Positions 1 to 64,000 of a stretch of 64,000 bases of DNA are shown in pieces. Position 1 is the stretch's first letter; every line of letters starts with the position of its first letter. Source of the DNA: Rubripirellula lacrimiformis (GTDB lineage Bacteria > Planctomycetota > Planctomycetia > Pirellulales > Pirellulaceae); NCBI RefSeq assembly GCF_007741535.1, contig NZ_CP036525.1, forward strand, positions 3,844,001 through 3,908,000, given 5' to 3'. The position numbers and the translations under genes are program-made. The notes beneath the pieces are model-generated. The model saw only the letters and a list, made by a program, of their open reading frames with translations, was not told the DNA's origin and did not search any database.

Positions 1-249
1 CACTCGCCATCGGATTCCACGGTCGGCTACGACCATGCGGTTCGGATCCTAGGGTTGATTCAGTCGTCGCCGCATCAAAAGACCAGCGGAAAGCGAGACG
101 GAAAAAGCAGCGGCAGCGTTTCGCCATCGTCCCCATCGTTGTTGACGTTGGATGGGGCCGATCACTTGATGACGTCGGATGCCCGAGATCTGGTCTATGT
201 GTCCAGTTCGGTGGCATCCTTTCTGGCTCGGTACGCGTCGCCCGAATAA
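1..249 (+). CDS. Alpha/beta hydrolase, C-terminal end (partial)
   Basis: The reading frame is open from the first base to the stop at 247-249, so only the last 82 codons of a longer gene are present. Near the end it reads LDGADHLM, followed by a short helix-like segment containing SSSVASFLARYA. This resembles the last strand, catalytic-histidine loop and final helix of small alpha/beta hydrolases. The middle is Ser/Gly/Lys-rich and probably a loop. The nucleophile elbow would lie upstream of the window, so enzymatic activity cannot be judged. Family assignment rests on the C-terminal pattern only. Confidence 0.5.
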   Translation, partial: HSPSDSTVGYDHAVRILGLIQSSPHQKTSGKRDGKSSGSVSPSSPSLLTLDGADHLMTSDARDLVYVSSSVASFLARYASPE

Positions 250-387
250 ACGGTACGACCGGCGTGACGATCGCCTTTTAGCTTCTGCTGGCTGTGCAAA
301 GCGGTTGCCTGCGGACACCGGGTCGATTCTCGACCTAGCTTTCACTTCGGAATCCCCCACTCTTCCGAGCTGATCGAGCTGCACCGT

Positions 388-840
388 ATGTGTTCAACCG
401 CTTCTCCCGTTCCGACTCGGCGCCCGACCAGTCGTCGGCGTCGCAAACAGGCATCCTTTGTCGGTCGTTCAGCGGTGGCCGTCGTTGAATTGGCGGTGTG
501 TTTGCCTCTGTTGGTGATGATCACGTTGGCCACGATCGAAGCCTGCGCGATGATCTATACCCAACAGGCGTTGCACACGACCGCCTTCGAAGGCTGTCGT
601 GTGGGCATCGTCCCCGGCGCCGAAGTCGAGAATGTCAATTTTCAGTGCCAGTCGCTGCTGGAAGACCATGGCGTCGAAGGGTTTACGATTTCGATGGATC
701 CAGCGGATCCGGAAGATTTGTCGGAAGGTGACTGGTTTACGGTCACGATCAACGCGCCATTTGTAGACAACTCCTTGGTCGGCGGGTGGCTCTACAACGA
801 AAAACTACTAACGCGGACGGTCGCACTGCGAGCAGAGTAA
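388..840 (+). CDS. TadE-like pilus/secretion-associated protein
   Basis: A 150-residue protein with an Arg-rich N-terminus (about residues 10-22), then one hydrophobic segment (about 28-52) starting with the TadE-type AVAVVELAV pattern. A small extracytoplasmic domain of about 100 residues follows. TadE/TadF pseudopilins have this architecture: an inner-membrane anchor with a glutamate near the start of the hydrophobic stretch. The ATG at 388 places the basic segment directly before the membrane segment. It is followed by a TadG-like and a second TadE-like gene on the same strand, which suggests one transcription unit. The core Tad machinery (TadA ATPase, RcpA secretin) is not in the window, so a role in a Tad pilus is inferred. 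Confidence 0.75.
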   Translation: MCSTASPVPTRRPTSRRRRKQASFVGRSAVAVVELAVCLPLLVMITLATIEACAMIYTQQALHTTAFEGCRVGIVPGAEVENVNFQCQSLLEDHGVEGFTISMDPADPEDLSEGDWFTVTINAPFVDNSLVGGWLYNEKLLTRTVALRAE

Positions 841-894
841 GTCTGCTGAATTTGTTCGGCCCAGCCCCACCACTTGATACCGATTTCCGCCATC

Positions 895-2082
895 ATGACA
901 ACGACGATCCAAACGCATTCGCGCCCTGCGATTCATGCGACACACGGCAGCTTTGCAAAACGAGATCCGCAATCACGCCGACGTGTCGGCGCGACAATGG
1001 TATTGGTGGTTGTGTTGCTGCCAGTGCTGTTCGCACTCTCTGCGCTCGCCATCAATATCGCGTACATGGAATCGGCCAACACGGGGGTCCAGGTGGCGGT
1101 GGATGCGGCTGCGCGGGCGGCCGGACGAACCTATGCGTTGACCGGTGATGTGGATGCGGCGCTGGCCGCGGCACAGGAGGCTGCCGCACGGAACCCGTTC
1201 GGTGATTTTGTGGTCCCGATTGCGGCCAGTGATTTGGACATCGGCAGCAGCGTTCGGCATGACATCAGCAGCCCCTATGTGTTTACCGAAAGCGGTGACG
1301 GGGAAGCATCCAATTCGCTGCGGCTGACGACGCGGATGTTGGCCAGTGGGAACGCGGATGCAATCGATGCCGTCTTTCCTCTGTTCAATAACATCTTTTC
1401 AGTGCGTCCCCTGCGAACAGCGATCAGCACCCAGGGGGTGATCGACATCGCGTTGGTGATCGACCGCAGTGGATCGATGGCGTACGCATCCGATGAAATC
1501 GCACAGTACCCGCCTGCACCGTCGGCAGCACCATCGGGTTGGGATTTCGGCGACGCGTGTCCACCCAATGCACGTTGGTTGGATTTGATCGCATCGGTTG
1601 CCACGTTCAATGACGAACTGGATCAGTCGCCACAGCAGGAACACCTTGCCCTGATCACATACAACCACGAAGCACGACGGCACATGTACCCCCAGCCCGA
1701 CTATGACCTCGTGCTGGATGAACTGAATCAAATCTCTGTTCAATTTGATTCCGGTGGGACGGCCATTGGTTCTGGTATTTACCACGGGGTCTACGCCGTC
1801 GCCAATTCTTATCACGCTAGGCCGCACGCATCGAAGGTGGTGATCGTGATGACCGACGGTGCCCAAAATTACGGCAGCTCGCCACAGGGTGCAGCGCAAT
1901 ACGCAGCCCGCAAAGGTGTGACGCTGTTTACCGTCACGTTCAGCGACGAGGCCGAGATCGACGCGATGGAAGAAGTTGCCAGCCTGGCTGGTGGCGAGCA
2001 CTTTCACGCGGCCACCGCAGATCAGCTTCGCGAAGCGTTTCGAAGTATCGCGCGACGATTGCCCACCATGTTGACTCACTAA
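895..2082 (+). CDS. TadG-like membrane protein with von Willebrand factor A domain
   Basis: A 395-residue protein from the ATG at 895; a TTG at 874 would add seven residues. The N-terminal hydrophobic stretch (about residues 35-58, VLVVVLLPVLFALSALAI) is the TadE/G-like anchor. After it comes the typical pilus-assembly region with many small residues (VAVDAAARAAGRTYAL). From about residue 180 there is a vWA domain with a complete MIDAS metal site: DRSGS in strand 1, the threonine in GGTAIGSG, and the aspartate of MTDGAQN. This implies a metal-dependent, extracytoplasmic protein-binding module. The neighbours on both sides are TadE-like. Confidence 0.8.
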   Translation: MTTTIQTHSRPAIHATHGSFAKRDPQSRRRVGATMVLVVVLLPVLFALSALAINIAYMESANTGVQVAVDAAARAAGRTYALTGDVDAALAAAQEAAARNPFGDFVVPIAASDLDIGSSVRHDISSPYVFTESGDGEASNSLRLTTRMLASGNADAIDAVFPLFNNIFSVRPLRTAISTQGVIDIALVIDRSGSMAYASDEIAQYPPAPSAAPSGWDFGDACPPNARWLDLIASVATFNDELDQSPQQEHLALITYNHEARRHMYPQPDYDLVLDELNQISVQFDSGGTAIGSGIYHGVYAVANSYHARPHASKVVIVMTDGAQNYGSSPQGAAQYAARKGVTLFTVTFSDEAEIDAMEEVASLAGGEHFHAATADQLREAFRSIARRLPTMLTH

Positions 2083-2178
2083 CCTGTTTTGCCGCCGAAC
2101 GCCGCCCCCCTCACGTTGGATGGGCGGCACCCACGGATTCGCACCCAACCGCTTCGCCCTTTTTTGTGTTTGTCTGCA

Positions 2179-2793
2179 ATGGTTGCCTGTATGTTCTTTC
2201 GAAATGTTCAACGTCGGACGACGCGGCTAGGCGCGACCGCCGTCGAATTCGCGGTGGCCTTGGTGGTTTTGGTCGGATTGATTTTTGGTGGAATCGAAAT
2301 CACTCGGGTCAGCATGCTTCGGCACACCGTAAACCACGCCGCCTACCTCGCTGCCCGCGGTGGAATTGTCCCGGGGGCGAACGCAGAGAACGTGATTCAG
2401 ATCGCCAGCGATCACCTTTCCTTGATCGGTGTCGAAGGGGCGACAGTCACGGTGACTCCGAATCCAATTACCGAAGACACTTCGCAGGTCCACGTGACCG
2501 TGACCGCTCCGTTGGCAAACAACACTTTCGTGGTCCCACAGTTTGTGTCAGGAAACTTGATCGGGCGGTCTCGATTGATGACCGAGCGAGCTCCGATGCA
2601 AATGTCGGCAAACCTGCCGACGCCTCCGCCACCACCGCCGCCCGAACCTGAACCTGAACCCGAACCTGAGCCGGAACCTGAGCCGGAACCGGAACCCGAA
2701 CCGGAACCCGAACCACCACCTCCCCCACCTCCCCCGCCGCCGCCCCCGCCGCCACCGCCGCCACCTCCCCCACCTCCGCCGCCCATGTTGTAG
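2179..2793 (+). CDS. TadE-like protein with Pro-Glu repeat and polyproline tail
   Basis: A 204-residue protein from the ATG at 2179. The frame is open further upstream, to a TTG at 2089, but the leader from there is not TadE-like. The motif ATAVEFAVALVVLVGLIFGG (about residues 16-36) is a TadE-type membrane anchor, and a domain of about 100 residues follows. It resembles the product at 388-840: IVPGAEVENVNFQ there aligns with IVPGANAENVIQ here, so the two are paralogues. The last 60 or so residues are a run of Pro-Glu dipeptides followed by more than 20 prolines. Such a tail is probably extended, acidic then rigid, and may span the periplasm or cell wall. Length heterogeneity through slippage is likely. 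Confidence 0.75.
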   Translation: MVACMFFRNVQRRTTRLGATAVEFAVALVVLVGLIFGGIEITRVSMLRHTVNHAAYLAARGGIVPGANAENVIQIASDHLSLIGVEGATVTVTPNPITEDTSQVHVTVTAPLANNTFVVPQFVSGNLIGRSRLMTERAPMQMSANLPTPPPPPPPEPEPEPEPEPEPEPEPEPEPEPEPPPPPPPPPPPPPPPPPPPPPPPPML

Positions 2794-3216
2794 GGGGGGC
2801 GGAGACGTCGAACGGACTGGCCGGTGCCGCCGGCCGATCCGGGTTTGGTTCACCGACCAGATCTCCGATCGTTTCGCGGTGGTGATGGGCGGCTAGGTCC
2901 GGCGACGCAGGCCTGCGTGCGGTGCCAGATTCCCATGCGGACCCAGCGATCATCCGGTCGCTGGGAAAAATGGAAAACAAGTTGTCTTTCCCGCCGCCGA
3001 CGCCAGCGAGCGATCCAAGCGACGAAGCAGTTCACTGTTTCCCCGTCTAGGCGGCCCTTGAATGCATCTGCGGCCCTCGCAATGGGGGGCGAAATCGGCT
3101 CTGGATGCGAGGTCGAACGCAGCACGCATCGCCGAAGTCGAGTTGACATCAAGGGGCATCCCTTTCTAACGTCAACGCCACGCTTGATTGCCTTGTTTCG
3201 GCAATCTTCTCGCCCG
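2794..3216. other. Intergenic region, no confident gene
   Basis: The stretch between the TadE-like gene and the lipase-like lipoprotein gene remains open in the downstream gene's frame back to 2824. Its translation is Arg/Pro-rich and lacks a signal peptide or domain character, so it is more likely leader sequence than coding. No clear hairpin or repeat was seen. Confidence 0.4.
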
Positions 3217-5487
3217 ATGTCTCACAAGGAAGTAAGACGCGACGGCCGTAGATTCTGTCTCCGCGACGAGTCTGCCGCCAGCGACGACGGACGCATGATG
3301 CAGTGCCGAGTTGGATTTCGCCTACGATGTCTGCCCAATTGGCTCATTGCCGATTCGGTAGGTGCTGCACGCCCCGATTCGATCGGTCGGTCGCGGCAGG
3401 AAGATCGGTTTTGGGCGGCTTCTCGTGCTGGCATCCTGGTCTTTGCCTTGATGGTGGCCTGTTTGGCTGGTTGTGTGACACCCAGCTATTTGTCGAGTCG
3501 AAAGATTCGCGACAATCCGCTGACGTCGACTTTGCATTTGGTGGGCCCCAAGGGTCCCGAAATCAGCGAACGCACCTGGAATACGCTGCGACGCTTTGAT
3601 CTGGAAGATCGTTACCAAACCGATAGTCGGGTCTGTTTCGAACACATTCGACAACGGGTCGCCGAGAATCCCGAAGCGGAATTGATCTACGCATTGAGCG
3701 AATTGGCCTACGTGGAAGGCAAGAAAGCAGAACGCGCCGGACGTGGCAGCGATGCTTTGAACCAATATGGTGTCGCACTGACCAACAGCTACGACTATCT
3801 GTTCAGCGACGATATCGGCACATCTAGGAACTATTACGACCCTCAGTTTCGCGGTGCCTGCGATCTGTACAACGAATCGCTGGAAGACACGCTGCGACTG
3901 CTGTGCGAAGAAAATCGCATCCAGCCCGGTCAAACTTACACGATCAAAACCGAAGATCGCGAGTTCGTGGTCCGCACAGAAATGCGTGGTCAGTGGAAAA
4001 CCGACGAATTTGATCACTATGAATTCGTCAGTGACTATGAAATCGAAACGCTGCGGAATCAGCACACGACCTATGGCTTGGGCGTGCCGCTCATCGCCGT
4101 TCGCCGCCCCCCCACCGAAGCCGATCAGCGCGAAAAGTACTATCCCAAGGGCCTCAGCTATTCGGTGACCGCGCTGATGCGCTGCGTCGAACCCAAAGAT
4201 GGCGGTCGGCCGGGCGATTCCAAGGTGTGTGTGTTGGAGTTCTTCGATCCGTTGAAGGCAAACCAGATCCAGTTGGCCGAACAATGGGTGCCGTTGGAAA
4301 CCGATCTGACCACTCCGCTGGCCTATTTTCTGGACAGTCCCGAATTTCGCAAACGAAACGCGGCGACCGAAGGCTTGCTGAACCCCAATGACTCGGTGAA
4401 GTCACGCGGTTTGTACATGCTAGAACCCTACGATCCCAATCGGATCCCGGTGTTGATGGTGCACGGGTTGTGGTCCAGTCCGATGACTTGGATGGACATG
4501 TTCAATGACCTGCGCAGCTTTCCCGAGATCCGCGAACGCTACCAATTTTGGTTCTATCTGTATCCATCCGGGCAACCATTCTGGTTGTCGGCAACGCAGT
4601 TGCGATCTGATTTGACGACGATGCGAAAGGCATTCGACCAGAACCGTCGCGACAGACCGATGGATCAAATGGTGCTGGTCGGGCATAGCATGGGCGGCTT
4701 GGTCAGTCGGATGCAGACCATCGATAGCGGCGACGAATTTTGGAAGATCGTCAGCAACGAACCGGTTCGCGACGCCGACGATGCGATTGCCAAGCTAAAG
4801 GGTGACGACGATGACCGATTCAAGCTGGTCAGCACACTGTTCTTTCGCCCCAACAGTAGCGTCAAACGGGTGATCACGATCGGAACGCCCCATCGTGGCA
4901 GCGAATTTGCCAACGATTACACCCGCTGGTTGGCCCGTAAATTCATCAAACTGCCAACCATGGCGGTCGGGACTGGCGTTCGTCTGGCTGAACAGAACCC
5001 CAGCGTGTTCAAAGATACTCAGTTGTTGACCGTCGCCAATGCGATCGATTCGCTAGCGCCTGAATCGCCTATCTTTCCTGTCATGATGCGTGCCAAGCGT
5101 GCGCCGGGGGTCAAGTATCACAATATCATTGGCGTCTTGGAAAATCCGTCGTTGATTACCGGCCGGACCGGGCGTGGCGATGGCGTGGTCGAATATGCCA
5201 GTGCCCATATGGAAGATACCGAAAGCGAGCTAGTGATCGATGCTCCGCACACTTCGGTCCATATGACGCCTAAGGCTGTGTTCGAAGTACGGCGTATTCT
5301 GCTGGAACATCTGAAGGAACTAGATTCCGGTGACCGGATTGCCGCTTCGGATCCGCTGCGAGGGGCGGGTGATCCATTGGTCTTGCCGATGTCTTCGGAA
5401 GTCGAAACTGGCGAACTGCAAGGATCGGTCTTCGAAAATGCCAATGCAAACTGGACGAACTTGCCGCCCGTTGTGATCGAGCGCTAA
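3217..5487 (+). CDS. Lipase-like alpha/beta hydrolase lipoprotein
   Basis: The start is uncertain. The ATG at 3217 gives 756 residues, and ATGs at 3295/3298 are alternatives. Either way a hydrophobic segment ends in a lipobox (MVACLAGC), so the mature protein is probably lipid-anchored. The first half is a poorly conserved helical region. The second half contains VLMVHGLWSS (oxyanion-hole strand), the nucleophile elbow LVGHSMGGLVSR, GTPHRGSEF, and late Asp/His candidates in GRGDGVVEY and APHTSVH. This order matches PGAP1/DUF676-like lipases and esterases. The substrate is unknown. The gene is convergent with csrA. Confidence 0.75.
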   Translation: MSHKEVRRDGRRFCLRDESAASDDGRMMQCRVGFRLRCLPNWLIADSVGAARPDSIGRSRQEDRFWAASRAGILVFALMVACLAGCVTPSYLSSRKIRDNPLTSTLHLVGPKGPEISERTWNTLRRFDLEDRYQTDSRVCFEHIRQRVAENPEAELIYALSELAYVEGKKAERAGRGSDALNQYGVALTNSYDYLFSDDIGTSRNYYDPQFRGACDLYNESLEDTLRLLCEENRIQPGQTYTIKTEDREFVVRTEMRGQWKTDEFDHYEFVSDYEIETLRNQHTTYGLGVPLIAVRRPPTEADQREKYYPKGLSYSVTALMRCVEPKDGGRPGDSKVCVLEFFDPLKANQIQLAEQWVPLETDLTTPLAYFLDSPEFRKRNAATEGLLNPNDSVKSRGLYMLEPYDPNRIPVLMVHGLWSSPMTWMDMFNDLRSFPEIRERYQFWFYLYPSGQPFWLSATQLRSDLTTMRKAFDQNRRDRPMDQMVLVGHSMGGLVSRMQTIDSGDEFWKIVSNEPVRDADDAIAKLKGDDDDRFKLVSTLFFRPNSSVKRVITIGTPHRGSEFANDYTRWLARKFIKLPTMAVGTGVRLAEQNPSVFKDTQLLTVANAIDSLAPESPIFPVMMRAKRAPGVKYHNIIGVLENPSLITGRTGRGDGVVEYASAHMEDTESELVIDAPHTSVHMTPKAVFEVRRILLEHLKELDSGDRIAASDPLRGAGDPLVLPMSSEVETGELQGSVFENANANWTNLPPVVIER

Positions 5488-5638
5488 ATCGGGATGGTCG
5501 GATCGATCAGGATGCTGTCGATCTGCGATGGATTCGGTGGGGCGGTCATCTGTCCCAGGGTACGGCGAATCCAAAATCCGGTTCGAACTGCGACACAAAT
5601 GGCTGCGACCCAAATGGTTGCTAACCTGATAGCTGCGA

Positions 5639-5661
5639 CCTGCCGGGTAGGCCCCGGCAGG
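5639..5661. terminator. Possible bidirectional terminator hairpin
   Basis: CCTGCCGG (5639-5646) pairs perfectly with CCGGCAGG (5654-5661) across a 7-nt loop. It lies between the convergent lipase and csrA stops. There is no clear T-tract, so intrinsic termination is only a guess. Confidence 0.35.
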
Positions 5662-5672
5662 CATGGCGGGCG

Positions 5673-6083
5673 TTAGCTAGCCGAAACAAAACCGGCCAAC
5701 GGAGCGCGGTTCAGCTTGGCTTCGTCTCCCGATCGGCGAACGGTACCCACGTAGACTTCCGGGGCGGTGGTCGCTTCGATCGCCTTCAGCCGGTTCGCTG
5801 GCATTTTGCGACTGGGACGGCCAACTTCTTGAGTTTCGGGGTGGGCGAACACTTCGGCCAGATCATCGATTTCGATGTCGCCATCCATTTCCAGTTCAAC
5901 TTCTTGCTTGACGATCACTTTCTTGGTGGCGTCTTCTAGGTCCAGTTCGCCGCGGACCACTCGGATCGATCGGGGGGCCTCAATGCCGATGCGTACGCTG
6001 TTTCCTTTCACACGGATCAAGGTGATTTTGATGTCGTCGCCGATCAGGATAGTTTCGTCAATTTTTCGAGTCAGAACCAACAT
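5673..6083 (-). CDS. csrA: Carbon storage regulator CsrA with long C-terminal extension
   Basis: The first 65 or so residues are a full CsrA domain: MLVLTRKIDETILIGDDI, then ITLIRVKGNSVRIGIEAP and the RNA-binding end IRVVRGEL. CsrA dimers bind GGA motifs in mRNA leaders and change translation or stability; flagellar and carbon-storage genes are common targets. At 136 residues it is about twice the usual 60-75. The extra part has an acidic segment (EMDGDIEIDDLAEVFA) and a basic tail (about residues 90-136) of unknown function. A flagellar block lies about 11 kb away on the same strand. FliW, the usual CsrA antagonist, is not seen here. Confidence 0.92.
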   Translation of the reverse strand: MLVLTRKIDETILIGDDIKITLIRVKGNSVRIGIEAPRSIRVVRGELDLEDATKKVIVKQEVELEMDGDIEIDDLAEVFAHPETQEVGRPSRKMPANRLKAIEATTAPEVYVGTVRRSGDEAKLNRAPLAGFVSAS

Positions 6084-6680
6084 GGCAGAGTCCTTTGCGT
6101 AGGTAGCGTGCTAGATGTTTTCAGTTTGTCGTCAGCCGCTTGGCTGATGAATGGAAGCTAAAGCACAGGGTGTGCCAAAGCGTCTGCAAAAAACGATGCA
6201 ATCGGCGTAAGTGCTTGTGCACAGGTTGGTTACGCATTTTTGGACCAGATTTGGCCGCTCGCAACGGCTCGGCAGAATGGTCATTTCTACAATGCTTTGA
6301 AAAAGTCGCTTCAACTTCCGGAAAAAAGTGATCTTGACGGGGCCTGTGGCCGGTCGCAGAATCGTCGGCAGCTTGCAGCGGAAATAGGATGCGGTGCTCT
6401 GGCGCCCACAGCCCGTTGTATTGCAATGGATTGCAAGATCGAAATTTACCTGGGTTTTTCCGGCGCGGCCAATCAGCCGACGAGCCACGAGGAAAACACG
6501 GCGGGTGGACCGATCGGATAAGTTTCGCCAACTTGATCGGGCGAGACGTTCAGGGATTGAGTACGCGCGAGCAGTTCTTTCGACGGGTCACTGGGCCCGC
6601 AGGATGCTGGTAGACGGGCCGGACTAGCCATTGAATTGGCCGGTGCGCGTCTGTGAAGTGAGCAGCCTTGACGTCTTGTT
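6084..6680. other. Intergenic region between csrA and dnaG
   Basis: About 600 bp between divergent genes, so it should hold the promoters of both csrA and dnaG. Small open frames exist on both strands but none has coding character. GC-rich, partly self-complementary sequence lies at 6590-6665, just before dnaG. No known structured RNA could be assigned. Confidence 0.4.
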
Positions 6681-8786
6681 TTGACTAAGTGGTCGTATCA
6701 ACGGAGTAATCGTTTGTCCCTCCCCACGGACCTCGATCTAAAAGAGAGAGTGCGAAGCGCCGTCGACATCGTCGATGTAATCGGTGCAACGCTTGAATTG
6801 CAACCGCAAGGTCGCAATTTTGTGACTCGCTGTCCGTGGCATAACGACCGACGTCCGTCGATGACGGTCAATCAAGAACGGCAATCTTGGAAATGTTGGC
6901 CCTGTGACATCGGTGGCGATGTCTTCAGCTTTGTCATGCGACGCGATGGAGTGGATTTTCCGACCGCAGTCCGGACGCTGGCTGAGCTGGCGGGGATACC
7001 GCTGGAACAATACACGCGAGGCAAAAAGACCGAACCCGGTACGCCGGAGGATCGCGACACGTTGCTGCGTGCGATGCAGTTGATCAGTGACCAGTATTTC
7101 GAAATCCTGGATTCTGGCCGCAGCGACGACGCCAAGATCGCACGCGACTATCTGGCTAAACGCGGTATCGACGACGAAAACCGCAAGCGATTTCAAATCG
7201 GGTTCGCACCCGACGAATGGTCGTTCGCCGTGGATCTGCTGGCAAAGCACCAATTCAGCGGTGATGTCGCACAGGCCGCTGGGATCGCGTCCGCCAAGAA
7301 GTCGGGCAACGGCCACGTCGATATGTTTCGCGGGCGGCTGATGTTCCCGATCCATGATCTTCAGAATCGGCCGATCGCGTTGGGCGGCCGAATCATTCCC
7401 GCCATCGGCGACCGGCATGGCGATAAGGCTGGCCCCAAATACATCAACGGCCGCGAAACACTGCTGTTCCGCAAATCGCACCAACTGTACGGGTTGCAGT
7501 TGGCTCGTGATGCGATCCGCCGCAATGGCGAAGTGCTGGTCATGGAAGGCTATACCGATGTTGTCGCCGCGCGCCAGGCCGGCGTTGAATCGGCCGTCGC
7601 GGTTCTGGGCACCGCCTTGGGGGAACAGCACGTCAAGATCTTGAAACGATTCGCCCAGCGTGTCGTGTTGGTATTGGACGGTGACAACGCCGGCCAAACC
7701 CGCGCCGATCAGGTGCTAGAACTGTTTGTCGGCGCTGATGTCGATCTGCGGGTGTTGACCCTGCCCGAAGGCAGCGACCCGGCGGACTACCTGGAATCGG
7801 CTGGTCGTGAATCGTTCGACCGGCTGGTCACCGATGCGCCCGATGCTTTGGATCACAAGCTATCGCGGTTGACCGAAGGAATCGATTTCACCCGCGACAC
7901 GCACGCCGTGACCACCGCTGTCGACACGATGTTAAAGATCGTGGCGAAGGCGCCGCCCAGTTTGCGAGTCGATCAGCTCTTGGTGCGATTGTCGCGCAGT
8001 TTTGAATTGAAAACGGAAAGGTTGGAACGACGACTGGACGCGCTGCGAGAAGAGGCGCGGCAACGAACCCGTACCGCGAATCGTGCCAAGCCTAGACCGC
8101 AGCAGCCGTCTGAGCCGTCGTCGCCGCGGGCTGATGCACGTCCCAACACACGCCCCGGCCCGTCACCGAATCAGCAACAACGCGCTGTGCCAGATGCGCA
8201 TCGTTCCGCTGATCCGAACGACGCGTTCCTCGAGTCCGCTGAAATGGACTCGGAAGAATACTACGGGGAACCGGTGGGGGGATCCTACAGTCCGCCAAGC
8301 AACACGCAGTCAAGGCGGTCATCGTCGAGTCCGCGTTTGGTTCCGTTGGCAGGATTGGACCGCCAGCTTTTCGAAACGTTGATCGAATCGCCCGACATGG
8401 CAGCGATGGCTGTCGAAGCGATCGATCCCGAGTGGTTCGAATCGAACACCGCCAAGATGTTGATGTCGGCATATCAGGACCTCGAACTGGCCGGACGCGA
8501 ACTGGATGTCGACTCGTTGCTGTTGCTGGTCGAAAACGAACAGATCAAAAACCAGATCGTGACGTTGCAGGAACGAGTCAAACAGCGAGAGGGGCGGTTC
8601 CCGGAAACGCCCGAACAGCGATACACGATGATCATGGCTCTGTATCGCAAACGCGAAGTCACGACCGAAAAGACTCGGCAGATTCAAAAGCTAGCATCCG
8701 CGTCGTTGGGTGAAGACGAAGAAGTTGCGTTGCTAAATCGGTTGATCGAAGAGGATCGACTGCGGCACGGAATCAAGTCGGAATGA
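6681..8786 (+). CDS. dnaG: DNA primase DnaG
   Basis: This is the replicative primase, which makes RNA primers at the fork with DnaB helicase. From the TTG at 6681 it is 701 residues; a TTG at 6714 is a good alternative. The zinc site is complete: C51-x2-H54 (CPWH) and C72-x2-C75 (CWPC). The catalytic and TOPRIM core follows, with VLVMEGYTDVVAA at about residue 290 and VLDGDNAG at about 333. A Pro/Ser/Arg-rich linker (about 460-555) leads to a helical C-terminal domain that should bind DnaB. The gene directly precedes rpoD, as in the classic rpsU-dnaG-rpoD unit, but rpsU is absent. Confidence 0.95.
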   Translation: MTKWSYQRSNRLSLPTDLDLKERVRSAVDIVDVIGATLELQPQGRNFVTRCPWHNDRRPSMTVNQERQSWKCWPCDIGGDVFSFVMRRDGVDFPTAVRTLAELAGIPLEQYTRGKKTEPGTPEDRDTLLRAMQLISDQYFEILDSGRSDDAKIARDYLAKRGIDDENRKRFQIGFAPDEWSFAVDLLAKHQFSGDVAQAAGIASAKKSGNGHVDMFRGRLMFPIHDLQNRPIALGGRIIPAIGDRHGDKAGPKYINGRETLLFRKSHQLYGLQLARDAIRRNGEVLVMEGYTDVVAARQAGVESAVAVLGTALGEQHVKILKRFAQRVVLVLDGDNAGQTRADQVLELFVGADVDLRVLTLPEGSDPADYLESAGRESFDRLVTDAPDALDHKLSRLTEGIDFTRDTHAVTTAVDTMLKIVAKAPPSLRVDQLLVRLSRSFELKTERLERRLDALREEARQRTRTANRAKPRPQQPSEPSSPRADARPNTRPGPSPNQQQRAVPDAHRSADPNDAFLESAEMDSEEYYGEPVGGSYSPPSNTQSRRSSSSPRLVPLAGLDRQLFETLIESPDMAAMAVEAIDPEWFESNTAKMLMSAYQDLELAGRELDVDSLLLLVENEQIKNQIVTLQERVKQREGRFPETPEQRYTMIMALYRKREVTTEKTRQIQKLASASLGEDEEVALLNRLIEEDRLRHGIKSE

Positions 8787-8809
8787 AAACTTTAGAAATA
8801 CTTGGAAAG

Positions 8810-8838
8810 TTGTCAAATTCAGCTAGGCAGAATTTAAG
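8810..8838 (+). promoter_or_regulatory. Possible sigma-70 promoter upstream of rpoD
   Basis: TTGTCA (8810-8815) is followed, after 17 nt, by TTTAAG (8833-8838). It lies in the 224-bp gap between dnaG and rpoD. The -35 is good and the -10 is weak. It would give rpoD a promoter independent of dnaG. Confidence 0.3.
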
Positions 8839-9010
8839 ATCCGAGACACAATCTTCGTCCCGTGTCTGAACGACCATAAAACGCCCGCACGTTTTTTCCT
8901 CTGACTGGAGTCTCGATCTACCCGCAATCGAATCAATCGTTCTGACCCGGAAATGGAATTTCACAAGACCCAGTGAGTCACGATGACTCGCACAATTTGA
9001 GGTTTGCAAG

Positions 9011-10765
9011 ATGCAACTGATGGACCAACACCTTTCGTCGTTGATCAACCGCGGAATCCAGGAAGGATTCCTGACCTACGACGCTGTGAACGCTTATCTT
9101 CCCGATGAAGATGTCAGCCCCGAAAAGCTTGATAGCCTGCTGTTGGCCATCGAACACCACGGGATTGACCTGGTCGAGGCAAAAACCAAGAAGGTTCGCC
9201 CGGCCGCTGCACCCACACGAGCCGCAACTGCCGCGGCGATGGAAAAGAAGTTGGCCGCCGCTCGCGCAGCCGCCATCGACGCATCCGCTCTGACCGGCGA
9301 AGTTGCCGAAGACGTGTCCGTTGCCGACGTCGACGCTGACGAAGACGACGAACCGGTTGCCTTGGTATCGCCAAGCGACATGCCCAAAGCCAGTGACGAT
9401 CCAATTCGGATGTACCTGAGCCAAATGGCCGAGATCCCATTGCTGAGCCGCGAAGAAGAAATCTCGCTGGCCAAGAAGATCGAAATCAATCGTCGTCGAT
9501 TCCGCCGTACGCTGCTGGAATCCGACTACGCCATGCGAGCGACTGTTCAAACCCTCAGCCGCGTCCACGCCGGCGAACTGCCATTCGATCGTACGATCAA
9601 AGTGTCGCTGACCGAACGGCTGACCAAAGAACAGATCAGTGCTCGCATGCCGCACAACTTGCGAAGCCTGGATCACCTGATTCGTCAAAACAAAGAAGAC
9701 TTCGAACTGATGGTTCGTCGCAGCACTTCGCCGCGTTTGAAAGCGGAAGTGCGTCGTCGATTCATTCGCAATCGTCGCAAGTGTCTTCAATTGGTCGAAG
9801 AACTATCGCTGCGTAGTCGCCGCGTTACCCCGTTGCTGAAACAGTTGGAAGACATTTCGCAACGGATGACGTTTATCCGCAACCAACTTGAAAACCTGGG
9901 CACCGATGCGATCAGTCGTGACGAAGCGGCCGATCTAAAGCAAGAGCTGCGTGAACTGATGATGGTCACGCAAGAGAGCCCGAAAAGCCTGAACAACCGC
10001 ATGGTGCGGGCACGCAAGTACTTCGAAGAGTACGAGTCCACCAAACGGGAACTATCCAGCGGCAACCTTCGCTTGGTCGTTTCGATCGCCAAAAAGTATC
10101 GTAACCGTGGTCTGTCTTTCTTGGACCTGATCCAAGAAGGTAACACTGGTCTGATGCGAGCGGTCGACAAGTACGAATATCGACGTGGTTTCAAGTTCAG
10201 CACCTATGCAACTTGGTGGATTCGCCAAGCCATCACCCGTGCGATCGCTGACCAAGCACGAACGATCCGGATCCCTGTGCACATGATCGACGTGCTCAGC
10301 AAGCTTCGCCAAGCACAAAAGCGACTGACCCAAGACTTCGGTCGCGAACCTACCTACGAAGAAATTGCACAAAGCACCGAAGTCCCAATCGAAGAAGTCC
10401 GTCGCGTGATGGACATCGGTCGACATCCGGTCAGCCTGGATCGTCCAGTCGGCGAAGGCGAAGACAGCAGTTTCGGTGAATTCATCCAAGACAGCGATAG
10501 TCATAACCCCGTCAAGAACGCTGCCAGCAGCATCTTGCGTGGCAAGATCGACGAACTGCTGAAAACGCTGACCTTCCGTGAACGCGAAATCATTCGTTTG
10601 CGTTACGGCCTGGTCGACGGATACAGCTACACCCTGGAAGAGTGCGGCCGAATCTTCAAGGTGACTCGGGAACGAGTTCGCCAGATCGAAGCCAAAGCGG
10701 TTGCAAAACTGCAAAGCCCATCGCGTTCGGATCGACTCAGTTCGTTTCTGAAGACTGCCGCTTAA
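9011..10765 (+). CDS. rpoD: RNA polymerase primary sigma factor RpoD
   Basis: A 584-residue group 1 sigma factor. The N-terminal 75 or so residues resemble region 1.1. Region 1.2 includes [20 protein letters not shown]. Region 2 contains [18 protein letters not shown], the core-binding [16 protein letters not shown] and the -10 recognition helix [13 protein letters not shown]. Region 3 includes RIPVHM. Region 4 ends with the -35 helix-turn-helix [18 protein letters not shown] long Lys/Ala-rich linker separates regions 1.1 and 1.2. It follows dnaG with a 224-bp gap. Confidence 0.96.
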
Positions 10766-10874
10766 CGGACAGTCACTATCGGTTTCGCGGCGTCCATCGC
10801 GGCGTCGCGCTAAGATCCTTGACCTGATTCCCATCGCCGCTGTGGCGGCGGGGTTCATTGGTCGTCGGGATCAC

Positions 10875-10897
10875 GCCCGCAAGGGAACTTTGCGGGC
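10875..10897 (+). terminator. Hairpin downstream of rpoD
   Basis: GCCCGCAA (10875-10882) pairs with TTGCGGGC (10890-10897) across 7 nt, about 110 bp after the rpoD stop. There is no T-run. It could be a terminator or an mRNA 3' stabiliser. Confidence 0.35.
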
Positions 10898-10918
10898 CTA
10901 CAGTTTCGTCCTGGATCG

Positions 10919-11082
10919 GCATCCACGTGTGCTGGCGCTGTTATCCACGTGTGCTGGCATCCACATGTGCTGGCATCCGCGTGTGCTGTTATCCACGTGT
11001 GCTGTTATCCACGTGTGCTGTTATCCACGTGTGCTGTTATCCACGTGTGCTGGCATCCACATGTGCGGGCATCCGCGTATCC
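10919..11082. repeat. 16-bp tandem repeat array, 10 units
   Basis: Ten copies of a core reading ATCCRCRTGTGC start at 10921, 10943, 10959, 10975, 10991, 11007, 11023, 11039, 11055 and 11071. Nine are spaced by exactly 16 bp and one gap is 22 bp; the last unit is degenerate. Two subtypes alternate in blocks: TTATCCACGTGTGCTG and GGCATCCACATGTGCT. The array fills the space between the convergent rpoD and DUF1592 genes. The TTATCCACG subtype differs from the DnaA-box consensus TTATCCACA at the last base only. Confidence 0.95.
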
Positions 11083-11103
11083 GGCCTTTACCAGCACGTG
11101 TTG

Positions 11104-13608
11104 CTAATTGGTCTGGAACGGTTTGCTAAGCACGACAAGTTCAATCAAATCCCTCAGTCCGTCGGCATCGGCAATCTTGTCAATCGCGGGACGATCGGCG
11201 GGAACCGTTTGACGTCCGATGGAGTAGGCCAGCATCTTTTCCGCCATCGACCTAGCAAACTGAGACTTTCGTCCCAGCAAGATCCGTTTCAGTTCCCCCA
11301 CATCGCGGAAAGATTGACCGTCCGGCAATTCGCCCGATGCGTCGATGTTCGCTTTGGATGGGTACTTCGTCCGCCAGCGGCCGATTGGGTCGTAGTTTTC
11401 TAAGGCGAAACCAAGCGGATCGATTCGGCGGTGGCATTCGTTGCAGGTCGTGACATCACGATGTTTGGCAAGCTGTTCGCGAATCGTTTTTGCACCGCGG
11501 GTATCCGGGTCCAGTGGTTCCACATCCGGTGGTGGTGGCGACGGCGGTGTGCCTAATAGGTTGTCCAACAGCCACACGCCTCGTACGACAGGCGATGTAT
11601 CGATGCCGTTGGCGGATACCGTCAACACGCTGGATTGTCCTAGCAGTCCACCGCGACGGCGATCGTTCAACGCGACGCGGCGCATGACGTGGGAATCGAC
11701 ATCGTCGATCGCGTAAAGTTCGGCTAGCGATTGATTCACGAATGTGAAATCGGAATCGATGAACTGATCGACCGATAGATTTTGGTCCAGGATGTGACGA
11801 AAGAACGCTTCGGTTTCGTCACGCATGGCCGTGCCCAGATCGTGCCGGTAGTAGGCCGAAAAGTTGCGGCGGTCGGGTGGCGCCGATCCCAGATCGCGTA
11901 ACGCCAGCCAAGTGTCAAGGAAAGAACGGACCATCGCATCGGATCGTTTGTCCGCAAGCATGCGTCGGACTTGCCGTCGCAATTCGTCACGGTCGGTCAA
12001 TCGCCCTTGGTCGGCAAGATCGCGAAGCGCCTGGTCTGGCATCGATGACCACAGGAAGTACGACAGACGAGAGGCGATTGCATGCTGCGATAGGCTGCCA
12101 TTCCCGTTCGCGTTGTCACTCGTTTCGTCCAAATACAGAAAGTTGGGCGAACAAAGAATCGTTTTGAATCCGTCGGCAAGTGCGTCCATTGGCGTCTGGC
12201 CAGCATCGCGTCGCGAGCGAACGACCCGCATCACCTGATCGACCTCGGACTGCGACGCATCGCGGCGATAGGCTCGTGAAGCAAATCTTGCGATATGACC
12301 GCGCGACTGTTGCAACGTTAGATCGACACGCCTGGGATCTGCATCCGATGGGGAGTCGCCGCTTGAGATGCTTGTCGAATCGTCGCCCAACAGGATTCGC
12401 TGTGACGGTGTCGGCCACTGCTGGATGATCGGTCCGGAAATTTCAATTTGATGGATTCGGATCTGTGGCAATTTGCCGTCGGCAATCGCCGCTTTGCGAA
12501 ATGCGACAATGCCGTTCAGATTGGGCGCGAACCGATCGGGATACTTCCGGATCAGTCGGCTCCATAGATTTCGGACGTCCATCAACCCGTTGCGAAAGGT
12601 GAAACGCGGGCTGTAGCCGCGGTCCAGGTGCACCTGTGCGGTGTACCACTGCTTGTCATCGGTCAATTCGAATTCCGCCAACAGCGGTTCAACCGGCTGG
12701 GGCAGATGCAGTTCGCCGAAGTCATGATTGCCGGGGACAATCCCTAGCCGCAGCGGTTGGTCACGATTGGTTCCGATCAGATCGTCGTCGTAGGGATGGT
12801 CGCGATTGACGGCTTCGGCCTGAAACCGGATTTCGTAGGTGCCGTTGTGGGGAACGCCTTCGGCAAAGTCCAAAATCGGTCCGTACGCACCCTCGGGTTT
12901 ATCGGCACCGACGACATCGTACAGCGTGATGTACTTCCAACCGTTTGCGGCGCGGTGCGCTGAATCGACTTCGGGTTGTTGGCGGAAACGATCCTTGAAG
13001 ACCCAGGTTTGGGGAGCTGGTTTTTTAAGCGGGTGCAGCGCCCGTGTGATGACTTGGTCAGCAGCATCCAGGTAACGTGACAACAGGTGCGACGATGTCA
13101 CCAATTGGTCGCCGATGTTGTCGAAATGCTGGATCGTTTGGTCGCGTGGGAATTTGGTGGTCGGATCAAAAAGGGTGGTTTCCAGCTGCAATAGGTCCCG
13201 CACGGTGTTTCGGTATTCGCGCGCGTTCAGGCGTCGTAACACCGTCCGTCCGCCGCTGTCGGTGCGTGATTCATGATACGCAGCGATCTTGGCGGTCAAC
13301 GCTTCGATGATCTGGATACGGTCGGTGTCCGATGGTTGCACGGCGTCGGGCGGCGGCATCTCGGACAGGTTCAATTGATCCAGGATGTCTTGATAGTCGA
13401 CCAGATCGTTGTCCGTGGTGATGGCGGACGCCAGCGCGTCGAAGCTACGGTCCCCCTTGGCTTCGTCCGTGTTGTGACATTCCACACAGTAGTTTTCCAG
13501 GAATGGTTCAATCCGGTCCGACGACGGCAGCGTGTCCGCGGCGATGGCGGGCGTGACGAGGCCGAAGATTGCTAGGATCCCTGCACCCCAACGTAGTGAC
13601 GTTCTCAT
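11104..13608 (-). CDS. DUF1592-family protein with cytochrome c-like heme motifs
   Basis: An 834-residue secreted protein with a signal peptide (about residues 1-24). Its first CxxCH motif (YCVECHN) follows at about residue 41, as in planctomycete-type cytochrome domains. The central part matches the planctomycete series DUF1587/1595/1592/1588, with features such as LRRLNAREYRNTVRDLL and LSYFLWSSMPDQALRDLA. A second CxxCH (CNECHRRIDPLGFALENYD) sits about 113 residues before the end, in the DUF1588 region, followed by a DUF1585-like tail. Biochemical function is unknown; covalent heme binding and periplasmic location are likely. Its ATG overlaps the stop of the upstream DUF1552 gene by 4 bp. 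Confidence 0.88.
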   Translation of the reverse strand: MRTSLRWGAGILAIFGLVTPAIAADTLPSSDRIEPFLENYCVECHNTDEAKGDRSFDALASAITTDNDLVDYQDILDQLNLSEMPPPDAVQPSDTDRIQIIEALTAKIAAYHESRTDSGGRTVLRRLNAREYRNTVRDLLQLETTLFDPTTKFPRDQTIQHFDNIGDQLVTSSHLLSRYLDAADQVITRALHPLKKPAPQTWVFKDRFRQQPEVDSAHRAANGWKYITLYDVVGADKPEGAYGPILDFAEGVPHNGTYEIRFQAEAVNRDHPYDDDLIGTNRDQPLRLGIVPGNHDFGELHLPQPVEPLLAEFELTDDKQWYTAQVHLDRGYSPRFTFRNGLMDVRNLWSRLIRKYPDRFAPNLNGIVAFRKAAIADGKLPQIRIHQIEISGPIIQQWPTPSQRILLGDDSTSISSGDSPSDADPRRVDLTLQQSRGHIARFASRAYRRDASQSEVDQVMRVVRSRRDAGQTPMDALADGFKTILCSPNFLYLDETSDNANGNGSLSQHAIASRLSYFLWSSMPDQALRDLADQGRLTDRDELRRQVRRMLADKRSDAMVRSFLDTWLALRDLGSAPPDRRNFSAYYRHDLGTAMRDETEAFFRHILDQNLSVDQFIDSDFTFVNQSLAELYAIDDVDSHVMRRVALNDRRRGGLLGQSSVLTVSANGIDTSPVVRGVWLLDNLLGTPPSPPPPDVEPLDPDTRGAKTIREQLAKHRDVTTCNECHRRIDPLGFALENYDPIGRWRTKYPSKANIDASGELPDGQSFRDVGELKRILLGRKSQFARSMAEKMLAYSIGRQTVPADRPAIDKIADADGLRDLIELVVLSKPFQTN

Positions 13609-14900
13609 GCGTTTTCCAACCCCGTCAACGTTCCCGTGCTGGTTGCGAACTGATCGGTTTCGACACCGAACTTTTGCAACATCGATACGAATAGATTCGA
13701 TAGCGGAACTCGGCGATGACTATCGGCAGGCAACTGCAAGGTCTGTCCGTGTTGGAACGAACCGCCTGCCAGAATGATGGGCAAGTCGTGATTGGTGTGC
13801 GAATTGGCGTTGCCCATACCGCTGCCGAACAACGCCATCGTGTGGTCCAACAGGGTGCCATCGGAATTGGGTTCACGGATCGACGCCAATCGATCCAAGA
13901 ACCTTGCGTACTGTTCGACTTGATAACGTTCGATCTGGACCAATAGTTCGATCGCATCGGGTTGTTGGCCGTGATGGGAAAGCCCGTGATAACCCTTGGG
14001 GATCCCAAGGTCGGATGCCGCAAAACTGCCGCCAACCTCGAGGGTCGCCACGCGTGTGGAATCGGTTTGTAGAGCCAGGGCGATCAGGTCGTACAACTTG
14101 GGCAGGTCGCGCGTCAGCCCCATGTCCGTCGGTTCATCCATTGGCGCCGCTGGCTTGGGAACTTTTTGCCAACGACGGTCCAGGCTAAGTTTCAGTTCGA
14201 CGTCCCGCACCGACGCAAAATACTCGTCCAGTTTGTCGTTGTCGTTCTTGTTCAATCGACGAGACAGGCTTTTGGCGTCCCCCAGCACCGAATCCAAGAT
14301 CGATTCCTGCAGATCCAATCGGTCGAAAGCAGCCTGTTTCGCTTTTTGACCATTGTCGATGAATAGCATCCGAAACAACTCTCGCGGCCCTTCAATCGGC
14401 GGGACTCGGGTTCCGGTACGAGTCCAACTGATTCGGCAGCCACCATGCAGTCCGCTCTCGCTACCGATCGTCAGCGATGGGAACCGAGTGCGTGAACCGA
14501 CATGTTCGGCCGCACGTTGGTCCAGGCTGATTCCTCCGTCGGGCATTCCTTTAGCGTCCGTCGATTTGACGCCGGTCAGAAAAGTATGGACGGCAAAGTG
14601 GCCACCCTTCAGTCCGTGGTCGAGGTGCTTGAACAGCGTGAAGTCGTCGCGGCGACGTTGCAGTGGTTCCAGCAGCGTCGATAAGGCGGGTGTGTCCGCC
14701 GATGGCGACGGAGCGTCACTGTCGGGCCAAAACGCCCCTGGATACATGCCAAATTCGTTGCCGATGCAAACCATCCGGGTTGGCACAGTCGCTGGTTTAT
14801 CGGCGGCCAGAGCGGGAGATGTCGATTCGAGCGCCGGCAAAGCGATCGAGATACCGGCGGCCTTCAAGAACGACCGGCGCGGCGTGGGAGTCTTTTGCAT
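13605..14900 (-). CDS. DUF1552-family secreted protein (Tat signal)
   Basis: A 431-residue protein from the ATG at 14900; upstream codons to 14954 look non-coding. It begins with a twin-arginine signal (TPRRSFLKAAGISIALPALE), so it should be exported folded. The rest resembles DUF1552 proteins: GTHM-less but with FMYPGAFWP-like text (FGMYPGAFWP), LDHGLKGGHFAVHTFLTG, SLDQRAAEHVG and MALFGSGMGNANSHTNHDLP, the last reminiscent of the sulfatase/DUF1501 fold. Pairs of DUF1552 and DUF1592 genes are common in planctomycetes and their function is unknown. The stop overlaps the DUF1592 start (ATGA at 13605-13608), indicating translational coupling. Confidence 0.87.
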   Translation of the reverse strand: MQKTPTPRRSFLKAAGISIALPALESTSPALAADKPATVPTRMVCIGNEFGMYPGAFWPDSDAPSPSADTPALSTLLEPLQRRRDDFTLFKHLDHGLKGGHFAVHTFLTGVKSTDAKGMPDGGISLDQRAAEHVGSRTRFPSLTIGSESGLHGGCRISWTRTGTRVPPIEGPRELFRMLFIDNGQKAKQAAFDRLDLQESILDSVLGDAKSLSRRLNKNDNDKLDEYFASVRDVELKLSLDRRWQKVPKPAAPMDEPTDMGLTRDLPKLYDLIALALQTDSTRVATLEVGGSFAASDLGIPKGYHGLSHHGQQPDAIELLVQIERYQVEQYARFLDRLASIREPNSDGTLLDHTMALFGSGMGNANSHTNHDLPIILAGGSFQHGQTLQLPADSHRRVPLSNLFVSMLQKFGVETDQFATSTGTLTGLENA

Positions 14901-15620
14901 GGCGGCATCTTCGCTGGGGAACACAATCTGGCGGACGCCAAATTGTAACCGCAATCAATGCCGACTCCCAAGCTGGCAAATCCCATCCGCTCTGTTCGTC
15001 GCAACGCCATCAGGCGGAATGGAGCCTGGTCTGCGGAACTTGCATGAGGCGAGAGCGACCGGCGGAAGAATGCGTCCGGCTTAGCCGCGGAGCGGCGGCA
15101 GCTTTTTTGCCGTGGGGCTGGCCCCATGGTTAACGATGGCTGACGCAATCTTGATCTTCTCGGCCGGGACGCCTGAGAGCGACCCGGCCGAGAAGATCAT
15201 CGGGGACGCCATATCCGGTGGCCAGAGCCCACCGGAATGATGCTTTCGCGTCTTCGAGGCTTTCGTAAGCCGGACACTCTTTTTAGACGGAATGGAGTCT
15301 GGTCTGCGGAACCGCATGTGGCGAGAGAGGCGAGCTGAAGCCGGTACTACGAACGGTGCGGACGCGCAGGTTGACGTCCGTTGGCGGCGGTCCGGATTGG
15401 TGGGTGACCGTCAGTTCGGGGTTTAGACCGCCAAGCTTCTCTCGGTCGCTTGGCGATAGCCACGGTTCCCTTTCGGTGAGTGCTTCGGTAGCGGACGGCG
15501 TCAAGGCATTTGGTGGTCCCACTGTCATGGGCCGAATTTCCTGGCGAGTTCCGCATCGAAAATTCGCAAAACTTGTCGCTTGCCCGATCAATCCTGCGAT
15601 GGTGGCTTCTTGACCGTCGC
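14901..15620. other. Intergenic region holding a structured repeat
   Basis: This 720-bp stretch has no credible gene. It contains the structured repeat at 15011-15356, described separately. A degenerate copy of a second repeat family lies at about 15447-15467 (TTGGCGATAGCCACGGTT). The remaining 150 bp show nothing recognisable. Confidence 0.6.
15011..15356 (-). repeat. Structured dispersed repeat, copy 1
   Basis: The core (about 15080-15274) matches, in reverse complement, the core of the copy at 29530-29722. It contains three hairpins: CCGTGGGGC/GCCCCATGG at 15110-15129; a perfect 15-bp stem starting ATCTTCTCGGCCGGG and ending in its complement (about 15162-15205); and CCGGTGG/CCCACCGG (about 15217-15237). 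The core is flanked by two imperfect direct repeats of about 45 bp (15011-15055 and 15285-15327), each containing TGGTCTGCGGAAC. The right edge (15334-15356) is identical to the 23-bp terminal sequence of copy 2. No protein is encoded. Confidence 0.85.
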
Positions 15621-16586
15621 CTAGTTCCGCGTCAGGTCCCAAGCGTCTAGCCACGTGGTTTCGACGGGGTGCATTTGGAAGTCGGTTTCCAGACGTTCGG
15701 CCATATCGGGCAGGTGTCCTGCGCCGTAGAAGACTGCGACCGATTGCTTGCCGTTGTCCAAGTCGTCACGCAAGACGTCAAACGCTTTGCCGTTGCGGCC
15801 TTTGATCAACGTGTTCTCGCCATTGGCGTCGTCCATTCCGGCGGTCACCAATTCGATATCGACCAATTGGCGTGCCATCGCCTGTTTCATCTTTTTGGGG
15901 CGATCGCTGCTGAACATCGCGAACAACATCCCCGCGTCGCCGCCACCGGATGCTTGGGAAGCCAGCCCGGCACCCATCATGCGGGCAACCATTTTCCAAA
16001 CGCTATCGCCGCGTCGTTCCAGGTCTTCGACAAATTCATCCGGGCTCATATCCGCATGGCGAAAGTTCTTTGCCATGTAATCGATCAGTTCCAGCTGGTA
16101 TTCCAGATTCAGCATGTCCTTCATGCCTGTCTGCATCGATGCCAGAACCGAACGTCGTTCTTTCAGATCTTCGGGGCGAATTCGTGTCCCGTCGGGCGCG
16201 ACCAGTTCGTAAAGCACGCTGTCGTACTTCGACAGACGAGTATTCAGATCTTTGTAGTATTCTTTCTGACCGATGTGGACGACGCCAACCAAATCGACCA
16301 CACGATCGGCGTAGGGCGAATCCGCGTTGCCTTCGAAACGGACGATTGCCGTTTGGAGTGACTTGGGCTTTCCGTCATCCGTCTTGGCGAACTGGATGTA
16401 CAACTGTTCTTCATCTGCGTCCGCATCCTTCGCCGCTGATTCCGGTGACGCAGCCGTGTCGTCGGTCGCCGCATCGGCAGTGGCCGGCTTCGATTCAGCC
16501 GGGGGATCGGCGACGGCCGTCTGTGCATACAAGCGGGCAGAGGCCAGCGCGACGATGACGCCTAGTGTTACAACAATCCAACGCAT
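15621..16586 (-). CDS. TraB/GumN-like secreted protein
   Basis: A 321-residue protein with a signal peptide (about residues 1-22) and an Ala/Asp/Glu-rich linker to about residue 60. The folded part carries the TraB/GumN pattern: VVDLVGVVHIGQKEYYKDLN followed by YDSVLYELVAP near its start, and VAVFYGAGHLPDMAERL near the end. In this superfamily paired GxxH elements form the active site of putative proteases related to Tiki and the erythromycin-esterase-like fold. Here they are GVVH and GAGH. The C-terminal region of copies known from other planctomycetes is similar, from family knowledge. The substrate is unknown. Confidence 0.72.
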   Translation of the reverse strand: MRWIVVTLGVIVALASARLYAQTAVADPPAESKPATADAATDDTAASPESAAKDADADEEQLYIQFAKTDDGKPKSLQTAIVRFEGNADSPYADRVVDLVGVVHIGQKEYYKDLNTRLSKYDSVLYELVAPDGTRIRPEDLKERRSVLASMQTGMKDMLNLEYQLELIDYMAKNFRHADMSPDEFVEDLERRGDSVWKMVARMMGAGLASQASGGGDAGMLFAMFSSDRPKKMKQAMARQLVDIELVTAGMDDANGENTLIKGRNGKAFDVLRDDLDNGKQSVAVFYGAGHLPDMAERLETDFQMHPVETTWLDAWDLTRN

Positions 16587-16713
16587 CGGTTCGGCCTCGG
16601 TCGCAGTGAGTCACAGCGCCCACGGGGCGTGGTCGCTTTATGTCATCTAAGGATAGCGCCTGGGACGAAAATCGGCAACTTGGACCAAAAATGGCCGCAA
16701 ATTGCCGGCCGCA

Positions 16714-17217
16714 TTAGGCGCTGAAGTTCAATCCGCCCGAAGTTGCCGCCGATGGGGTCGCGTGCGGGGGGCTGACGGCACTTTGGCGCGAGGTCAGTTC
16801 TTGGGCACAAACGGCTCGCCAAGTCTCCGCTTCGATCGCCAACACGATCTGTATCTCGTCGATGTAGTCCGCGTTGGACGTGTCTTCGGCAATCAGCAGA
16901 TGTTTGGACAAAAACACGTACAGGTCACTGACCTGGCTGCACAGCTTCTTTTCTTCCGGATCTTGGCTACCCGAGATGCCGTTCAGCAATTCGCCGATCA
17001 GTTCTAACAGGCTTAGCGAGTGTTCGTTGGGGCCTAGTTTTTCGCCGCTGCGCCACAGACGCGACAAGGTCGTCGCTACCTCGACGGCACGTTCGGTCAG
17101 CATCAGGCGTAACCGAGCGGGCGATGCCATCCGAATCGACGAGTCGACGTATTGTTGGCTACCGCCGGCAGTACGCGGGCGAAAGTTTTCCGGATTGTTA
17201 GAACTTGACATTGTCAT
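16714..17217 (-). CDS. fliS: Flagellar export chaperone FliS
   Basis: A 167-residue protein resembling FliS, the chaperone that binds the flagellin C-terminus and prevents premature polymerisation in the cytoplasm. The N-terminal YVDSSIRMASPARLRLMLTE matches the FliS start pattern (tyrosine, then a helix ending in L-x-L-ML). Helices follow through LLELIGELLNGI and LYVFLSKHLLIAED. The C-terminal 30 residues are low-complexity Ser/Ala/Pro. It lies 78 bp downstream of fliD on the same strand, the usual order. An ATG at 17211 is an alternative start. Confidence 0.82.
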   Translation of the reverse strand: MTMSSSNNPENFRPRTAGGSQQYVDSSIRMASPARLRLMLTERAVEVATTLSRLWRSGEKLGPNEHSLSLLELIGELLNGISGSQDPEEKKLCSQVSDLYVFLSKHLLIAEDTSNADYIDEIQIVLAIEAETWRAVCAQELTSRQSAVSPPHATPSAATSGGLNFSA

Positions 17218-17295
17218 CCCTGAGCGCGGTGTACTGAGAGTAGGCGAGTGCGGTAGAAGACCGATGGGTGTCAGTTGCGTTGATCAAGATCGACC

Positions 17296-20061
17296 TTAGG
17301 ACGGAATTTCGATCCGCTGTATTTGATCGATCGCGGTACCGTTGCTTTGCAGTTTCGAGATCGCCGTTTCGGTGGCATAGAACTGCGTCAACAGCCGTTC
17401 GCGTTCACGTTCCAGACGACTGTTCATCGAGTCGATCTGGGTTCCGTTTCGTTCGATCTGGGTGGTAATCGTTTCGCTGCGTGTCAGCAGCAGCCCACCA
17501 TCGACGCCCGCAATGCGGTCGGCGATATCATCGATTCGCTGTGCCAATCCGGTGTCTTCGGTCGTGAAGAAGGCTTCCACTTGTTGCCGGTTTTCGGACA
17601 ACGCTTCGTTCAATTTTGATTTGTCTAGCGACAGCCGACCTTTGTCGTCAAAACTGATGCCGACTTGGCCGATCGACCTCAGTTCGCCGGCGCCGTTGAT
17701 CGACCCCGAAAGCATGCGAGAAAAGTTGGTGCGGATCCGCTGCGTTTCGCTGGAACCAAACATCAGTCCGACTTCGTTGGTGTCGGCGTTGAAGAAGGTT
17801 AGCGAGTCGACCTTATCCATCAATTTGTTGTACTGATCGACAAAAGTCTTGGCGGCGACTTCGATGTTGCTGGTGTCTTCGGCGACCGTGATGGTGATGG
17901 GCGAATCGGATAGTTCTTTCAGAGTGAACACCAGGCCTGACGAATCATCGCTGGTCGATTCGGTGCCCGGGCCAACCAACGCGTTGACTTTCTCGCCACC
18001 GATCGTTTTTTCGGATGCTTCGCCCGCAATCCCTAGTGCTTTCGCGGCGATACCGTTTCCGACATCGGTGACCGTCATCGTTTCGTCGCCACCGGCGGTA
18101 TCGACGATCGAGATGCCGGTGCCGGCTTCGTTGATCGATGCGGATACGCCGATGCCAAGGTTGTTGATCGCCTCGACTAGCCCGCCGATGGTCTCGATCC
18201 CCTCGACCTTGATGTTGACCGCGCTGGTGACACCCGCACTATCGGTGATGGTGAAACTGCCGCTGGACGCACCGCCGGTTTGTTCGCTAAGCAGGCTGCT
18301 AGATGTGATCAGGTCGGATCGGGCGCCGGCCCCGTCGACGTCGAACACGCCGTCACTGGACTGAATGAAACGTTCCAGCCCCTCGTCGGTCGATACGGCG
18401 ATCATCGCGTCGCGTCCACGTGATTCGGTTTGCAGATCGAGTCCGAAACCGGTTGTATTGATCGCTAGTTTGCCTGCTTCGCCGCCCTTATTGCTACGGA
18501 CACGCAGCGAAAACGTGCCGTCGTCGTTGGTTTGGATCGACGCGGTGCCGTATCGACCGTCGCTGTTGATCTTGTCGACGATGGCCGATAACGAATCCGT
18601 TGATTCGACATCGATCACGCCGGCTTGAGTTCCGACCAATGCCGAAACGGAACTGCCGCCGACGTCTTGGGTGGTGGCGGTGCCTGCGATCCCCAAACTT
18701 TTGGCTGCGGTTCCGGTCCCTGTGTCAACGATCGTCAACGGATCGCTGCCCGAAGCCGTGTCGACGATTGCGATTCCGTCACCGGCGTCATTGATCGATG
18801 CGGTCACACCGATGTTCAGGTCGTTGATCGCATCGACCAATCCACCGACGGTCGTGATCGCCGAACCGGTAATGTTGATCGCCGAAACCGCGCCGGTGCT
18901 GTCGGTGATTTTGAAGCTGCCCTTCACGCCGGCGCCCTGGTTCATGTCTGCCAGCAGCGTATCGGTCGTCACGGTTTGTCGCGACAAGTTCTTTCCGACG
19001 ACAATGTCGTCGGGCGTGTCAGCGGCCAAACCGAGGTCACTTGCAGTGTCGTCGGACGACGAGATTTGCAGGTTGCCCGCGCCGCCCGAGACGTCACGAA
19101 TTTGCAGGCCGTTCTTTGCGTCGTTGTATTTGACGATCAGCGATAGGCCAGCGGCTTCGATCGTGTCGATGATTTCGCTGGTCGTGGTCGCGCTGGACAG
19201 GTCGAGCGACGCACTGGATCCATCGGACAATTCGATGTCCAGGTTGCCCAAGGGACCGATGCCGTTGCCACCACCGAGTTCGGACAGATTGGTACCGCGC
19301 AGCGAACTGACTCCCGCCGGCAATTCCAGTTCCAATCCGCTAACGCTGCTGGATGCATCGTCGATGCCCCATAGTCCTAGGTCGGCAGCCGTTTCGGCAT
19401 CGCCAAGCTGTTCAACCTTTAGGTTCGATAGTGTGCTGCCGGACTTGTCGACCAGTTTGATCGCACCGTTTTCGGTGGTCGCCTGGATGTCAACTTCGGC
19501 GTCGTTGATCGCCTGCAGCACATCATCGATGGTGCGGGCGTTGGCGAAATCGACTTCGGCCGATGCGCCAGACCGGTCAGTGAATCGGACGGTCCCGGAT
19601 TGAACGCCGCGACCATCGTTCAGTTTGGACAGTTCGGCAGACGAATCGATGAATCCACCGCTGGGATTGATCTTCAGTTGGCCGGTGAAGCCAAGTTCTG
19701 TCTCGGCGCTATCGAACCGCTGCCGCGAACTGACCGCATGTGTGGCGGCCGTCTGGATTGTACGAACGACGTGGGTTGCCGGCTTGGCGTCATTTCCAGC
19801 CTGAACCGACAATGCTTCCTCGTTGGACGAAGCTCCGCTTTTGGACTGAAACGACGACGAAGATGCCAGCCGTTGGCCTGCCAACTGAACGCCAATCACC
19901 GAAGCGGTTAGTTCGGCGATCGATTGTTGCTGTTGCTGCAATGTCTCGGTACGCGACACCAGACGGTCACGCGACTGACCGCTAATCGCGATCAGTTGAT
20001 CGACCGTTCCAGTGATATTCGTTCCGGTGATCAAACCGACGGAAGATTGAAGTCGCCCCAT
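17296..20061 (-). CDS. fliD: Flagellar filament capping protein FliD
   Basis: FliD forms the cap at the filament tip that folds incoming flagellin. At 921 residues it is about twice the usual 450-500. The N-terminal end (SSVGLITGTNITGTVDQLI) and the C-terminal coiled-coil region (about residues 790-915, with QYNKLMDKVDSLTFFN and MNSRLERERERLLTQFYATE) are typical. The extra length is made of repeated flagellin_IN-like modules. Each has a GSF-ITDS start, a VGGLVDAIN/IGGLVEAIN core and a GIAIVD/GISIVD end; at least three are visible. It lies between the flagellin genes and fliS. Confidence 0.92.
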   Translation of the reverse strand: MGRLQSSVGLITGTNITGTVDQLIAISGQSRDRLVSRTETLQQQQQSIAELTASVIGVQLAGQRLASSSSFQSKSGASSNEEALSVQAGNDAKPATHVVRTIQTAATHAVSSRQRFDSAETELGFTGQLKINPSGGFIDSSAELSKLNDGRGVQSGTVRFTDRSGASAEVDFANARTIDDVLQAINDAEVDIQATTENGAIKLVDKSGSTLSNLKVEQLGDAETAADLGLWGIDDASSSVSGLELELPAGVSSLRGTNLSELGGGNGIGPLGNLDIELSDGSSASLDLSSATTTSEIIDTIEAAGLSLIVKYNDAKNGLQIRDVSGGAGNLQISSSDDTASDLGLAADTPDDIVVGKNLSRQTVTTDTLLADMNQGAGVKGSFKITDSTGAVSAINITGSAITTVGGLVDAINDLNIGVTASINDAGDGIAIVDTASGSDPLTIVDTGTGTAAKSLGIAGTATTQDVGGSSVSALVGTQAGVIDVESTDSLSAIVDKINSDGRYGTASIQTNDDGTFSLRVRSNKGGEAGKLAINTTGFGLDLQTESRGRDAMIAVSTDEGLERFIQSSDGVFDVDGAGARSDLITSSSLLSEQTGGASSGSFTITDSAGVTSAVNIKVEGIETIGGLVEAINNLGIGVSASINEAGTGISIVDTAGGDETMTVTDVGNGIAAKALGIAGEASEKTIGGEKVNALVGPGTESTSDDSSGLVFTLKELSDSPITITVAEDTSNIEVAAKTFVDQYNKLMDKVDSLTFFNADTNEVGLMFGSSETQRIRTNFSRMLSGSINGAGELRSIGQVGISFDDKGRLSLDKSKLNEALSENRQQVEAFFTTEDTGLAQRIDDIADRIAGVDGGLLLTRSETITTQIERNGTQIDSMNSRLERERERLLTQFYATETAISKLQSNGTAIDQIQRIEIPS

Positions 20062-20380
20062 TGGATCAAGCAGTCATTAGGTGTGGTGTGTGCGGTATCA
20101 AGTTGAATCGGCAACTCGGCGCATGCGGGTCCACAAAAACGCTACTATGCAATCAGTCAACGCAGCTGAAAGAAAGTTCACTACCGGGACGGTTCTTGCT
20201 GGAAAGCTAGCAACTGGGCGATGTTTAGCGGTTCCGCGGGGTTTGCGGGTCCTGTCGGTGATGCGGAGGGTGATTTCCGGGATTGGTTGATGGCATCCCC
20301 CCCGCCTGTGACGGCGGTTGTCATCGGGGGGCGACCGGCAAAAAGTTTTCGGACCCGGAGGTCAAGATTGGCTGGGGGCA

Positions 20381-20421
20381 AAAACAAAAAGCCCGGCGAT
20401 GGTGCCGTCGCCAGGCTTTTT
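20381..20421 (-). terminator. Rho-independent terminator of flagellin gene 1
   Basis: AAAAAGCC and GGCTTTTT flank an inner GGCGA/TCGCC stem (about 20386-20421). On the minus strand the stem is followed by a T-rich tail (complement of AAAACAAAAA, 20381-20390). It lies just past the flagellin stop at 20454. Confidence 0.85.
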
Positions 20422-20453
20422 GCAGTCAATCAGTCGTCGTTTTCAGTTCAGGA

Positions 20454-22514
20454 TTATCCCAGCAGTGACAGGACGTTCTGTGGGTTTTGGTTCGCTAGTG
20501 ACAACACGTTGGTGCCTGATTGGGTCAGGATCTGAGCACGTGTCAGGTTGGCCGATTCTTGTGCAAAGTCGGCATCGCGAATCGAGCTTTCTGCTTCTAG
20601 CAGGTTGGACCGAGTTTCGTTCAGGCTGACCAAGTTGCTTTCCAGCGTAGTGGCTTGGAATGCACCTAGGCGTCCACGCAGGCCGGTGACTTTGCCGATC
20701 ACTTCGTCGATGATCTTAGCGGCTCCGGTGACGTCGTTGACCAAACTTTTGGATTGACCGCTGCCCAGTTCATACAGGCGTCCGGTCGGGCCACCGATCT
20801 GTCCGGTGCTGACGCTGCCGATGCCCAATCGGGCCTGTTGGTTGCTCGTCACATCAGGGCCCAGTTGGAACAGGGCACCGCCGTCGGTGATCGAGAACGA
20901 AAAGTTTTCGCTGCTGCCGTCTTCGACCGTCAGTGTAAGGTCCAGCGAACTGGTGTTGATTTGCAACGTGTTGGCGGATCCGCCGGCTTCCACACCGTTG
21001 ACGGTCCCTTCGATGTCGGTTCCGGTCTGTCGCAATGACGAAAGGCTGCTGCCGAACGTTCCCGCAGGGCCCTCGCTGATGACATCGATATGGACCAAGG
21101 CGTCGCTGCCATAGGCGGTGGAAGTGAACTTTAATCCCTCGGCCGTTGAAAACGTCGCGTTCACTCCGGTGCTGTCCGAAACCAGATTCAACGCAGCGGA
21201 GATCTGGCTTGCCGATGTTCCGGCGCCGAAGTTGAATGTTTCAGCACCCGAGGCACCGTTCAACTGGAAGACCAACGTGTCGGTCAAGACTTCGCCACCC
21301 GTGCTAGCGGTGTTGGCGTCATCGATCCCTTCGTTGATATCGAAGACTGCACCGGCGGCACCGACGGCGCTGAATGCCGCGTCTGTGGGTGTCGCACCGT
21401 CGACGGTCGCCGCACCGATAGCGGTGGCGATGTCGTCGGCAGTCACCAATTGGGTGTTGTCCACGGTGACGGTCAGGATCTTTTGCTCGCTGTCAAAGTC
21501 CGCGCCGTTGGCGGCTCCACTGACAAACTTGACGGCGACATTGTTGTACTCGGCACCGGCGACGGTCGCGGTGACGGTCAGTCCCGCTTCGGCGGCACCG
21601 ACGGTCGCTGCAGTTCCGGCCGGGTCTGCGGGGGTGCCAGCTGCCGCGGCTCCTGTCGCGGTGAACCCTGCCAGTGAATTGATCGCCGCTTGGATGACTT
21701 GGGCGTCGGCGTCGGCGTCGATTTCGCCTGGGTTTAGGGAATCCCCGGTGAAGTTGCCGGTGATGGTCAGGACGCCAGTGTCGGCGTCAAAAGCGGCGGA
21801 ACCTTCGCTGGAGGCGCTCGTATCGTCTACGAATGCGATCGTGGCAAAGTCGGGGGCGCCAGTGATGACAAGGTTTTCGCCGTTGATGGGCTGCGTGGCG
21901 ACGCGGACGTCGGTTGTTTCCGCACTGGCGGTCGCGGCGGTGGAGAATCCACCAGCGGTGACTTCGGCTCGAGTCGCTGCGGCGGAAATGACCACCTCGG
22001 CGTCAATCTGGCCGGTTGCGCCCAGGTTGGCTTGGTCGATGTTGATATCGGTTAGCGAGTCGACGCTGCCCGCGTTGCTGACAAAGTCCAGCGACCCGTC
22101 GAGCAACTTTCGGCCTTGGAACGTCGTGGTTTGTGCGATCCGGTTGATCGCTTCCAAGGAACTGTCGATTTGCAATTGGTTCGCAGCGATTTCGTCATCG
22201 CTAAGTGCACCGCTATTGGCCGCCTCGACCACCAACCCGCGGATATCGTTCAACAGGCTGCTGACTTCGCCGAGCGCACTATCCGCGGTTGAAATGATCT
22301 GGCTGGCGCGGTTCGTGTTCGAGATGGCTTTCCCAAGGCTGGTGATTTCCGATCGCAACGCTTCGCTGGCGATCAGTCCGGCCGGGTCGTCTGCACCGCT
22401 GTTGATTCGAAGTCCCGTGCTCAGCCGCGTCAGTGCGGTTTGAAGGTCCTTGTTGCTTGTTTGCAGGCGATTTTGAGCAACAAGCGATGGGACGTTGGTG
22501 TTGATTCTTGTCAT
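20454..22514 (-). CDS. fliC: Flagellin (large), paralogue 1
   Basis: A 686-residue flagellin from the ATG at 22514; codons upstream to 22586 belong to the leader. The conserved N-terminal D0/D1 (TRINTNVPSLVAQNRL, LSTGLRINSGADDPAGL) and C-terminal D1/D0 (SSIRDADFAQESANLTRAQI, SLANQNPQNVLSLL) regions are intact. The middle of about 380 residues is a surface-exposed variable region rich in Ala/Thr/Asp. It includes a segment like EAGLTVTATVAGAEYNNVAV and a repeat-like LTVTVDNTQLVTADDIATAI. It is a close paralogue of the gene at 22921-24975, with the same architecture. An intrinsic terminator follows. Confidence 0.93.
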   Translation of the reverse strand: MTRINTNVPSLVAQNRLQTSNKDLQTALTRLSTGLRINSGADDPAGLIASEALRSEITSLGKAISNTNRASQIISTADSALGEVSSLLNDIRGLVVEAANSGALSDDEIAANQLQIDSSLEAINRIAQTTTFQGRKLLDGSLDFVSNAGSVDSLTDINIDQANLGATGQIDAEVVISAAATRAEVTAGGFSTAATASAETTDVRVATQPINGENLVITGAPDFATIAFVDDTSASSEGSAAFDADTGVLTITGNFTGDSLNPGEIDADADAQVIQAAINSLAGFTATGAAAAGTPADPAGTAATVGAAEAGLTVTATVAGAEYNNVAVKFVSGAANGADFDSEQKILTVTVDNTQLVTADDIATAIGAATVDGATPTDAAFSAVGAAGAVFDINEGIDDANTASTGGEVLTDTLVFQLNGASGAETFNFGAGTSASQISAALNLVSDSTGVNATFSTAEGLKFTSTAYGSDALVHIDVISEGPAGTFGSSLSSLRQTGTDIEGTVNGVEAGGSANTLQINTSSLDLTLTVEDGSSENFSFSITDGGALFQLGPDVTSNQQARLGIGSVSTGQIGGPTGRLYELGSGQSKSLVNDVTGAAKIIDEVIGKVTGLRGRLGAFQATTLESNLVSLNETRSNLLEAESSIRDADFAQESANLTRAQILTQSGTNVLSLANQNPQNVLSLLG

Positions 22515-22552
22515 GGCAGAGGGGCCTTCAATTGGCTGATCGCGGTCGAGAT

Positions 22553-22582
22553 CGTGAATGATTCCGGCCGCGATGGACCGGT
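22553..22582 (-). promoter_or_regulatory. Conserved leader hairpin of flagellin gene 1
   Basis: On the minus strand ACCGGTCC and GGCCGG can pair across a short loop, followed by AATCATT. The same element, at nearly the same distance from the ATG (39 versus 36 nt), precedes flagellin gene 2 although the surrounding leaders differ. A GGA lies at its 3' edge, so CsrA or another translational regulator could act here. That is inference. Confidence 0.5.
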
Positions 22583-22850
22583 GCAACCTTTAAATCACCG
22601 GACAGGACAACCAATCCATGGTGCTAGGTCTTCACGGAAATTCATCGGGACAAAGCATCCGTAGCCTGCGGAAGAATTGGCCAGCCCAGCGAAAAAGCGG
22701 GTGCCCTGCGTCGCAGAAGCGTCGTATTCGTTACGACTTACCAGGATTTTGGTCGATTTTACCTCCGATTCGCAAAAATCGCTTGCATGCGGCGAATCGT
22801 TGTCACGTCATTGGTCCCTAACGGGCCGGTTGCCTCCATCACGAAACGAA

Positions 22851-22887
22851 GCCAGCCGGCAAAGGGGAAAACCCTCTACCGGCTGGC
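22851..22887 (-). terminator. Hairpin downstream of flagellin gene 2
   Basis: GCCAGCCGG (22851-22859) pairs perfectly with CCGGCTGGC (22879-22887), with an inner GGGG/CCCT pairing. It lies 34 bp past the stop of the flagellin gene at 22921. The T-tract is weak, so termination may be partial. Confidence 0.6.
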
Positions 22888-22920
22888 GATCGATGTTCAA
22901 AGTCATTTGCTGTCAGCTTC

Positions 22921-24975
22921 TTAACGAAGCAGCGACAGAACGTTTTGTGGGTTCTGGTTGGCCAGGGACAACACGTTGGTGCCCGATTGAACCAGAATCT
23001 GTGCTCGTGTCAGGTTGGCCGATTCTTGTGCGAAGTCGGCGTCACGGATCGAGCTTTCTGCTTCTTGCAGGTTGGCTTTCGCATCGCTCAAGCTGACCAA
23101 GTTGCTTTCCAAGGTCGTTGACTGGAATGCACCCAGACGACCGCGAGTGGCGGTGATCTTGCTGATCACTTCGTCGATCACCTTCGCGGCACCGTTGACG
23201 TCGTTGGTCAGGCTCTTGCTTTGACCGCTTCCCAATTCGTAAAGGCGTCCGGATGCACCACCGAGTTTCCCGGTGCTGACGCTGCCGATGCCAACGCTGG
23301 CTTGCTGAGACGTGCTCACTTCAGGGCCTAGTTGGAAGGTGGCTCCGCCGCCGCTGATGTCGAACGAGAAGTTGTCGCCGCTGGTGTCGACCGTCAAGCT
23401 CAGTGCAAGCGAGCTGGTGTTGATCGATAGCGTGTTGCCAGCACCGGCTGCCGAAACGCCGTTGACGGTTGCCGAAATGTCACTGCCGGAACTGTTGGTG
23501 CTGCTAAGTCCAGCTTCGAAAGTGCCGTTGTCGCCTTCGGAAATCACGTCGATTGCCACGTTGGCGGCACTGCCGTATTCGCTGGCGGTGAAATTCAGAG
23601 CTCCCGATTCGACACCGGCGGAAACACCCGTACTATCGGATACCAAGTTGACGGCTGCCGCGATTTGATCCTTCGATGTGCCAGCACCAAAGTTGAACGT
23701 TTCCGCTCCCGTAGCACCGTTGAGTTGGAATACCAACGAATCGTTCAACACTTCGCCGCCGGTTGATCCGGTGGAAGTATCGGCGATGCCTTCGTTGATG
23801 TCGAAGGAAGCATCGGTTGCTCCGACGGCCGAGAAGACAGCCGACGCAGGGGCCGCACCATCGACCGTTGCACTGCCAATGGCGGTGGCAATGTCGTCGG
23901 CGCTGACCAATTGAGTGTCGTCTACGGTGACCGTCAGGACTTTTTGCGCGCTGTCAAAGTCAGCCCCGGTGGTTGCTCCGCTGACAAACTTGACGGCGAC
24001 GTTGTTGTAATCGGATCCCGCTTCGGTCGCGGTGATCGTCAGGCCCGCTTCGGCGGCACCGACGGTCGCTGCGACACCTGCGGCTGGAGTACCCGAGCCC
24101 GTGGAGCCTGTGGCGGTGAACCCATCCAAGGCTTCGATGGCGGCTTGGACGACGTCCGCGTCGACGTCAGCGTCGACTTCGCCAGGGTTGAGGGAATCCC
24201 CCGTAAAGTTACCGGTGATGGTCAGAACGCCAGTGTCGGCGTCGAAGGATGCCGAGCCGGCGTTGGCGTTGTCCGTGTCGTCAACGAATGCGATCGTGGC
24301 GAAGTCAGGGCCGCCGGTGATGACAATGTCTTCTCCGCCAATCGCTTGCGTGGCCACACGCACGTCTGTCGATTTTGCTTCTGCGGTGGCAGATGCCGTG
24401 AATCCGCTCGAAGCCGCGCTGATTTCGCCTTGGGTCGCTGCGGCCGACACGACAACTTCGACATTGATGTTGCCGGTGGATCCGATGCTGGCCTTGGAAA
24501 TGTTGACGTCGCTGACCGATTCGACGGAATTGGCGGTGCTGGTGTAGTCCAGCGATCCGTCCAGCAGTTTACGACCTTGGAATGTGGTCGATTGCGCGAT
24601 TCGGTTGATCGCTTCGAGTGAACTGTCGATCTGCAACTGGTTAGCAGCGATTTCTTCCGAGCTCAGCGCGCCACTGTTGGCGGCTTCGACAACCAGTCCG
24701 CGGACGTCGTTCAACAGGCTGCTGACTTGGCCTAGAGCGCTGTCGGCGGTGCTGATGATCTGGCTGGATCGTTGAGTGTTGGTGATGGCTTTGTTCAGAC
24801 CCGTGATTTCACTTCGCAGTGCTTCACTAGCGATCAAACCTGCAGGGTCATCGGCTCCGCTGTTGATGCGAAGTCCGGTACTTAATCGGGTCAAAGCCGA
24901 GTTCAAGTCATTGTTGCTTGAGCTGAGGCGGTTCTGGGCGACGAGCGAAGAAACGTTGGTGTTAATTCTGGTCAT
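22921..24975 (-). CDS. fliC: Flagellin (large), paralogue 2
   Basis: A 684-residue flagellin, first in the order flagellin 2, flagellin 1, fliD, fliS. Terminal D0/D1 regions are conserved (MTRINTNVSSLVAQNRLSSS at the start, NVLSLANQNPQNVLSLLR at the end). It is nearly collinear with paralogue 1. Shared middle segments include DFATIAFVDDT, GVLTITGNFTGDSLNPGE and GGEVLNDSLVFQLNGATGAE. Differences concentrate in the outer domain and the two genes have separate leaders and hairpins. This points to tandem duplication followed by divergence, and possibly differential use in one filament. Confidence 0.93.
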   Translation of the reverse strand: MTRINTNVSSLVAQNRLSSSNNDLNSALTRLSTGLRINSGADDPAGLIASEALRSEITGLNKAITNTQRSSQIISTADSALGQVSSLLNDVRGLVVEAANSGALSSEEIAANQLQIDSSLEAINRIAQSTTFQGRKLLDGSLDYTSTANSVESVSDVNISKASIGSTGNINVEVVVSAAATQGEISAASSGFTASATAEAKSTDVRVATQAIGGEDIVITGGPDFATIAFVDDTDNANAGSASFDADTGVLTITGNFTGDSLNPGEVDADVDADVVQAAIEALDGFTATGSTGSGTPAAGVAATVGAAEAGLTITATEAGSDYNNVAVKFVSGATTGADFDSAQKVLTVTVDDTQLVSADDIATAIGSATVDGAAPASAVFSAVGATDASFDINEGIADTSTGSTGGEVLNDSLVFQLNGATGAETFNFGAGTSKDQIAAAVNLVSDSTGVSAGVESGALNFTASEYGSAANVAIDVISEGDNGTFEAGLSSTNSSGSDISATVNGVSAAGAGNTLSINTSSLALSLTVDTSGDNFSFDISGGGATFQLGPEVSTSQQASVGIGSVSTGKLGGASGRLYELGSGQSKSLTNDVNGAAKVIDEVISKITATRGRLGAFQSTTLESNLVSLSDAKANLQEAESSIRDADFAQESANLTRAQILVQSGTNVLSLANQNPQNVLSLLR

Positions 24976-25010
24976 GTCTTAGGTATCCTTCGGTGCGGCG
25001 AATCGCAGAT

Positions 25011-25045
25011 TCGTGGAAAATGGATCCGGCCGCTTGTGGACCGGT
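25011..25045 (-). promoter_or_regulatory. Conserved leader hairpin of flagellin gene 2
   Basis: On the minus strand ACCGGTCC, a 6-nt loop and GGCCGGATCC form the same hairpin as at 22553-22582. It lies 36 nt before the ATG. The trailing CACGA is also shared by both leaders. Confidence 0.5.
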
Positions 25046-25107
25046 TGCGTCGGATATGGAACCTGGCAGCGATCGACCTTCGATCACATACGTGCCCTCA
25101 AGGCTCT

Positions 25108-25135
25108 TTATCCGATTGAACCATGGGTTACTTTT
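25108..25135 (-). promoter_or_regulatory. Possible FliA (sigma-28)-like promoter of flagellin gene 2
   Basis: On the minus strand AAAAGTAA (25135-25128) is followed after 12 nt by TCGGATAA (25115-25108). The FliA consensus is TAAAGTTT, 11 nt, GCCGATAA; matches are 5/8 and 6/8 with one extra spacer base. No equivalent was found before flagellin gene 1, and a fliA gene is not in the window. Confidence 0.25.
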
Positions 25136-25492
25136 CCGGTGCGCACTGTTAAACAAGCTGGGAAAAGGCTCCGGATCAGGTGCCCCCCGCTGCGCAGCCA
25201 AAACAACCCGGACAACCGGACGCGTTGTCCCGTTTTTGTCTCACCCCAATGGGGTGTAAGGCATTGAACTGCGAAGAATCGGATCAGCGGATCCGAGCAG
25301 GGAAGAAGTCGACGGCTGCCACGGCTTCGATCAAGCTGCGTCAACCGCCGGGCCGGTTTGCTCGCGCTGGTTTGCTCAAGGCGCAAATTCCGGCATCGTG
25401 CTGAAGTGGCATCGTGCTGAAGTGGAACCACGGTGGCAGCAGGCTAGACACCCGATTGCTCTACACGATCAGCGTTCTGCACGATCAACGCT
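25136..25492. other. Intergenic region between queA and flagellin gene 2
   Basis: No credible gene. There is one short CAACGCTCTACACGATCAG-type direct repeat right after the queA stop (about 25463-25504), partly inside its 3' end. Nothing else recognisable was found. Confidence 0.4.
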
Positions 25493-26578
25493 CTACACGA
25501 TCAGCATCGCATCGCCATAGCTGTAGAAGCGATACTCGTTCTCGATCGCCGTCTGGTACGCGTGCATCGCGAGTTCACGCCCGGCGAACGCGCTGACCAA
25601 CACCAAGAGCGAGCTTTTGGGCAGGTGAAAATTGGTCATCATGGCGTCCACGACCTTGAACTGATACGGCGGGCGAATGAACAGATCGGTTTGCCCCGTC
25701 CAAGGAGTCAGCTTGCCGCCATTCTTGGCCGCTGAACTTTCCAACACTCGCACGCTGGTCGTGCCGACCGCGATGCACCGCCCCCGTGCACGTCTAGCAC
25801 GAATGTTTTCAGCGGTGTCGGCATCGATGCTGCCCCATTCAGTATGCATCACATGATCGTCTAGCCGTTCGGTCTGAATCGGACGAAAGGTCCCGATCCC
25901 GACGTGCAGCGTGACCTCGGCCGTATCGACGCCCGCGGCCCGGACTTTTTCCAACAGCGTTTTGGTGAAGTGCAATCCCGCGGTGGGGGCCGCCACGCTG
26001 CCGCGGTCCTTGGCAAACACGGTTTGATAGTTCTGGACGTCGGCATCGACCATCTGGCCGTCGCGAATGTAGGGGGGCAACGGAATCCGTCCGAATCGAT
26101 CCAGCCAATCGGCGGGTTCCTTCAGGTTGGTTTCGCAAACGCCGACAAAATCCGCGTTCAAGCGAGGTTTAACGACCAGTTTTCCGTCGTCGGTCCGCGC
26201 CACCACGACCAGTTCCATGCCGTCGCGGGCGTCGCGATCCTTGACGGCAATCACTTCCCCGGTCTTCAGGGTTCCGCGCGTCTTGGTCAATACCTGCCAT
26301 ACGCCCGTATCGCGATCGGCCTGCAAAAATAGCCCCTGCCAACGCCCACCGGTATCGGCGCGGCTGCCGACCAGACGCGCCGGAACGACGCGGCTGTTGT
26401 TGGACACCAAGGTGTCGCCAGCCGACAACAGCTCGGGCAAATCTCGAACGTAATGATGGTCAATTTTGCCGGTATCACGGTCGACCAACATCAGACGCGA
26501 ATCGCTGCGAGTCGCCAGCGGTTCCTGGGCGATCAGTTCTCGGGGAAGTTCGTAGTCGTAGTCATCGATTTCATTCAT
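25493..26578 (-). CDS. queA: S-adenosylmethionine:tRNA ribosyltransferase-isomerase QueA
   Basis: QueA transfers and isomerises the ribosyl moiety of SAM onto preQ1 in tRNA, giving epoxyqueuosine at the wobble base of tRNAs with GUN anticodons. The 361 residues from the ATG at 26578 are near full family length. The N-terminal YDYELPRELIAQEPLATRSDSRLM is cut here to its recognisable parts: YDYELP and IAQEPLATRSDSRL. VSNNSRVVPARL and PPYIRD follow. AAPTAGLHFT, VTLHVGIGTF and MTNFHLPKSSLLVLVSAFAG are highly typical. Upstream codons remain open to 26698 but do not resemble the family. Other queuosine genes are not in the window. Confidence 0.95.
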   Translation of the reverse strand: MNEIDDYDYELPRELIAQEPLATRSDSRLMLVDRDTGKIDHHYVRDLPELLSAGDTLVSNNSRVVPARLVGSRADTGGRWQGLFLQADRDTGVWQVLTKTRGTLKTGEVIAVKDRDARDGMELVVVARTDDGKLVVKPRLNADFVGVCETNLKEPADWLDRFGRIPLPPYIRDGQMVDADVQNYQTVFAKDRGSVAAPTAGLHFTKTLLEKVRAAGVDTAEVTLHVGIGTFRPIQTERLDDHVMHTEWGSIDADTAENIRARRARGRCIAVGTTSVRVLESSAAKNGGKLTPWTGQTDLFIRPPYQFKVVDAMMTNFHLPKSSLLVLVSAFAGRELAMHAYQTAIENEYRFYSYGDAMLIV

Positions 26579-26937
26579 GGCCGTATTGTAGCGACCGATC
26601 AATTTTTCGCGACGCAGCTTCCCGAGTGCGAAATCAGCAAAAACGACTCGCCACTTCCCGCGGACGCCAACACCCGCTGCGGCCGCAAAACGATCCACGC
26701 CGCGGGCTAGACGGCAGGCGAGTCCGCGGACCTGCGCGTAAAGGCAAGCGGCATTCCGCGTCGCACCCGGATCGAACCGTCACGTTCCCCCCGCAAACGC
26801 TGGAAACGGCGCAGGTCTTCGGCGGCCCCTTCGCGAGCCGCTCGATCTAGCTGACGTCGACCCGTCGGTATCAACAACGCTGATCCAGCCCGGATTCGGA
26901 TCGATGGACGAGCCGACTCTTGGGCTGTGGTCGTGGC
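26579..26937. other. Intergenic region between acs and queA
   Basis: About 360 bp between genes on the same strand. On the minus strand the acs frame stays open for about 68 codons past its stop, giving an Arg-rich translation without a good start codon. No hairpin terminator with a T-tract was found. Confidence 0.35.
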
Positions 26938-28896
<1,959 letters not shown>

Positions 28897-29458
28897 TTCG
28901 GCTCTCTTACGGTCAGACGGCGGGATAGCGTTGTCAACGGATAGGACTCGACGATCGGTCGAGCAAGGAGGCAGTTTAATACAAATCGACACCGCCCGTG
29001 TGGCTCAGGCACGAACGAAATCTATCCGCGGGCGTGCTGCCAACTGCGAAACAAGTTAGGCCAGGCCGCCCAGTCGATTCGGCACGGCAAAAATTCCGCC
29101 AAATCCGCGATTCTAGTCGCTCAGCCTAGGCGGGATGGATTCCTCGCTTCATGCGGACGCAGACGTGGTGCAGCCGGCGGGAAGTCGGATTTCCGGCGTC
29201 GCGAAGACGTTGCCTGACAATGTCCCCATCCCCCATCGGGACCAGTGGTCAAAACTCGATTCCCCCGCAGCACCCGGCGGGTGCCGAAAAGTCGATCAAC
29301 GCGACCGCGACACCGACCGCCAAGCAGCCCCCGAGGGCTGGAACCAGTGTTTGCACCGGAGAACGGTCCCGCGGTTGCGTAGCGCCGGAATTTGATCAGG
29401 TCGCGACCGTCCCGGATCGCTTTGCGGTGCCTGAATGTCGAATCCGCGTCGCTCCGCT
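28897..29458. other. Intergenic region upstream of the structured repeat
   Basis: The region between acs and the response-regulator gene is about 1 kb in total. The part 28897-29458 contains no gene that can be supported; small frames on both strands are Arg/Pro-rich with no domain character. The repeat at 29459-29800 and 145 bp of featureless DNA follow. Confidence 0.4.
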
Positions 29459-29800
29459 CCGTTCGTAGTACCGGCTTCAGCTGGAATCGGTGGGCCTGAC
29501 GCAGCAACGAATCTCCGGCGGAGGAGAGAGTCCAGTTTATGAAAGCCTCGGAGAGGCGAAAGCATCATGCCGGTGGCCTTTGGCCACCCGGATATGGCAT
29601 CCCCCAGATGCTCTTCTCGGCCGGGCCGCCCTCCGGCGGCCCGGCCGAGAAGAGCAAGCTTGCGTCAGTGATCGCTACCGTGGGGCCAGCCCCACGGCAG
29701 AAAGCTTTCGCCTCTGCGAGGCTAACCTGGACGCCCTCCTCAGGCGGAATCAGCTGCACAAGGCAAGCCCCCAGCCGGCTGAAGCCGGTACTACGAACGG
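29459..29800 (+). repeat. Structured dispersed repeat, copy 2, with terminal inverted repeats
   Basis: The element is bounded by perfect 23-bp inverted repeats (29459-29481 and 29778-29800, ending CTGAAGCCGGTACTACGAAC plus GG). Inside, a second inverted pair of 19 bp with one mismatch (29545-29563 and 29704-29722) bounds the core. The core has three hairpins. The central one is a perfect 20-bp stem with a CTCC loop (29611-29654). The others are CCGTGGGGC/GCCCCACGG (about 29678-29697) and CCGGTGGCC/GGCCACCCGG (about 29570-29591). The core is the reverse complement of the one at 15080-15274. It resembles a MITE or long REP-like element; no transposase is seen. Confidence 0.88.
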
Positions 29801-29945
29801 ATCGCTCGCGTATCGAAGCCACATGCAGTCGAAGAATGACCCAGCGTGCGATTCTCCGCCACAGGAGACCAATGGCGAAAAGCAATATCTTGGTTCCTAC
29901 CGACACATTTGCGAAGTGAACTTCGATCGCATGTTGTGGGGGCGG

Positions 29946-31307
29946 CTAGTGCAGGCCGTAGCGACCCATTTTGTAGTGCAGCGTTCGGATGCTGACTCCT
30001 AGCCGCTGGGCCGTTTTCTCGCGGTGACAATTGCATTCGGCCAGCGCCGCGCTGATGATGGATCGTTCGCAGGCCTCGACCGCTTCGGCCAGCGATTGGT
30101 TCGTGGGCGAAACACCGGTCGACGCGACGCTTAATTCCCTGGGCAGGTCGGCGGCCGTGATCGTATCGCCGGTGTGTGTGACGACCATGCGTTCGATGAC
30201 GTTTCGCAATTGCCGAACATTGCCTGGCCAACGCGCTTGGGCCATCATGGTCATCGCGTCGCGGTCAAGCGTCTTCTGGGAACGTCGATGGCGATCACAG
30301 AACAGTCGCAAAAAGTGTTCGACCAACAGCGGAATATCATCGCCTCGTTGACGCAAACTGGGCACCTCGATCGGGATCACATTCAGTCGGTAGTACAGGT
30401 CTTCGCGAAAGGTTCCTTCTTCGATCAGGGTGGCGACGCTGCGGTTGGTTGCCGAAACGATCCGAGCATCGGCGGTCAACACGGATTCGCCACCGACACG
30501 AGTGAACTGCTGTGATTCCAGCACCCGCAGCAGATCCACCTGGCTTTTGGCAGACATCTCGGTAACTTCGTCCAGGAATAGAGTTCCGCCGGCGGCTTGT
30601 TCAAAGCAGCCTGGTTTTTGCCTGGACGCGCCGCTGAATGAACCTTTTTCGTGGCCGAACAGCTCGCTTTCCAACAGCGTTTCGGGCATCGCCCCCAGAT
30701 TGACCGCGATGAATGGGCCGGCGCTGCGGTCGCTGAGATCGTGGACGGCGCGGGCGATCAATTCTTTTCCCGTCCCGCTTTCGCCCTGGATCATGACCGT
30801 CGCCTCGGTCGACGCGACTTGTCGAATCTGGTGATAGACCGACTGCATCGCCGCGCTGCCGCCAATGATTCCCGAGATCTCACCCGCGCCAGCCAATTCG
30901 GACCGCAAGCGAGAGTTTTCCGACTGCAGCAGGTGGTGCGCACGAGCTTTGGCGACCTGTTGTCGAACCAGATTCAGGTCTAGCGGTTTGGCGATGAAAT
31001 CGAACGCGCCGGCTCGCATCGCGTCGACAGCCGTTTCCACCGTCCCGTGCGCGGTGATCACGATGACGGTGGTTTGCGGTCGCTGCGACAGCATTTGACG
31101 AACCAGTTCGATCCCGGTGATGTTGCAGTTCAGTCGGACGTCGACGATCGCAAGCTGATAGTCCGTCGCAGCGAACTTCGCAATCGCTTCGTCGGCATCG
31201 GCTGCGGTGTCAAGTTCGTCGACTTCACGCTTCAACCCCTTGGCTAGCCCCGATCGAATGTTCGGTTCGTCGTCGACGATCAGCAGTCGGAAAGCTTCCT
31301 CGCTCAT
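29946..31307 (-). CDS. NtrC-family sigma-54-dependent response regulator
   Basis: A 453-residue regulator from the ATG at 31307. The receiver domain (about 1-120) has the acidic pocket (LLIVDDEPN), phospho-acceptor Asp (AIVDVRLN), Thr (VITAHGT) and Lys (FIAKPLDL). The AAA+ domain has Walker A (GESGTGKELIAR) and Walker B (GGTLFLDEV). The sigma-54 contact loop, usually GAFTGA, reads GSFSGA. The C-terminal Fis-type helix-turn-helix (EKTAQRLGVSIRTLHYKM) binds DNA. Its ATG overlaps the stop of the upstream kinase by 4 bp, so the two form a two-component system. Target genes are unknown; the divergent porin at 33111 is a candidate. Confidence 0.92.
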   Translation of the reverse strand: MSEEAFRLLIVDDEPNIRSGLAKGLKREVDELDTAADADEAIAKFAATDYQLAIVDVRLNCNITGIELVRQMLSQRPQTTVIVITAHGTVETAVDAMRAGAFDFIAKPLDLNLVRQQVAKARAHHLLQSENSRLRSELAGAGEISGIIGGSAAMQSVYHQIRQVASTEATVMIQGESGTGKELIARAVHDLSDRSAGPFIAVNLGAMPETLLESELFGHEKGSFSGASRQKPGCFEQAAGGTLFLDEVTEMSAKSQVDLLRVLESQQFTRVGGESVLTADARIVSATNRSVATLIEEGTFREDLYYRLNVIPIEVPSLRQRGDDIPLLVEHFLRLFCDRHRRSQKTLDRDAMTMMAQARWPGNVRQLRNVIERMVVTHTGDTITAADLPRELSVASTGVSPTNQSLAEAVEACERSIISAALAECNCHREKTAQRLGVSIRTLHYKMGRYGLH

Positions 31308-32683
31308 GTGACTTTCTCCATCGGCAAAAAGATCGTGAACTCGGTTCCGCCGGATCCGGTTCGAACGTCGATGTTGCCATTGTGTTGTTGGATGATTTTG
31401 TCGCAAAGGGCCAAGCCCATGCCGGTGCCATCGCCGCGTGTGGTGAAATAGGGATCAAAGATCTGGGAACGAATTTCGGGGGATATTCCGTGCCCGGTAT
31501 CGGCGACGCGGATTCGAAGCGAATCATACTTTTGATCAACCGCAAACCGAAGGATTCCGCCCTGTGGCATGGCGGAAACAGCGTTGATTGCTAAGTTCAA
31601 CAGCACCTGTTCCAGACGGACGGAGTCCCCCATCACGTTGGTCACCGGCGTGTCCGAAAATTCGGTTTCGATCTCGATCGATTGCGACTCGGTCTGCGGA
31701 CGCAGCAATCGTACCAGCTTCATAATCAACTCGGGAACATCCAGTTCGGATCGTCCCAGATGGTTGGTGGATGCATAGTTTCGAAAGCCGTCCAGGACGT
31801 CGTTGATTCGGCGCACTTCGGATCGCAGCACGTCCAGCATCTCTTGCACATCAGGGTCGACGTCGGCGGTATCGTCGGGGCTGCCGTCACCGCGAAGTCG
31901 TTCGCATAGCAGTTGCACGTGCAATGACAGTGCGCTCAACGGGTTCTTGATTTCGTGCTGCAACCCTGCGGCCAGGGAACCGAGTCCCATGTACCGTTCC
32001 ATACGCCGCAGTTGTTCTTCGATCAAGGCTTTCTGCGTCACGTCTCGGACGTGCAGGACCGTGCCAATTTCTTCGCCCAATTGATTCCGCAGCAGAGTGC
32101 AGCCCGCACGCAATGTCTGGGGATGCCCCTGGCGGGTGATCAGGTAGTCGCGGTCGCGGATCCGTTGATGGTTGCTGCTGACATCGGACTGGATCGTGCC
32201 AAGCAGTTCATGTTCGCGATCCAGTTGGTCCAACATCGTGCCGATGCCGTCGCCCGCTAGCCCTAACAATTCTTGACCACGAGAATTGATGCTGGTGATC
32301 GATCCATCGCGATCGGTGGTGATCACGCCCGCGTCCATGCTGGCCAAAATATCGGCCGAAAGCACCTTGGCGTCTCGCAGTGACCGCTCGCTGTTCAGAT
32401 AGCCTCGGACCAACAGAGTGAACGCGATCGCGGTGGCGATCAGATTCAAGACCAACAGAATCGACAGGCCCCCCTGCAATCGCAGGTCGCCGGAAAGTTC
32501 CCGAGCGGCTTCTAGATCGCTAGCCGGAAGGTGCCGGATCAGGTCGGCTACGATTTCCTGTTCACGCCGCACATAGGCCAGGATCCAAGCGGTGACGGTC
32601 AGTGCCACCAGTCCGAGCACGACCAAACCGGCGGCAAACCAGCGGACGCTTATTCGTTCGTTCCTATCAGCGATGTCGAACAT
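31304..32683 (-). CDS. Membrane-bound sensor histidine kinase, NtrB-like
   Basis: A 459-residue kinase with two membrane segments (about residues 15-38 and 73-92) bracketing a short periplasmic loop. A PAS domain (about 105-215) begins ASMDAGVITTDRDGSITSIN. The H-box is GLQHEIKNPLSALSLH. The ATPase part has the N-box (LLNLAINAVSAMPQGG), G1 (VADTGHGIS) and G2 (GDGTGMGLALCDKI). It should autophosphorylate on the H-box histidine and pass the phosphate to the regulator encoded immediately downstream, with which it overlaps (ATGA at 31304-31307). The signal sensed is unknown. Confidence 0.92.
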   Translation of the reverse strand: MFDIADRNERISVRWFAAGLVVLGLVALTVTAWILAYVRREQEIVADLIRHLPASDLEAARELSGDLRLQGGLSILLVLNLIATAIAFTLLVRGYLNSERSLRDAKVLSADILASMDAGVITTDRDGSITSINSRGQELLGLAGDGIGTMLDQLDREHELLGTIQSDVSSNHQRIRDRDYLITRQGHPQTLRAGCTLLRNQLGEEIGTVLHVRDVTQKALIEEQLRRMERYMGLGSLAAGLQHEIKNPLSALSLHVQLLCERLRGDGSPDDTADVDPDVQEMLDVLRSEVRRINDVLDGFRNYASTNHLGRSELDVPELIMKLVRLLRPQTESQSIEIETEFSDTPVTNVMGDSVRLEQVLLNLAINAVSAMPQGGILRFAVDQKYDSLRIRVADTGHGISPEIRSQIFDPYFTTRGDGTGMGLALCDKIIQQHNGNIDVRTGSGGTEFTIFLPMEKVT

Positions 32684-33110
32684 TTACACAAAGGTGGGCA
32701 TCTTGGCCGGGCAGTGGGACGAGTTCAAGTTTAACGGTTGCCTGAGCAATGGCGACCAGTGACCAATCGAGTGACGCCGGGTTCGCCACGCCGCGACGGA
32801 CCAACCGCCCGCACAGATTGCCCAATCCGGTCCAGCGTCCGTTTGCGAACCACCGTTCATCCGGATCCATCGGTGCGTCCGATTCTACCGTTACGACCGG
32901 TGCATGAGATGCCAGATGCGAAGTTGCTGGTCCGAGTTTCCTAGACGCCAGAAGGCAGATGCCCGCCACCCGGGATAGCGATGAGGGGCAATCGGATTTC
33001 GCTAACGAAATCGTCACCGGCACACCGCAGGCGCGGCCAACGATGTGGCACATCGACCAATCACCCAATCATTCACTGCGATGACTGTCGCGAATCGATA
33101 CAGGATCACC
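32684..33110. other. Divergent intergenic region (kinase / porin)
   Basis: About 430 bp that should contain the promoters for the kinase-regulator operon (minus) and the porin (plus). No convincing -24/-12 (GG-N10-GC) site was found by eye, and no gene could be supported. Confidence 0.4.
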
Positions 33111-34556
33111 ATGAACCGAATGTTCCGATACGGATGGATCTTAGGGATGGCGGCATCGCTGGTGACGGCATCCGCTTGGGCGGCAACCTTGGCTGATGAA
33201 ATCCAGGCGGTATCGACCAGCGACCCCGTCGCCGAGCGACCGGCGTCGCCCATGGCGACGCCCGGGCAGGGTTTGGATGTCGCCGAAGAGTTTGCCAAGA
33301 TGCAAGCGCAGATCGACGAGTTGAAGGTGTCGACAGCGACACCCGTGGGGTTCCCGGCGGCCGCATGCAGCCCGGCGGCGCCCGCGGCGAAGTATCCAAG
33401 CGTCCGATTGACCGGGTTCTTCCAAGCCGATTCAGGATGGTTCAGCCAGAGCGATGCCAATCGGTTGGCAGTTGGGATAGGAGTCATCGAGGATGGCGAC
33501 GTCCAAGACGGATCGGACTTTCGCCGCGCCCGACTGGCCGCGGTTGGAGACGTCTGGGACAACGTGTCGTACATGCTGGAGATGGACTTTGCATTTCCAG
33601 GACGCCCCAGTTTCATGGATGTCTGGCTGGACATCGACGTTCTCGATGGCGACAGTCATCTGCGGATTGGCCAGTACCGCCAACCGGTTGGGATGGACGG
33701 GTTAACGAGCGTGAAAGATATGACGTTCCTGGAACGCGGCTTGCCGTTTGCGTTTCTTCCGTTTCGACAGATCGGTGCGATGTGGTACGGCGTCAATCGA
33801 ACCCAGGACATCACTTGGGCGATTTCGGGATTTCGTTTTCCCACCGATGTGTATGCCAACAACGTGGGTGACAACGGCGGGTACGCGATGGCTGCTCGTT
33901 TGACGGGATTGATGGTAGACGCCAAGGATGGCGGCGCGATCCTGCACGTTGGTGCGTCGTACAGTTATCTGGATCCGGCCAACGACCAGATTCAGATTCG
34001 CAATCAACCCGAAGTCTTTGTCGGCGAAAACGGCTTGGCGTCGTTAGGCCCGGCCGGCGTCCCCAGCTTTGTGCCTCCGTTTGTTGACACCGGACAAGTG
34101 GCTACCGAACACGTGAATTTGTTGGGTGCCGAACTTGCCGGAGTCCTCGGGGCATTCCATTGGCAAACCGAAGCCTTGTTTGCCAACGTCGATCAAAAGG
34201 GCGGCCCATCGTTGGTGTTCCCCGGTGCGTACGTGCAGGCCGGGTATTTTCTGACCGGCGAAACGCGACCCTACAACCGTTCCGCAGGAGTGCTTGGGCG
34301 AATCAAGCCGAACTGCAGCGTGGGCAAAGAGGGTGGCATCGGAGCTTGGGAATTGGCCGTTCGATATTCAACGATCGATCTGAATGATAAGAACATTCAA
34401 GGCAATCGTTTGAACAATGTTACCGGTGGCGTGAACTGGTATATGAACCCGTTCACCAAATTTCAGTTCAATTACATCCATGCGATGTTGGACAGTCCCG
34501 CCTATGGCAGCAGCAACGCAGATATCGTTGCGATGCGTGCCCAGTTGGACTTTTAG
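33111..34556 (+). CDS. Phosphate-selective porin-like outer membrane protein
   Basis: A 481-residue protein from the ATG at 33111; an ATG at 33081 is an alternative. It has a signal peptide (about residues 1-25, ending SAWAAT). A short helical segment (about 60-75, VAEEFAKMQAQIDELK) follows that could form a trimeric coiled coil. The rest is rich in alternating hydrophobic/aromatic residues typical of a beta-barrel. RLTGFFQADSGWFSQ and FRRARLAAVGDVWDNVSYML resemble the Porin_O_P (OprO/OprP) family, as do the GQYRQPVGMDGLTS segment and a C-terminal strand ending in phenylalanine. It is divergent from the two-component genes. Substrate selectivity cannot be read from sequence. Confidence 0.75.
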   Translation: MNRMFRYGWILGMAASLVTASAWAATLADEIQAVSTSDPVAERPASPMATPGQGLDVAEEFAKMQAQIDELKVSTATPVGFPAAACSPAAPAAKYPSVRLTGFFQADSGWFSQSDANRLAVGIGVIEDGDVQDGSDFRRARLAAVGDVWDNVSYMLEMDFAFPGRPSFMDVWLDIDVLDGDSHLRIGQYRQPVGMDGLTSVKDMTFLERGLPFAFLPFRQIGAMWYGVNRTQDITWAISGFRFPTDVYANNVGDNGGYAMAARLTGLMVDAKDGGAILHVGASYSYLDPANDQIQIRNQPEVFVGENGLASLGPAGVPSFVPPFVDTGQVATEHVNLLGAELAGVLGAFHWQTEALFANVDQKGGPSLVFPGAYVQAGYFLTGETRPYNRSAGVLGRIKPNCSVGKEGGIGAWELAVRYSTIDLNDKNIQGNRLNNVTGGVNWYMNPFTKFQFNYIHAMLDSPAYGSSNADIVAMRAQLDF

Positions 34557-34951
34557 CCGACGGTGAACCGACCGTTCCAAGTTCGTTTTTCCGCCCTACG
34601 CCAAGTTAGACGTCCCGGATGGGATGCTTGGTCGAACTTGACGCGCCGCGATTGCAAACGCGGCGGCGGGGGTTTCTGCACTCCAGCCAATTCTAGCTGT
34701 GCCGGAGTCCCTTGATGTTGATGTAGGGGGTCGATCGTTGCCAAAAGTCAACGAAATTCGTCCGTTGCCCTTTCAACGGCCACTCGGGGCGATAGACTCA
34801 TCGGTGACCAGAGGCGGACTGGTCTGACACAACGGGTAGCTTGGCATCATTTCGATGGTTCCGAGCGATGAATCGATGACCAGGAAACTCTTTCTGGGCA
34901 CGGACGGCCTATCAATGGTCGCAAATTTTAACTGCCGGACCCAATGCACCT
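34557..34951. other. Intergenic region after the porin gene
   Basis: It contains a hairpin (CGCCGCG at 34644-34650 with CGCGGCG at 34659-34665) followed by GGGGGTTT, a possible terminator of the porin gene. The last 250 bp before the ATP-grasp gene should hold that operon's promoter. No gene was recognised. Confidence 0.45.
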
Positions 34952-36508
34952 ATGGCGTCTTCGTCTTCGCAATCGCAGAACTCCCAGTCCCAAAGTCAAC
35001 GCGCCGATGGTTCATCGCCTGCGATTCGGGCTCCTCGCCTAGCCAATTACCAGTGCGAAGGCTTCTTTGACGAACTGGTGGATGACCGCACGGTGGCACG
35101 GCCAGACGCCGAGTCGCTGGTGGCGTTGATCAACAGTTTGCCGCCCGAGGAATTGCTGCGACGCCAGAACGCGATCGAGCGTTCGCTGTATCAGATGGGC
35201 ATCACCTTCACGGTCTACAGCGACGAAGCTGGTACCGAAAAGATCATGCCTTTCGATGTCGTGCCGCGAATCATCTCTGCGATGCTGTGGCAACACATCG
35301 AAGCTGGACTGAAACAGCGAATCATGGCGCTGAATCGGTTTCTGGCGGATATCTACGGCGACCAAAAGATCATTGACGATGGCATCATCCCTCGCGATAT
35401 CATCGAATCGGCACCGGCATTCCTGAAAGAATGTGTCGGGCTGCGTCCGCCCGGCGGTGTTTGGTGTCACATCACCGGGACCGACTTGGTCCGCGACAAC
35501 ACCGGCGCTGTCTACGTGCTGGAAGACAACCTCCGCTGCCCTTCGGGGGTTTCGTACGTGCTTCAGAATCGGCACGTGATGAAACGAAACTTCCCACAGG
35601 TGTTCGGGGCGTCGCGTGTGCGTCCAGTGAACGATTATCCGTCGCGACTGTACAGCATGTTGCAAGCGATCGCACCCGAGGGAGTCACGTCGCCCACGAT
35701 CGCGGTGCTGACGCCTGGCGTCTACAACAGCGCCTATTACGAGCATTCGTATTTGGCCCAGCAGATGGGAGTCGAACTGGTCGAAGGTCGCGATTTGGTG
35801 GTCGAAGACGACGTCGTGTTCATGCGGACCACCGACGGGCTGCAACAAGTCGACGTGCTCTATCGCCGCGTCGATGACACCTTTATCGATCCGGAAACCT
35901 TCCGCGAAGATTCCTGCCTTGGTGTGGCCGGACTGATGCGAGCCTATCGGGCTGGGAACATCGCCTTGGCCAACGCCCCCGGGACCGGAGTCGCCGACGA
36001 TAAAGTCGTCTATGCCTACGTGCCCGCGATGATCCGCTATTACCTCGACGAAGAGCCGATTTTGGCGAACGTGCCGACGTACATTTGCCAGCGCGAAGAA
36101 GATCGCAAGTACGTGCTGGATAATTTGGACAAATTGGTCGTGAAGGCTGCGGGCGAATCCGGCGGCTACGGGATCCTGATCGGTCCGCACGCCACGCCCG
36201 TCGAACGCGCAGAGTTTGCAGACAAAATTCGCAACGACCCTCGCAACTACATCGCTCAGCCAACCCTGCAGTTGTCCCGCGTTCCGACGTTGGCCGGTGG
36301 CAATCTAGAAGGCCGCCACGTCGACCTGCGACCGTACATCCTATGCAGTGGCCCCGACGACATCTGGGTGATGCCCGGCGGACTGACGCGCGTGGCTCTG
36401 AAAAAAGGTTCACTGGTCGTCAATTCGTCACAGGGCGGCGGCAGCAAAGATACCTGGGTCGCAGCCGAAGAGGGCCAGGAAATCGCGCCAGACTGGCAGG
36501 ACGAATAG
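34952..36508 (+). CDS. Circularly permuted ATP-grasp type 2 protein (DUF404/DUF407)
   Basis: A 518-residue protein with a Gln/Ser-rich N-terminal tail (about residues 1-25). It carries characteristic text of the circularly permuted ATP-grasp family: QRIMALNRFLADIYGDQKI, GVWCHITGTDLVRD, VLEDNLRCPSGVSYVLQNR, VLTPGVYNSAYYEH and VVKAAGESGGYGILIGP. The LEDNLRCPSG element and the lysine/glycine-rich loop belong to the nucleotide and metal site. ATP-grasp ligases join a carboxylate to an amine or thiol. For this family the product is unknown, but amide or peptide ligation has been proposed from operon context. It heads an operon with alpha-E and transglutaminase genes. Confidence 0.88.
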   Translation: MASSSSQSQNSQSQSQRADGSSPAIRAPRLANYQCEGFFDELVDDRTVARPDAESLVALINSLPPEELLRRQNAIERSLYQMGITFTVYSDEAGTEKIMPFDVVPRIISAMLWQHIEAGLKQRIMALNRFLADIYGDQKIIDDGIIPRDIIESAPAFLKECVGLRPPGGVWCHITGTDLVRDNTGAVYVLEDNLRCPSGVSYVLQNRHVMKRNFPQVFGASRVRPVNDYPSRLYSMLQAIAPEGVTSPTIAVLTPGVYNSAYYEHSYLAQQMGVELVEGRDLVVEDDVVFMRTTDGLQQVDVLYRRVDDTFIDPETFREDSCLGVAGLMRAYRAGNIALANAPGTGVADDKVVYAYVPAMIRYYLDEEPILANVPTYICQREEDRKYVLDNLDKLVVKAAGESGGYGILIGPHATPVERAEFADKIRNDPRNYIAQPTLQLSRVPTLAGGNLEGRHVDLRPYILCSGPDDIWVMPGGLTRVALKKGSLVVNSSQGGGSKDTWVAAEEGQEIAPDWQDE

Positions 36509-36640
36509 CTCGATTGGACAGGGCGCCGCGGCGTCCATGTGCCCTGCCCTTTCTTTGACGCACCCCGGTGCGCTAAATCCTTCGCTGCATCTCTGTTCGC
36601 CACATTCGCATTCTCTGCTACCCCAGCCTGTTGCCGTCCT

Positions 36641-37591
36641 ATGCTTTCCCGCGTTGCCGAATCGATTTACTGGATGAGTCGCCAAATGGAGCGAGCCGAA
36701 AATTTGGCTCGTTTTCTCGAGGTGACGTTGAATCTGACATTGGACCAACCAGAGAACCTGATTGATCCCTGGGGACCCTTGGTCGAAGTCACCGGGGATA
36801 CGCCCGCGTTTGTGGAAAAGTATGGCGTTCCGACACAGCAAAGTGTCGTCAACTTTTTGGCTTTCGACCCGGACTATCACTCGTCGATGCTGACCTGTTT
36901 GCGGGCCGCCCGCGAGAACGCCAAGAGCGTCCGCGAAACGCTGTCCAGTGAAGCGTTCGAACAGATTAACGAATTCTATCACTTCGTGTCCGACGCCAGC
37001 GCGTCGCAAATCACCGATCCAACCGCTGCCTTCTTTGATAACGTTCGCCAGTATTCGTTGCTGTGGTCCGGAATTCTGGATAGCACGATGTCGCATGACA
37101 TGGCATGGCACTTCGCCAATGTCGGACGACTTTTAGAACGCGCCGACAAGACATCGCGGATCTTGGACGTCAAGTATTTCAATCTGCTGCCCAACGTTTC
37201 CGACGTGGGTACCGCGCTCGACGATTTGCAGTGGTCGGCGCTGCTGCTAGCGATCAGTGGGTTCGAGGCGTATCGTCGCGAACACCACCTGGTGAACATC
37301 GAAAAAGTCGTGTCGTTCTTTTTGTTCCACCGAACGTTCCCACGATCCGTCCGATCCTGTGTGGCTGGTGCCCATTGGTCGCTGTCGGAAATTGAACAAA
37401 TGTCGAACTCCGATGAACCGGGGCAAGCGATCGCACAGATCGAAGCCATCCGGCATCGCCTCAGTGAGGCCGACGTCAAAGAGGTTATCACGAGAGGTGT
37501 TCACCAGTTTGTTGATTTGGTGCAAATCGAATTGAACCAGATCGGCGAGTCTCTTAATTACGACTATTTCAACGCACCTAGGCCAGTATGA
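36641..37591 (+). CDS. Alpha-E domain protein (DUF403)
   Basis: A 316-residue, nearly all-helical protein beginning MLSRVAESIYWMSRQMERAE, the signature start of the alpha-E family. Conserved text includes ENAKSVRETLSSEAFEQIN, HDMAWHFANVGRLLERADK and LDDLQWSALLLAISGFEAYR. Alpha-E proteins are found with circularly permuted ATP-grasp proteins and transglutaminases and are thought to act with them; no catalytic role is established. The ATG at 36641 gives the family start, and in-frame codons from 36539 look like leader. Its stop overlaps the next gene's start (ATGA at 37588-37591), implying co-translation. Confidence 0.9.
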   Translation: MLSRVAESIYWMSRQMERAENLARFLEVTLNLTLDQPENLIDPWGPLVEVTGDTPAFVEKYGVPTQQSVVNFLAFDPDYHSSMLTCLRAARENAKSVRETLSSEAFEQINEFYHFVSDASASQITDPTAAFFDNVRQYSLLWSGILDSTMSHDMAWHFANVGRLLERADKTSRILDVKYFNLLPNVSDVGTALDDLQWSALLLAISGFEAYRREHHLVNIEKVVSFFLFHRTFPRSVRSCVAGAHWSLSEIEQMSNSDEPGQAIAQIEAIRHRLSEADVKEVITRGVHQFVDLVQIELNQIGESLNYDYFNAPRPV

Positions 37592-40500
37592 CTATTCGCG
37601 TCGCGCTCCATCACGAGACCCGGTATCAGTACGAGAGACCGATTGTTGTCGGCCCACAACTGGTTCGTTTGAAGCCAGCCTATCACGGCCGAACCAAGAT
37701 CGAAGCCTACGATGTTCGGGTCGAACCGGAAGATCACTTCTGCAATTGGCAACAGGACCCGTTCGCCAATCCCATCGCCCGGTATGTCTTTGAAAAGCCC
37801 ACGGACCACTTGGCCGTGACGGTGGATTTGATCGCCGATATGACGGTCATCAATCCGTTCGACTTTTTTGTCGAAGACGACGCGGATTGTTGGCCCTTTG
37901 AATATGCAGCCGAAGTTCGGCAACAGTTGTCGCCGTATTTGGTGAAGTCGGAACTGACACCCAAGTTGGCTGACTGGGTAGCGGGCATGCCCAAGCAGGC
38001 GGACCGAATCATCGATCTGTTGGTCGAGGTCAACCGGCGTGCGCAGAACCGGATCAACTACCGCATTCGTTTAGAACCGGGCATGCAGTCGCCCGAGGAA
38101 ACGCTGACGTTGGAAAGCGGTTCGTGCCGCGATTCGGCTTGGATGTTGGTCGAAACACTACGGCAAATGGGGCTAGCCGCTCGGTTTGTGTCTGGCTATC
38201 TGATCCAATTGGTTGCCGACGAGCCGCCGATTCCCGAAGCCGATGGCGCCGTCGCACCCTCGGGACCAACGGAAGATTTTTGCGATCTGCACGCTTGGAC
38301 CGAAGTCTATTTGCCAGGTGCCGGTTGGGTCGGGCTAGACCCCACCAGCGGTTTGTTTGCCGGCGAAGGACACATCCCGTTGGCGTCCACGCCGTCGTAC
38401 ACCGGCGCGGCTCCGATTTCCGGTGGCCACGAGCCCTGCGAAGTTACCTTTCATCACGAAATGTCGGTGACGCGGGTCTACGAAACACCGCGTGTGACGA
38501 AACCGTACAGCGACGATCAATGGTCAAAGATCATGAGCGTCGGCGACGACGTCGATAAGATTCTGGTCGATAGCGACGTCCGGCTGACCGTCGGTGGCGA
38601 ACCCACCTTCGTGTCGATCGACAACATGGACGACCCACAATGGAACAGCGAAGCGGTTGGCGAAGAAAAGCGTGTGCTTAGCAACGTGCTGTTGCTGAAA
38701 CTTCGCAACCAATGGGCGCCCGGGTCGATGCTGCACTATGGCCAGGGCAAATGGTACCCCGGCGAATCGTTGCCGCGATGGGCGTTGACCTGCATGTGGC
38801 GTCGCGATGGCGAACTGATTTGGAACGATCCAAAGTACATCGCCGACGAAGGCACCGATTACGGGCACACGCCGGATGACGCGAAGCGATTCGTCAGTCA
38901 CCTGGCAGCCGAACTGAACATCAGCGCCAAAATGACGGTCCCGGTATACGAGGATCTGTTCCACTATCTATGGCGCGAAGATCGATTGCCCGTCGATGTC
39001 GACCCGACGGACCCCAAGCTGGATGATCCCAACGAACGTGCGATGATGATGCGTACCTTCGATCAAGGGCTAAGCAGTCCGGTTGGATACGTGTTGCCGG
39101 TTCGTCGCGCTTGGTGGCAGGCCAAGGCCGGTTGGGTTAGCGGACGTCTTCCCGTTCGCAGTGACAAACTGTATTTGATTCCCGGCGATTCGCCGATTGG
39201 TTTGCGATTGCCGTTGGCCGCGTTGCCAACGTCCTATTCGGCTGATGCACCTTTCTACACAGCACCGGCCGACCCGTTTGCCCCCAAGGGGCCGTTGGGA
39301 TCGCTGCCGCGTGGCAACGAAGCTGCCGTACGGCATAGTGAATCGAGTCGCGCCGCCAACGAATTTGGTGGCCAGATCAATGAACAGGAATTGGACGAAG
39401 AAGTCGCTGACGAACTGCCCACCAGCGACGATGTCGTCGGCACCGCGTTGTGTGTGGAATGTCGATTCGGACGTTTGCATATCTTCATGCCTCCGACTCA
39501 GCGTCTGGAAGACTACTTGGATCTGGTTGCTGCGGTCGAATCGACTTGTGTCAAACTGGATATCCCGGTTGTGCTGGAAGGCTATCTGCCACCGCCGGAT
39601 GATCGCGTGGACTACTTCAAGGTCACTCCTGACCCAGGTGTGATCGAGGTCAACACGAATCCGACGTCAAGTTGGACCGCGCTGGTTGATCAAACCGAAT
39701 CGCTGTACCACGAAGCGCGTATGAGTCGCTTGGGTGCCGAGAAATTCGATATCGACGGCCGACACACCGGCACCGGCGGCGGAAGCCACGTTGTCCTTGG
39801 TGGGGCCACGCCATCGGAAAGCCCGTTTGTTCGCCGGCCGGATCTGTTGGCCAGTATCATTCGGTTCTGGCACAACCACCCATCGCTGTCCTTCATGTTC
39901 AGCAGTCGGTTCATTGGACCCACCAGCCAAGCGCCACGAATGGACGAATCGCGTCGCGATGCGGTCTACGAGATGGAAATCGCGATGGCCCAGCTGGATA
40001 AGATTGGCGACCATCAACCACCATGGCTGGTCGATCGACTGTTCCGCGACCTGCTGACCGACTTGACTGGCAATACGCACCGCGCGGAAATCTGTGTCGA
40101 CAAGCTCTATTCGCCCGATTCGTCGACAGGTCGATTGGGATTGGTCGAGTTTCGTGGATTCGAGATGCCACCGAACGCCCGGATGAACCTGGCCCAACAG
40201 TTGTTGATTCGCGCTGCCGTGGCTGTGTTCTGGAACAAACCGTATCGGGCACCCTTGGCAGATTGGGGCACGTCGTTGTACGACCGTTACATGTTGCCGC
40301 ATTTCATCTGGCAAGATCTGTGCAATTTGATTGGCGAACTGCAACGCGAAGGAATCGAGATTTCATCGGAATGGTTCGCACCGCATCACGAATTCAGGTT
40401 CCAAAAGATTGGCGAGGTCTCGTACAAGGATGTGCGTTTGCAGCTTCGCAATGCGATCGAGCCTTGGTATGTGATGGGGGAAGAACCGGCAGCCGGCGGC

Positions 40501-40947
40501 ACGGCCCGATACGTCGACTCGTCCTTGGAACGAATGGAAGTCTTGGTCGACGGATTCGATTCGAAGCGGATGGCGGTGCTTTGCAACGGCGTTCAGATCC
40601 CCATGCACGCGACCGGTGTGCAATCGCAATCCGTGGCTGGGATCAAGTATCGCGCTTGGCAACCGCCCCGCTGTTTGCACCCGACGATCGGGATCCATAC
40701 TCCGCTGCAGTTTGACATTGTCGAACGAATCACAGGTCGATCGATCGGTGGTTGTCGGTATCACGCCGTTCACCCGGGCGGTCTGTCACACGCATCGTTC
40801 CCGATCAACGCCAACGAAGCAGAGTCGCGACGTGCGTCTCGCTTCCAAGCGGGTACCATGACCGGCGGCGTCATCGACGTCCCAGAGGCAGCCATCATGC
40901 CCGGATCGACCGAGTACGCCGTCACCTTGGACATGCGTCGAACGTAG
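37588..40947 (+). CDS. Transglutaminase-like / DUF2126 fusion protein
   Basis: A 1119-residue fusion. The first 95 or so residues are the bacterial transglutaminase N-terminal beta domain (VALHHETRYQYERPIVVGPQ). The transglutaminase-like catalytic domain (about 140-270) keeps the triad: Cys in LESGSCRDSAWMLVETLRQ, His in CDLHAWTEVYLPG and Asp in WVGLDPTSG. From about residue 300 to the end lies a DUF2126 region (LTVGGEPTFVSIDNMDDPQW, QGKWYPGESLPRW, FRGFEMPPNARMNLAQQLL, and a late RAWQPPRCLHPTI). The transglutaminase fold here is more likely an amidase or protease. No signal peptide is evident, so a cytoplasmic role alongside the ATP-grasp and alpha-E proteins is likely. Confidence 0.9.
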   Translation: MTIRVALHHETRYQYERPIVVGPQLVRLKPAYHGRTKIEAYDVRVEPEDHFCNWQQDPFANPIARYVFEKPTDHLAVTVDLIADMTVINPFDFFVEDDADCWPFEYAAEVRQQLSPYLVKSELTPKLADWVAGMPKQADRIIDLLVEVNRRAQNRINYRIRLEPGMQSPEETLTLESGSCRDSAWMLVETLRQMGLAARFVSGYLIQLVADEPPIPEADGAVAPSGPTEDFCDLHAWTEVYLPGAGWVGLDPTSGLFAGEGHIPLASTPSYTGAAPISGGHEPCEVTFHHEMSVTRVYETPRVTKPYSDDQWSKIMSVGDDVDKILVDSDVRLTVGGEPTFVSIDNMDDPQWNSEAVGEEKRVLSNVLLLKLRNQWAPGSMLHYGQGKWYPGESLPRWALTCMWRRDGELIWNDPKYIADEGTDYGHTPDDAKRFVSHLAAELNISAKMTVPVYEDLFHYLWREDRLPVDVDPTDPKLDDPNERAMMMRTFDQGLSSPVGYVLPVRRAWWQAKAGWVSGRLPVRSDKLYLIPGDSPIGLRLPLAALPTSYSADAPFYTAPADPFAPKGPLGSLPRGNEAAVRHSESSRAANEFGGQINEQELDEEVADELPTSDDVVGTALCVECRFGRLHIFMPPTQRLEDYLDLVAAVESTCVKLDIPVVLEGYLPPPDDRVDYFKVTPDPGVIEVNTNPTSSWTALVDQTESLYHEARMSRLGAEKFDIDGRHTGTGGGSHVVLGGATPSESPFVRRPDLLASIIRFWHNHPSLSFMFSSRFIGPTSQAPRMDESRRDAVYEMEIAMAQLDKIGDHQPPWLVDRLFRDLLTDLTGNTHRAEICVDKLYSPDSSTGRLGLVEFRGFEMPPNARMNLAQQLLIRAAVAVFWNKPYRAPLADWGTSLYDRYMLPHFIWQDLCNLIGELQREGIEISSEWFAPHHEFRFQKIGEVSYKDVRLQLRNAIEPWYVMGEEPAAGGTARYVDSSLERMEVLVDGFDSKRMAVLCNGVQIPMHATGVQSQSVAGIKYRAWQPPRCLHPTIGIHTPLQFDIVERITGRSIGGCRYHAVHPGGLSHASFPINANEAESRRASRFQAGTMTGGVIDVPEAAIMPGSTEYAVTLDMRRT

Positions 40948-40978
40948 TCCGTAATGACCCAAGATAGGTCCCAACCGC

Positions 40979-41008
40979 AGCGCAAATCGCCAAGACTTTC
41001 GGCCATTC
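40979..41008. repeat. Dispersed repeat family C, copy 1
   Basis: A 30-bp sequence beginning AGCGCAAATCGCC and ending TTTCGGCCATTC is repeated with one mismatch at 41157-41186. Its first half recurs at 55121-55135 (AGCGGAAGTCGCCAA). In this copy TTTCGGCC (40997-41004) also pairs with GGCCGAAA (41014-41021), making a hairpin just after the operon stop. Confidence 0.75.
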
Positions 41009-41156
41009 TCCTCGGCCGAAAATCGAGGCGGTTTGTCGATTGAATCTAGTCTTTAGTTGGAATGCTAGCCGCGTGAGCGCTAGCCCCGGTTCCTGGGTTG
41101 CGAAGCCGATCTAGGTCGAATCGTAGCCGTCTTTCTGCAACGGCATGGGCACCGGT

Positions 41157-41186
41157 AGCGCAAGTCGCCAAGACTTTCGGCCATTC
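41157..41186. repeat. Dispersed repeat family C, copy 2
   Basis: Identical to 40979-41008 except G for A in AGCGCAAGTCGCC. A partner CCGAAA for the TTTCGG arm lies about 25 bp further on, so the hairpin potential is partly retained. Confidence 0.75.
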
Positions 41187-41261
41187 CCGCCCGCGATCCC
41201 CTCGACCGAAACTCTGGGCGAGGTTCGGTACGCGGGTGAATCGCAGGGGATCCGCGTCGCG

Positions 41262-41322
41262 CACCCCCCTGTCCGCGCACCCCCCTGTCCGCGCATCCCC
41301 GGTCCGCGCCCCCCTGTCCGCG
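41262..41322. repeat. Short tandem array, 14-16 bp units
   Basis: Two identical 16-bp units CACCCCCCTGTCCGCG (41262-41277, 41278-41293) are followed by a 15-bp variant (CATCCCCGGTCCGCG) and a 14-bp truncated unit. It lies between convergent genes, immediately before the RRM-gene terminator. Confidence 0.85.
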
Positions 41323-41325
41323 CAC

Positions 41326-41365
41326 AAAAAAAGCACCCGTGACAAAGATTTGTCTCGGGTGCTTT
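41326..41365 (-). terminator. Rho-independent terminator of the RRM gene
   Basis: AAAAAAA (41326-41332), then GCACCCG pairing with CGGGTGC (41356-41362), with inner GACAAA/TTTGTC. On the minus strand this is a 13-14 bp stem followed by seven T. It is 36 bp past the RRM stop. Confidence 0.9.
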
Positions 41366-41400
41366 CGTATTTGGATCAACTGCGATGGATCGCGTTGGAC

Positions 41401-41811
41401 TTAGTAGCGATCGCCACCGCGTCCGCCGCCGCCGCCACCACCACCGTAGCCGCCACGACTTCCGCCGCCGCCGCCGCCACCACCACCGTAGCCGCCGCGA
41501 CCACCGCCGCCACCGCCACCGTAGCCGCCGCCACCACCGCCACCGCCGCGTCCGCCGCGATCTTCGCGTGGACGAGCTTCATTGACGGTCAATGAACGGC
41601 CATCATGTTCTTGTTCGTGCAGGCCATTGATGGCTGCTTGGGCTTCCTCGTCGGTGCCCATTTCAACAAAACCAAAACCTTTACTTCGACCCGTGTCGCG
41701 ATCTGTGATGACCTGAGCACTATCGACTGTCCCGAACTGAGCAAACAACTCTTCGAGGTCGGCACTCGAGACATTAAAGCTCAAGTTGCCGCAATACAAT
41801 TTCCTTCCCAA
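41401..41811 (-). CDS. Glycine-rich RRM RNA-binding protein
   Basis: A 136-residue protein. Residues 1-80 are one RNA-recognition motif with RNP2 (KLYCGNLSF) and RNP1 (KGFGFVEM). The rest is almost only Gly with interspersed Tyr/Arg. This layout matches the glycine-rich RNA-binding proteins of cyanobacteria and planctomycetes, which are often cold-responsive. The RGG/GGYGG tail can bind RNA non-specifically and may promote condensates. It has its own intrinsic terminator and is divergent from uvrA. The Gly codons make a low-complexity GC-rich tract. Confidence 0.93.
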   Translation of the reverse strand: MGRKLYCGNLSFNVSSADLEELFAQFGTVDSAQVITDRDTGRSKGFGFVEMGTDEEAQAAINGLHEQEHDGRSLTVNEARPREDRGGRGGGGGGGGYGGGGGGGRGGYGGGGGGGGGSRGGYGGGGGGGGRGGDRY

Positions 41812-42277
41812 CGCTAACTCCTAGGCAAGGATTGACGACCCGTCGTTTACTTTCCGGGCCAAAAAGAAAGAGGCCAGCTTGGAGACCTACCAAGTGGGAC
41901 GAACGAAAGCTGACGCGAGTCTCTGCCAGAGCACCAAGCTCTGCATCGACAATTTCACGATCGACGAACCTACCGCCGGAAATTTTAGCCTATTTCGGGG
42001 TGGCGAATAGCCCAAAGCCGGATTGGAAGGGCAATCCAGGGCGGCTTTTCGCAATTCTGGGCGGCTTCCGATCTGGCTGGGCCGGTGGCGGTTCGATTGG
42101 CCACCTCGCCGCTCTGAATTCTCGCGAAAACGACTCGCAGAACGTCTTTGCCCCTTCCAATCGGTCGAAATGTTCCGGCATGTTCTCCCTGGCACCTTGC
42201 CAATAGCCCGCCAATGGCGATCCTGGACATACGATTGGACTCGAAAATTGATCCGCGACGATTGCCGAAGGTACGTT
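41812..42277. other. Divergent intergenic region (RRM gene / uvrA)
   Basis: About 470 bp. The uvrA frame stays open back to 42023, but the translated leader does not match UvrA, so it is treated as non-coding. The long leader of the RRM gene would suit cold-shock-type control, but no known motif was recognised. Confidence 0.4.
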
Positions 42278-45118
42278 TTGTCTAGTGATTTGATCTCTGT
42301 CCGCGGTTGCCGCGTCCACAATCTGCAAAATATCGATATCGATGTTCCGCGGGGCCAATTGGTCGCGATCTGCGGTCTGTCCGGCAGCGGAAAAACTTCG
42401 TTGGCGTTGGACACTTTGTACGCCGAGGGCCAACGCTGTTATATCGAGAGCTTTTCGGCGTACACGCGACAGTTTTTGCAGCGGTTGGATAAGCCGAATT
42501 GCGATTCGATCGAGGGGATTCCGCCCGCGATCGCTGTGACTCGCAGCGGTGGATCCAAGACGAACCGCAGCACGGTTGGCACGTCGACCGAAATTGCGGA
42601 TCACCTGCGATTGTTGTTCGCCAAAGCGGCAACACTGTATTGCCCGGGATGTGGCCAGATCGTAACTCGCGACGACCCGGCCGAGGTCGCAGAGACGTTG
42701 GCGGCGTTGGACGACAGTTGCCGTTCGATGATCGCGTTTGCGGTATGGTTGCCCGATCGCAAGTCGGCCGCCGAGATCCTGTTGGGGCTGCAACAGGATG
42801 GTTACCTGCGTTTGATCGTGGGGGAATCGTCCTATCACCTCTCTGACGATGATCGCAGTCGTTTGGCCAAGAAGATTCGCGCGGCGGGGACGCAGGCGTT
42901 GGTCATCGTCGACCGCGTGACCGGTTCCGACACTGTCGAGCGGCTCACCGAATCAATGGAAACCGCCATGTCAGAAGGGCACGGCCGCGCGGTGTTGTTG
43001 TCATCGGGCGGCGAATCAGATGGCGATTGCGAGCCCGATGGTCAACGCAGTGTCACCATCGATGGACGCCAGTGGTCTCAGCGAACGGTCAGCCGCGATC
43101 GACGGTGTGATCGCTGCGACATCGACTTTCCCGACCCGGTCCCCCGGCTGTTCAATTTCAACAATCCGTTGGGGGCCTGCCCGACCTGTGAAGGATTTGG
43201 CGACGTGGTCGATGTCGACATGGATTTGGTCGTTCCCGATCGATCCCTGTCGTTGGCCGAAGGTGCGATCGCGCCCTGGAACACTCCGTCATACGAACAC
43301 GAAAAACACGAACTGCTGGAACTGGCCGCGGACTACGATATTCCGGTGGATGTGCCCTTTTCGAAACTGAAAAAGAAACATCTGCGGCTGATCACCGCCG
43401 GGGTTCCTGATCGGAACTTTGGTGGACTGGACGGATTCTTTGCTTGGCTGGATCGCAAAAAATACAAGATGCACATCCGCATCTTCGCATCGCGTTTCCG
43501 TTCCTATCGAACCTGCCCGACCTGCGCGGGGAAACGATTCAAACCCGAAGCGCTGGCCTACCGCGTCGGGGATCAAAACATCGCGGATGTGTTGGCGATG
43601 CAGGCCGACGAATTGGTCGGACATCTGACATCGCTTGAACTGGGGACGCGTGAGGCCGAGATCGCGTCGGAGCCGATACGGCAGATCTCCGATCGCATCG
43701 GGTACCTGCAGGATGTCGGTTTGGGATACTTGCGTCTGGATCGCACGTTGCGCACTTTGTCGGGCGGCGAAACCCAACGGGTCGCGCTGACCTCTGCCCT
43801 GGGCAGCAGCCTGGTCAACATGCTGTACGTGTTGGACGAACCGACCGCCGGTTTGCATCCGGCCGACGTGGAACGACTTTCGCACGCCATCGTCGGGCTT
43901 CGTGATCGTGGCAATTCGGTGATTGTGGTGGAGCACGATGAAACCATGATCCGTCTTGCGGATCAGGTGATCGAGATCGGGCCGGGGGCGGGAATCGGCG
44001 GCGGGACGGTCACGTTCCAAGGCACGTCCGAGGAAATGTTGGCCGATCCCGATAGCCTGACGGGCCAGTTTCTGACCGGCCGACGTGGATGGACGCTGCG
44101 GGGCCATCAACCGCGGACCCCACGCGGACACATCACATTGACCGGCGCCCGAGGCCACAACCTCCAGAACATCCGAGTCGAAATCCCCCTGGAGGTGCTG
44201 GCGATGGTGACCGGCGTGTCGGGCAGCGGAAAGAGTTCGCTGGTTCAAGACACCCTGTACGGTGCGATCCGAAATCAAAAGTTGGGGGAATCGACCAAGC
44301 CGCTGCCGTTCGATTCGATCGGTGGGCTTAGCATGATCGACGATTGTGTGATGGTGGATCAATCGCCCATCAGCCGCTCGGCACGCAGCGCACCGGTAAC
44401 CTACGTCAAAGCGTTCGACCCGATCCGCAAAGCGTTCGCCGATACGGTCGACGCGCGGACGCGGAACTACTCCGCCGGTCACTTCAGTTTCAACAGCGCC
44501 AAGGGACAATGTGAACACTGTGAAGGTGCGGGCGTGCTGGAAATCGACATGCAGTTCTTGGCGGACGTTTCCATGCGTTGCCCCACTTGCCGTGGAACCC
44601 GGTACCGCGACGAGATTCTGCAGGTTCGCTACCGTGATCGAACCATCGACGACGTGTTGCAGATGTCGGTGCGTCAGGCCCACTCGTTCTTTCGCGGAGA
44701 TGCCAAAGTCCAGGATCGGCTGAGCCGCATGTTGGACGTCGGACTCGATTACATCAAACTGGGACAACCCGCCACGACGCTATCGAGCGGGGAAGGTCAA
44801 CGATTGAAACTGGCCGCGTTCCTGGCCAGCGCCAAGCGACGCCGGACCTTGTTCATCATGGACGAACCGACCACCGGATTGCACTTTGCCGATATCGTCC
44901 GTCTGGTCGACTGTTTTGACGCATTGATCGATGACGGGCACAGCTTGTTGTTGGTCGAACACAATTCGCTATTGATGCAAGCGGCGGATCACATCATCGA
45001 TCTAGGCCCCGGCGCGGCGGACGATGGCGGACAGGTCGTCGCCACGGGCACACCGGCCGAAGTTGCCAAGGTCCGACGCAGTGTGACCGGTCAGATCCTG
45101 AGCAAATTGGTCCAGTAA
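42278..45118 (+). CDS. uvrA: Excinuclease ABC subunit A (UvrA)
   Basis: UvrA recognises DNA damage and loads UvrB in nucleotide excision repair. The TTG at 42278 gives 946 residues and places the family start ([20 protein letters not shown]) at residue 5; an ATG at 42170 would add a non-homologous leader. The first ABC module has Walker [20 protein letters not shown] and signature [11 protein letters not shown]. The UvrB-binding region has CPGCG. Zinc modules are CDRCD/CPTC and, in the second half, [26 protein letters not shown]. The second ABC module has [15 protein letters not shown] and an unusual signature [12 protein letters not shown] (normally LSGGE). Partners uvrB and uvrC are not here; a second uvrA elsewhere is possible. 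Confidence 0.93.
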
Positions 45119-45130
45119 CGACGCATCCGT

Positions 45131-47845
45131 TTATGCATCGTTACTGGCTTGGCTGCGAATCAGTGACGCAACCAGGGCGGTCCAACCGGTTTGGTGGCTG
45201 GCGCCGAGTCCCTTTCCGGAATCGGCGTGGAAATACTCGTAGAACAGAACCAGATCTTTCCAGGCGGGATCTTTTTGATACTGTTCGTCGCTGCCGTGCG
45301 ATGGTCGGAACCCTTCGCTGTCGACTTCGAACAGCGAAATCAGCCGGCCTTCCAATTCGTAAGCGACCTCCTTCAGCGTCATCAGGTTTCCGCTGCCGGT
45401 CGGGCATTCAACTTGGAAATCGTCGCCATAGTAACCGTAGTAACGTTTCAGCGACTGGATCAGCAAGAAGTTGGTCGGGAACCAAATCGGGCCCCGCCAA
45501 TTGCTGTTACCACCGAACATGCCACTGTCGCTTTCGCCGGCGACATAAAACACTTCGTGATGTTCGCCACCAAATTCGAACACAAACGGTTCGTCGCGGT
45601 GGGCGGCCGACATGCTGCGGATCCCAAACGGTGACAAGAATTCTTCTTCGTCCAGCATCACCGTGATCAGTTTGCGAAACCGTTCTTCCGATGGGATCGC
45701 CAACAGTCGTTTGCTGGCATCACTATCGTCGGGGCATTCCAGTTTCATGTACGTCATGTGTTCGCTGAGCTCGCCGCGGTTTTCCAGGAACCACTTCATG
45801 CGGCGTTTGAAACCGGGCAGCTTGTCGATGATCTTCTCTTCCAAAACAACGCCGGTCAGCAGCGGCAACAGTCCCACCAGCGACCGGACACGGATCGGAA
45901 TCGATTCGCCGTCCACGTACAGGTGGTCGTAATAGAACCCGTCCGTTTCGTCCCACAGCCCCGTCCCGTCCATCGAATTCATCGCTTCGGCGATCGCGAC
46001 GTAGTGTTCGAAGAACTTGCTTGCCATGTCGCCATAGGCCTGATGGTCTTCGGCAAGTTCCATGGCAATCCGCAGCATCGATCCGCAGTAAAACGCCATC
46101 CATGACGTGCCATCGGCCTGTTCTAGGTGGCCTTTGGGCAGCGGTTTGCTGCGGTCGAAAACGCCGATGTTGTCCAGCCCCAGAAATCCGCCGGCAAAGA
46201 TGTTCTTGCCGCGAGGGTCTTTCTGGTTGACCCACCAGGTGAAATTGATCAGCAACTTTTGGAACGCACGTGCCAGGAACGCGCGGTCCCGTTGCAGGGG
46301 CGCACCGGTTGCTTTGTAAATTTCCCAAACGCCCCACGCATGGACAGGCGGATTGACGTCACCCAATTGCCATTCGTAGGCCGGGATCTGGCCGCTGGGA
46401 TGCATGTACCATTCCCGCAGGAACAGGATCATTTGTTCCTTGGCGAAATGGGGATCCAGTTTTGCAAATGGAACCATGTGGAACGCCAAATCCCAGGCGG
46501 CGTACCAAGGGTATTCCCATTTGTCGGGCATCGAGATCACGTCGCGGTTGAACAGGTGCCGCCAATCGCTATTGCGTCCCTGCTTCCGTGCCGGGTTGGC
46601 CGGCGCTCCGTTGGGGTCACCGTCTAACCACGTGCTGACGACGTAGTGGTAGAACTGTTTGGTCCACAGCAACCCCGCATAGGCTTGCCGCATGATCGCT
46701 TTGCGTTCAGCTGAAATCGCGTCATCGATCACCGTCGAATAGAACTCGTCCGCCTCTTCGATCCGTTTTTCGAACGTTTGGTCGAACGAATCATCGAAGG
46801 CTAGTTCGGAATACCGTTTCGAGTCCTTGCCGGCTTTGTCGGCGATCAATGGTTCGTCGACGTGCGTCATTCGCAATCGCACGGTGACCGATTCGCCCGC
46901 ACCGACCATCAACAGTCCATAGGCACCACATTTGGTACCGCGCTGATTGGGGTTCACCGCTTTGGTGTCGCCAGCGACGATATAGTCGTTCAGGCCGTCT
47001 TTGAAAAATTCGGATTCGCTGGGCAGCCCAGGGTGCCGCCGCGTGTTGGTTTCGTTGTCGGTGAACAGCCATGTCCATGCACCGGAGGTTCCGGCCTGGC
47101 CGGTTTGTTCACAGGTGCACCAGACCTGTCCGAGCGATTCGTGATTGGTTTGAACGACGTTGTCGACCAATCGCATGGTGGGCCGGGTGGTACAGCCTTC
47201 GTCGGTGCAGTGCCAGGTCCAGGTGTTGCGAAAGAACCACTGTGGCATCACATGCATCACCGCCGGTTGCGGACCACGGTTGGTGACGGTCAAACGGATC
47301 AGCAGATCGTCGGGGCCTGCTTTGGCGTATTCCGCCATCACGTCAAAGTAGCGTGAATCATCAAACGCAGGTGAATCCAACAGCTCGTATTCGGGTTCGT
47401 GCCGGTTGCGTCCTTGGCTGACCTCGACCAATTCCTCGTACGGGTACCTGCTTTGCGGATACTTGTACAACGCCTTCATGTAGCTGTGCGTCGGTGTGCT
47501 ATCCAGATAGTAATAGCATTCCTTGACGTCTTCACCGTGGTTCCCCTCGGGGCCCGTCACGCCGAACAGACGTTCTTTCAGGATCGGGTCGCGTCCGTTC
47601 CACAATCCGACACTGAAGCACAGTCGGCTTTGGCGATCGCAAACGCCTAGCAGGCCATCTTCGCCCCACCGATACGCTCGACTGCGAGCATGGTCGTGGG
47701 GGAAATAGCTCCACGTGGCATCGCCGCCCTCGCTGTAGTCCTCCCGGACAGTTCCCCACTGGCGTTCCGAAAGGTACGGTCCCCATCGCTGCCAATTGAC
47801 TTGGCGGCGGTTACTTTCAAGCAGACGAAGTTCTTCGGAAGACAT
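45131..47845 (-). CDS. Glucosidase, GH63/MGH1-like glycoside hydrolase
   Basis: A 904-residue protein without a signal peptide. The N-terminal third is a beta-rich domain (WSYFPHDHARSRAYRWGEDG, TVTNRGPQPAVMHVMPQWF). The C-terminal two thirds is an (alpha/alpha)6 barrel of the clan with GH63 and mannosylglycerate-hydrolase-like enzymes. Recognisable parts are EYPWYAAWDLAFHMVPFAKL, IPAYEWQLGDVNPPVHAW and NSNWRGPIWFPTNFLL. The Asp in AAWDLAFH and an acidic residue near YEWQLGDVNPP are likely catalytic. Substrates may be glucosylglycerate, mannosylglycerate or oligoglucosides; the choice cannot be made from sequence. It is convergent with uvrA at 12 bp distance. Confidence 0.82.
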   Translation of the reverse strand: MSSEELRLLESNRRQVNWQRWGPYLSERQWGTVREDYSEGGDATWSYFPHDHARSRAYRWGEDGLLGVCDRQSRLCFSVGLWNGRDPILKERLFGVTGPEGNHGEDVKECYYYLDSTPTHSYMKALYKYPQSRYPYEELVEVSQGRNRHEPEYELLDSPAFDDSRYFDVMAEYAKAGPDDLLIRLTVTNRGPQPAVMHVMPQWFFRNTWTWHCTDEGCTTRPTMRLVDNVVQTNHESLGQVWCTCEQTGQAGTSGAWTWLFTDNETNTRRHPGLPSESEFFKDGLNDYIVAGDTKAVNPNQRGTKCGAYGLLMVGAGESVTVRLRMTHVDEPLIADKAGKDSKRYSELAFDDSFDQTFEKRIEEADEFYSTVIDDAISAERKAIMRQAYAGLLWTKQFYHYVVSTWLDGDPNGAPANPARKQGRNSDWRHLFNRDVISMPDKWEYPWYAAWDLAFHMVPFAKLDPHFAKEQMILFLREWYMHPSGQIPAYEWQLGDVNPPVHAWGVWEIYKATGAPLQRDRAFLARAFQKLLINFTWWVNQKDPRGKNIFAGGFLGLDNIGVFDRSKPLPKGHLEQADGTSWMAFYCGSMLRIAMELAEDHQAYGDMASKFFEHYVAIAEAMNSMDGTGLWDETDGFYYDHLYVDGESIPIRVRSLVGLLPLLTGVVLEEKIIDKLPGFKRRMKWFLENRGELSEHMTYMKLECPDDSDASKRLLAIPSEERFRKLITVMLDEEEFLSPFGIRSMSAAHRDEPFVFEFGGEHHEVFYVAGESDSGMFGGNSNWRGPIWFPTNFLLIQSLKRYYGYYGDDFQVECPTGSGNLMTLKEVAYELEGRLISLFEVDSEGFRPSHGSDEQYQKDPAWKDLVLFYEYFHADSGKGLGASHQTGWTALVASLIRSQASNDA

Positions 47846-48245
47846 ACGCGGACAAGTGCGGGTGGCAGGTGATAAGGAACCAAGCGGTCGTGGCCTACAG
47901 CCGACACGTTGTTCACGATCTGGTCAACCATTGTAAGCAACCATCGCCGCAGCGAAGTGCGTCTGCCGGTGTGCAATCGGCGATCCCAGGCGATACGTTG
48001 GCCGCATTTCAAGTTTCAACATGAGCCGTTTGGGCGATCGCCCCGGTTGTCTGTGCGCCGGAAACCGAGGCTATCGCCTAGCGGCTCATGAGATCGGCGG
48101 GGCGATGGGCGATGGGCGAATGCCGGATCGGCGTCGCTTCGCTCCTTGATCCGGCCTACTTTGATTGCGTCTCGAAAACGCAATCGGCAGACCCCGCAGC
48201 GTACCGCTGCGGGATCGTGCAATCATGGCGTCACACCTAGCCGAA
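47846..48245. other. Intergenic region rich in hairpins
   Basis: Contains the family B palindrome (48020-48090) and three further perfect hairpins: GCCGGATC/GATCCGGC (48122-48155), GATTGCGT/ACGCAATC (48163-48185) and CCCGCAGCG/CGCTGCGGG (48193-48213). It also has GGGCGAT repeated in tandem near 48103-48118. The last hairpin lies 33 bp past the pgk stop and could end pgk transcription. No gene is supported. Confidence 0.6.
48020..48090. repeat. Dispersed palindromic repeat family B, full copy
   Basis: A left arm of 29 bp (48020-48048, starting CATGAGCCG) and a right arm of 28 bp (48063-48090, ending CGGCTCATG) are imperfect inverted repeats around a 14-bp loop. The right arm in reverse complement matches 55150-55177 at 26 of 28 positions, and a weaker match lies at 15447-15467. 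The shared centre reads GGCGATAGCCTCGGTT. Confidence 0.8.
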
Positions 48246-49439
48246 TTAGGCTTCGTCAAGCAGGTCGACGGCGGCGAAAGCTTGGCCTTCTAGCATTGCC
48301 AAACTGGCTCCGCCACCGGTGCTGACGTGGCTGACCTGGTCGGCAAAGCCCAGTTGATCCACGGCTGCGGCACTGTCGCCACCACCGATGATGCTGATCG
48401 AATCGCTGTCCGCGACGGCTTGGGCAACTGCTTTGGTGCCGGCGTCCATCGGTGGCTTTTCGAACACGCCCATTGGCCCGTTCCAAACGATCGTTTTGGC
48501 TTTCTTGATCACTTCGGCGTACAGCTTTGCCGTTTCAGGACCGATGTCCAAACCTTCCATGCCGTCGGGAATCTGGCCGGCCGGAACGACCTTCTTGTTG
48601 CATCCCGCGATGTTTCCAAAATCATCGCCACAGTGGGTGTCGACGGGCAACATCAGCTTGTCGCCGCCCTTTTCGATCAGTTCCTTGGCCAATTCGACTT
48701 TATCTTTCTCGACCAGGCTATCGCCAATCTTGCCGCCTTGCGCCAAGGAGAACGTGTAGGCCATCGCGCCGCCGATCAAGACGGTGTCACAGATCCCAAG
48801 CAGGTTGTTGATGACGTTGATCTTGTCGCTGACCTTGGCACCGCCCAAGATGGCCACGAACGGACGACCGGGTTTGCTGATCGCGTCGCTGAGGTATTGG
48901 ATTTCACGAGCGACCAAGTGGCCGACCACGCGTGGCTTGCCAGCCATCGCTTCGGGGACGGCAACCATCGATGCATCACTGCGATGGCAGGTGCCGAATG
49001 CGTCGTTGCAGTAGATGTCGGCCATCGCGGCCAACTTGCCAGCGAATTCAGCGCAGCCCTTCTTTTCGCCGGAATTGAAACGTAGGTTTTCCAGCACGAC
49101 GACGCCACCGTCTTGCAACGCAGCCACTTTGGCCTTGGCATCGTCTTCGACCGTGTCGGATGCCATCGCGACCGGTTTGCCCAACAGTTCCGAGAGCGCC
49201 TTGGCGGCTGGTGCCAAGCTGAATTTGGATTCGAATCCGGTGCCGGCCGGTCGACCCAGGTGGCTGATCAAAATCAATTGACCACCACGGTCGACGACAC
49301 TCTTGATGCTCGGCAACGCCATGCGAACGCGGCGATCATCGGTCACGTTCTGGTTTTCGTCCAAAGGCACGTTGAAGTCGACTCGCATCAGCACTTTTTT
49401 GCCGGCGACATCCACTTGGTCGATCGTTTTCTTAGCCAT
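48246..49439 (-). CDS. pgk: Phosphoglycerate kinase
   Basis: Pgk interconverts 1,3-bisphosphoglycerate and 3-phosphoglycerate with ADP/ATP in glycolysis and gluconeogenesis. The 397 residues from the ATG at 49439 are full length. Motifs are [60 protein letters not shown] and the C-terminal nucleotide site [15 protein letters not shown] followed by [15 protein letters not shown]. An in-frame extension to 49925 is open but unlike the family. No gap or tpi gene is adjacent. Confidence 0.97.
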
Positions 49440-50030
49440 CGTTTGTTTCGTTCGTTTGAAGGAGAATCGAATGTGATCGGTAAATTCAGGAATCGTTGTT
49501 TCAGCAACTTGGTTGGATGACGCAAAACGATCTGGATCAGATCGAAAGGAGACGTCATCTGGCCGCAAAGGCCCCGTATCCACGGCCCCGTATCCGAGGA
49601 CCCGCATCCACGGCAACGTATCCGCGGCAACGCCAACGGGGTGGATCAAGCGTTTCGGGAAAAGATATTTTGTCACCGAACCAGCCCCTTTGGGGGTGGT
49701 GTCCATCGGTGTGAAACCCCGTCGGGGCTGCACCCGGTGTGGCTGCACAACATTTTCCTGAACCGCAGGTTTTCGTCCGTTGCATGGTCTCTGACCCGCG
49801 ATTATCGGGAATCCGGCATCAGTGTCGAGTACGCCACGAGATGTCCCGTTCTGGGCGGCCACCCTTTTCCTCAACTCGACAACCCCGACCAGCCGAAAAA
49901 CCCTCACAGGCCTTTCGTTCGGCACTTCGCTGACGAAGGTACGTTTCCAAGTCCCTGCGGAATCGCGGTTTCTGAGTTTTCAGACATCGCACTCCCGCTG
50001 GCGAACGATTGATTGGTGGATCAATTGGGC
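49440..50030. other. Divergent intergenic region upstream of pgk
   Basis: About 590 bp between pgk and the secreted unknown gene. It holds the 14-bp tandem array at 49572-49633. The rest shows no gene with coding character, although the pgk frame is open across much of it. Promoters of both flanking genes must lie here. Confidence 0.45.
49572..49633. repeat. 14-bp tandem array, four units
   Basis: Four copies of a core (Y)ATCCRMGG start at 49578, 49592, 49606 and 49620, spaced exactly 14 bp, with linkers such as GGCCCCGT and GGACCCGC. The core resembles the ATCCACG core of the 10919-11082 array. Confidence 0.8.
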
Positions 50031-50921
50031 ATGGACACGAATGACTCGGGGGAGACATCGGTGGCCGGGGGATCGATCCATACGATCGCACACGGAAGGT
50101 GGTTTTGCGCAATCGCATTGGCGATGTGCTTGACGACATCGCCGAATGTTGCGAACGCAGAGGGCGGCCTATTTGGCCACTCCAGTAACGACGCAGATAC
50201 CAGCAGCAAGCAGCGGAAAGCCGCGATCGCTTCGTTGCCGATGCAGCGGCTGACTCAATCGGCACAGGCACGCATCATGTCGATCGTCGATTCGCCGACG
50301 ATCTATCGTCGTTTGCCGCCTCAGGCAATCGACTGTGACCAAAACATGTTCTTGTTCCTAAGCCGGAATCCCGAGGTCCTAGTCGGTATGTGGGACCTGA
50401 TGGGAATCACCAACGTCCAGATCCGACGGACCGGGCCGTACCAGCTAGAAGCGATCGACGGCAGCGGCACAACCTGTCAGATCGATCTGGTCTACGGGGA
50501 CCCGCACATGCACATCTTCGTCGCCTCGGGTAGCTACGACGGAAAGATGGTCGCCAAATCGGTTGATGGCAAAGGCGTCTTCATTCTGTCCAGCCGCTAT
50601 TCACAAGCCAACGAAGGTCGCACCACCGTGACCGGCACGATCGACTGTTTTCTACAACTGGAAAGCTTGGGTGCCGACCTGATCGCCCGGACGCTTAGCG
50701 GTTTGATCGGGCGATCGGCTGATGTCAACTTTGCGGAAACCGCCCGCTTCATCGCGCAGGTGTCTCAGGCTTCGGAAAAGAACCCGCGATCGATGCTGGA
50801 TGTCGCTTCGCGTCTGCCACAAGTGGACGAACAGACGCGGCGTGATTTCGCAGGCCAAATCGCCGATGTTGCACGCGGTGCAGCGGATCGGGACCAGCGT
50901 GTCGCTCGAGTCCCGCAGTGA
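50031..50921 (+). CDS. Secreted protein of unknown function
   Basis: A 296-residue protein from the ATG at 50031; a TTG at 50013 is an alternative. A hydrophobic segment (about residues 24-43) ending SPNVANAEGG looks like a signal peptide with cleavage after ANA. The mature part contains LFLSRNPEVLVGMWDLMGIT, GDPHMHIFVASGSYDG and TGTIDCFLQLESLGADLIAR, and ends in a helical tail. I do not recognise a family; similar proteins are common in planctomycetes by general form. It is convergent with the pseudouridine synthase gene, with 2 bp between stops. Confidence 0.75.
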   Translation: MDTNDSGETSVAGGSIHTIAHGRWFCAIALAMCLTTSPNVANAEGGLFGHSSNDADTSSKQRKAAIASLPMQRLTQSAQARIMSIVDSPTIYRRLPPQAIDCDQNMFLFLSRNPEVLVGMWDLMGITNVQIRRTGPYQLEAIDGSGTTCQIDLVYGDPHMHIFVASGSYDGKMVAKSVDGKGVFILSSRYSQANEGRTTVTGTIDCFLQLESLGADLIARTLSGLIGRSADVNFAETARFIAQVSQASEKNPRSMLDVASRLPQVDEQTRRDFAGQIADVARGAADRDQRVARVPQ

Positions 50922-50923
50922 CG

Positions 50924-51859
50924 TTACTTTTGACGTCCGACGCCGCCGGCTAAGAACTTCTGCATCGCGGCCGGTAACTTAGATTCCAGGGTCATCGGTT
51001 TGCCGGATACCGGATGTTCAAACCCCAGCGTCATCGCGTGCAGGGCAATTCGTTTGCGAATCCAACGGGCGTGCATCGATTGATCGGTTTTGTACCGCGG
51101 GTCGCCCAGGACCGGATGTCCGGCGTGGGCAAACTGGACGCGGATCTGGTTCCGTTTGCCGGTATCTAGCGTGACCTCGACGTGCGTGGTGTCTTCCATC
51201 CGACGGATCACCTTGTAATGGGTCACCGCACGTTCGGCGTTCTTCGATGGGCCAGTGACGTAGCGATCCAGGTTGTTGCCGGTTGCCAGGTGTGAGTCGA
51301 AAGTTCCCGCGTCGTCGGTCATGACGCCTGCGACAATGGCGGCATAGACGCGATTCGGTTTGCGGTGTTTGAACTGTTCGATCAGCTTATCCGCGACCTC
51401 TTGGTTCTTGCCCATCACCAACAATCCGCTGACTTCGCGATCCAGCCGGTGGATTACAAAGGCTTGGCGGCGACGTTTGGAATGCGACAAGTACAACGTC
51501 ACCCGGTCGACCAGCGTGTTGGATTCGTGGTGGTCGGTGGGCACGGTGAGGGTGCCGGCGGCTTTATCGACAACGATCAGCGCGTCGTCTTCGTGAACGA
51601 TCGTGAAGGTACGGTCGGCCCAGCGGATTTTCTTCTTCTCGCGATAGCGTTGGTTGGCGTCGTATCGAATGCTAACCTGGTCGCCCTCGGCCACCGGTTC
51701 GCCGCCGTCATTGACCGACGCTCCGTTGATGGTGACACATCCGTGGTCGATCAAACCGCGAACCTGACTGTGCGATATCTGAGTCAGTTCTCGCACGATC
51801 GCGTCGACCCGCCCGGCTTGTTCCGGCAAAATGGTGGTCTCGGCTGTGGTTAGCGGCAT
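50924..51859 (-). CDS. RluA-family pseudouridine synthase
   Basis: A 311-residue enzyme. An N-terminal S4 RNA-binding domain (about residues 15-75, GRVDAIVRELTQISHSQVRG) precedes the catalytic domain. The catalytic motif VIHRLDREVSGLLVMGKN carries the aspartate that attacks uridine C6. TLDTGKRNQIRVQFAHAGHP and VLGDPRYK are also typical of RluC/RluD-type enzymes. It isomerises specific uridines in 23S rRNA or tRNA; the exact site (RluC, RluD or another) cannot be assigned here. Confidence 0.92.
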   Translation of the reverse strand: MPLTTAETTILPEQAGRVDAIVRELTQISHSQVRGLIDHGCVTINGASVNDGGEPVAEGDQVSIRYDANQRYREKKKIRWADRTFTIVHEDDALIVVDKAAGTLTVPTDHHESNTLVDRVTLYLSHSKRRRQAFVIHRLDREVSGLLVMGKNQEVADKLIEQFKHRKPNRVYAAIVAGVMTDDAGTFDSHLATGNNLDRYVTGPSKNAERAVTHYKVIRRMEDTTHVEVTLDTGKRNQIRVQFAHAGHPVLGDPRYKTDQSMHARWIRKRIALHAMTLGFEHPVSGKPMTLESKLPAAMQKFLAGGVGRQK

Positions 51860-52552
51860 CGCGTTGGGCTCCTGGGGACCTGAAAACGTGGCATTCTAGC
51901 GACTTGCGCCGCATCATCGTCAGTCCCCAACGCCGCGGTGGATGGCGAAACATTGCGGGGGGCTTGGAAGTCCCCGTTCGCTGCCTGCCGGATTCGACGC
52001 GATGGCATCGTGTTTTGCCGTCGCGTCGCGGCTGGAAATTTGAATCGAGTTAGGATTCGTCGTCATGAATCGTCGTGCAACAGCGGAATACGCGCCCTTT
52101 GCGTCAGTCTGCGGCATAGTGGCGTTTTGACACGCAAAATCGTTCGTTCGCCAGTCTCGTCGATCCGTTATTATCGACCATGTTCTGCGCAGGTCTGGAC
52201 GGATGGGGGGGACCCCGTTTTGTGCGGCCCAGCAGGGCACCGAACTTTTCGATTGCGGGCACAGGGGTTGCCCAGCCGGCAATCTTTCGCTCACCAACCT
52301 GGGAGGTTTCTTCGGAATCAGTTCGCCAGCCGTTGCCCCAAGAAGCGCCGAGCCGAGTTTCGCGAACTTGGCCGGTGGTTCCTCCGGCACGTCGGTGGAT
52401 CGGTTGTAGGTTTCATTCGTCAGCTTCGGTGTCGTGCATTCAAGCACGTCGCGGAGTCGCCAGACAAATCCCACTACCTTGAATCCACCGCCATTGCTCG
52501 ATTCGCTTGTTGGTCCATTGATCGGACGACTCGCAAGTCACCAAGCAAAGCA
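51860..52552. other. Intergenic region upstream of glgX
   Basis: Almost 700 bp. Long open frames exist on both strands because of base composition; none has domain character. It must carry the promoters of the divergent pseudouridine synthase gene and of glgX. No repeat was recognised. Confidence 0.4.
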
Positions 52553-54667
52553 ATGGCTGGTTCTAATATCGGAGAAGCCTGCAAGATGCTAATGCGCCAG
52601 CCGTGTCCTACCCTTCAGTTTGCTTACGCACCACCCTTCGGTGCGACACTGCAGGATACCGGAGTCCAATTTTCGGTTTTCAGCCGTTCGGCCACAGCGA
52701 TGCGACTGCTGCTGTACAACAAGGTCGGTGACCGAGAACCTTCCGAAATCCTAGAATTTGATCGAGATACTGACCGTTGGGGTGATGTCTGGAGCATGCA
52801 TGTTCCAGCGATCGCTGCGGGCCAGTTGTATCACTTCCAAGCTTGTGGCCCCTGGGCGCCCGAACGTGGTCAACGATTTGATTCCACCGCTCGATTGATC
52901 GACCCCTACGCACAGGCTCTGGCCGGCGAATTTCAAAAGGGCAGCGACGGTGTCGTCCGTCCGCCCAAATGCGTGGTCGTCGACAGCGATTTTGACTGGG
53001 AAGGTGACCGACACGTTCGGCACGACATCAGCGAGTCGGTGATCTATGAAATGCACGTCAAGGGTTTCACCAAGAGCAAGACTGCCAAGGTCAAGTGCCC
53101 CGGTACCTACTTGGGCGTGATCGAAAAGATCCCGTACTTGCAAGAACTAGGCGTCACCGCCGTCGAACTGATGCCGGTCAACGAGTTCCCGATCAAGGAC
53201 ATCAACGGCAACAAAATGGATCGTTCCAACTATTGGGGATACGATCCGATGGCGTTCTTCTCGCCGCACCGCGGCTACGCACACGACAAGACGCCTGGTG
53301 CGCAGGTTCGTGAATTCAAGGAAATGGTCAAGGCACTTCACAAGGCTGGCATCGAAGTCATCCTGGACGTCGTCTTCAACCACACCTGCGAAGGCAACGA
53401 AAAGGGCCCAACGCTTTCGTTCAAGGGACTGGAAAATTCAGTCTATTACATCCTGTCCGAAGGTCAGCACTTCTGTAACTACAGCGGTTGTGGAAACACG
53501 CTGAACGGAAACCATCCGGTCGTGCGTGAAATGATCTTTCATTGCCTGCGTCACTGGGTTCACAACTACCACATCGACGGGTTCCGTTTCGATCTGGCTA
53601 GTATCCTGAGCCGCGACACCAAGGGGAACTTGATCCCGAACCCACCGATGGTGGAACTGATTGCCGAAGATCCATTGTTGGCCGATACCAAGATCATTGC
53701 CGAAGCATGGGACGCCGCTGGTGCCTATCAAGTGGGGTCGTTCGGCGGTGCACGTTGGGCCGAATGGAACGGTCGCTATCGTGATGATGCTCGCGGATTT
53801 TGGCGTGGCGATGGCGGTACCCTCGGTGCAATGGCAACCCGTTTGGCCGGCAGCAGCGATTTGTACGAACATGATGGTCGACCGCCGCACTGCAGCATCA
53901 ACCTGATCACCACCCACGACGGGTTCACCATGAACGACCTTGTTTCGTACAAGGAAAAGCACAACATGGCCAATGGTGAAAACGGTTGCGATGGTGACAA
54001 CCACAACATCAGCGACAACTATGGCGTCGAAGGCCCGACCCGCAAGAAAGCGATCACCGTTACCCGCGATCGCCAGATCCGGAACATGCTAAGCACCCTG
54101 TTGCTAAGCCAAGGTGTGCCGATGATTGTCAGCGGTGATGAAGTTCGTCGTACGCAGAAAGGCAATAACAACGCCTACTGCCAAGATAACGACATCAGTT
54201 GGTTCGATTGGCGTCTGGTCAAAAAACACGACGATGTTTTCCGTTTCGTGAAAAACCTGATCAAGTTCCGACGCGAACAGCCCACTGTACGGCGTAAAAA
54301 CTACCTGACCGGGCAACCGGTTGACGGTCGCATGATCCCCGACGTTTCTTGGTATGCCCCCAGCGGACATCACCTGGAATGGAGCCAGTCGGAACTGGCG
54401 ATGGTCGCCTACATCGCCGCCCCTAGCCGGGTGGATGATCCCGAAGGTCTGGGCCGTGACATCGTGATGATGTTCAACAGCACTGGCCAAGAACGAACGT
54501 TCAAGATGCCAGAGATCGGGTGGGGAACCAACTGGAACCTGTTCATTGACACCGCTGCGGAATCTCCCGGCGACATCTATCCGGATGTCGATGGCCCGAT
54601 GCCCGCCGCAGGCCATTCGATCGTGATGCCCTGCCATTCGATGAAGGTCATGGTCAGCCAACAGTAG
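52553..54667 (+). CDS. glgX: Glycogen debranching enzyme GlgX-like (GH13)
   Basis: A GH13 isoamylase-type enzyme that hydrolyses alpha-1,6 branches of glycogen. The ATG at 52553 gives 704 residues, and the ATG at 52586 (with GGAG before it) is equally possible. An N-terminal CBM48 region (GVQFSVFSRSATAMRLLLYN) precedes the barrel. Motifs are VIYEMHVKGFTKS, VELMPVNEF, DVVFNHTCEGN, the nucleophile region GFRFDLASILSRD, the acid/base KIIAEAWDAAGAYQVG and TTHDGFTMNDLVSY. A C-terminal beta domain follows. No glycogen synthase gene is adjacent. Confidence 0.92.
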   Translation: MAGSNIGEACKMLMRQPCPTLQFAYAPPFGATLQDTGVQFSVFSRSATAMRLLLYNKVGDREPSEILEFDRDTDRWGDVWSMHVPAIAAGQLYHFQACGPWAPERGQRFDSTARLIDPYAQALAGEFQKGSDGVVRPPKCVVVDSDFDWEGDRHVRHDISESVIYEMHVKGFTKSKTAKVKCPGTYLGVIEKIPYLQELGVTAVELMPVNEFPIKDINGNKMDRSNYWGYDPMAFFSPHRGYAHDKTPGAQVREFKEMVKALHKAGIEVILDVVFNHTCEGNEKGPTLSFKGLENSVYYILSEGQHFCNYSGCGNTLNGNHPVVREMIFHCLRHWVHNYHIDGFRFDLASILSRDTKGNLIPNPPMVELIAEDPLLADTKIIAEAWDAAGAYQVGSFGGARWAEWNGRYRDDARGFWRGDGGTLGAMATRLAGSSDLYEHDGRPPHCSINLITTHDGFTMNDLVSYKEKHNMANGENGCDGDNHNISDNYGVEGPTRKKAITVTRDRQIRNMLSTLLLSQGVPMIVSGDEVRRTQKGNNNAYCQDNDISWFDWRLVKKHDDVFRFVKNLIKFRREQPTVRRKNYLTGQPVDGRMIPDVSWYAPSGHHLEWSQSELAMVAYIAAPSRVDDPEGLGRDIVMMFNSTGQERTFKMPEIGWGTNWNLFIDTAAESPGDIYPDVDGPMPAAGHSIVMPCHSMKVMVSQQ

Positions 54668-54825
54668 TTGGCAATGAAGCGTTTTAAGGCCGGCGGCGGA
54701 ACACTTCGCCGCTGGCCCACTTTCGTGGGGGGGACACCCTTCCGACCATCGCAAGAAAATCCGTCGTTGATATACTTGAAGTCTTCCAATAGTCCCCCAA
54801 ACGAATCTTCAACCAAGAGACCACG

Positions 54826-55008
54826 ATGAGTCGACTTTCCGTATTGCTTGGCGCCAGCCTTTTCTCGCTGTGTGTTTTGGCTGGATGCGGTGGTTCTGCA
54901 GAGAACACCAACATCGCAGAAAACGCTGACCAAGCTGCGATGGACGCTTATGAGGCTGCCGTTGCCCAAGAGAGCGCCGGAATGGACAGCACGCCTGCAG
55001 CAAAGTAG
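54826..55008 (+). CDS. Small lipoprotein
   Basis: A 60-residue protein with a lipoprotein signal (residues 1-20) ending in the lipobox VLAGC. The mature part is 40 acidic residues rich in Ala, Glu, Asp and Asn without aromatic residues except one tyrosine. A strong intrinsic terminator follows. Such short lipoproteins are frequent in planctomycetes; function unknown. Confidence 0.75.
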   Translation: MSRLSVLLGASLFSLCVLAGCGGSAENTNIAENADQAAMDAYEAAVAQESAGMDSTPAAK

Positions 55009-55036
55009 TACGAAACGTCCTGCCTTCTAAGAATCG

Positions 55037-55065
55037 ACCTCGGGTGACACGCTCGAGGTTTTTTT
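55037..55065 (+). terminator. Rho-independent terminator of the small lipoprotein gene
   Basis: ACCTCGGG (55037-55044) pairs with CTCGAGGT (55052-55059) across 7 nt, with one G-T pair, followed by a run of seven T (55059-55065). Confidence 0.9.
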
Positions 55066-55149
55066 ATGCGCTGATCGGGTAATGATTGGCGAACATGGCA
55101 ATCGCGATGAATTACCGCGTAGCGGAAGTCGCCAAAGGGCTGTCAATTT

Positions 55150-55177
55150 CATAAGCCGTTAGGCGATAGCCTCGGTT
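55150..55177. repeat. Dispersed repeat family B, single-arm copy
   Basis: This 28-bp sequence (CATAAGCCGTTAGGCGATAG, then CCTCGGTT) equals one arm of the palindrome at 48020-48090 with two differences, in reverse orientation. The second arm is reduced to AACCGA at 55190-55195. A hairpin CCCGCA/TGCGGG at 55222-55240 follows, similar to the one at 48193-48213. Confidence 0.75.
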
Positions 55178-55258
55178 ATGTCTCACATAGCAACCGACGG
55201 AAAACAACTTCAAAATCGAATCCCGCAGTCGTATTGCGGGGGTTTGATAGGGCGCATG

Positions 55259-55289
55259 AAAAACCCCGGACTCGGTTGAGTCCGGGGTT
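55259..55289 (-). terminator. Rho-independent terminator of the DUF1559 gene
   Basis: AAAAA (55259-55263), CCCCGGACTC (55264-55273), GGTT, GAGTCCGGGG (55278-55287). On the minus strand it is a perfect 10-bp stem and five T, about 50 bp past the stop. Confidence 0.92.
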
Positions 55290-55337
55290 GGTGGTTCGTT
55301 GCGTTTGCTTTCGGTGATTCCGAAACTCGCAATCGTC

Positions 55338-56564
55338 TTAGAATTCGCCGTTCAGCACTTCTTTGGATGCGCGGGTTCCAAGTGCACCCCAAAGACCGTA
55401 AGGGCTTGGAGCACCCGATGCGTTCTTGTTGGCAGCGGTTCCGCTGATCCAGACAACTGGGTTCGTTTGCGTGCCGGCTTCGATCGAATCGGTGATGAAC
55501 TTGATCGCTCCGTCACCCATCAATACATGGATGCCGCCTTGGTGGCGACTGGATCCGGTCGTGATCGATGGACCGTTGGAATCGTGCGGGATGCAGATCG
55601 GTCCGTTCGGTGGCAAAATGGTGAACGACATGGATTGCATGTTTTGCGAGTCAGCCCAGCGGAATCCACGTCCCTTGGTTGCTACTTCGAAATCGTTGCC
55701 TGCGAGCCAGAAGCGTGGTCGCAATGGATCGATCATCGCCAGTTCTTGGCAGATGTGGGGATTGTCTCGGATTTCTGTTTGTCCGCCTTGACCACTGGGG
55801 TGCTTCTTGCCAATCGTTCGCGTGTCGTTGTCGCCAAGATCCGTGGTCATTTCCATCATTGCGATGGTGTTGGACAGTCCGTCGAGCACGTCGCGGAACC
55901 TCATGGATTTGTGTCGAACGAACATTCCGCGGTTGGCCGATCGGGATTCTTGCGCCCAGCTGCTGTTTGGCCCAACGTCTGGGTCCAGTTCACCATGTTG
56001 AGCACGCCAGAACGAATCACCCATGCACGATGCGTAGTTCGAACGTCCAAGCGAAGGAAGTCCTACACCCGGGTCGCTTGGGCAGCGAAGGGTTGGCACC
56101 TCGGTCGCCCACGGTAGGTATTGAAGTTGTTCAGGTGTGGGGCCCATTGCCGGCCAGGGATTGATTGTCGTTCCGATCGCCGCGCCAGTGTTGCCGTCGG
56201 TGCGTTGCGAGTTGGGATTCGAAATTTGTTCCCAAAGAGCTTGTTGCTCCAGGAACGGGGTCATTCCGACCAAGGCGCTCAAACGCCAGTGGTTGTTGGT
56301 GGTGTAGCCAGTCCACCAGTTTTGGCCGTTGTCTGAACCGTCATCGGTACCGGTCCCGTGGACTGGCATCTGGTTGAAGGCACTGTGGTAGTTGTGCAGA
56401 CCCAATCCCAATTGCTTGAAATTATTGCTGCAGCTCATTCGGCGAGCCGCTTCTCGTGCTGCTTGAACGGCGGGCAACAACAGACCCACAAGAACTCCGA
56501 TGATGGCGATCACCACCAACAACTCGACCAGCGTGAACCCCTTGGGAAGTCCCGAGCGTTTCAT
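55338..56564 (-). CDS. DUF1559 pseudopilin-like protein
   Basis: A 408-residue protein from the ATG at 56564. The N-terminus is a type IV prepilin signal: [20 protein letters not shown] with the Gly-Phe cleavage site and Glu5, then [20 protein letters not shown], the planctomycete DUF1559 hallmark. The body includes [20 protein letters not shown] and the C-terminal H-x9-DG segment [16 protein letters not shown]. Planctomycetes carry many such genes; a role in pseudopilus or surface assembly is inferred. It ends at a strong terminator. Confidence 0.95.
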
Positions 56565-57769
56565 AGACGTACCTTTAGAACCGAAAATTAGATTGTGGAA
56601 AGCGAAGGCAGAGCTGTACAGAACAACCCTGTCGTATCCGCCGAAATTGCGCAGGCGGGATAGCTTATTCATCGGCGTCGACATTGACAATGGTTCGGGG
56701 GGAAAATCCCAACCCTTGCCGTTGTCGCAAATCCGACAGATCGTGGCGTGTTCCAAACGTTAACAATAGAGATGTCCGTTCAGTTTCCCGCCCCGCCAGA
56801 ATCCCGGATCCGTGATCGGATTCGGCCCACGCCCCGGTTCATCCCGGCCGAAGAATGTCAGGCAAGGCAGAGATCGTCTGATCGTTTTCGTGCCCGTATG
56901 CGTTTGTCAAATGGTGCGCTGGGCAACCCCAGGATGAGGGGAGATTCTCTAGGCGATCGTGAGCACTGGAGTGAATCGACAAGCCGGCGATGCATGCCGA
57001 GGGGGACGATGGGGTCTTTCCAGGGGGTTGGCAATTGCGAGGGAGAACCCCAAACAGGTGCCCCTCCGCTTTGGGCAGGAAGGGCGCGCAGGACGCCCCT
57101 AAGTGCGGGGAGCGGAGCGCGGGTGCTGTTAGCGTTGCGGGCAGGACAGGAGGCTCGCTGTGTTGGGCATCGCGAAAATGCCTGACGGGTGGTGGAAGAG
57201 TCCGTACAGGGCCACCGGATGCGGAACGCGAGCAGAAAAGCGATGAAGTCGGCTGGGTCGCGCTAATCGGTGGCAGTCGGGCGCTTGGGTTTCCGGCGAT
57301 GGGGATGTCCAACGTCGACCATGGAGGCTGGCCCAGTCGCAGCGGCTGCGCTCAAGCCGCCGGTTTCCCCCACACCGGGCCGACCGCACAGCATGTCGGC
57401 ACGGTCGTTGGGGTAGGCGAATCGGAAGCGGGCGTTGATTCGGTTTGCGAGGTTTGCTTCGATCGTTCGGGAAGCAACGTATGGCCAGGTTTGAGTTGGC
57501 AGATTTTTCTTGTCGCACCGGGGGCCGTGAACGGGAAATTTCGTGGATGGGGGGCCACGGATGGTCACTGCTATGGGACCAGCGGCGTGAAGTCGGTAAC
57601 CTGTTTGTTGTTACGAATTTTCGAGCTTTCCTTTCCCTGCCGCGCTGCATCAGCAACCCGCCTTGTCATTTTCAGGCGATTGGCGAACATAAAGGTACGG
57701 CGATCAGTTTGATCACCTCTCTACCTGAGCGAAAAGCTACTCCTTTCTCTCCTATTCGACAGACACCGA
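56565..57769. other. 1.2-kb region without a supported gene, upstream of clpP
   Basis: A GC-rich stretch between divergent genes. Several long frames exist on both strands, but their translations are Gly/Arg/Pro-rich with no motif. The part 57010-57150 has many short self-complementary pieces (GGGGTT/AACCCC, GGGCG/CGCCC). It does not fit RNase P RNA, tmRNA or SRP RNA consensus elements. A weak promoter-like TTGTCA (about 57663) followed by AACATA after 17 nt lies about 85 bp before clpP1. Confidence 0.4.
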
Positions 57770-58408
57770 ATGAACTTTCCAACGGCTCATGACCCGCGAG
57801 CACCCCAGCTGGCCGCCAGTTCTTACCAGGGTTACCAGCGTCAACGTCAACTGACGTTGGGCGACCTGTTGATGGAGAATCGCATTGTGTTTCTCCAGGG
57901 CGAGATTCACTATGGCAACGCCAATGACTTGGTCATGAAATTGTTGTATTTGCAGAGCGAAAATCGCCGCAAAGACATCCATTTCTACATCAATTCACCA
58001 GGCGGTTCGGTCACTGCGACCCTGGCGATCTACGACACGATGCAAATGCTCTCGTGTCCTGTGGCGACCTACTGTGTGGGCGAAGCTTGCAGTGGTGCGG
58101 CTGTCCTGTTGGTCGGCGGAACCAAGGGAAAACGTTACTGTCTTCCCAATAGCCGCGTGATGATGCACCAACCCATGGGCGGCGTCGGCGGGCAGGTCAG
58201 CGATATCGAGATCCAGGCTGCCGAGATGTTCCGCTACCGCGACGTGCTGAACGATATCATCAGCAAGCACAGCGGAAAGTCGGTCGAACAGATCGCCAAG
58301 GACACCGATCGTGACTTCTTCTTGGGCGCTCAAGAAGCCAAAGAATACGGTCTGGTTGACGATATTTTGACCAAGCCGCCGTCCGACAACGACGAAGAAG
58401 AAGCCTGA
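57770..58408 (+). CDS. clpP: ClpP protease subunit, paralogue 1
   Basis: A 212-residue serine protease subunit that forms tetradecamers with Clp ATPases. Ser and His of the triad are in GEACSGAAVLLVGG and MMHQPMGG; the Asp lies in IAKDTDRDFFLGAQEAKEYG. Around the serine the usual ASMGA reads CSGAA, a noticeable variation, and the C-terminus ends in an acidic tail (DNDEEEA). It is followed after 80 bp by a second clpP. Tandem clpP genes can form mixed rings. The ATPase gene (clpX) is not in the window. Confidence 0.93.
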   Translation: MNFPTAHDPRAPQLAASSYQGYQRQRQLTLGDLLMENRIVFLQGEIHYGNANDLVMKLLYLQSENRRKDIHFYINSPGGSVTATLAIYDTMQMLSCPVATYCVGEACSGAAVLLVGGTKGKRYCLPNSRVMMHQPMGGVGGQVSDIEIQAAEMFRYRDVLNDIISKHSGKSVEQIAKDTDRDFFLGAQEAKEYGLVDDILTKPPSDNDEEEA

Positions 58409-58422
58409 TTCACGATTTTCGC

Positions 58423-58447
58423 AACCCAGCGTGGCGATCGCTGGGTT
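58423..58447 (+). promoter_or_regulatory. Intercistronic hairpin between clpP1 and clpP2
   Basis: AACCCAGCG (58423-58431) pairs perfectly with CGCTGGGTT (58439-58447) across 7 nt. There is no T-run, so it may attenuate, stabilise or process the clpP1-clpP2 transcript rather than terminate it. Confidence 0.5.
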
Positions 58448-58488
58448 CAGCTACCCGTACATAACCATCACAGCAAGAATACAAGATC

Positions 58489-59079
58489 ATGCCTGTCATT
58501 CCTTACGTCGTCGAAAAGAGCGGTCGCGAAGAACGTGTCTACGACATCTACAGTCGACTGCTGAAAGACCGAATCATTTTTTTGGGTCAGCAAGTTGACG
58601 ACCAGATTTCGAACGCGTTGGTCGCGCAAATGCTGTTTCTGCAGTCGGACGACCCCAAGGCCGACATTCACTTGTACATCAATAGCCCCGGTGGCAGTAT
58701 CACCGCCGGCATGGCGATCTACGACACGATGCAATTCGTTTCGTGCGATGTCGCGACCTACTGCATCGGACAAGCTGCATCGATGGGCGCTGTCCTGTTG
58801 ACCGCTGGTGCCAAGGGCAAGCGTTTCGCACTGCCCAACGCACGAATCATGATTCACCAGCCACTCGCTGGCATGCAGGGCACCGCGCGTGAAGTTGAAA
58901 TTCACGTTGGCGAACTGCGTCGAATCAAGCAGCGAATGAACGAGATCATGATCGAACACACCGGTCACTCGCTCGAAAAGATCGAAGAAGACACCGATCG
59001 TGACCGATTCATGAGCGCAGCCGAAGCGGCTGAGTACGGATTGATCGACAAGGTCGTGACGAAGAGCGACGAAAAGTAA
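58489..59079 (+). CDS. clpP: ClpP protease subunit, paralogue 2
   Basis: A 196-residue subunit with canonical motifs: [20 protein letters not shown] (Ser), [14 protein letters not shown] (His) and [20 protein letters not shown] (Asp). It is closer to the standard ClpP pattern than paralogue 1. The start [19 protein letters not shown] is typical. Being 80 bp behind clpP1 on the same strand, it is probably co-transcribed. Confidence 0.95.
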
Positions 59080-59186
59080 CCAGCCAAGCTTTTCGTATCA
59101 GACGGATCCATCCGGGTTGGGGACCGCGCGGGGCAACGCCATCGGCGTGACCTGCGTTTCGTGCCCACCCGATCGATCCGTCGTCC

Positions 59187-59260
59187 GCCCCCTTCGTCTA
59201 GTGGCCCAGGACACCGGGCTTTTCCGCCCGGGAACGCTCGTTCAAATCGGGCAGGGGGTA
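59187..59260 (+). tRNA. tRNA-Glu-like gene with an 8-nt anticodon loop
   Basis: A 74-nt sequence folding as tRNA. The acceptor is GCCCCCT/AGGGGGT (one G-T), with discriminator A at 59260. The D-arm is GTCT/GGAC with loop AGTGGCCCA. The anticodon stem is CCGGG/CCCGG, and the T-arm GCTCG/CGGGC has the standard loop TTCAAAT. It closely resembles tRNA-Glu(UUC), including the first 27 nt, with three differences from E. coli. The anticodon loop is CTTTTCCG, 8 nt instead of 7, and the base 3' of UUC is C, not a purine. CCA is not encoded. It may be a degenerate gene or a functional variant. Confidence 0.75.
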
Positions 59261-59345
59261 TCCGCATGTAACGGGATTCGCCGGAATTCCCTTTCCGCAG
59301 TCCAGGACTCCCAACAAAGTCCACCACATCCCTACGACGGCGCGT

Positions 59346-60044
59346 TTACGTCACCAGCACGGCGGCGATGACTGCGGCGGCCGTTTCGATGCGATAGATG
59401 CGTGGGCCGAGGGTGACGCCGCGGAAGCCTGCCGCCACAGCATCACTCACTTCGTCGTCCGTCCACCCGCCCTCGGGGCCGATCGCGATCGCGACGTCGC
59501 TTTGCAGTTTGGCTTCGTCCAGTGAATACACGGACTCGGTCGGATGAGCGATCAGCTTCGTCGCTTGGTCGACGGTGCGAAAGTAGTCGGCCGCCTTGAT
59601 AGGATCGCGAACTTCTAGCAATTGGTTTCTACCACTTTGCTTGCAGGATTCGATCACGCCACGACGCATCTTTTCGATCAACGATTCGCTTGGGCCACGC
59701 TGGGTCCGGCCGGCGGTGATCGGGGTAAGCGAGGCGACCCCCAGTTCGGTCAGCCGTTCAATCAGTTCACGTGCACGGTCTGGCTTGGGAAGGGCAACCC
59801 CAAGGTGGACGCGACACTTGGGTTCTCGGTCGATCGCGGCAGCCGTCTGGGCGGTGCATTGGCATTCGTTGCGGCCCACCGACAACACGCTGGCTTCCGC
59901 TTCGTGGCCACGACCGTCGAACAGCGTGACATCGTCGCCGATTTTGACCCGCATCACTCGCGTCGCATGTTGGGCTTCTTCGTTCGGAAGTGCGACCAAT
60001 CCACCCGAAAGTGGTAATTCGGGAACAAAATATCGTCGTGTCAT
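59346..60044 (-). CDS. rsmE: 16S rRNA m3U1498 methyltransferase RsmE
   Basis: A 232-residue SPOUT methyltransferase that modifies U1498 of 16S rRNA with SAM. The ATG at 60044 (TRRYFVPE) is preferred over upstream codons to 60071. An N-terminal PUA-like domain has QHATRVMRVKIGD. The trefoil-knot part has AIAIGPEGGWTDDEV and GFRGVTLGPRIYRIETAAAV, both diagnostic. Motif order and length agree with the family. Confidence 0.94.
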   Translation of the reverse strand: MTRRYFVPELPLSGGLVALPNEEAQHATRVMRVKIGDDVTLFDGRGHEAEASVLSVGRNECQCTAQTAAAIDREPKCRVHLGVALPKPDRARELIERLTELGVASLTPITAGRTQRGPSESLIEKMRRGVIESCKQSGRNQLLEVRDPIKAADYFRTVDQATKLIAHPTESVYSLDEAKLQSDVAIAIGPEGGWTDDEVSDAVAAGFRGVTLGPRIYRIETAAAVIAAVLVT

Positions 60045-60146
60045 TGATCTAGGTTTGGCGTTGGGACTCAAGAAGTATTCCGGTCACGCCGATCATAACG
60101 AAGTTGACCCTTTATCGTGTGCGGCCTTCCTTCGCGGACTTTCTGT

Positions 60147-60959
60147 ATGGACTACCTCAGCTATTGGGGACTCAGCCGACGTCCGTTTGTTCAAGACGGC
60201 CACGGGCAAGACGATCACGGGATCTTCTTCTCTGCGGGGCCACAGCGCGAAGCGCTTGCGGGCCTTGGCTATTTTATCGCCGGTTCATGGAATTCCGCAT
60301 TCTTGATCGCACCGGGCCGATCGGGAATGACCTGGTTGTTGTCGGAACTGACCCAGACCAGCGGGTTTGGTGACTGTGCGGCCGAGGTGGTGCTGACCTC
60401 GGGTGTGCCGGCGGACCACAAGAAACCATCGGCAGCAATCGCCGCTCAACTAGCCAAGGCGATCGGGTTGCCGACGACCGGGCCAGATCCAGTGGCCCAA
60501 ATCTGTGACGCGATCGAGGCGACCAGCAAAAAAGGCATTCGCACGGTGTGGTTGATCGACAATTGTGCGGTCGCCGGTGCGCAGTTGGCTCGCGATCTCG
60601 TGATGGCGGATGGGGATCTGTCGGTGGTGATGGGAATCGACCCAAGCCAGCTATCGCAGTTGACGGCCGTCTTTGGTCGTTGCTGTATGCAGCTGGAGAT
60701 TGAACCGTTGGGGCTGGCCGATGCCCTCAGCTACGTTCCGCACGCACTGTCAAACGCTCGCAGCGCGGGATCGGCATCGCAGGTGGCCATTTTTACCGAC
60801 GCATCGATCGTCCGTATTCACGAGATCGCCGAAGGCCGGATGGCCAACGTCGCGGCGCTTGCCGAGGCATCATTGATTCAAGCTGCGATCGAGAATCAAC
60901 GTGACGTGACGCCGAAGATTGTCGAATCGGCAACCAGCGCCCTGCAAGCGGCGGCTTAG
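60147..60959 (+). CDS. ExeA/GspA-like ATPase homologue with degenerate P-loop
   Basis: A 270-residue protein beginning MDYLSYWGLSRRPFVQD, the typical start of ExeA/GspA-like AAA ATPases (YYGL-x2-PF). Next comes REALAGLGYFIAG. The P-loop position reads APGRSGMTWLL: the Walker A lysine is replaced by methionine. The Walker B region is VWLIDN, without the usual Glu/Gln. Later helices (ALSYVPHALSNARSAG, IHEIAEGRMANVAALAEASL) match the family's lid. It probably does not hydrolyse ATP and may act as a structural partner of an active paralogue. Its promoter region is shared with the divergent rsmE gene. Confidence 0.72.
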   Translation: MDYLSYWGLSRRPFVQDGHGQDDHGIFFSAGPQREALAGLGYFIAGSWNSAFLIAPGRSGMTWLLSELTQTSGFGDCAAEVVLTSGVPADHKKPSAAIAAQLAKAIGLPTTGPDPVAQICDAIEATSKKGIRTVWLIDNCAVAGAQLARDLVMADGDLSVVMGIDPSQLSQLTAVFGRCCMQLEIEPLGLADALSYVPHALSNARSAGSASQVAIFTDASIVRIHEIAEGRMANVAALAEASLIQAAIENQRDVTPKIVESATSALQAAA

Positions 60960-61106
60960 ACTGCCGTTCGCCATCTGCTTGGCCCCGGTCTCTGCCTAAA
61001 TCGATTCGCTGTCGGCAATCGATTTCGCGATTTCATGGATCATGCATCACCCTGCCGCATCGACGAAAGCCGCGTCAACGGTCGCTGCGGGTGGACGTGG
61101 ATCTTG
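60960..61106. other. Short intergenic stretch between convergent genes
   Basis: About 150 bp with a short inverted pair around ATCGATTCGCTGTCGGCAATCGATT (parts at about 60999-61005 and 61018-61023). No terminator with a T-tract was found. Confidence 0.3.
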
Positions 61107-61898
61107 TCAGCCGCAGGGACCGTCGCACTGCATCACTAGCAGCGTGATATCGTCTTGGCCGATCAAGTCGCCAACATGTTCGTCGAGCCTTTCGACCAGC
61201 GTGTCGGCGAACTGCTGGATCGAACGCTTGCGGTGCTGTTTCATCAGTTGGCCAATGCGGTCGCGGCCAAATTGTTGGTCACTGCTGTTGCTTGCTTCGC
61301 AGATTCCGTCTGTTGACAGCAGCAATCGATCGTTGGGGTTCAGTGAAATGGATACTGTTTCCCAATCCAGCGATGTGTCGACGCCCAATGGCAGTCCGGT
61401 GGCTTCGAACGATTCAAGTTCCTGGCCGCGAAGCAGCAACATTGGTTCGTGCCCCGCGCTGGCGTAATGAATACGGTTCCGCGACGGTTCCCAGCGGAGG
61501 AAGATTGCGGTCGCGAATCCGTCCTCGGCTAAGTATCGAGGCAGTTTCGAAGGTGGACCGGTCCCCGAGTGAGAATGCAATCGGTTCCCTTGCCACTTTG
61601 CCTCGATCCAGCGATTGGCCATTTGGGCGTCGTGGCTGCCTTCGCAGCTGCGTTCTAAATAGTCCGTGATCGTCGCTGGGGCATTTGGATTGCCCAGCTG
61701 TAACAGTGCGGTGCCAATCAAGCTGGCTTCGACTTGCAGAGTCGCTTGCCGCGAATCGACCGCCTGTCGCATCTGACGCTGGTATTCGATCAGCAGCAGC
61801 ACGCTGACCACGGTCGCAAGCGGCACGTTGACGGCTACCAGCAACAGCGCCGCGATCGAAAAGGACTTGGGCGGACCACCGTCCCGTGTTAGTGACAT
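61107..61898 (-). CDS. Membrane protein with half of a PP2C/SpoIIE-type phosphatase domain
   Basis: A 263-residue protein from the ATG at 61898. A membrane segment (about residues 15-38) is followed by a helix (RQMRQAVDSRQATLQVEASL). From about residue 130 it matches the second half of RsbU/SpoIIE-type PP2C phosphatases: FATAIFLRWEPSRNRIHYAS, AGHEPMLLLRGQELESFEA, TGLPLGV, LLLSTDGICEASN and IGQDDITLLVM. The first half, with the metal-binding GDFYD and DVSGHG motifs, is absent; residues 80-130 are unrelated. Three late aspartates remain (DGI, DD). It is probably inactive or needs a partner domain. Confidence 0.65.
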   Translation of the reverse strand: MSLTRDGGPPKSFSIAALLLVAVNVPLATVVSVLLLIEYQRQMRQAVDSRQATLQVEASLIGTALLQLGNPNAPATITDYLERSCEGSHDAQMANRWIEAKWQGNRLHSHSGTGPPSKLPRYLAEDGFATAIFLRWEPSRNRIHYASAGHEPMLLLRGQELESFEATGLPLGVDTSLDWETVSISLNPNDRLLLSTDGICEASNSSDQQFGRDRIGQLMKQHRKRSIQQFADTLVERLDEHVGDLIGQDDITLLVMQCDGPCG

Positions 61899-62174
61899 TG
61901 ATGAAAGACCGTGGGATGGGGGCAAATGCTCTGTCGCAAAGGAGCGTCGAGGCGGATTGTCGAGGCGCGCGCCGCGATCCTGGTATCGCTATGGGAGACA
62001 GCGCCCGGACGACGGATTCGACACCCGGCCCCCTTCGCAGTGACCATGCGACAAGCGGGCGGCGTTGTTGGGCAAGAGAGAAAAAATGGTCCCCGACCGG
62101 ACGAAGGCTGGTCAGCTCGTCGGCCGGGGACCGAACGAATCGCGATGAATCACCGCGATCCGTTTTCGTCACGT

Positions 62175-62717
62175 CTAGTGGTCGTGGCCTTCATGATCGC
62201 CGTGGTCATGACCTGCATGGTCGTGATCGTGCGAGATCTTTCCGGTGAAAGACTTGCCGTCGATTTCGACGACGACTGCGCCCTCGGCACCCGCGTCCAT
62301 CCACTGATCCATCACCTCGTCGCGGGTGGAGTATCGGGATGCCTTCCCGGCTTCGTCTTCGGCTTGTGGTTCGGCGGCCAGTTCAAATACTTTGACTTCG
62401 CCATCATGCTTTAGGCTGACCGTCAGTTTTTTTGCATCGATGGCGACTGGCTTAGTGGCAGAGCCATCGAGCACGAAGAATCCAACGGCACCCCCAGCGT
62501 GAACCATTTCTAAGTGGAACGCTTCTTTGCCAAGTTCGACCAATTCACCACCGTGGGGGCCATGTTCGGGATGGGCGTGCGCGTCAATCGATGGCGGCAT
62601 CCCATCGATGGCAACCGGGGCGGATGAATCATCGGCGCTGTCCACGCTGGCATTTTTGTCAGAGCAGCCGGTAAGCGCGAAACATGCGACCGCAGAAAGC
62701 AACATTTTGTATTTCAT
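62175..62717 (-). CDS. Lipoprotein with His/Asp-rich C-terminus
   Basis: A 180-residue protein from the ATG at 62717, with a lipobox (ALTGC) at about residues 16-20. Near the N-terminus of the mature part is HAHPEHGPHGGELVELG, and the C-terminus is a run of His and Asp (HDHDHAGHDHGDHEGHDH). The middle has FHLEMVHAGGAVGFFVLDG and SLKHDGEVKVFELAAEPQ. The His-rich ends suggest metal binding. It lies behind a heavy-metal RND pump gene on the same strand and probably serves that system as a periplasmic metal-binding accessory; this is inferred. Confidence 0.72.
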   Translation of the reverse strand: MKYKMLLSAVACFALTGCSDKNASVDSADDSSAPVAIDGMPPSIDAHAHPEHGPHGGELVELGKEAFHLEMVHAGGAVGFFVLDGSATKPVAIDAKKLTVSLKHDGEVKVFELAAEPQAEDEAGKASRYSTRDEVMDQWMDAGAEGAVVVEIDGKSFTGKISHDHDHAGHDHGDHEGHDH

Positions 62718-62818
62718 GATTGACCTCGTAGTGCTGTGAAGTGGATGGGGGGGGAGCAGAGGGGCCGGTCCGGCACTGCATGGCAGGGCCGGAGCGGTCG
62801 TTTCGATGGTTCGATTCT

Positions 62819-63163
62819 CTAGTGAGCGTGTTTGGTTTCGAAACCAAGTTTCTTCAGCCACGTTTCCCACTGATGGGCTTCCTCGTGATTTTTCAGTGCC
62901 AATTGTTGCCATTTGGGGCATCGGTAATTGACGTCGGAGTGTCCGCCGTGCGACTGGACTTTGACTTCGCAGCGAAGTTTTTTCAGTGTTTCGGCCAGTT
63001 TGCCCGTCTTGTCGTCGTGTGTCGTTCGCCACTTTTCCAGCCGGTACTCGACCAGTTCCTTGCCTGCAGCCGCAGGTTCGCTTGCGTGAGCCAAGAGGCT
63101 GCCGGCGGTGACCGAGGCGACTAAAACCAATACTGCTGCCATCCGTAAACTCAACATTGTCAT
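62819..63163 (-). CDS. Small secreted protein of unknown function near metal efflux genes
   Basis: A 114-residue protein with a signal peptide (about residues 1-28, ending HASEP); an ATG at 63157 is an alternative start. The mature part has two cysteines (KLRCEVKVQSHGGHSD and NYRCPKWQQL), several histidines and the end FETKHAH. The Cys/His content could bind metal. I do not recognise a family. It lies between the RND pump gene and the His-rich lipoprotein gene, all on the minus strand, with gaps of about 100-140 bp. Confidence 0.65.
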   Translation of the reverse strand: MTMLSLRMAAVLVLVASVTAGSLLAHASEPAAAGKELVEYRLEKWRTTHDDKTGKLAETLKKLRCEVKVQSHGGHSDVNYRCPKWQQLALKNHEEAHQWETWLKKLGFETKHAH

Positions 63164-63303
63164 TCCTTTGTTAAGGGGGCCTCGAAACTTTCAACGCAAA
63201 TGGATTGGCGATGTTGCCGATCCAAAAATTCAATCCGATCGCTTGGGAACTTGCATCCCGCGGCAATCGCCGCAGCTGCATTTGTCTCTATGTCTGGACA
63301 ACT

Positions 63304-64000
63304 CTATGTCTGGACCGCGTGTCCTGTGTTCGGTGGTCCGGTCGCTTCGCTGGTCTGGTCCCCGCTGAGGTCGCTTAGCTGGGATTGATGATCCAGCACG
63401 ATTTGCTTTCCGGCACTCCGCCCCAGTGACCAGAACAGTGCCGGTCGGACAAAGAACTCTGCCAACGTGCTGGTTAACAATCCGCCAACGATCACGGTCG
63501 CAATCGGATACAGAATTTCTTTGCCGGGTTCGCCAGCGGCAAGTGCAAGCGGTAGCAGGCCGATTCCAGACGTCAGTGCTGTCATCAGCACCGGTGCCAT
63601 CCGTTCTTGACCAGCACGTTTGACCATGTCGCGTGTCCAGGATTCACCTTCGTGTTCCACCAAGTGGATGTAGTGGTTCAGCAGCAGGATCCCGTTGCGG
63701 CTGGCGATCCCACATAGTGAAATGAATCCCACCATCGCGGCCACCGTCAGGTTCTGGTCCGTGATCACCAACGCCGCGACCGCTCCGATGAACGCCGTCG
63801 GCAGCGCGACCAGGACTTGCAGCGAGAAATTGGTGTTCCCAAACAGCGTGTACAGGACCAAGAACATGCCCATCAGTGCGACGCCCGAGAGCACCAGCAG
63901 TCGCCGGGAAGCGGATTGTTGGCTTTCGAATTGGCCGCCGTATTCCAGGAAGTAGCCGGGCGGCAGTTCCATTTCGGCCAACTTCGACTTGATGTCGCCC
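63304..64000 (-). CDS. Heavy-metal RND efflux transporter (CzcA/CusA type), C-terminal part
   Basis: The gene enters from the right window edge, so only about the last 232 codons are present. The first codons read GDIKSKLAEMELPPGYFLEY, as in CzcA/CusA just before the second transmembrane bundle. The remaining helices follow: LVLSGVALMGMFLVLYTLFG, LQVLVALPTAFIGAVAALVI and TVAAMVGFISLCGIASRNGI. MAPVLMTALTSGIGLLPLAL and a last helix follow. HME-RND pumps export Cu/Ag or Co/Zn/Cd by proton motive force with a CzcB/CzcC pair. Ion specificity residues lie outside this piece. A 14-bp direct repeat overlaps its stop. Confidence 0.92.
   Translation of the reverse strand, partial: GDIKSKLAEMELPPGYFLEYGGQFESQQSASRRLLVLSGVALMGMFLVLYTLFGNTNFSLQVLVALPTAFIGAVAALVITDQNLTVAAMVGFISLCGIASRNGILLLNHYIHLVEHEGESWTRDMVKRAGQERMAPVLMTALTSGIGLLPLALAAGEPGKEILYPIATVIVGGLLTSTLAEFFVRPALFWSLGRSAGKQIVLDHQSQLSDLSGDQTSEATGPPNTGHAVQT

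Follow-up and report, generated by a model that had tools for sequence, protein, structure and literature searches.

A probable orphaned, REPIN-like mobile DNA element built from paired double-hairpin units in Rubripirellula lacrimiformis

The locus

The DNA considered here, referred to as the window, is a stretch of 64,000 nucleotides from the 8.54 Mb chromosome of Rubripirellula lacrimiformis (host genome G000). Positions 29459-29800 of the window hold, in order, a GTAG-type REP, a spacer, a core element, a second spacer and an inverted GTAG REP. The left REP (29459-29487, plus strand) reads GTAGTA-CCGGC-TTCA-GCTGG, a GTAG foot with a hairpin as such repeats are set out in the accessible text of PMC3733652. 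The right REP (29773-29800, minus strand) forms a head-to-head dimer with the left one and is an exact match to the REP pattern (genome 3873775-3873795), which occurs in 49 copies genome-wide; the left REP carries one stem change and falls outside these 49.

The core element (29525-29737, plus strand; 213 bits in nhmmer over model positions 1-211) consists of two 46-nt two-hairpin units that face each other around a long central hairpin, making five hairpins in about 180-200 bp, and it is closed by an outer stem in which 29525-29538 pairs with 29724-29737. The left unit (29544-29591, plus strand) comprises hairpin 1 at 29545-29557 and hairpin 2 at 29570-29591, and matches R1, a covariance model of the unit, with 45.6 bits (genome 3873544-3873591). 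The right unit is inverted (29678-29723, minus strand), with hairpin 2 at 29678-29697 and hairpin 1 at 29710-29722, and scores 54.2 bits (genome 3873678-3873723). Between them the central hairpin (29609-29656, plus strand) folds into a 22 bp stem with the loop CTCC. An earlier, sequence-only reading of this DNA had recognized three hairpins where five and an outer stem are found. It had also described the central stem as 20 bp here and 15 bp in a second copy, and a stem is indeed present in both; it is 22 bp long here, and in the other copy 17 bp and a further 4 bp are separated by a mismatch.

That second core copy (15069-15280, minus strand; 194.8 bits over 15071-15280) is, as had been proposed, the reverse complement of the first, with 77% identity over query positions 1-289. 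Its double-hairpin unit (15083-15129, plus strand; genome 3859083-3859129) and the inverted partner unit (15215-15261, minus strand; genome 3859215-3859261) match R1 with 53.9 and 31.9 bits, respectively, and it is adjoined by a GTAG REP foot and the first half of a REP hairpin (15334-15356, minus strand), the second half being degenerate. The core at 29525-29737 lies between genes for an NtrC-like regulator (29946-31406, minus strand) and an acetyl-CoA-synthetase-like protein (26938-28992, minus strand), and that at 15069-15280 between a DUF1552 gene (13605-14954) and an ORF at 15621-16586 that has just a sub-threshold TraB/PrgY/gumN match. Short ORFs cross the core at 29525-29737, one of which, of 171 aa, overlaps it in a mechanical ORF count; they are taken for chance ORFs. 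No Rfam RNA reaches its gathering score in the window, miRNA and other matches being far below their cut-offs.

Copy number and arrangement in the host genome

The sequence-only reading had counted two copies, and had overlooked both the many others and the GTAG REPs at the ends. A BLAST search with the stretch gives 120 matches in the chromosome, on both strands and including partial ones, many of them overlapping or at the same place. Over 40 chromosome stretches, nhmmer resolves 63 non-overlapping places, among them 37 long copies of the core, of which 34 were aligned (alignment A1, which includes both window copies; 3 were dropped). A simple recent duplication is ruled out by these 37 long diverged copies. 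With R1, 138 units were found at E 0.01 or better in 58 separate loci, at most 150 candidates being scored; R1 was built from 18 unit rows that include units of G000 itself, so that its match to this genome is partly by construction. In the unit alignment A3, 6 of 24 rows were dropped because their length was other than 46 nt. The case of only two copies without covariation, which had been named as counting against the earlier reading, is thus excluded by the 120 matches, the 138 units and the covariation described below.

Head-to-head pairs, a plus unit followed by a minus unit with starts 85-158 nt apart, account for 94 of the 138 units, against about 0.5 adjacent pairs of any kind expected by random placement. 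Tandem arrays lie at about 307.9k, 3065k, 3492k and 3522k, with a variant array at 3797-3800k. Of 24 core loci, 18 are free of any mechanical ORF of at least 130 aa, while 6 are overlapped by one, including the window copy at 29525, and 13 of the 24 have a GTAG REP foot no more than 300 nt away, some of them with the core inside the REP. Other arrangements were also seen in the genome. In the variant array (L049, 3796200-3802300), a tandem repeat of about 776 bp, present four times, carries a variant core that has another central hairpin, of the GATCGCCGC type, and tandem related units that are arranged otherwise, in one case repeating about every 129 bp, are present at 4954000-4956000 (L163) and 8395300-8397000 (L165).

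Structure and covariation

The stretch folds better than all of its shuffled versions in two tests (z -15.6, with 0 of 100 shuffles as good, and z -6.2, with 0 of 200). At lowest energy the whole stretch forms, for the most part, a single long foldback, its two halves being inverted repeats of each other, and the outer local hairpins represent the alternative conformation; whole elements, including those of relatives, often fold in the same way, which counts against the mobile element proposed below. Hairpin 1, however, differs between the left and right arms (T-A against G-C in the window, with larger differences at loci L183, L186 and L198) and is self-paired in each arm, which indicates that local hairpins are kept rather than a long inverted repeat. 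An RNAalifold consensus computed on A1 was a poor mixed structure and was replaced by an explicitly specified one.

Across the 34 aligned cores, 92.4% of the cells are paired under this structure. Doubly changed cells number 36, against 15.8 in shuffled alignments and at most 23 in slid versions, and further pair types show no excess (43 against 42.3 in shuffles). The compensatory C-G to A-T change that had been noticed in the central stem (helix 4) is real over the 34 copies (A-T 25, C-G 6, unpaired 2, gap 1), but, counting upwards from the foot of the stem drawn here, it affects the third pair and not the outermost. For hairpin 1, by whose letters the units were selected with one base pair left free, that free pair is Watson-Crick at 77 of 78 distinct places (GC 34, TA 33, AT 7, CG 3), the exception being one GA. 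Hairpin 2, on which no condition was set, is strong in 46 of 67 unique units, compared with 1.6% of shuffles, and in a wider set of 165 unique units with a perfect hairpin 1, at least 6 of 8 hairpin-2 pairs are formed in 128 and all in 96. Thus the local hairpins are each preserved through changes of their sequence. The mismatches of hairpin 2 in these 128 units, read on the unit strand, are G-T in 9 cases, A-C in 6 and other in 27, and these small numbers give no clear indication that one strand favours RNA-type wobble.

The stems covary between genomes too. More than a dozen variants of the hairpin-2 stem occur with conserved linker and geometry, and in 18 hand-picked rows 9 of 13 pairs are doubly changed, with a score of 0.511 against 0.108 for shuffled and at most 0.065 for slid alignments. 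The selection for structure that the earlier reading had suspected is supported by covariation both within the genome and between genomes.

Distribution in relatives and relationship to Acido-Lenti-1

As a DNA query the core has a narrow distribution, matching 3 of 60 genomes including G000 itself, the other two over 31-57 nt only. A free pattern for the unit matches 8 of 117 genomes, again including G000 (0 for a reversed control), and the 7 others have 2-138 units each according to R1. Elements built in the same way around a central hairpin are also present in G021 (same genus), G072 (another genus) and G059 (another family of the order), where the central hairpin often repeats letters resembling hairpin 1; G000 has several different central hairpins. 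An outer stem is absent from the flanks read of these G021, G059 and G072 elements. A GTAG foot precedes hairpin 2 in 6 of 6 units of G012, in 24 of 28 of G072 and in 1 of 11 of G059, where 7 more have ATAG. Inner units with a GTAG or GTGG foot number 0 of 72 in G000 and 0 of 17 in G021, which speaks against a mobile element. An empty site was sought in the nearest relative with a flanking gene (G011, 79%), where another gene comes next and the gap measures about 40 bp; since gene order differs in relatives, this comparison is uninformative. In contig searches a first sequence pattern gave no match and a second matched 5 contigs, 4 of them planctomycete, with no Y1 match in the stretches examined.

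The sequence-only reading could name no family. The ends are GTAG REPs, and the inner unit has the same 46-nt geometry as Rfam family RF01687, Acido-Lenti-1 (8 bp + 4 loop + 12 + 5 bp + 3 loop + 1), whose gathering score of 37 bits is exceeded in relatives (G012, G021, G059 and G072). Thirteen loci scanned for RF01687 gave 16 matches over gathering in 7 loci, each lying on a unit and on the strand opposite to that of the unit, while four G000 loci, L086 and L109 gave none. The window copies fall below the gathering score (0 matches) with none even at E 1, and G000 as a whole has one match (E 7.7e-6); the window copies are therefore not filed as members of RF01687, the shared feature being the geometry. 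Across the phylum, 78 of 294 genomes, G000 included, have a match at E 0.001, 59 of them over the cut-off, compared with 0 of 14 controls. RF01687 is filed as an sRNA by Rfam, whereas the unit here behaves as a DNA repeat. Little is known about Acido-Lenti-1 according to the accessible text of a recent account, which suggests regulation of nearby genes (PMC13298647, 2026). The literature searched, in which few subscription journals and no supplements were covered, yielded no link of Acido-Lenti-1 or RF01687 to transposases or REPs, as far as the accessible texts go; nor, with the same few subscription journals, did it yield Rhodopirellula together with REP.

Association with Y1 transposases

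In several relatives the units adjoin genes for Y1 (IS200/IS605-like) transposases. When the best RF01687 locus was taken from each of the best 30 of the 78 genomes, 6 of 30 carried a Y1 gene, as called by Pfam, no more than about 125 bp from the unit, and 0 of 19 control loci (taken from the genus for a different gene) carried one; the remaining 24 had no Y1 gene in the flanks examined, which counts against a mobile element. In 5 of 7 genomes, which were chosen because the unit pattern matched them, Y1 genes have units within 1 kb. Genome G042 carries an intact Y1 gene between units; its protein shares 70% identity over 67 aa with the product of another, short ORF that has a unit on each side and no Pfam match when taken alone. 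Likewise, G012, G021, G070 and G072 each have a Y1 gene with units within 1 kb. Among the R1 units listed for G059 and G106 there is no Y1 gene within 1 kb, and a looser finder flags one G106 gene (L110). In G001, an inverted unit pair spanning 194 nt starts 10 bp 5' of a Y1 match. At L107 (G012 contig C465, 1940-1978), a Y1 gene runs at its 3' end into a degenerate unit (33 bits with R1), a repeat that may supply the last codons of the Y1 protein.

All 10 Y1 proteins scanned match NCBIfam NF033573, 9 of them over its cut-off. In a Y1 tree of 40 rows the 14 unit-associated rows cluster, requiring 2 changes against a mean of 11.9 when shuffled (0 of 500 as low); an unassociated row (L115) falls inside this cluster, which is joined by ten near-copies of IS200 type forming a clade, and several forks are open. 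A profile of the associated set has at least one match in 6 of 22 genomes of the genus, and units at E 0.0001 likewise occur in 6 of 22; 4 genomes have both, 2 and 2 have one alone and 14 have neither (Fisher p 0.025). Against a mobile element stand two genus genomes with a cognate Y1 gene and no units, and one with a single unit and no Y1 gene. The Y1 matches of G011 and G016, which lack units, contain a stop, and a second intact Y1 gene of G012 (C254) has no unit nearby.

The same profile has 0 matches in G000. The genome's own Y1 genes, with 5 matches of which 4 are over the cut-off, were considered as partners and rejected, as no core or REP motif is present in the flanks examined; their nearest unit is 17 kb or more away, and in the tree four of these G000 rows lie outside the associated set, on long branches. 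By eye, other repeats lie near the G000 Y1 loci L052/L053 (2852712-2856462), L054 (7484339-7487539) and L055 (5220935-5224099), namely copies of AAAAAGGTGTCAGGACTCTTTT, copies of CATCCCAACCCGAAGCGTGAGCGAGGGA and tandem GTTTAACCGCGTGGGCAACGCCCCG palindromes, and these may be separate TIRYT or RAYT systems.

A model for the element and its alternatives

The core is quite probably an orphaned, non-autonomous, REPIN-like mobile DNA element, in which two head-to-head 46-nt units surround a central hairpin. As the unit matches RF01687 in relatives and adjoins one set of Y1 genes, it looks like mobile DNA and not like an RNA gene, and Acido-Lenti-1 is probably no sRNA gene but a structure that a transposase recognizes in DNA. 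HUH Y1 enzymes are described, in the accessible text of PMC6006769, as binding single-stranded DNA hairpins beside a foot sequence. A Y1 transposase would bind the unit hairpins where the DNA is single-stranded, as on the lagging strand, and would excise and paste the element, the hairpins probably being kept for that purpose, and the head-to-head pair would present recognition hairpins on either strand. The unit pair directly beside the Y1 gene of G001 suggests a mobile end freed from its gene, and the pair may accordingly be an element end that became mobile alone. Because cognate transposases are absent from G000, its copies would be orphans, a population that persists with the cognate enzyme lacking; the want of a GTAG foot is consistent with decay or with altered specificity. 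The mobility of the element, proposed already in the earlier reading as that of a palindromic element, is something we infer, as are the enzyme moving it, single-stranded DNA as the acting form and the past presence of the enzyme in G000. A transcript is not needed to explain the structure.

At 5 loci the core lies between the two halves of a single GTAG REP, and four of these loci (3492k, 3522k, 3607135 and 4990379) show, by eye, a 5-6 bp direct repeat of the REP loop flanking it; three other REP-adjoining loci have a complete REP on the left and are outside this count. This suggests that palindrome tips, in the form of REP loops, are targets of the core, and the manner of insertion is again one that we infer. 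To our knowledge, direct repeats at the insertion site are not expected of Y1 transposition, so that a DDE-type origin of the outer stem remains a candidate. The core could then be a classical MITE of G000 that a DDE transposase mobilizes, its TIRs being the outer stem, its target the REP loop and the Y1 units mere passengers, a reading for which the direct repeats and an outer stem of 14 pairs, with 79.3% of cells paired in the 34 copies, both speak, as do the IS elements known to target REPs (accessible text of PMC1525189). It is nevertheless considered unlikely, the elements of G021, G059 and G072 having no such outer stem in the flanks read.

Some cores lie in the middle of a second kind of palindrome, of the GCCGCGTGCGCGTTAG / CTAACGCGCACGCGGC type, among the loci at 1755311, 1849018, 2464579 and 2506472 (L037, L016, L032 and L015); the flank pairs of this palindrome match at 18 of 20 positions at 1755311 and 16 of 20 at 2464579. 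Two of these four loci have a CCACCTACTTT-like sequence further out, distinct from the GTAG REP.

For the Y1-linked element preferred here, the fullest statement is evenly balanced between being right and wrong: that Acido-Lenti-1 is no RNA gene but a DNA structure recognized by Y1 enzymes of an undescribed set, and the five-hairpin pair a miniature single-strand transposon that lands in single-stranded REP-loop tips, palindromes nesting in palindromes.

The covariation itself might have arisen in the absence of selection, by template switching that repairs imperfect palindromes together with gene conversion between the arms. Arms do occur in swapped and in homogenized forms, the window copy having GCCTC stems at both ends and the copy at 1070554 having them reversed, but the left and right hairpin 1 differ and still pair with themselves, so that the local hairpin is what is kept, and the many hairpin-2 stems between genomes retain linker and geometry, making this origin improbable. 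A role of the hairpins as transcription terminators or mRNA 3' stabilizers, spreading as by-standers, would agree with the placement of the 24 core loci (12 in convergent, 10 in co-directional and 2 in divergent gaps between mechanical ORFs) and with the REPs known at such places (accessible text of PMC3733652); a mobile repeat of any kind would be placed in the same way if only sites outside promoters tolerated it, and as the inverted pair, the conserved unit linker and the Y1 neighbours are left unexplained, it is quite improbable. That the unit is a small RNA gene and its copies an expanded sRNA family, as implied by the Rfam type 'Gene; sRNA', by the score 'y' (probably RNA, with 'n' for cis-regulatory) given to Acido-Lenti-1 in the accessible text of Weinberg (2010) and by the strong stem covariation, is very improbable in view of up to 138 units per genome in tandem arrays and inverted pairs, of their transposase neighbours, of a free hairpin-1 pair without any G-T at 78 places, and of hairpin-2 G-T mismatches that, in small numbers, are not clearly above A-C where an RNA would favour G-U on its own strand.

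If the Y1-linked mobile element is the correct reading, an Rfam family of unknown function gains a testable identity, and Acido-Lenti-1 ncRNA annotations may instead mark the ends of mobile elements. The genus also offers a series from transposase-linked ends (G001, G012 and G021) to an orphan population (G000), which bears on how REPINs lose their transposase and persist.

Comparison with known systems

The inverted pairs of palindromic units and their many intergenic copies are those of REPs and REPINs. In REPINs and BIMEs, REP doublets form the hairpins; here each unit has two hairpins and the spacer holds a third, long one, the core totals 180-200 bp and the inner units of G000 lack the GTAG foot, which is present at the outer ends of 29459-29800. 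A flanking RAYT gene in the same genome, typical of REPs and REPINs, is not found in G000, whose Y1 matches have no core or REP motif in the flanks examined, and the linked Y1 genes of relatives score as IS200/IS605 transposases, the RAYT model reaching 3 of 10 and those below its cut-off. Hairpins beside one kind of Y1 gene, as at IS200/IS605-type ends, are found in relatives only. GTAG REP families have been reported in Planctomycetes, R. baltica among them (Di Nocera, 2013; PMC3733652, accessible text), and the outer ends of the window stretch are GTAG-tagged hairpins like those GTAG REPs and those of TIRYT/TIRtron systems; the dimers described in that text have spacers of mostly 20-100 bp, compared with about 290 bp here, with an independent element inside. 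The closest parallel among Y1 enzymes is TnpA-Y1 class 3 which, as far as the accessible text of PMC6006769 goes, likewise comprises Y1 genes, many from Planctomycetes, that are flanked by atypical multi-copy secondary structures. Its foot is CnGA and, in print, four residues separate Y from Q in its Y motif, unlike the set described here, in which three lie between the invariant Y113 and Q117 of alignment A5. 'Atypical' structures beside Y1 genes are reported there for other classes too; such structures are thus already known, and the present variant is new.
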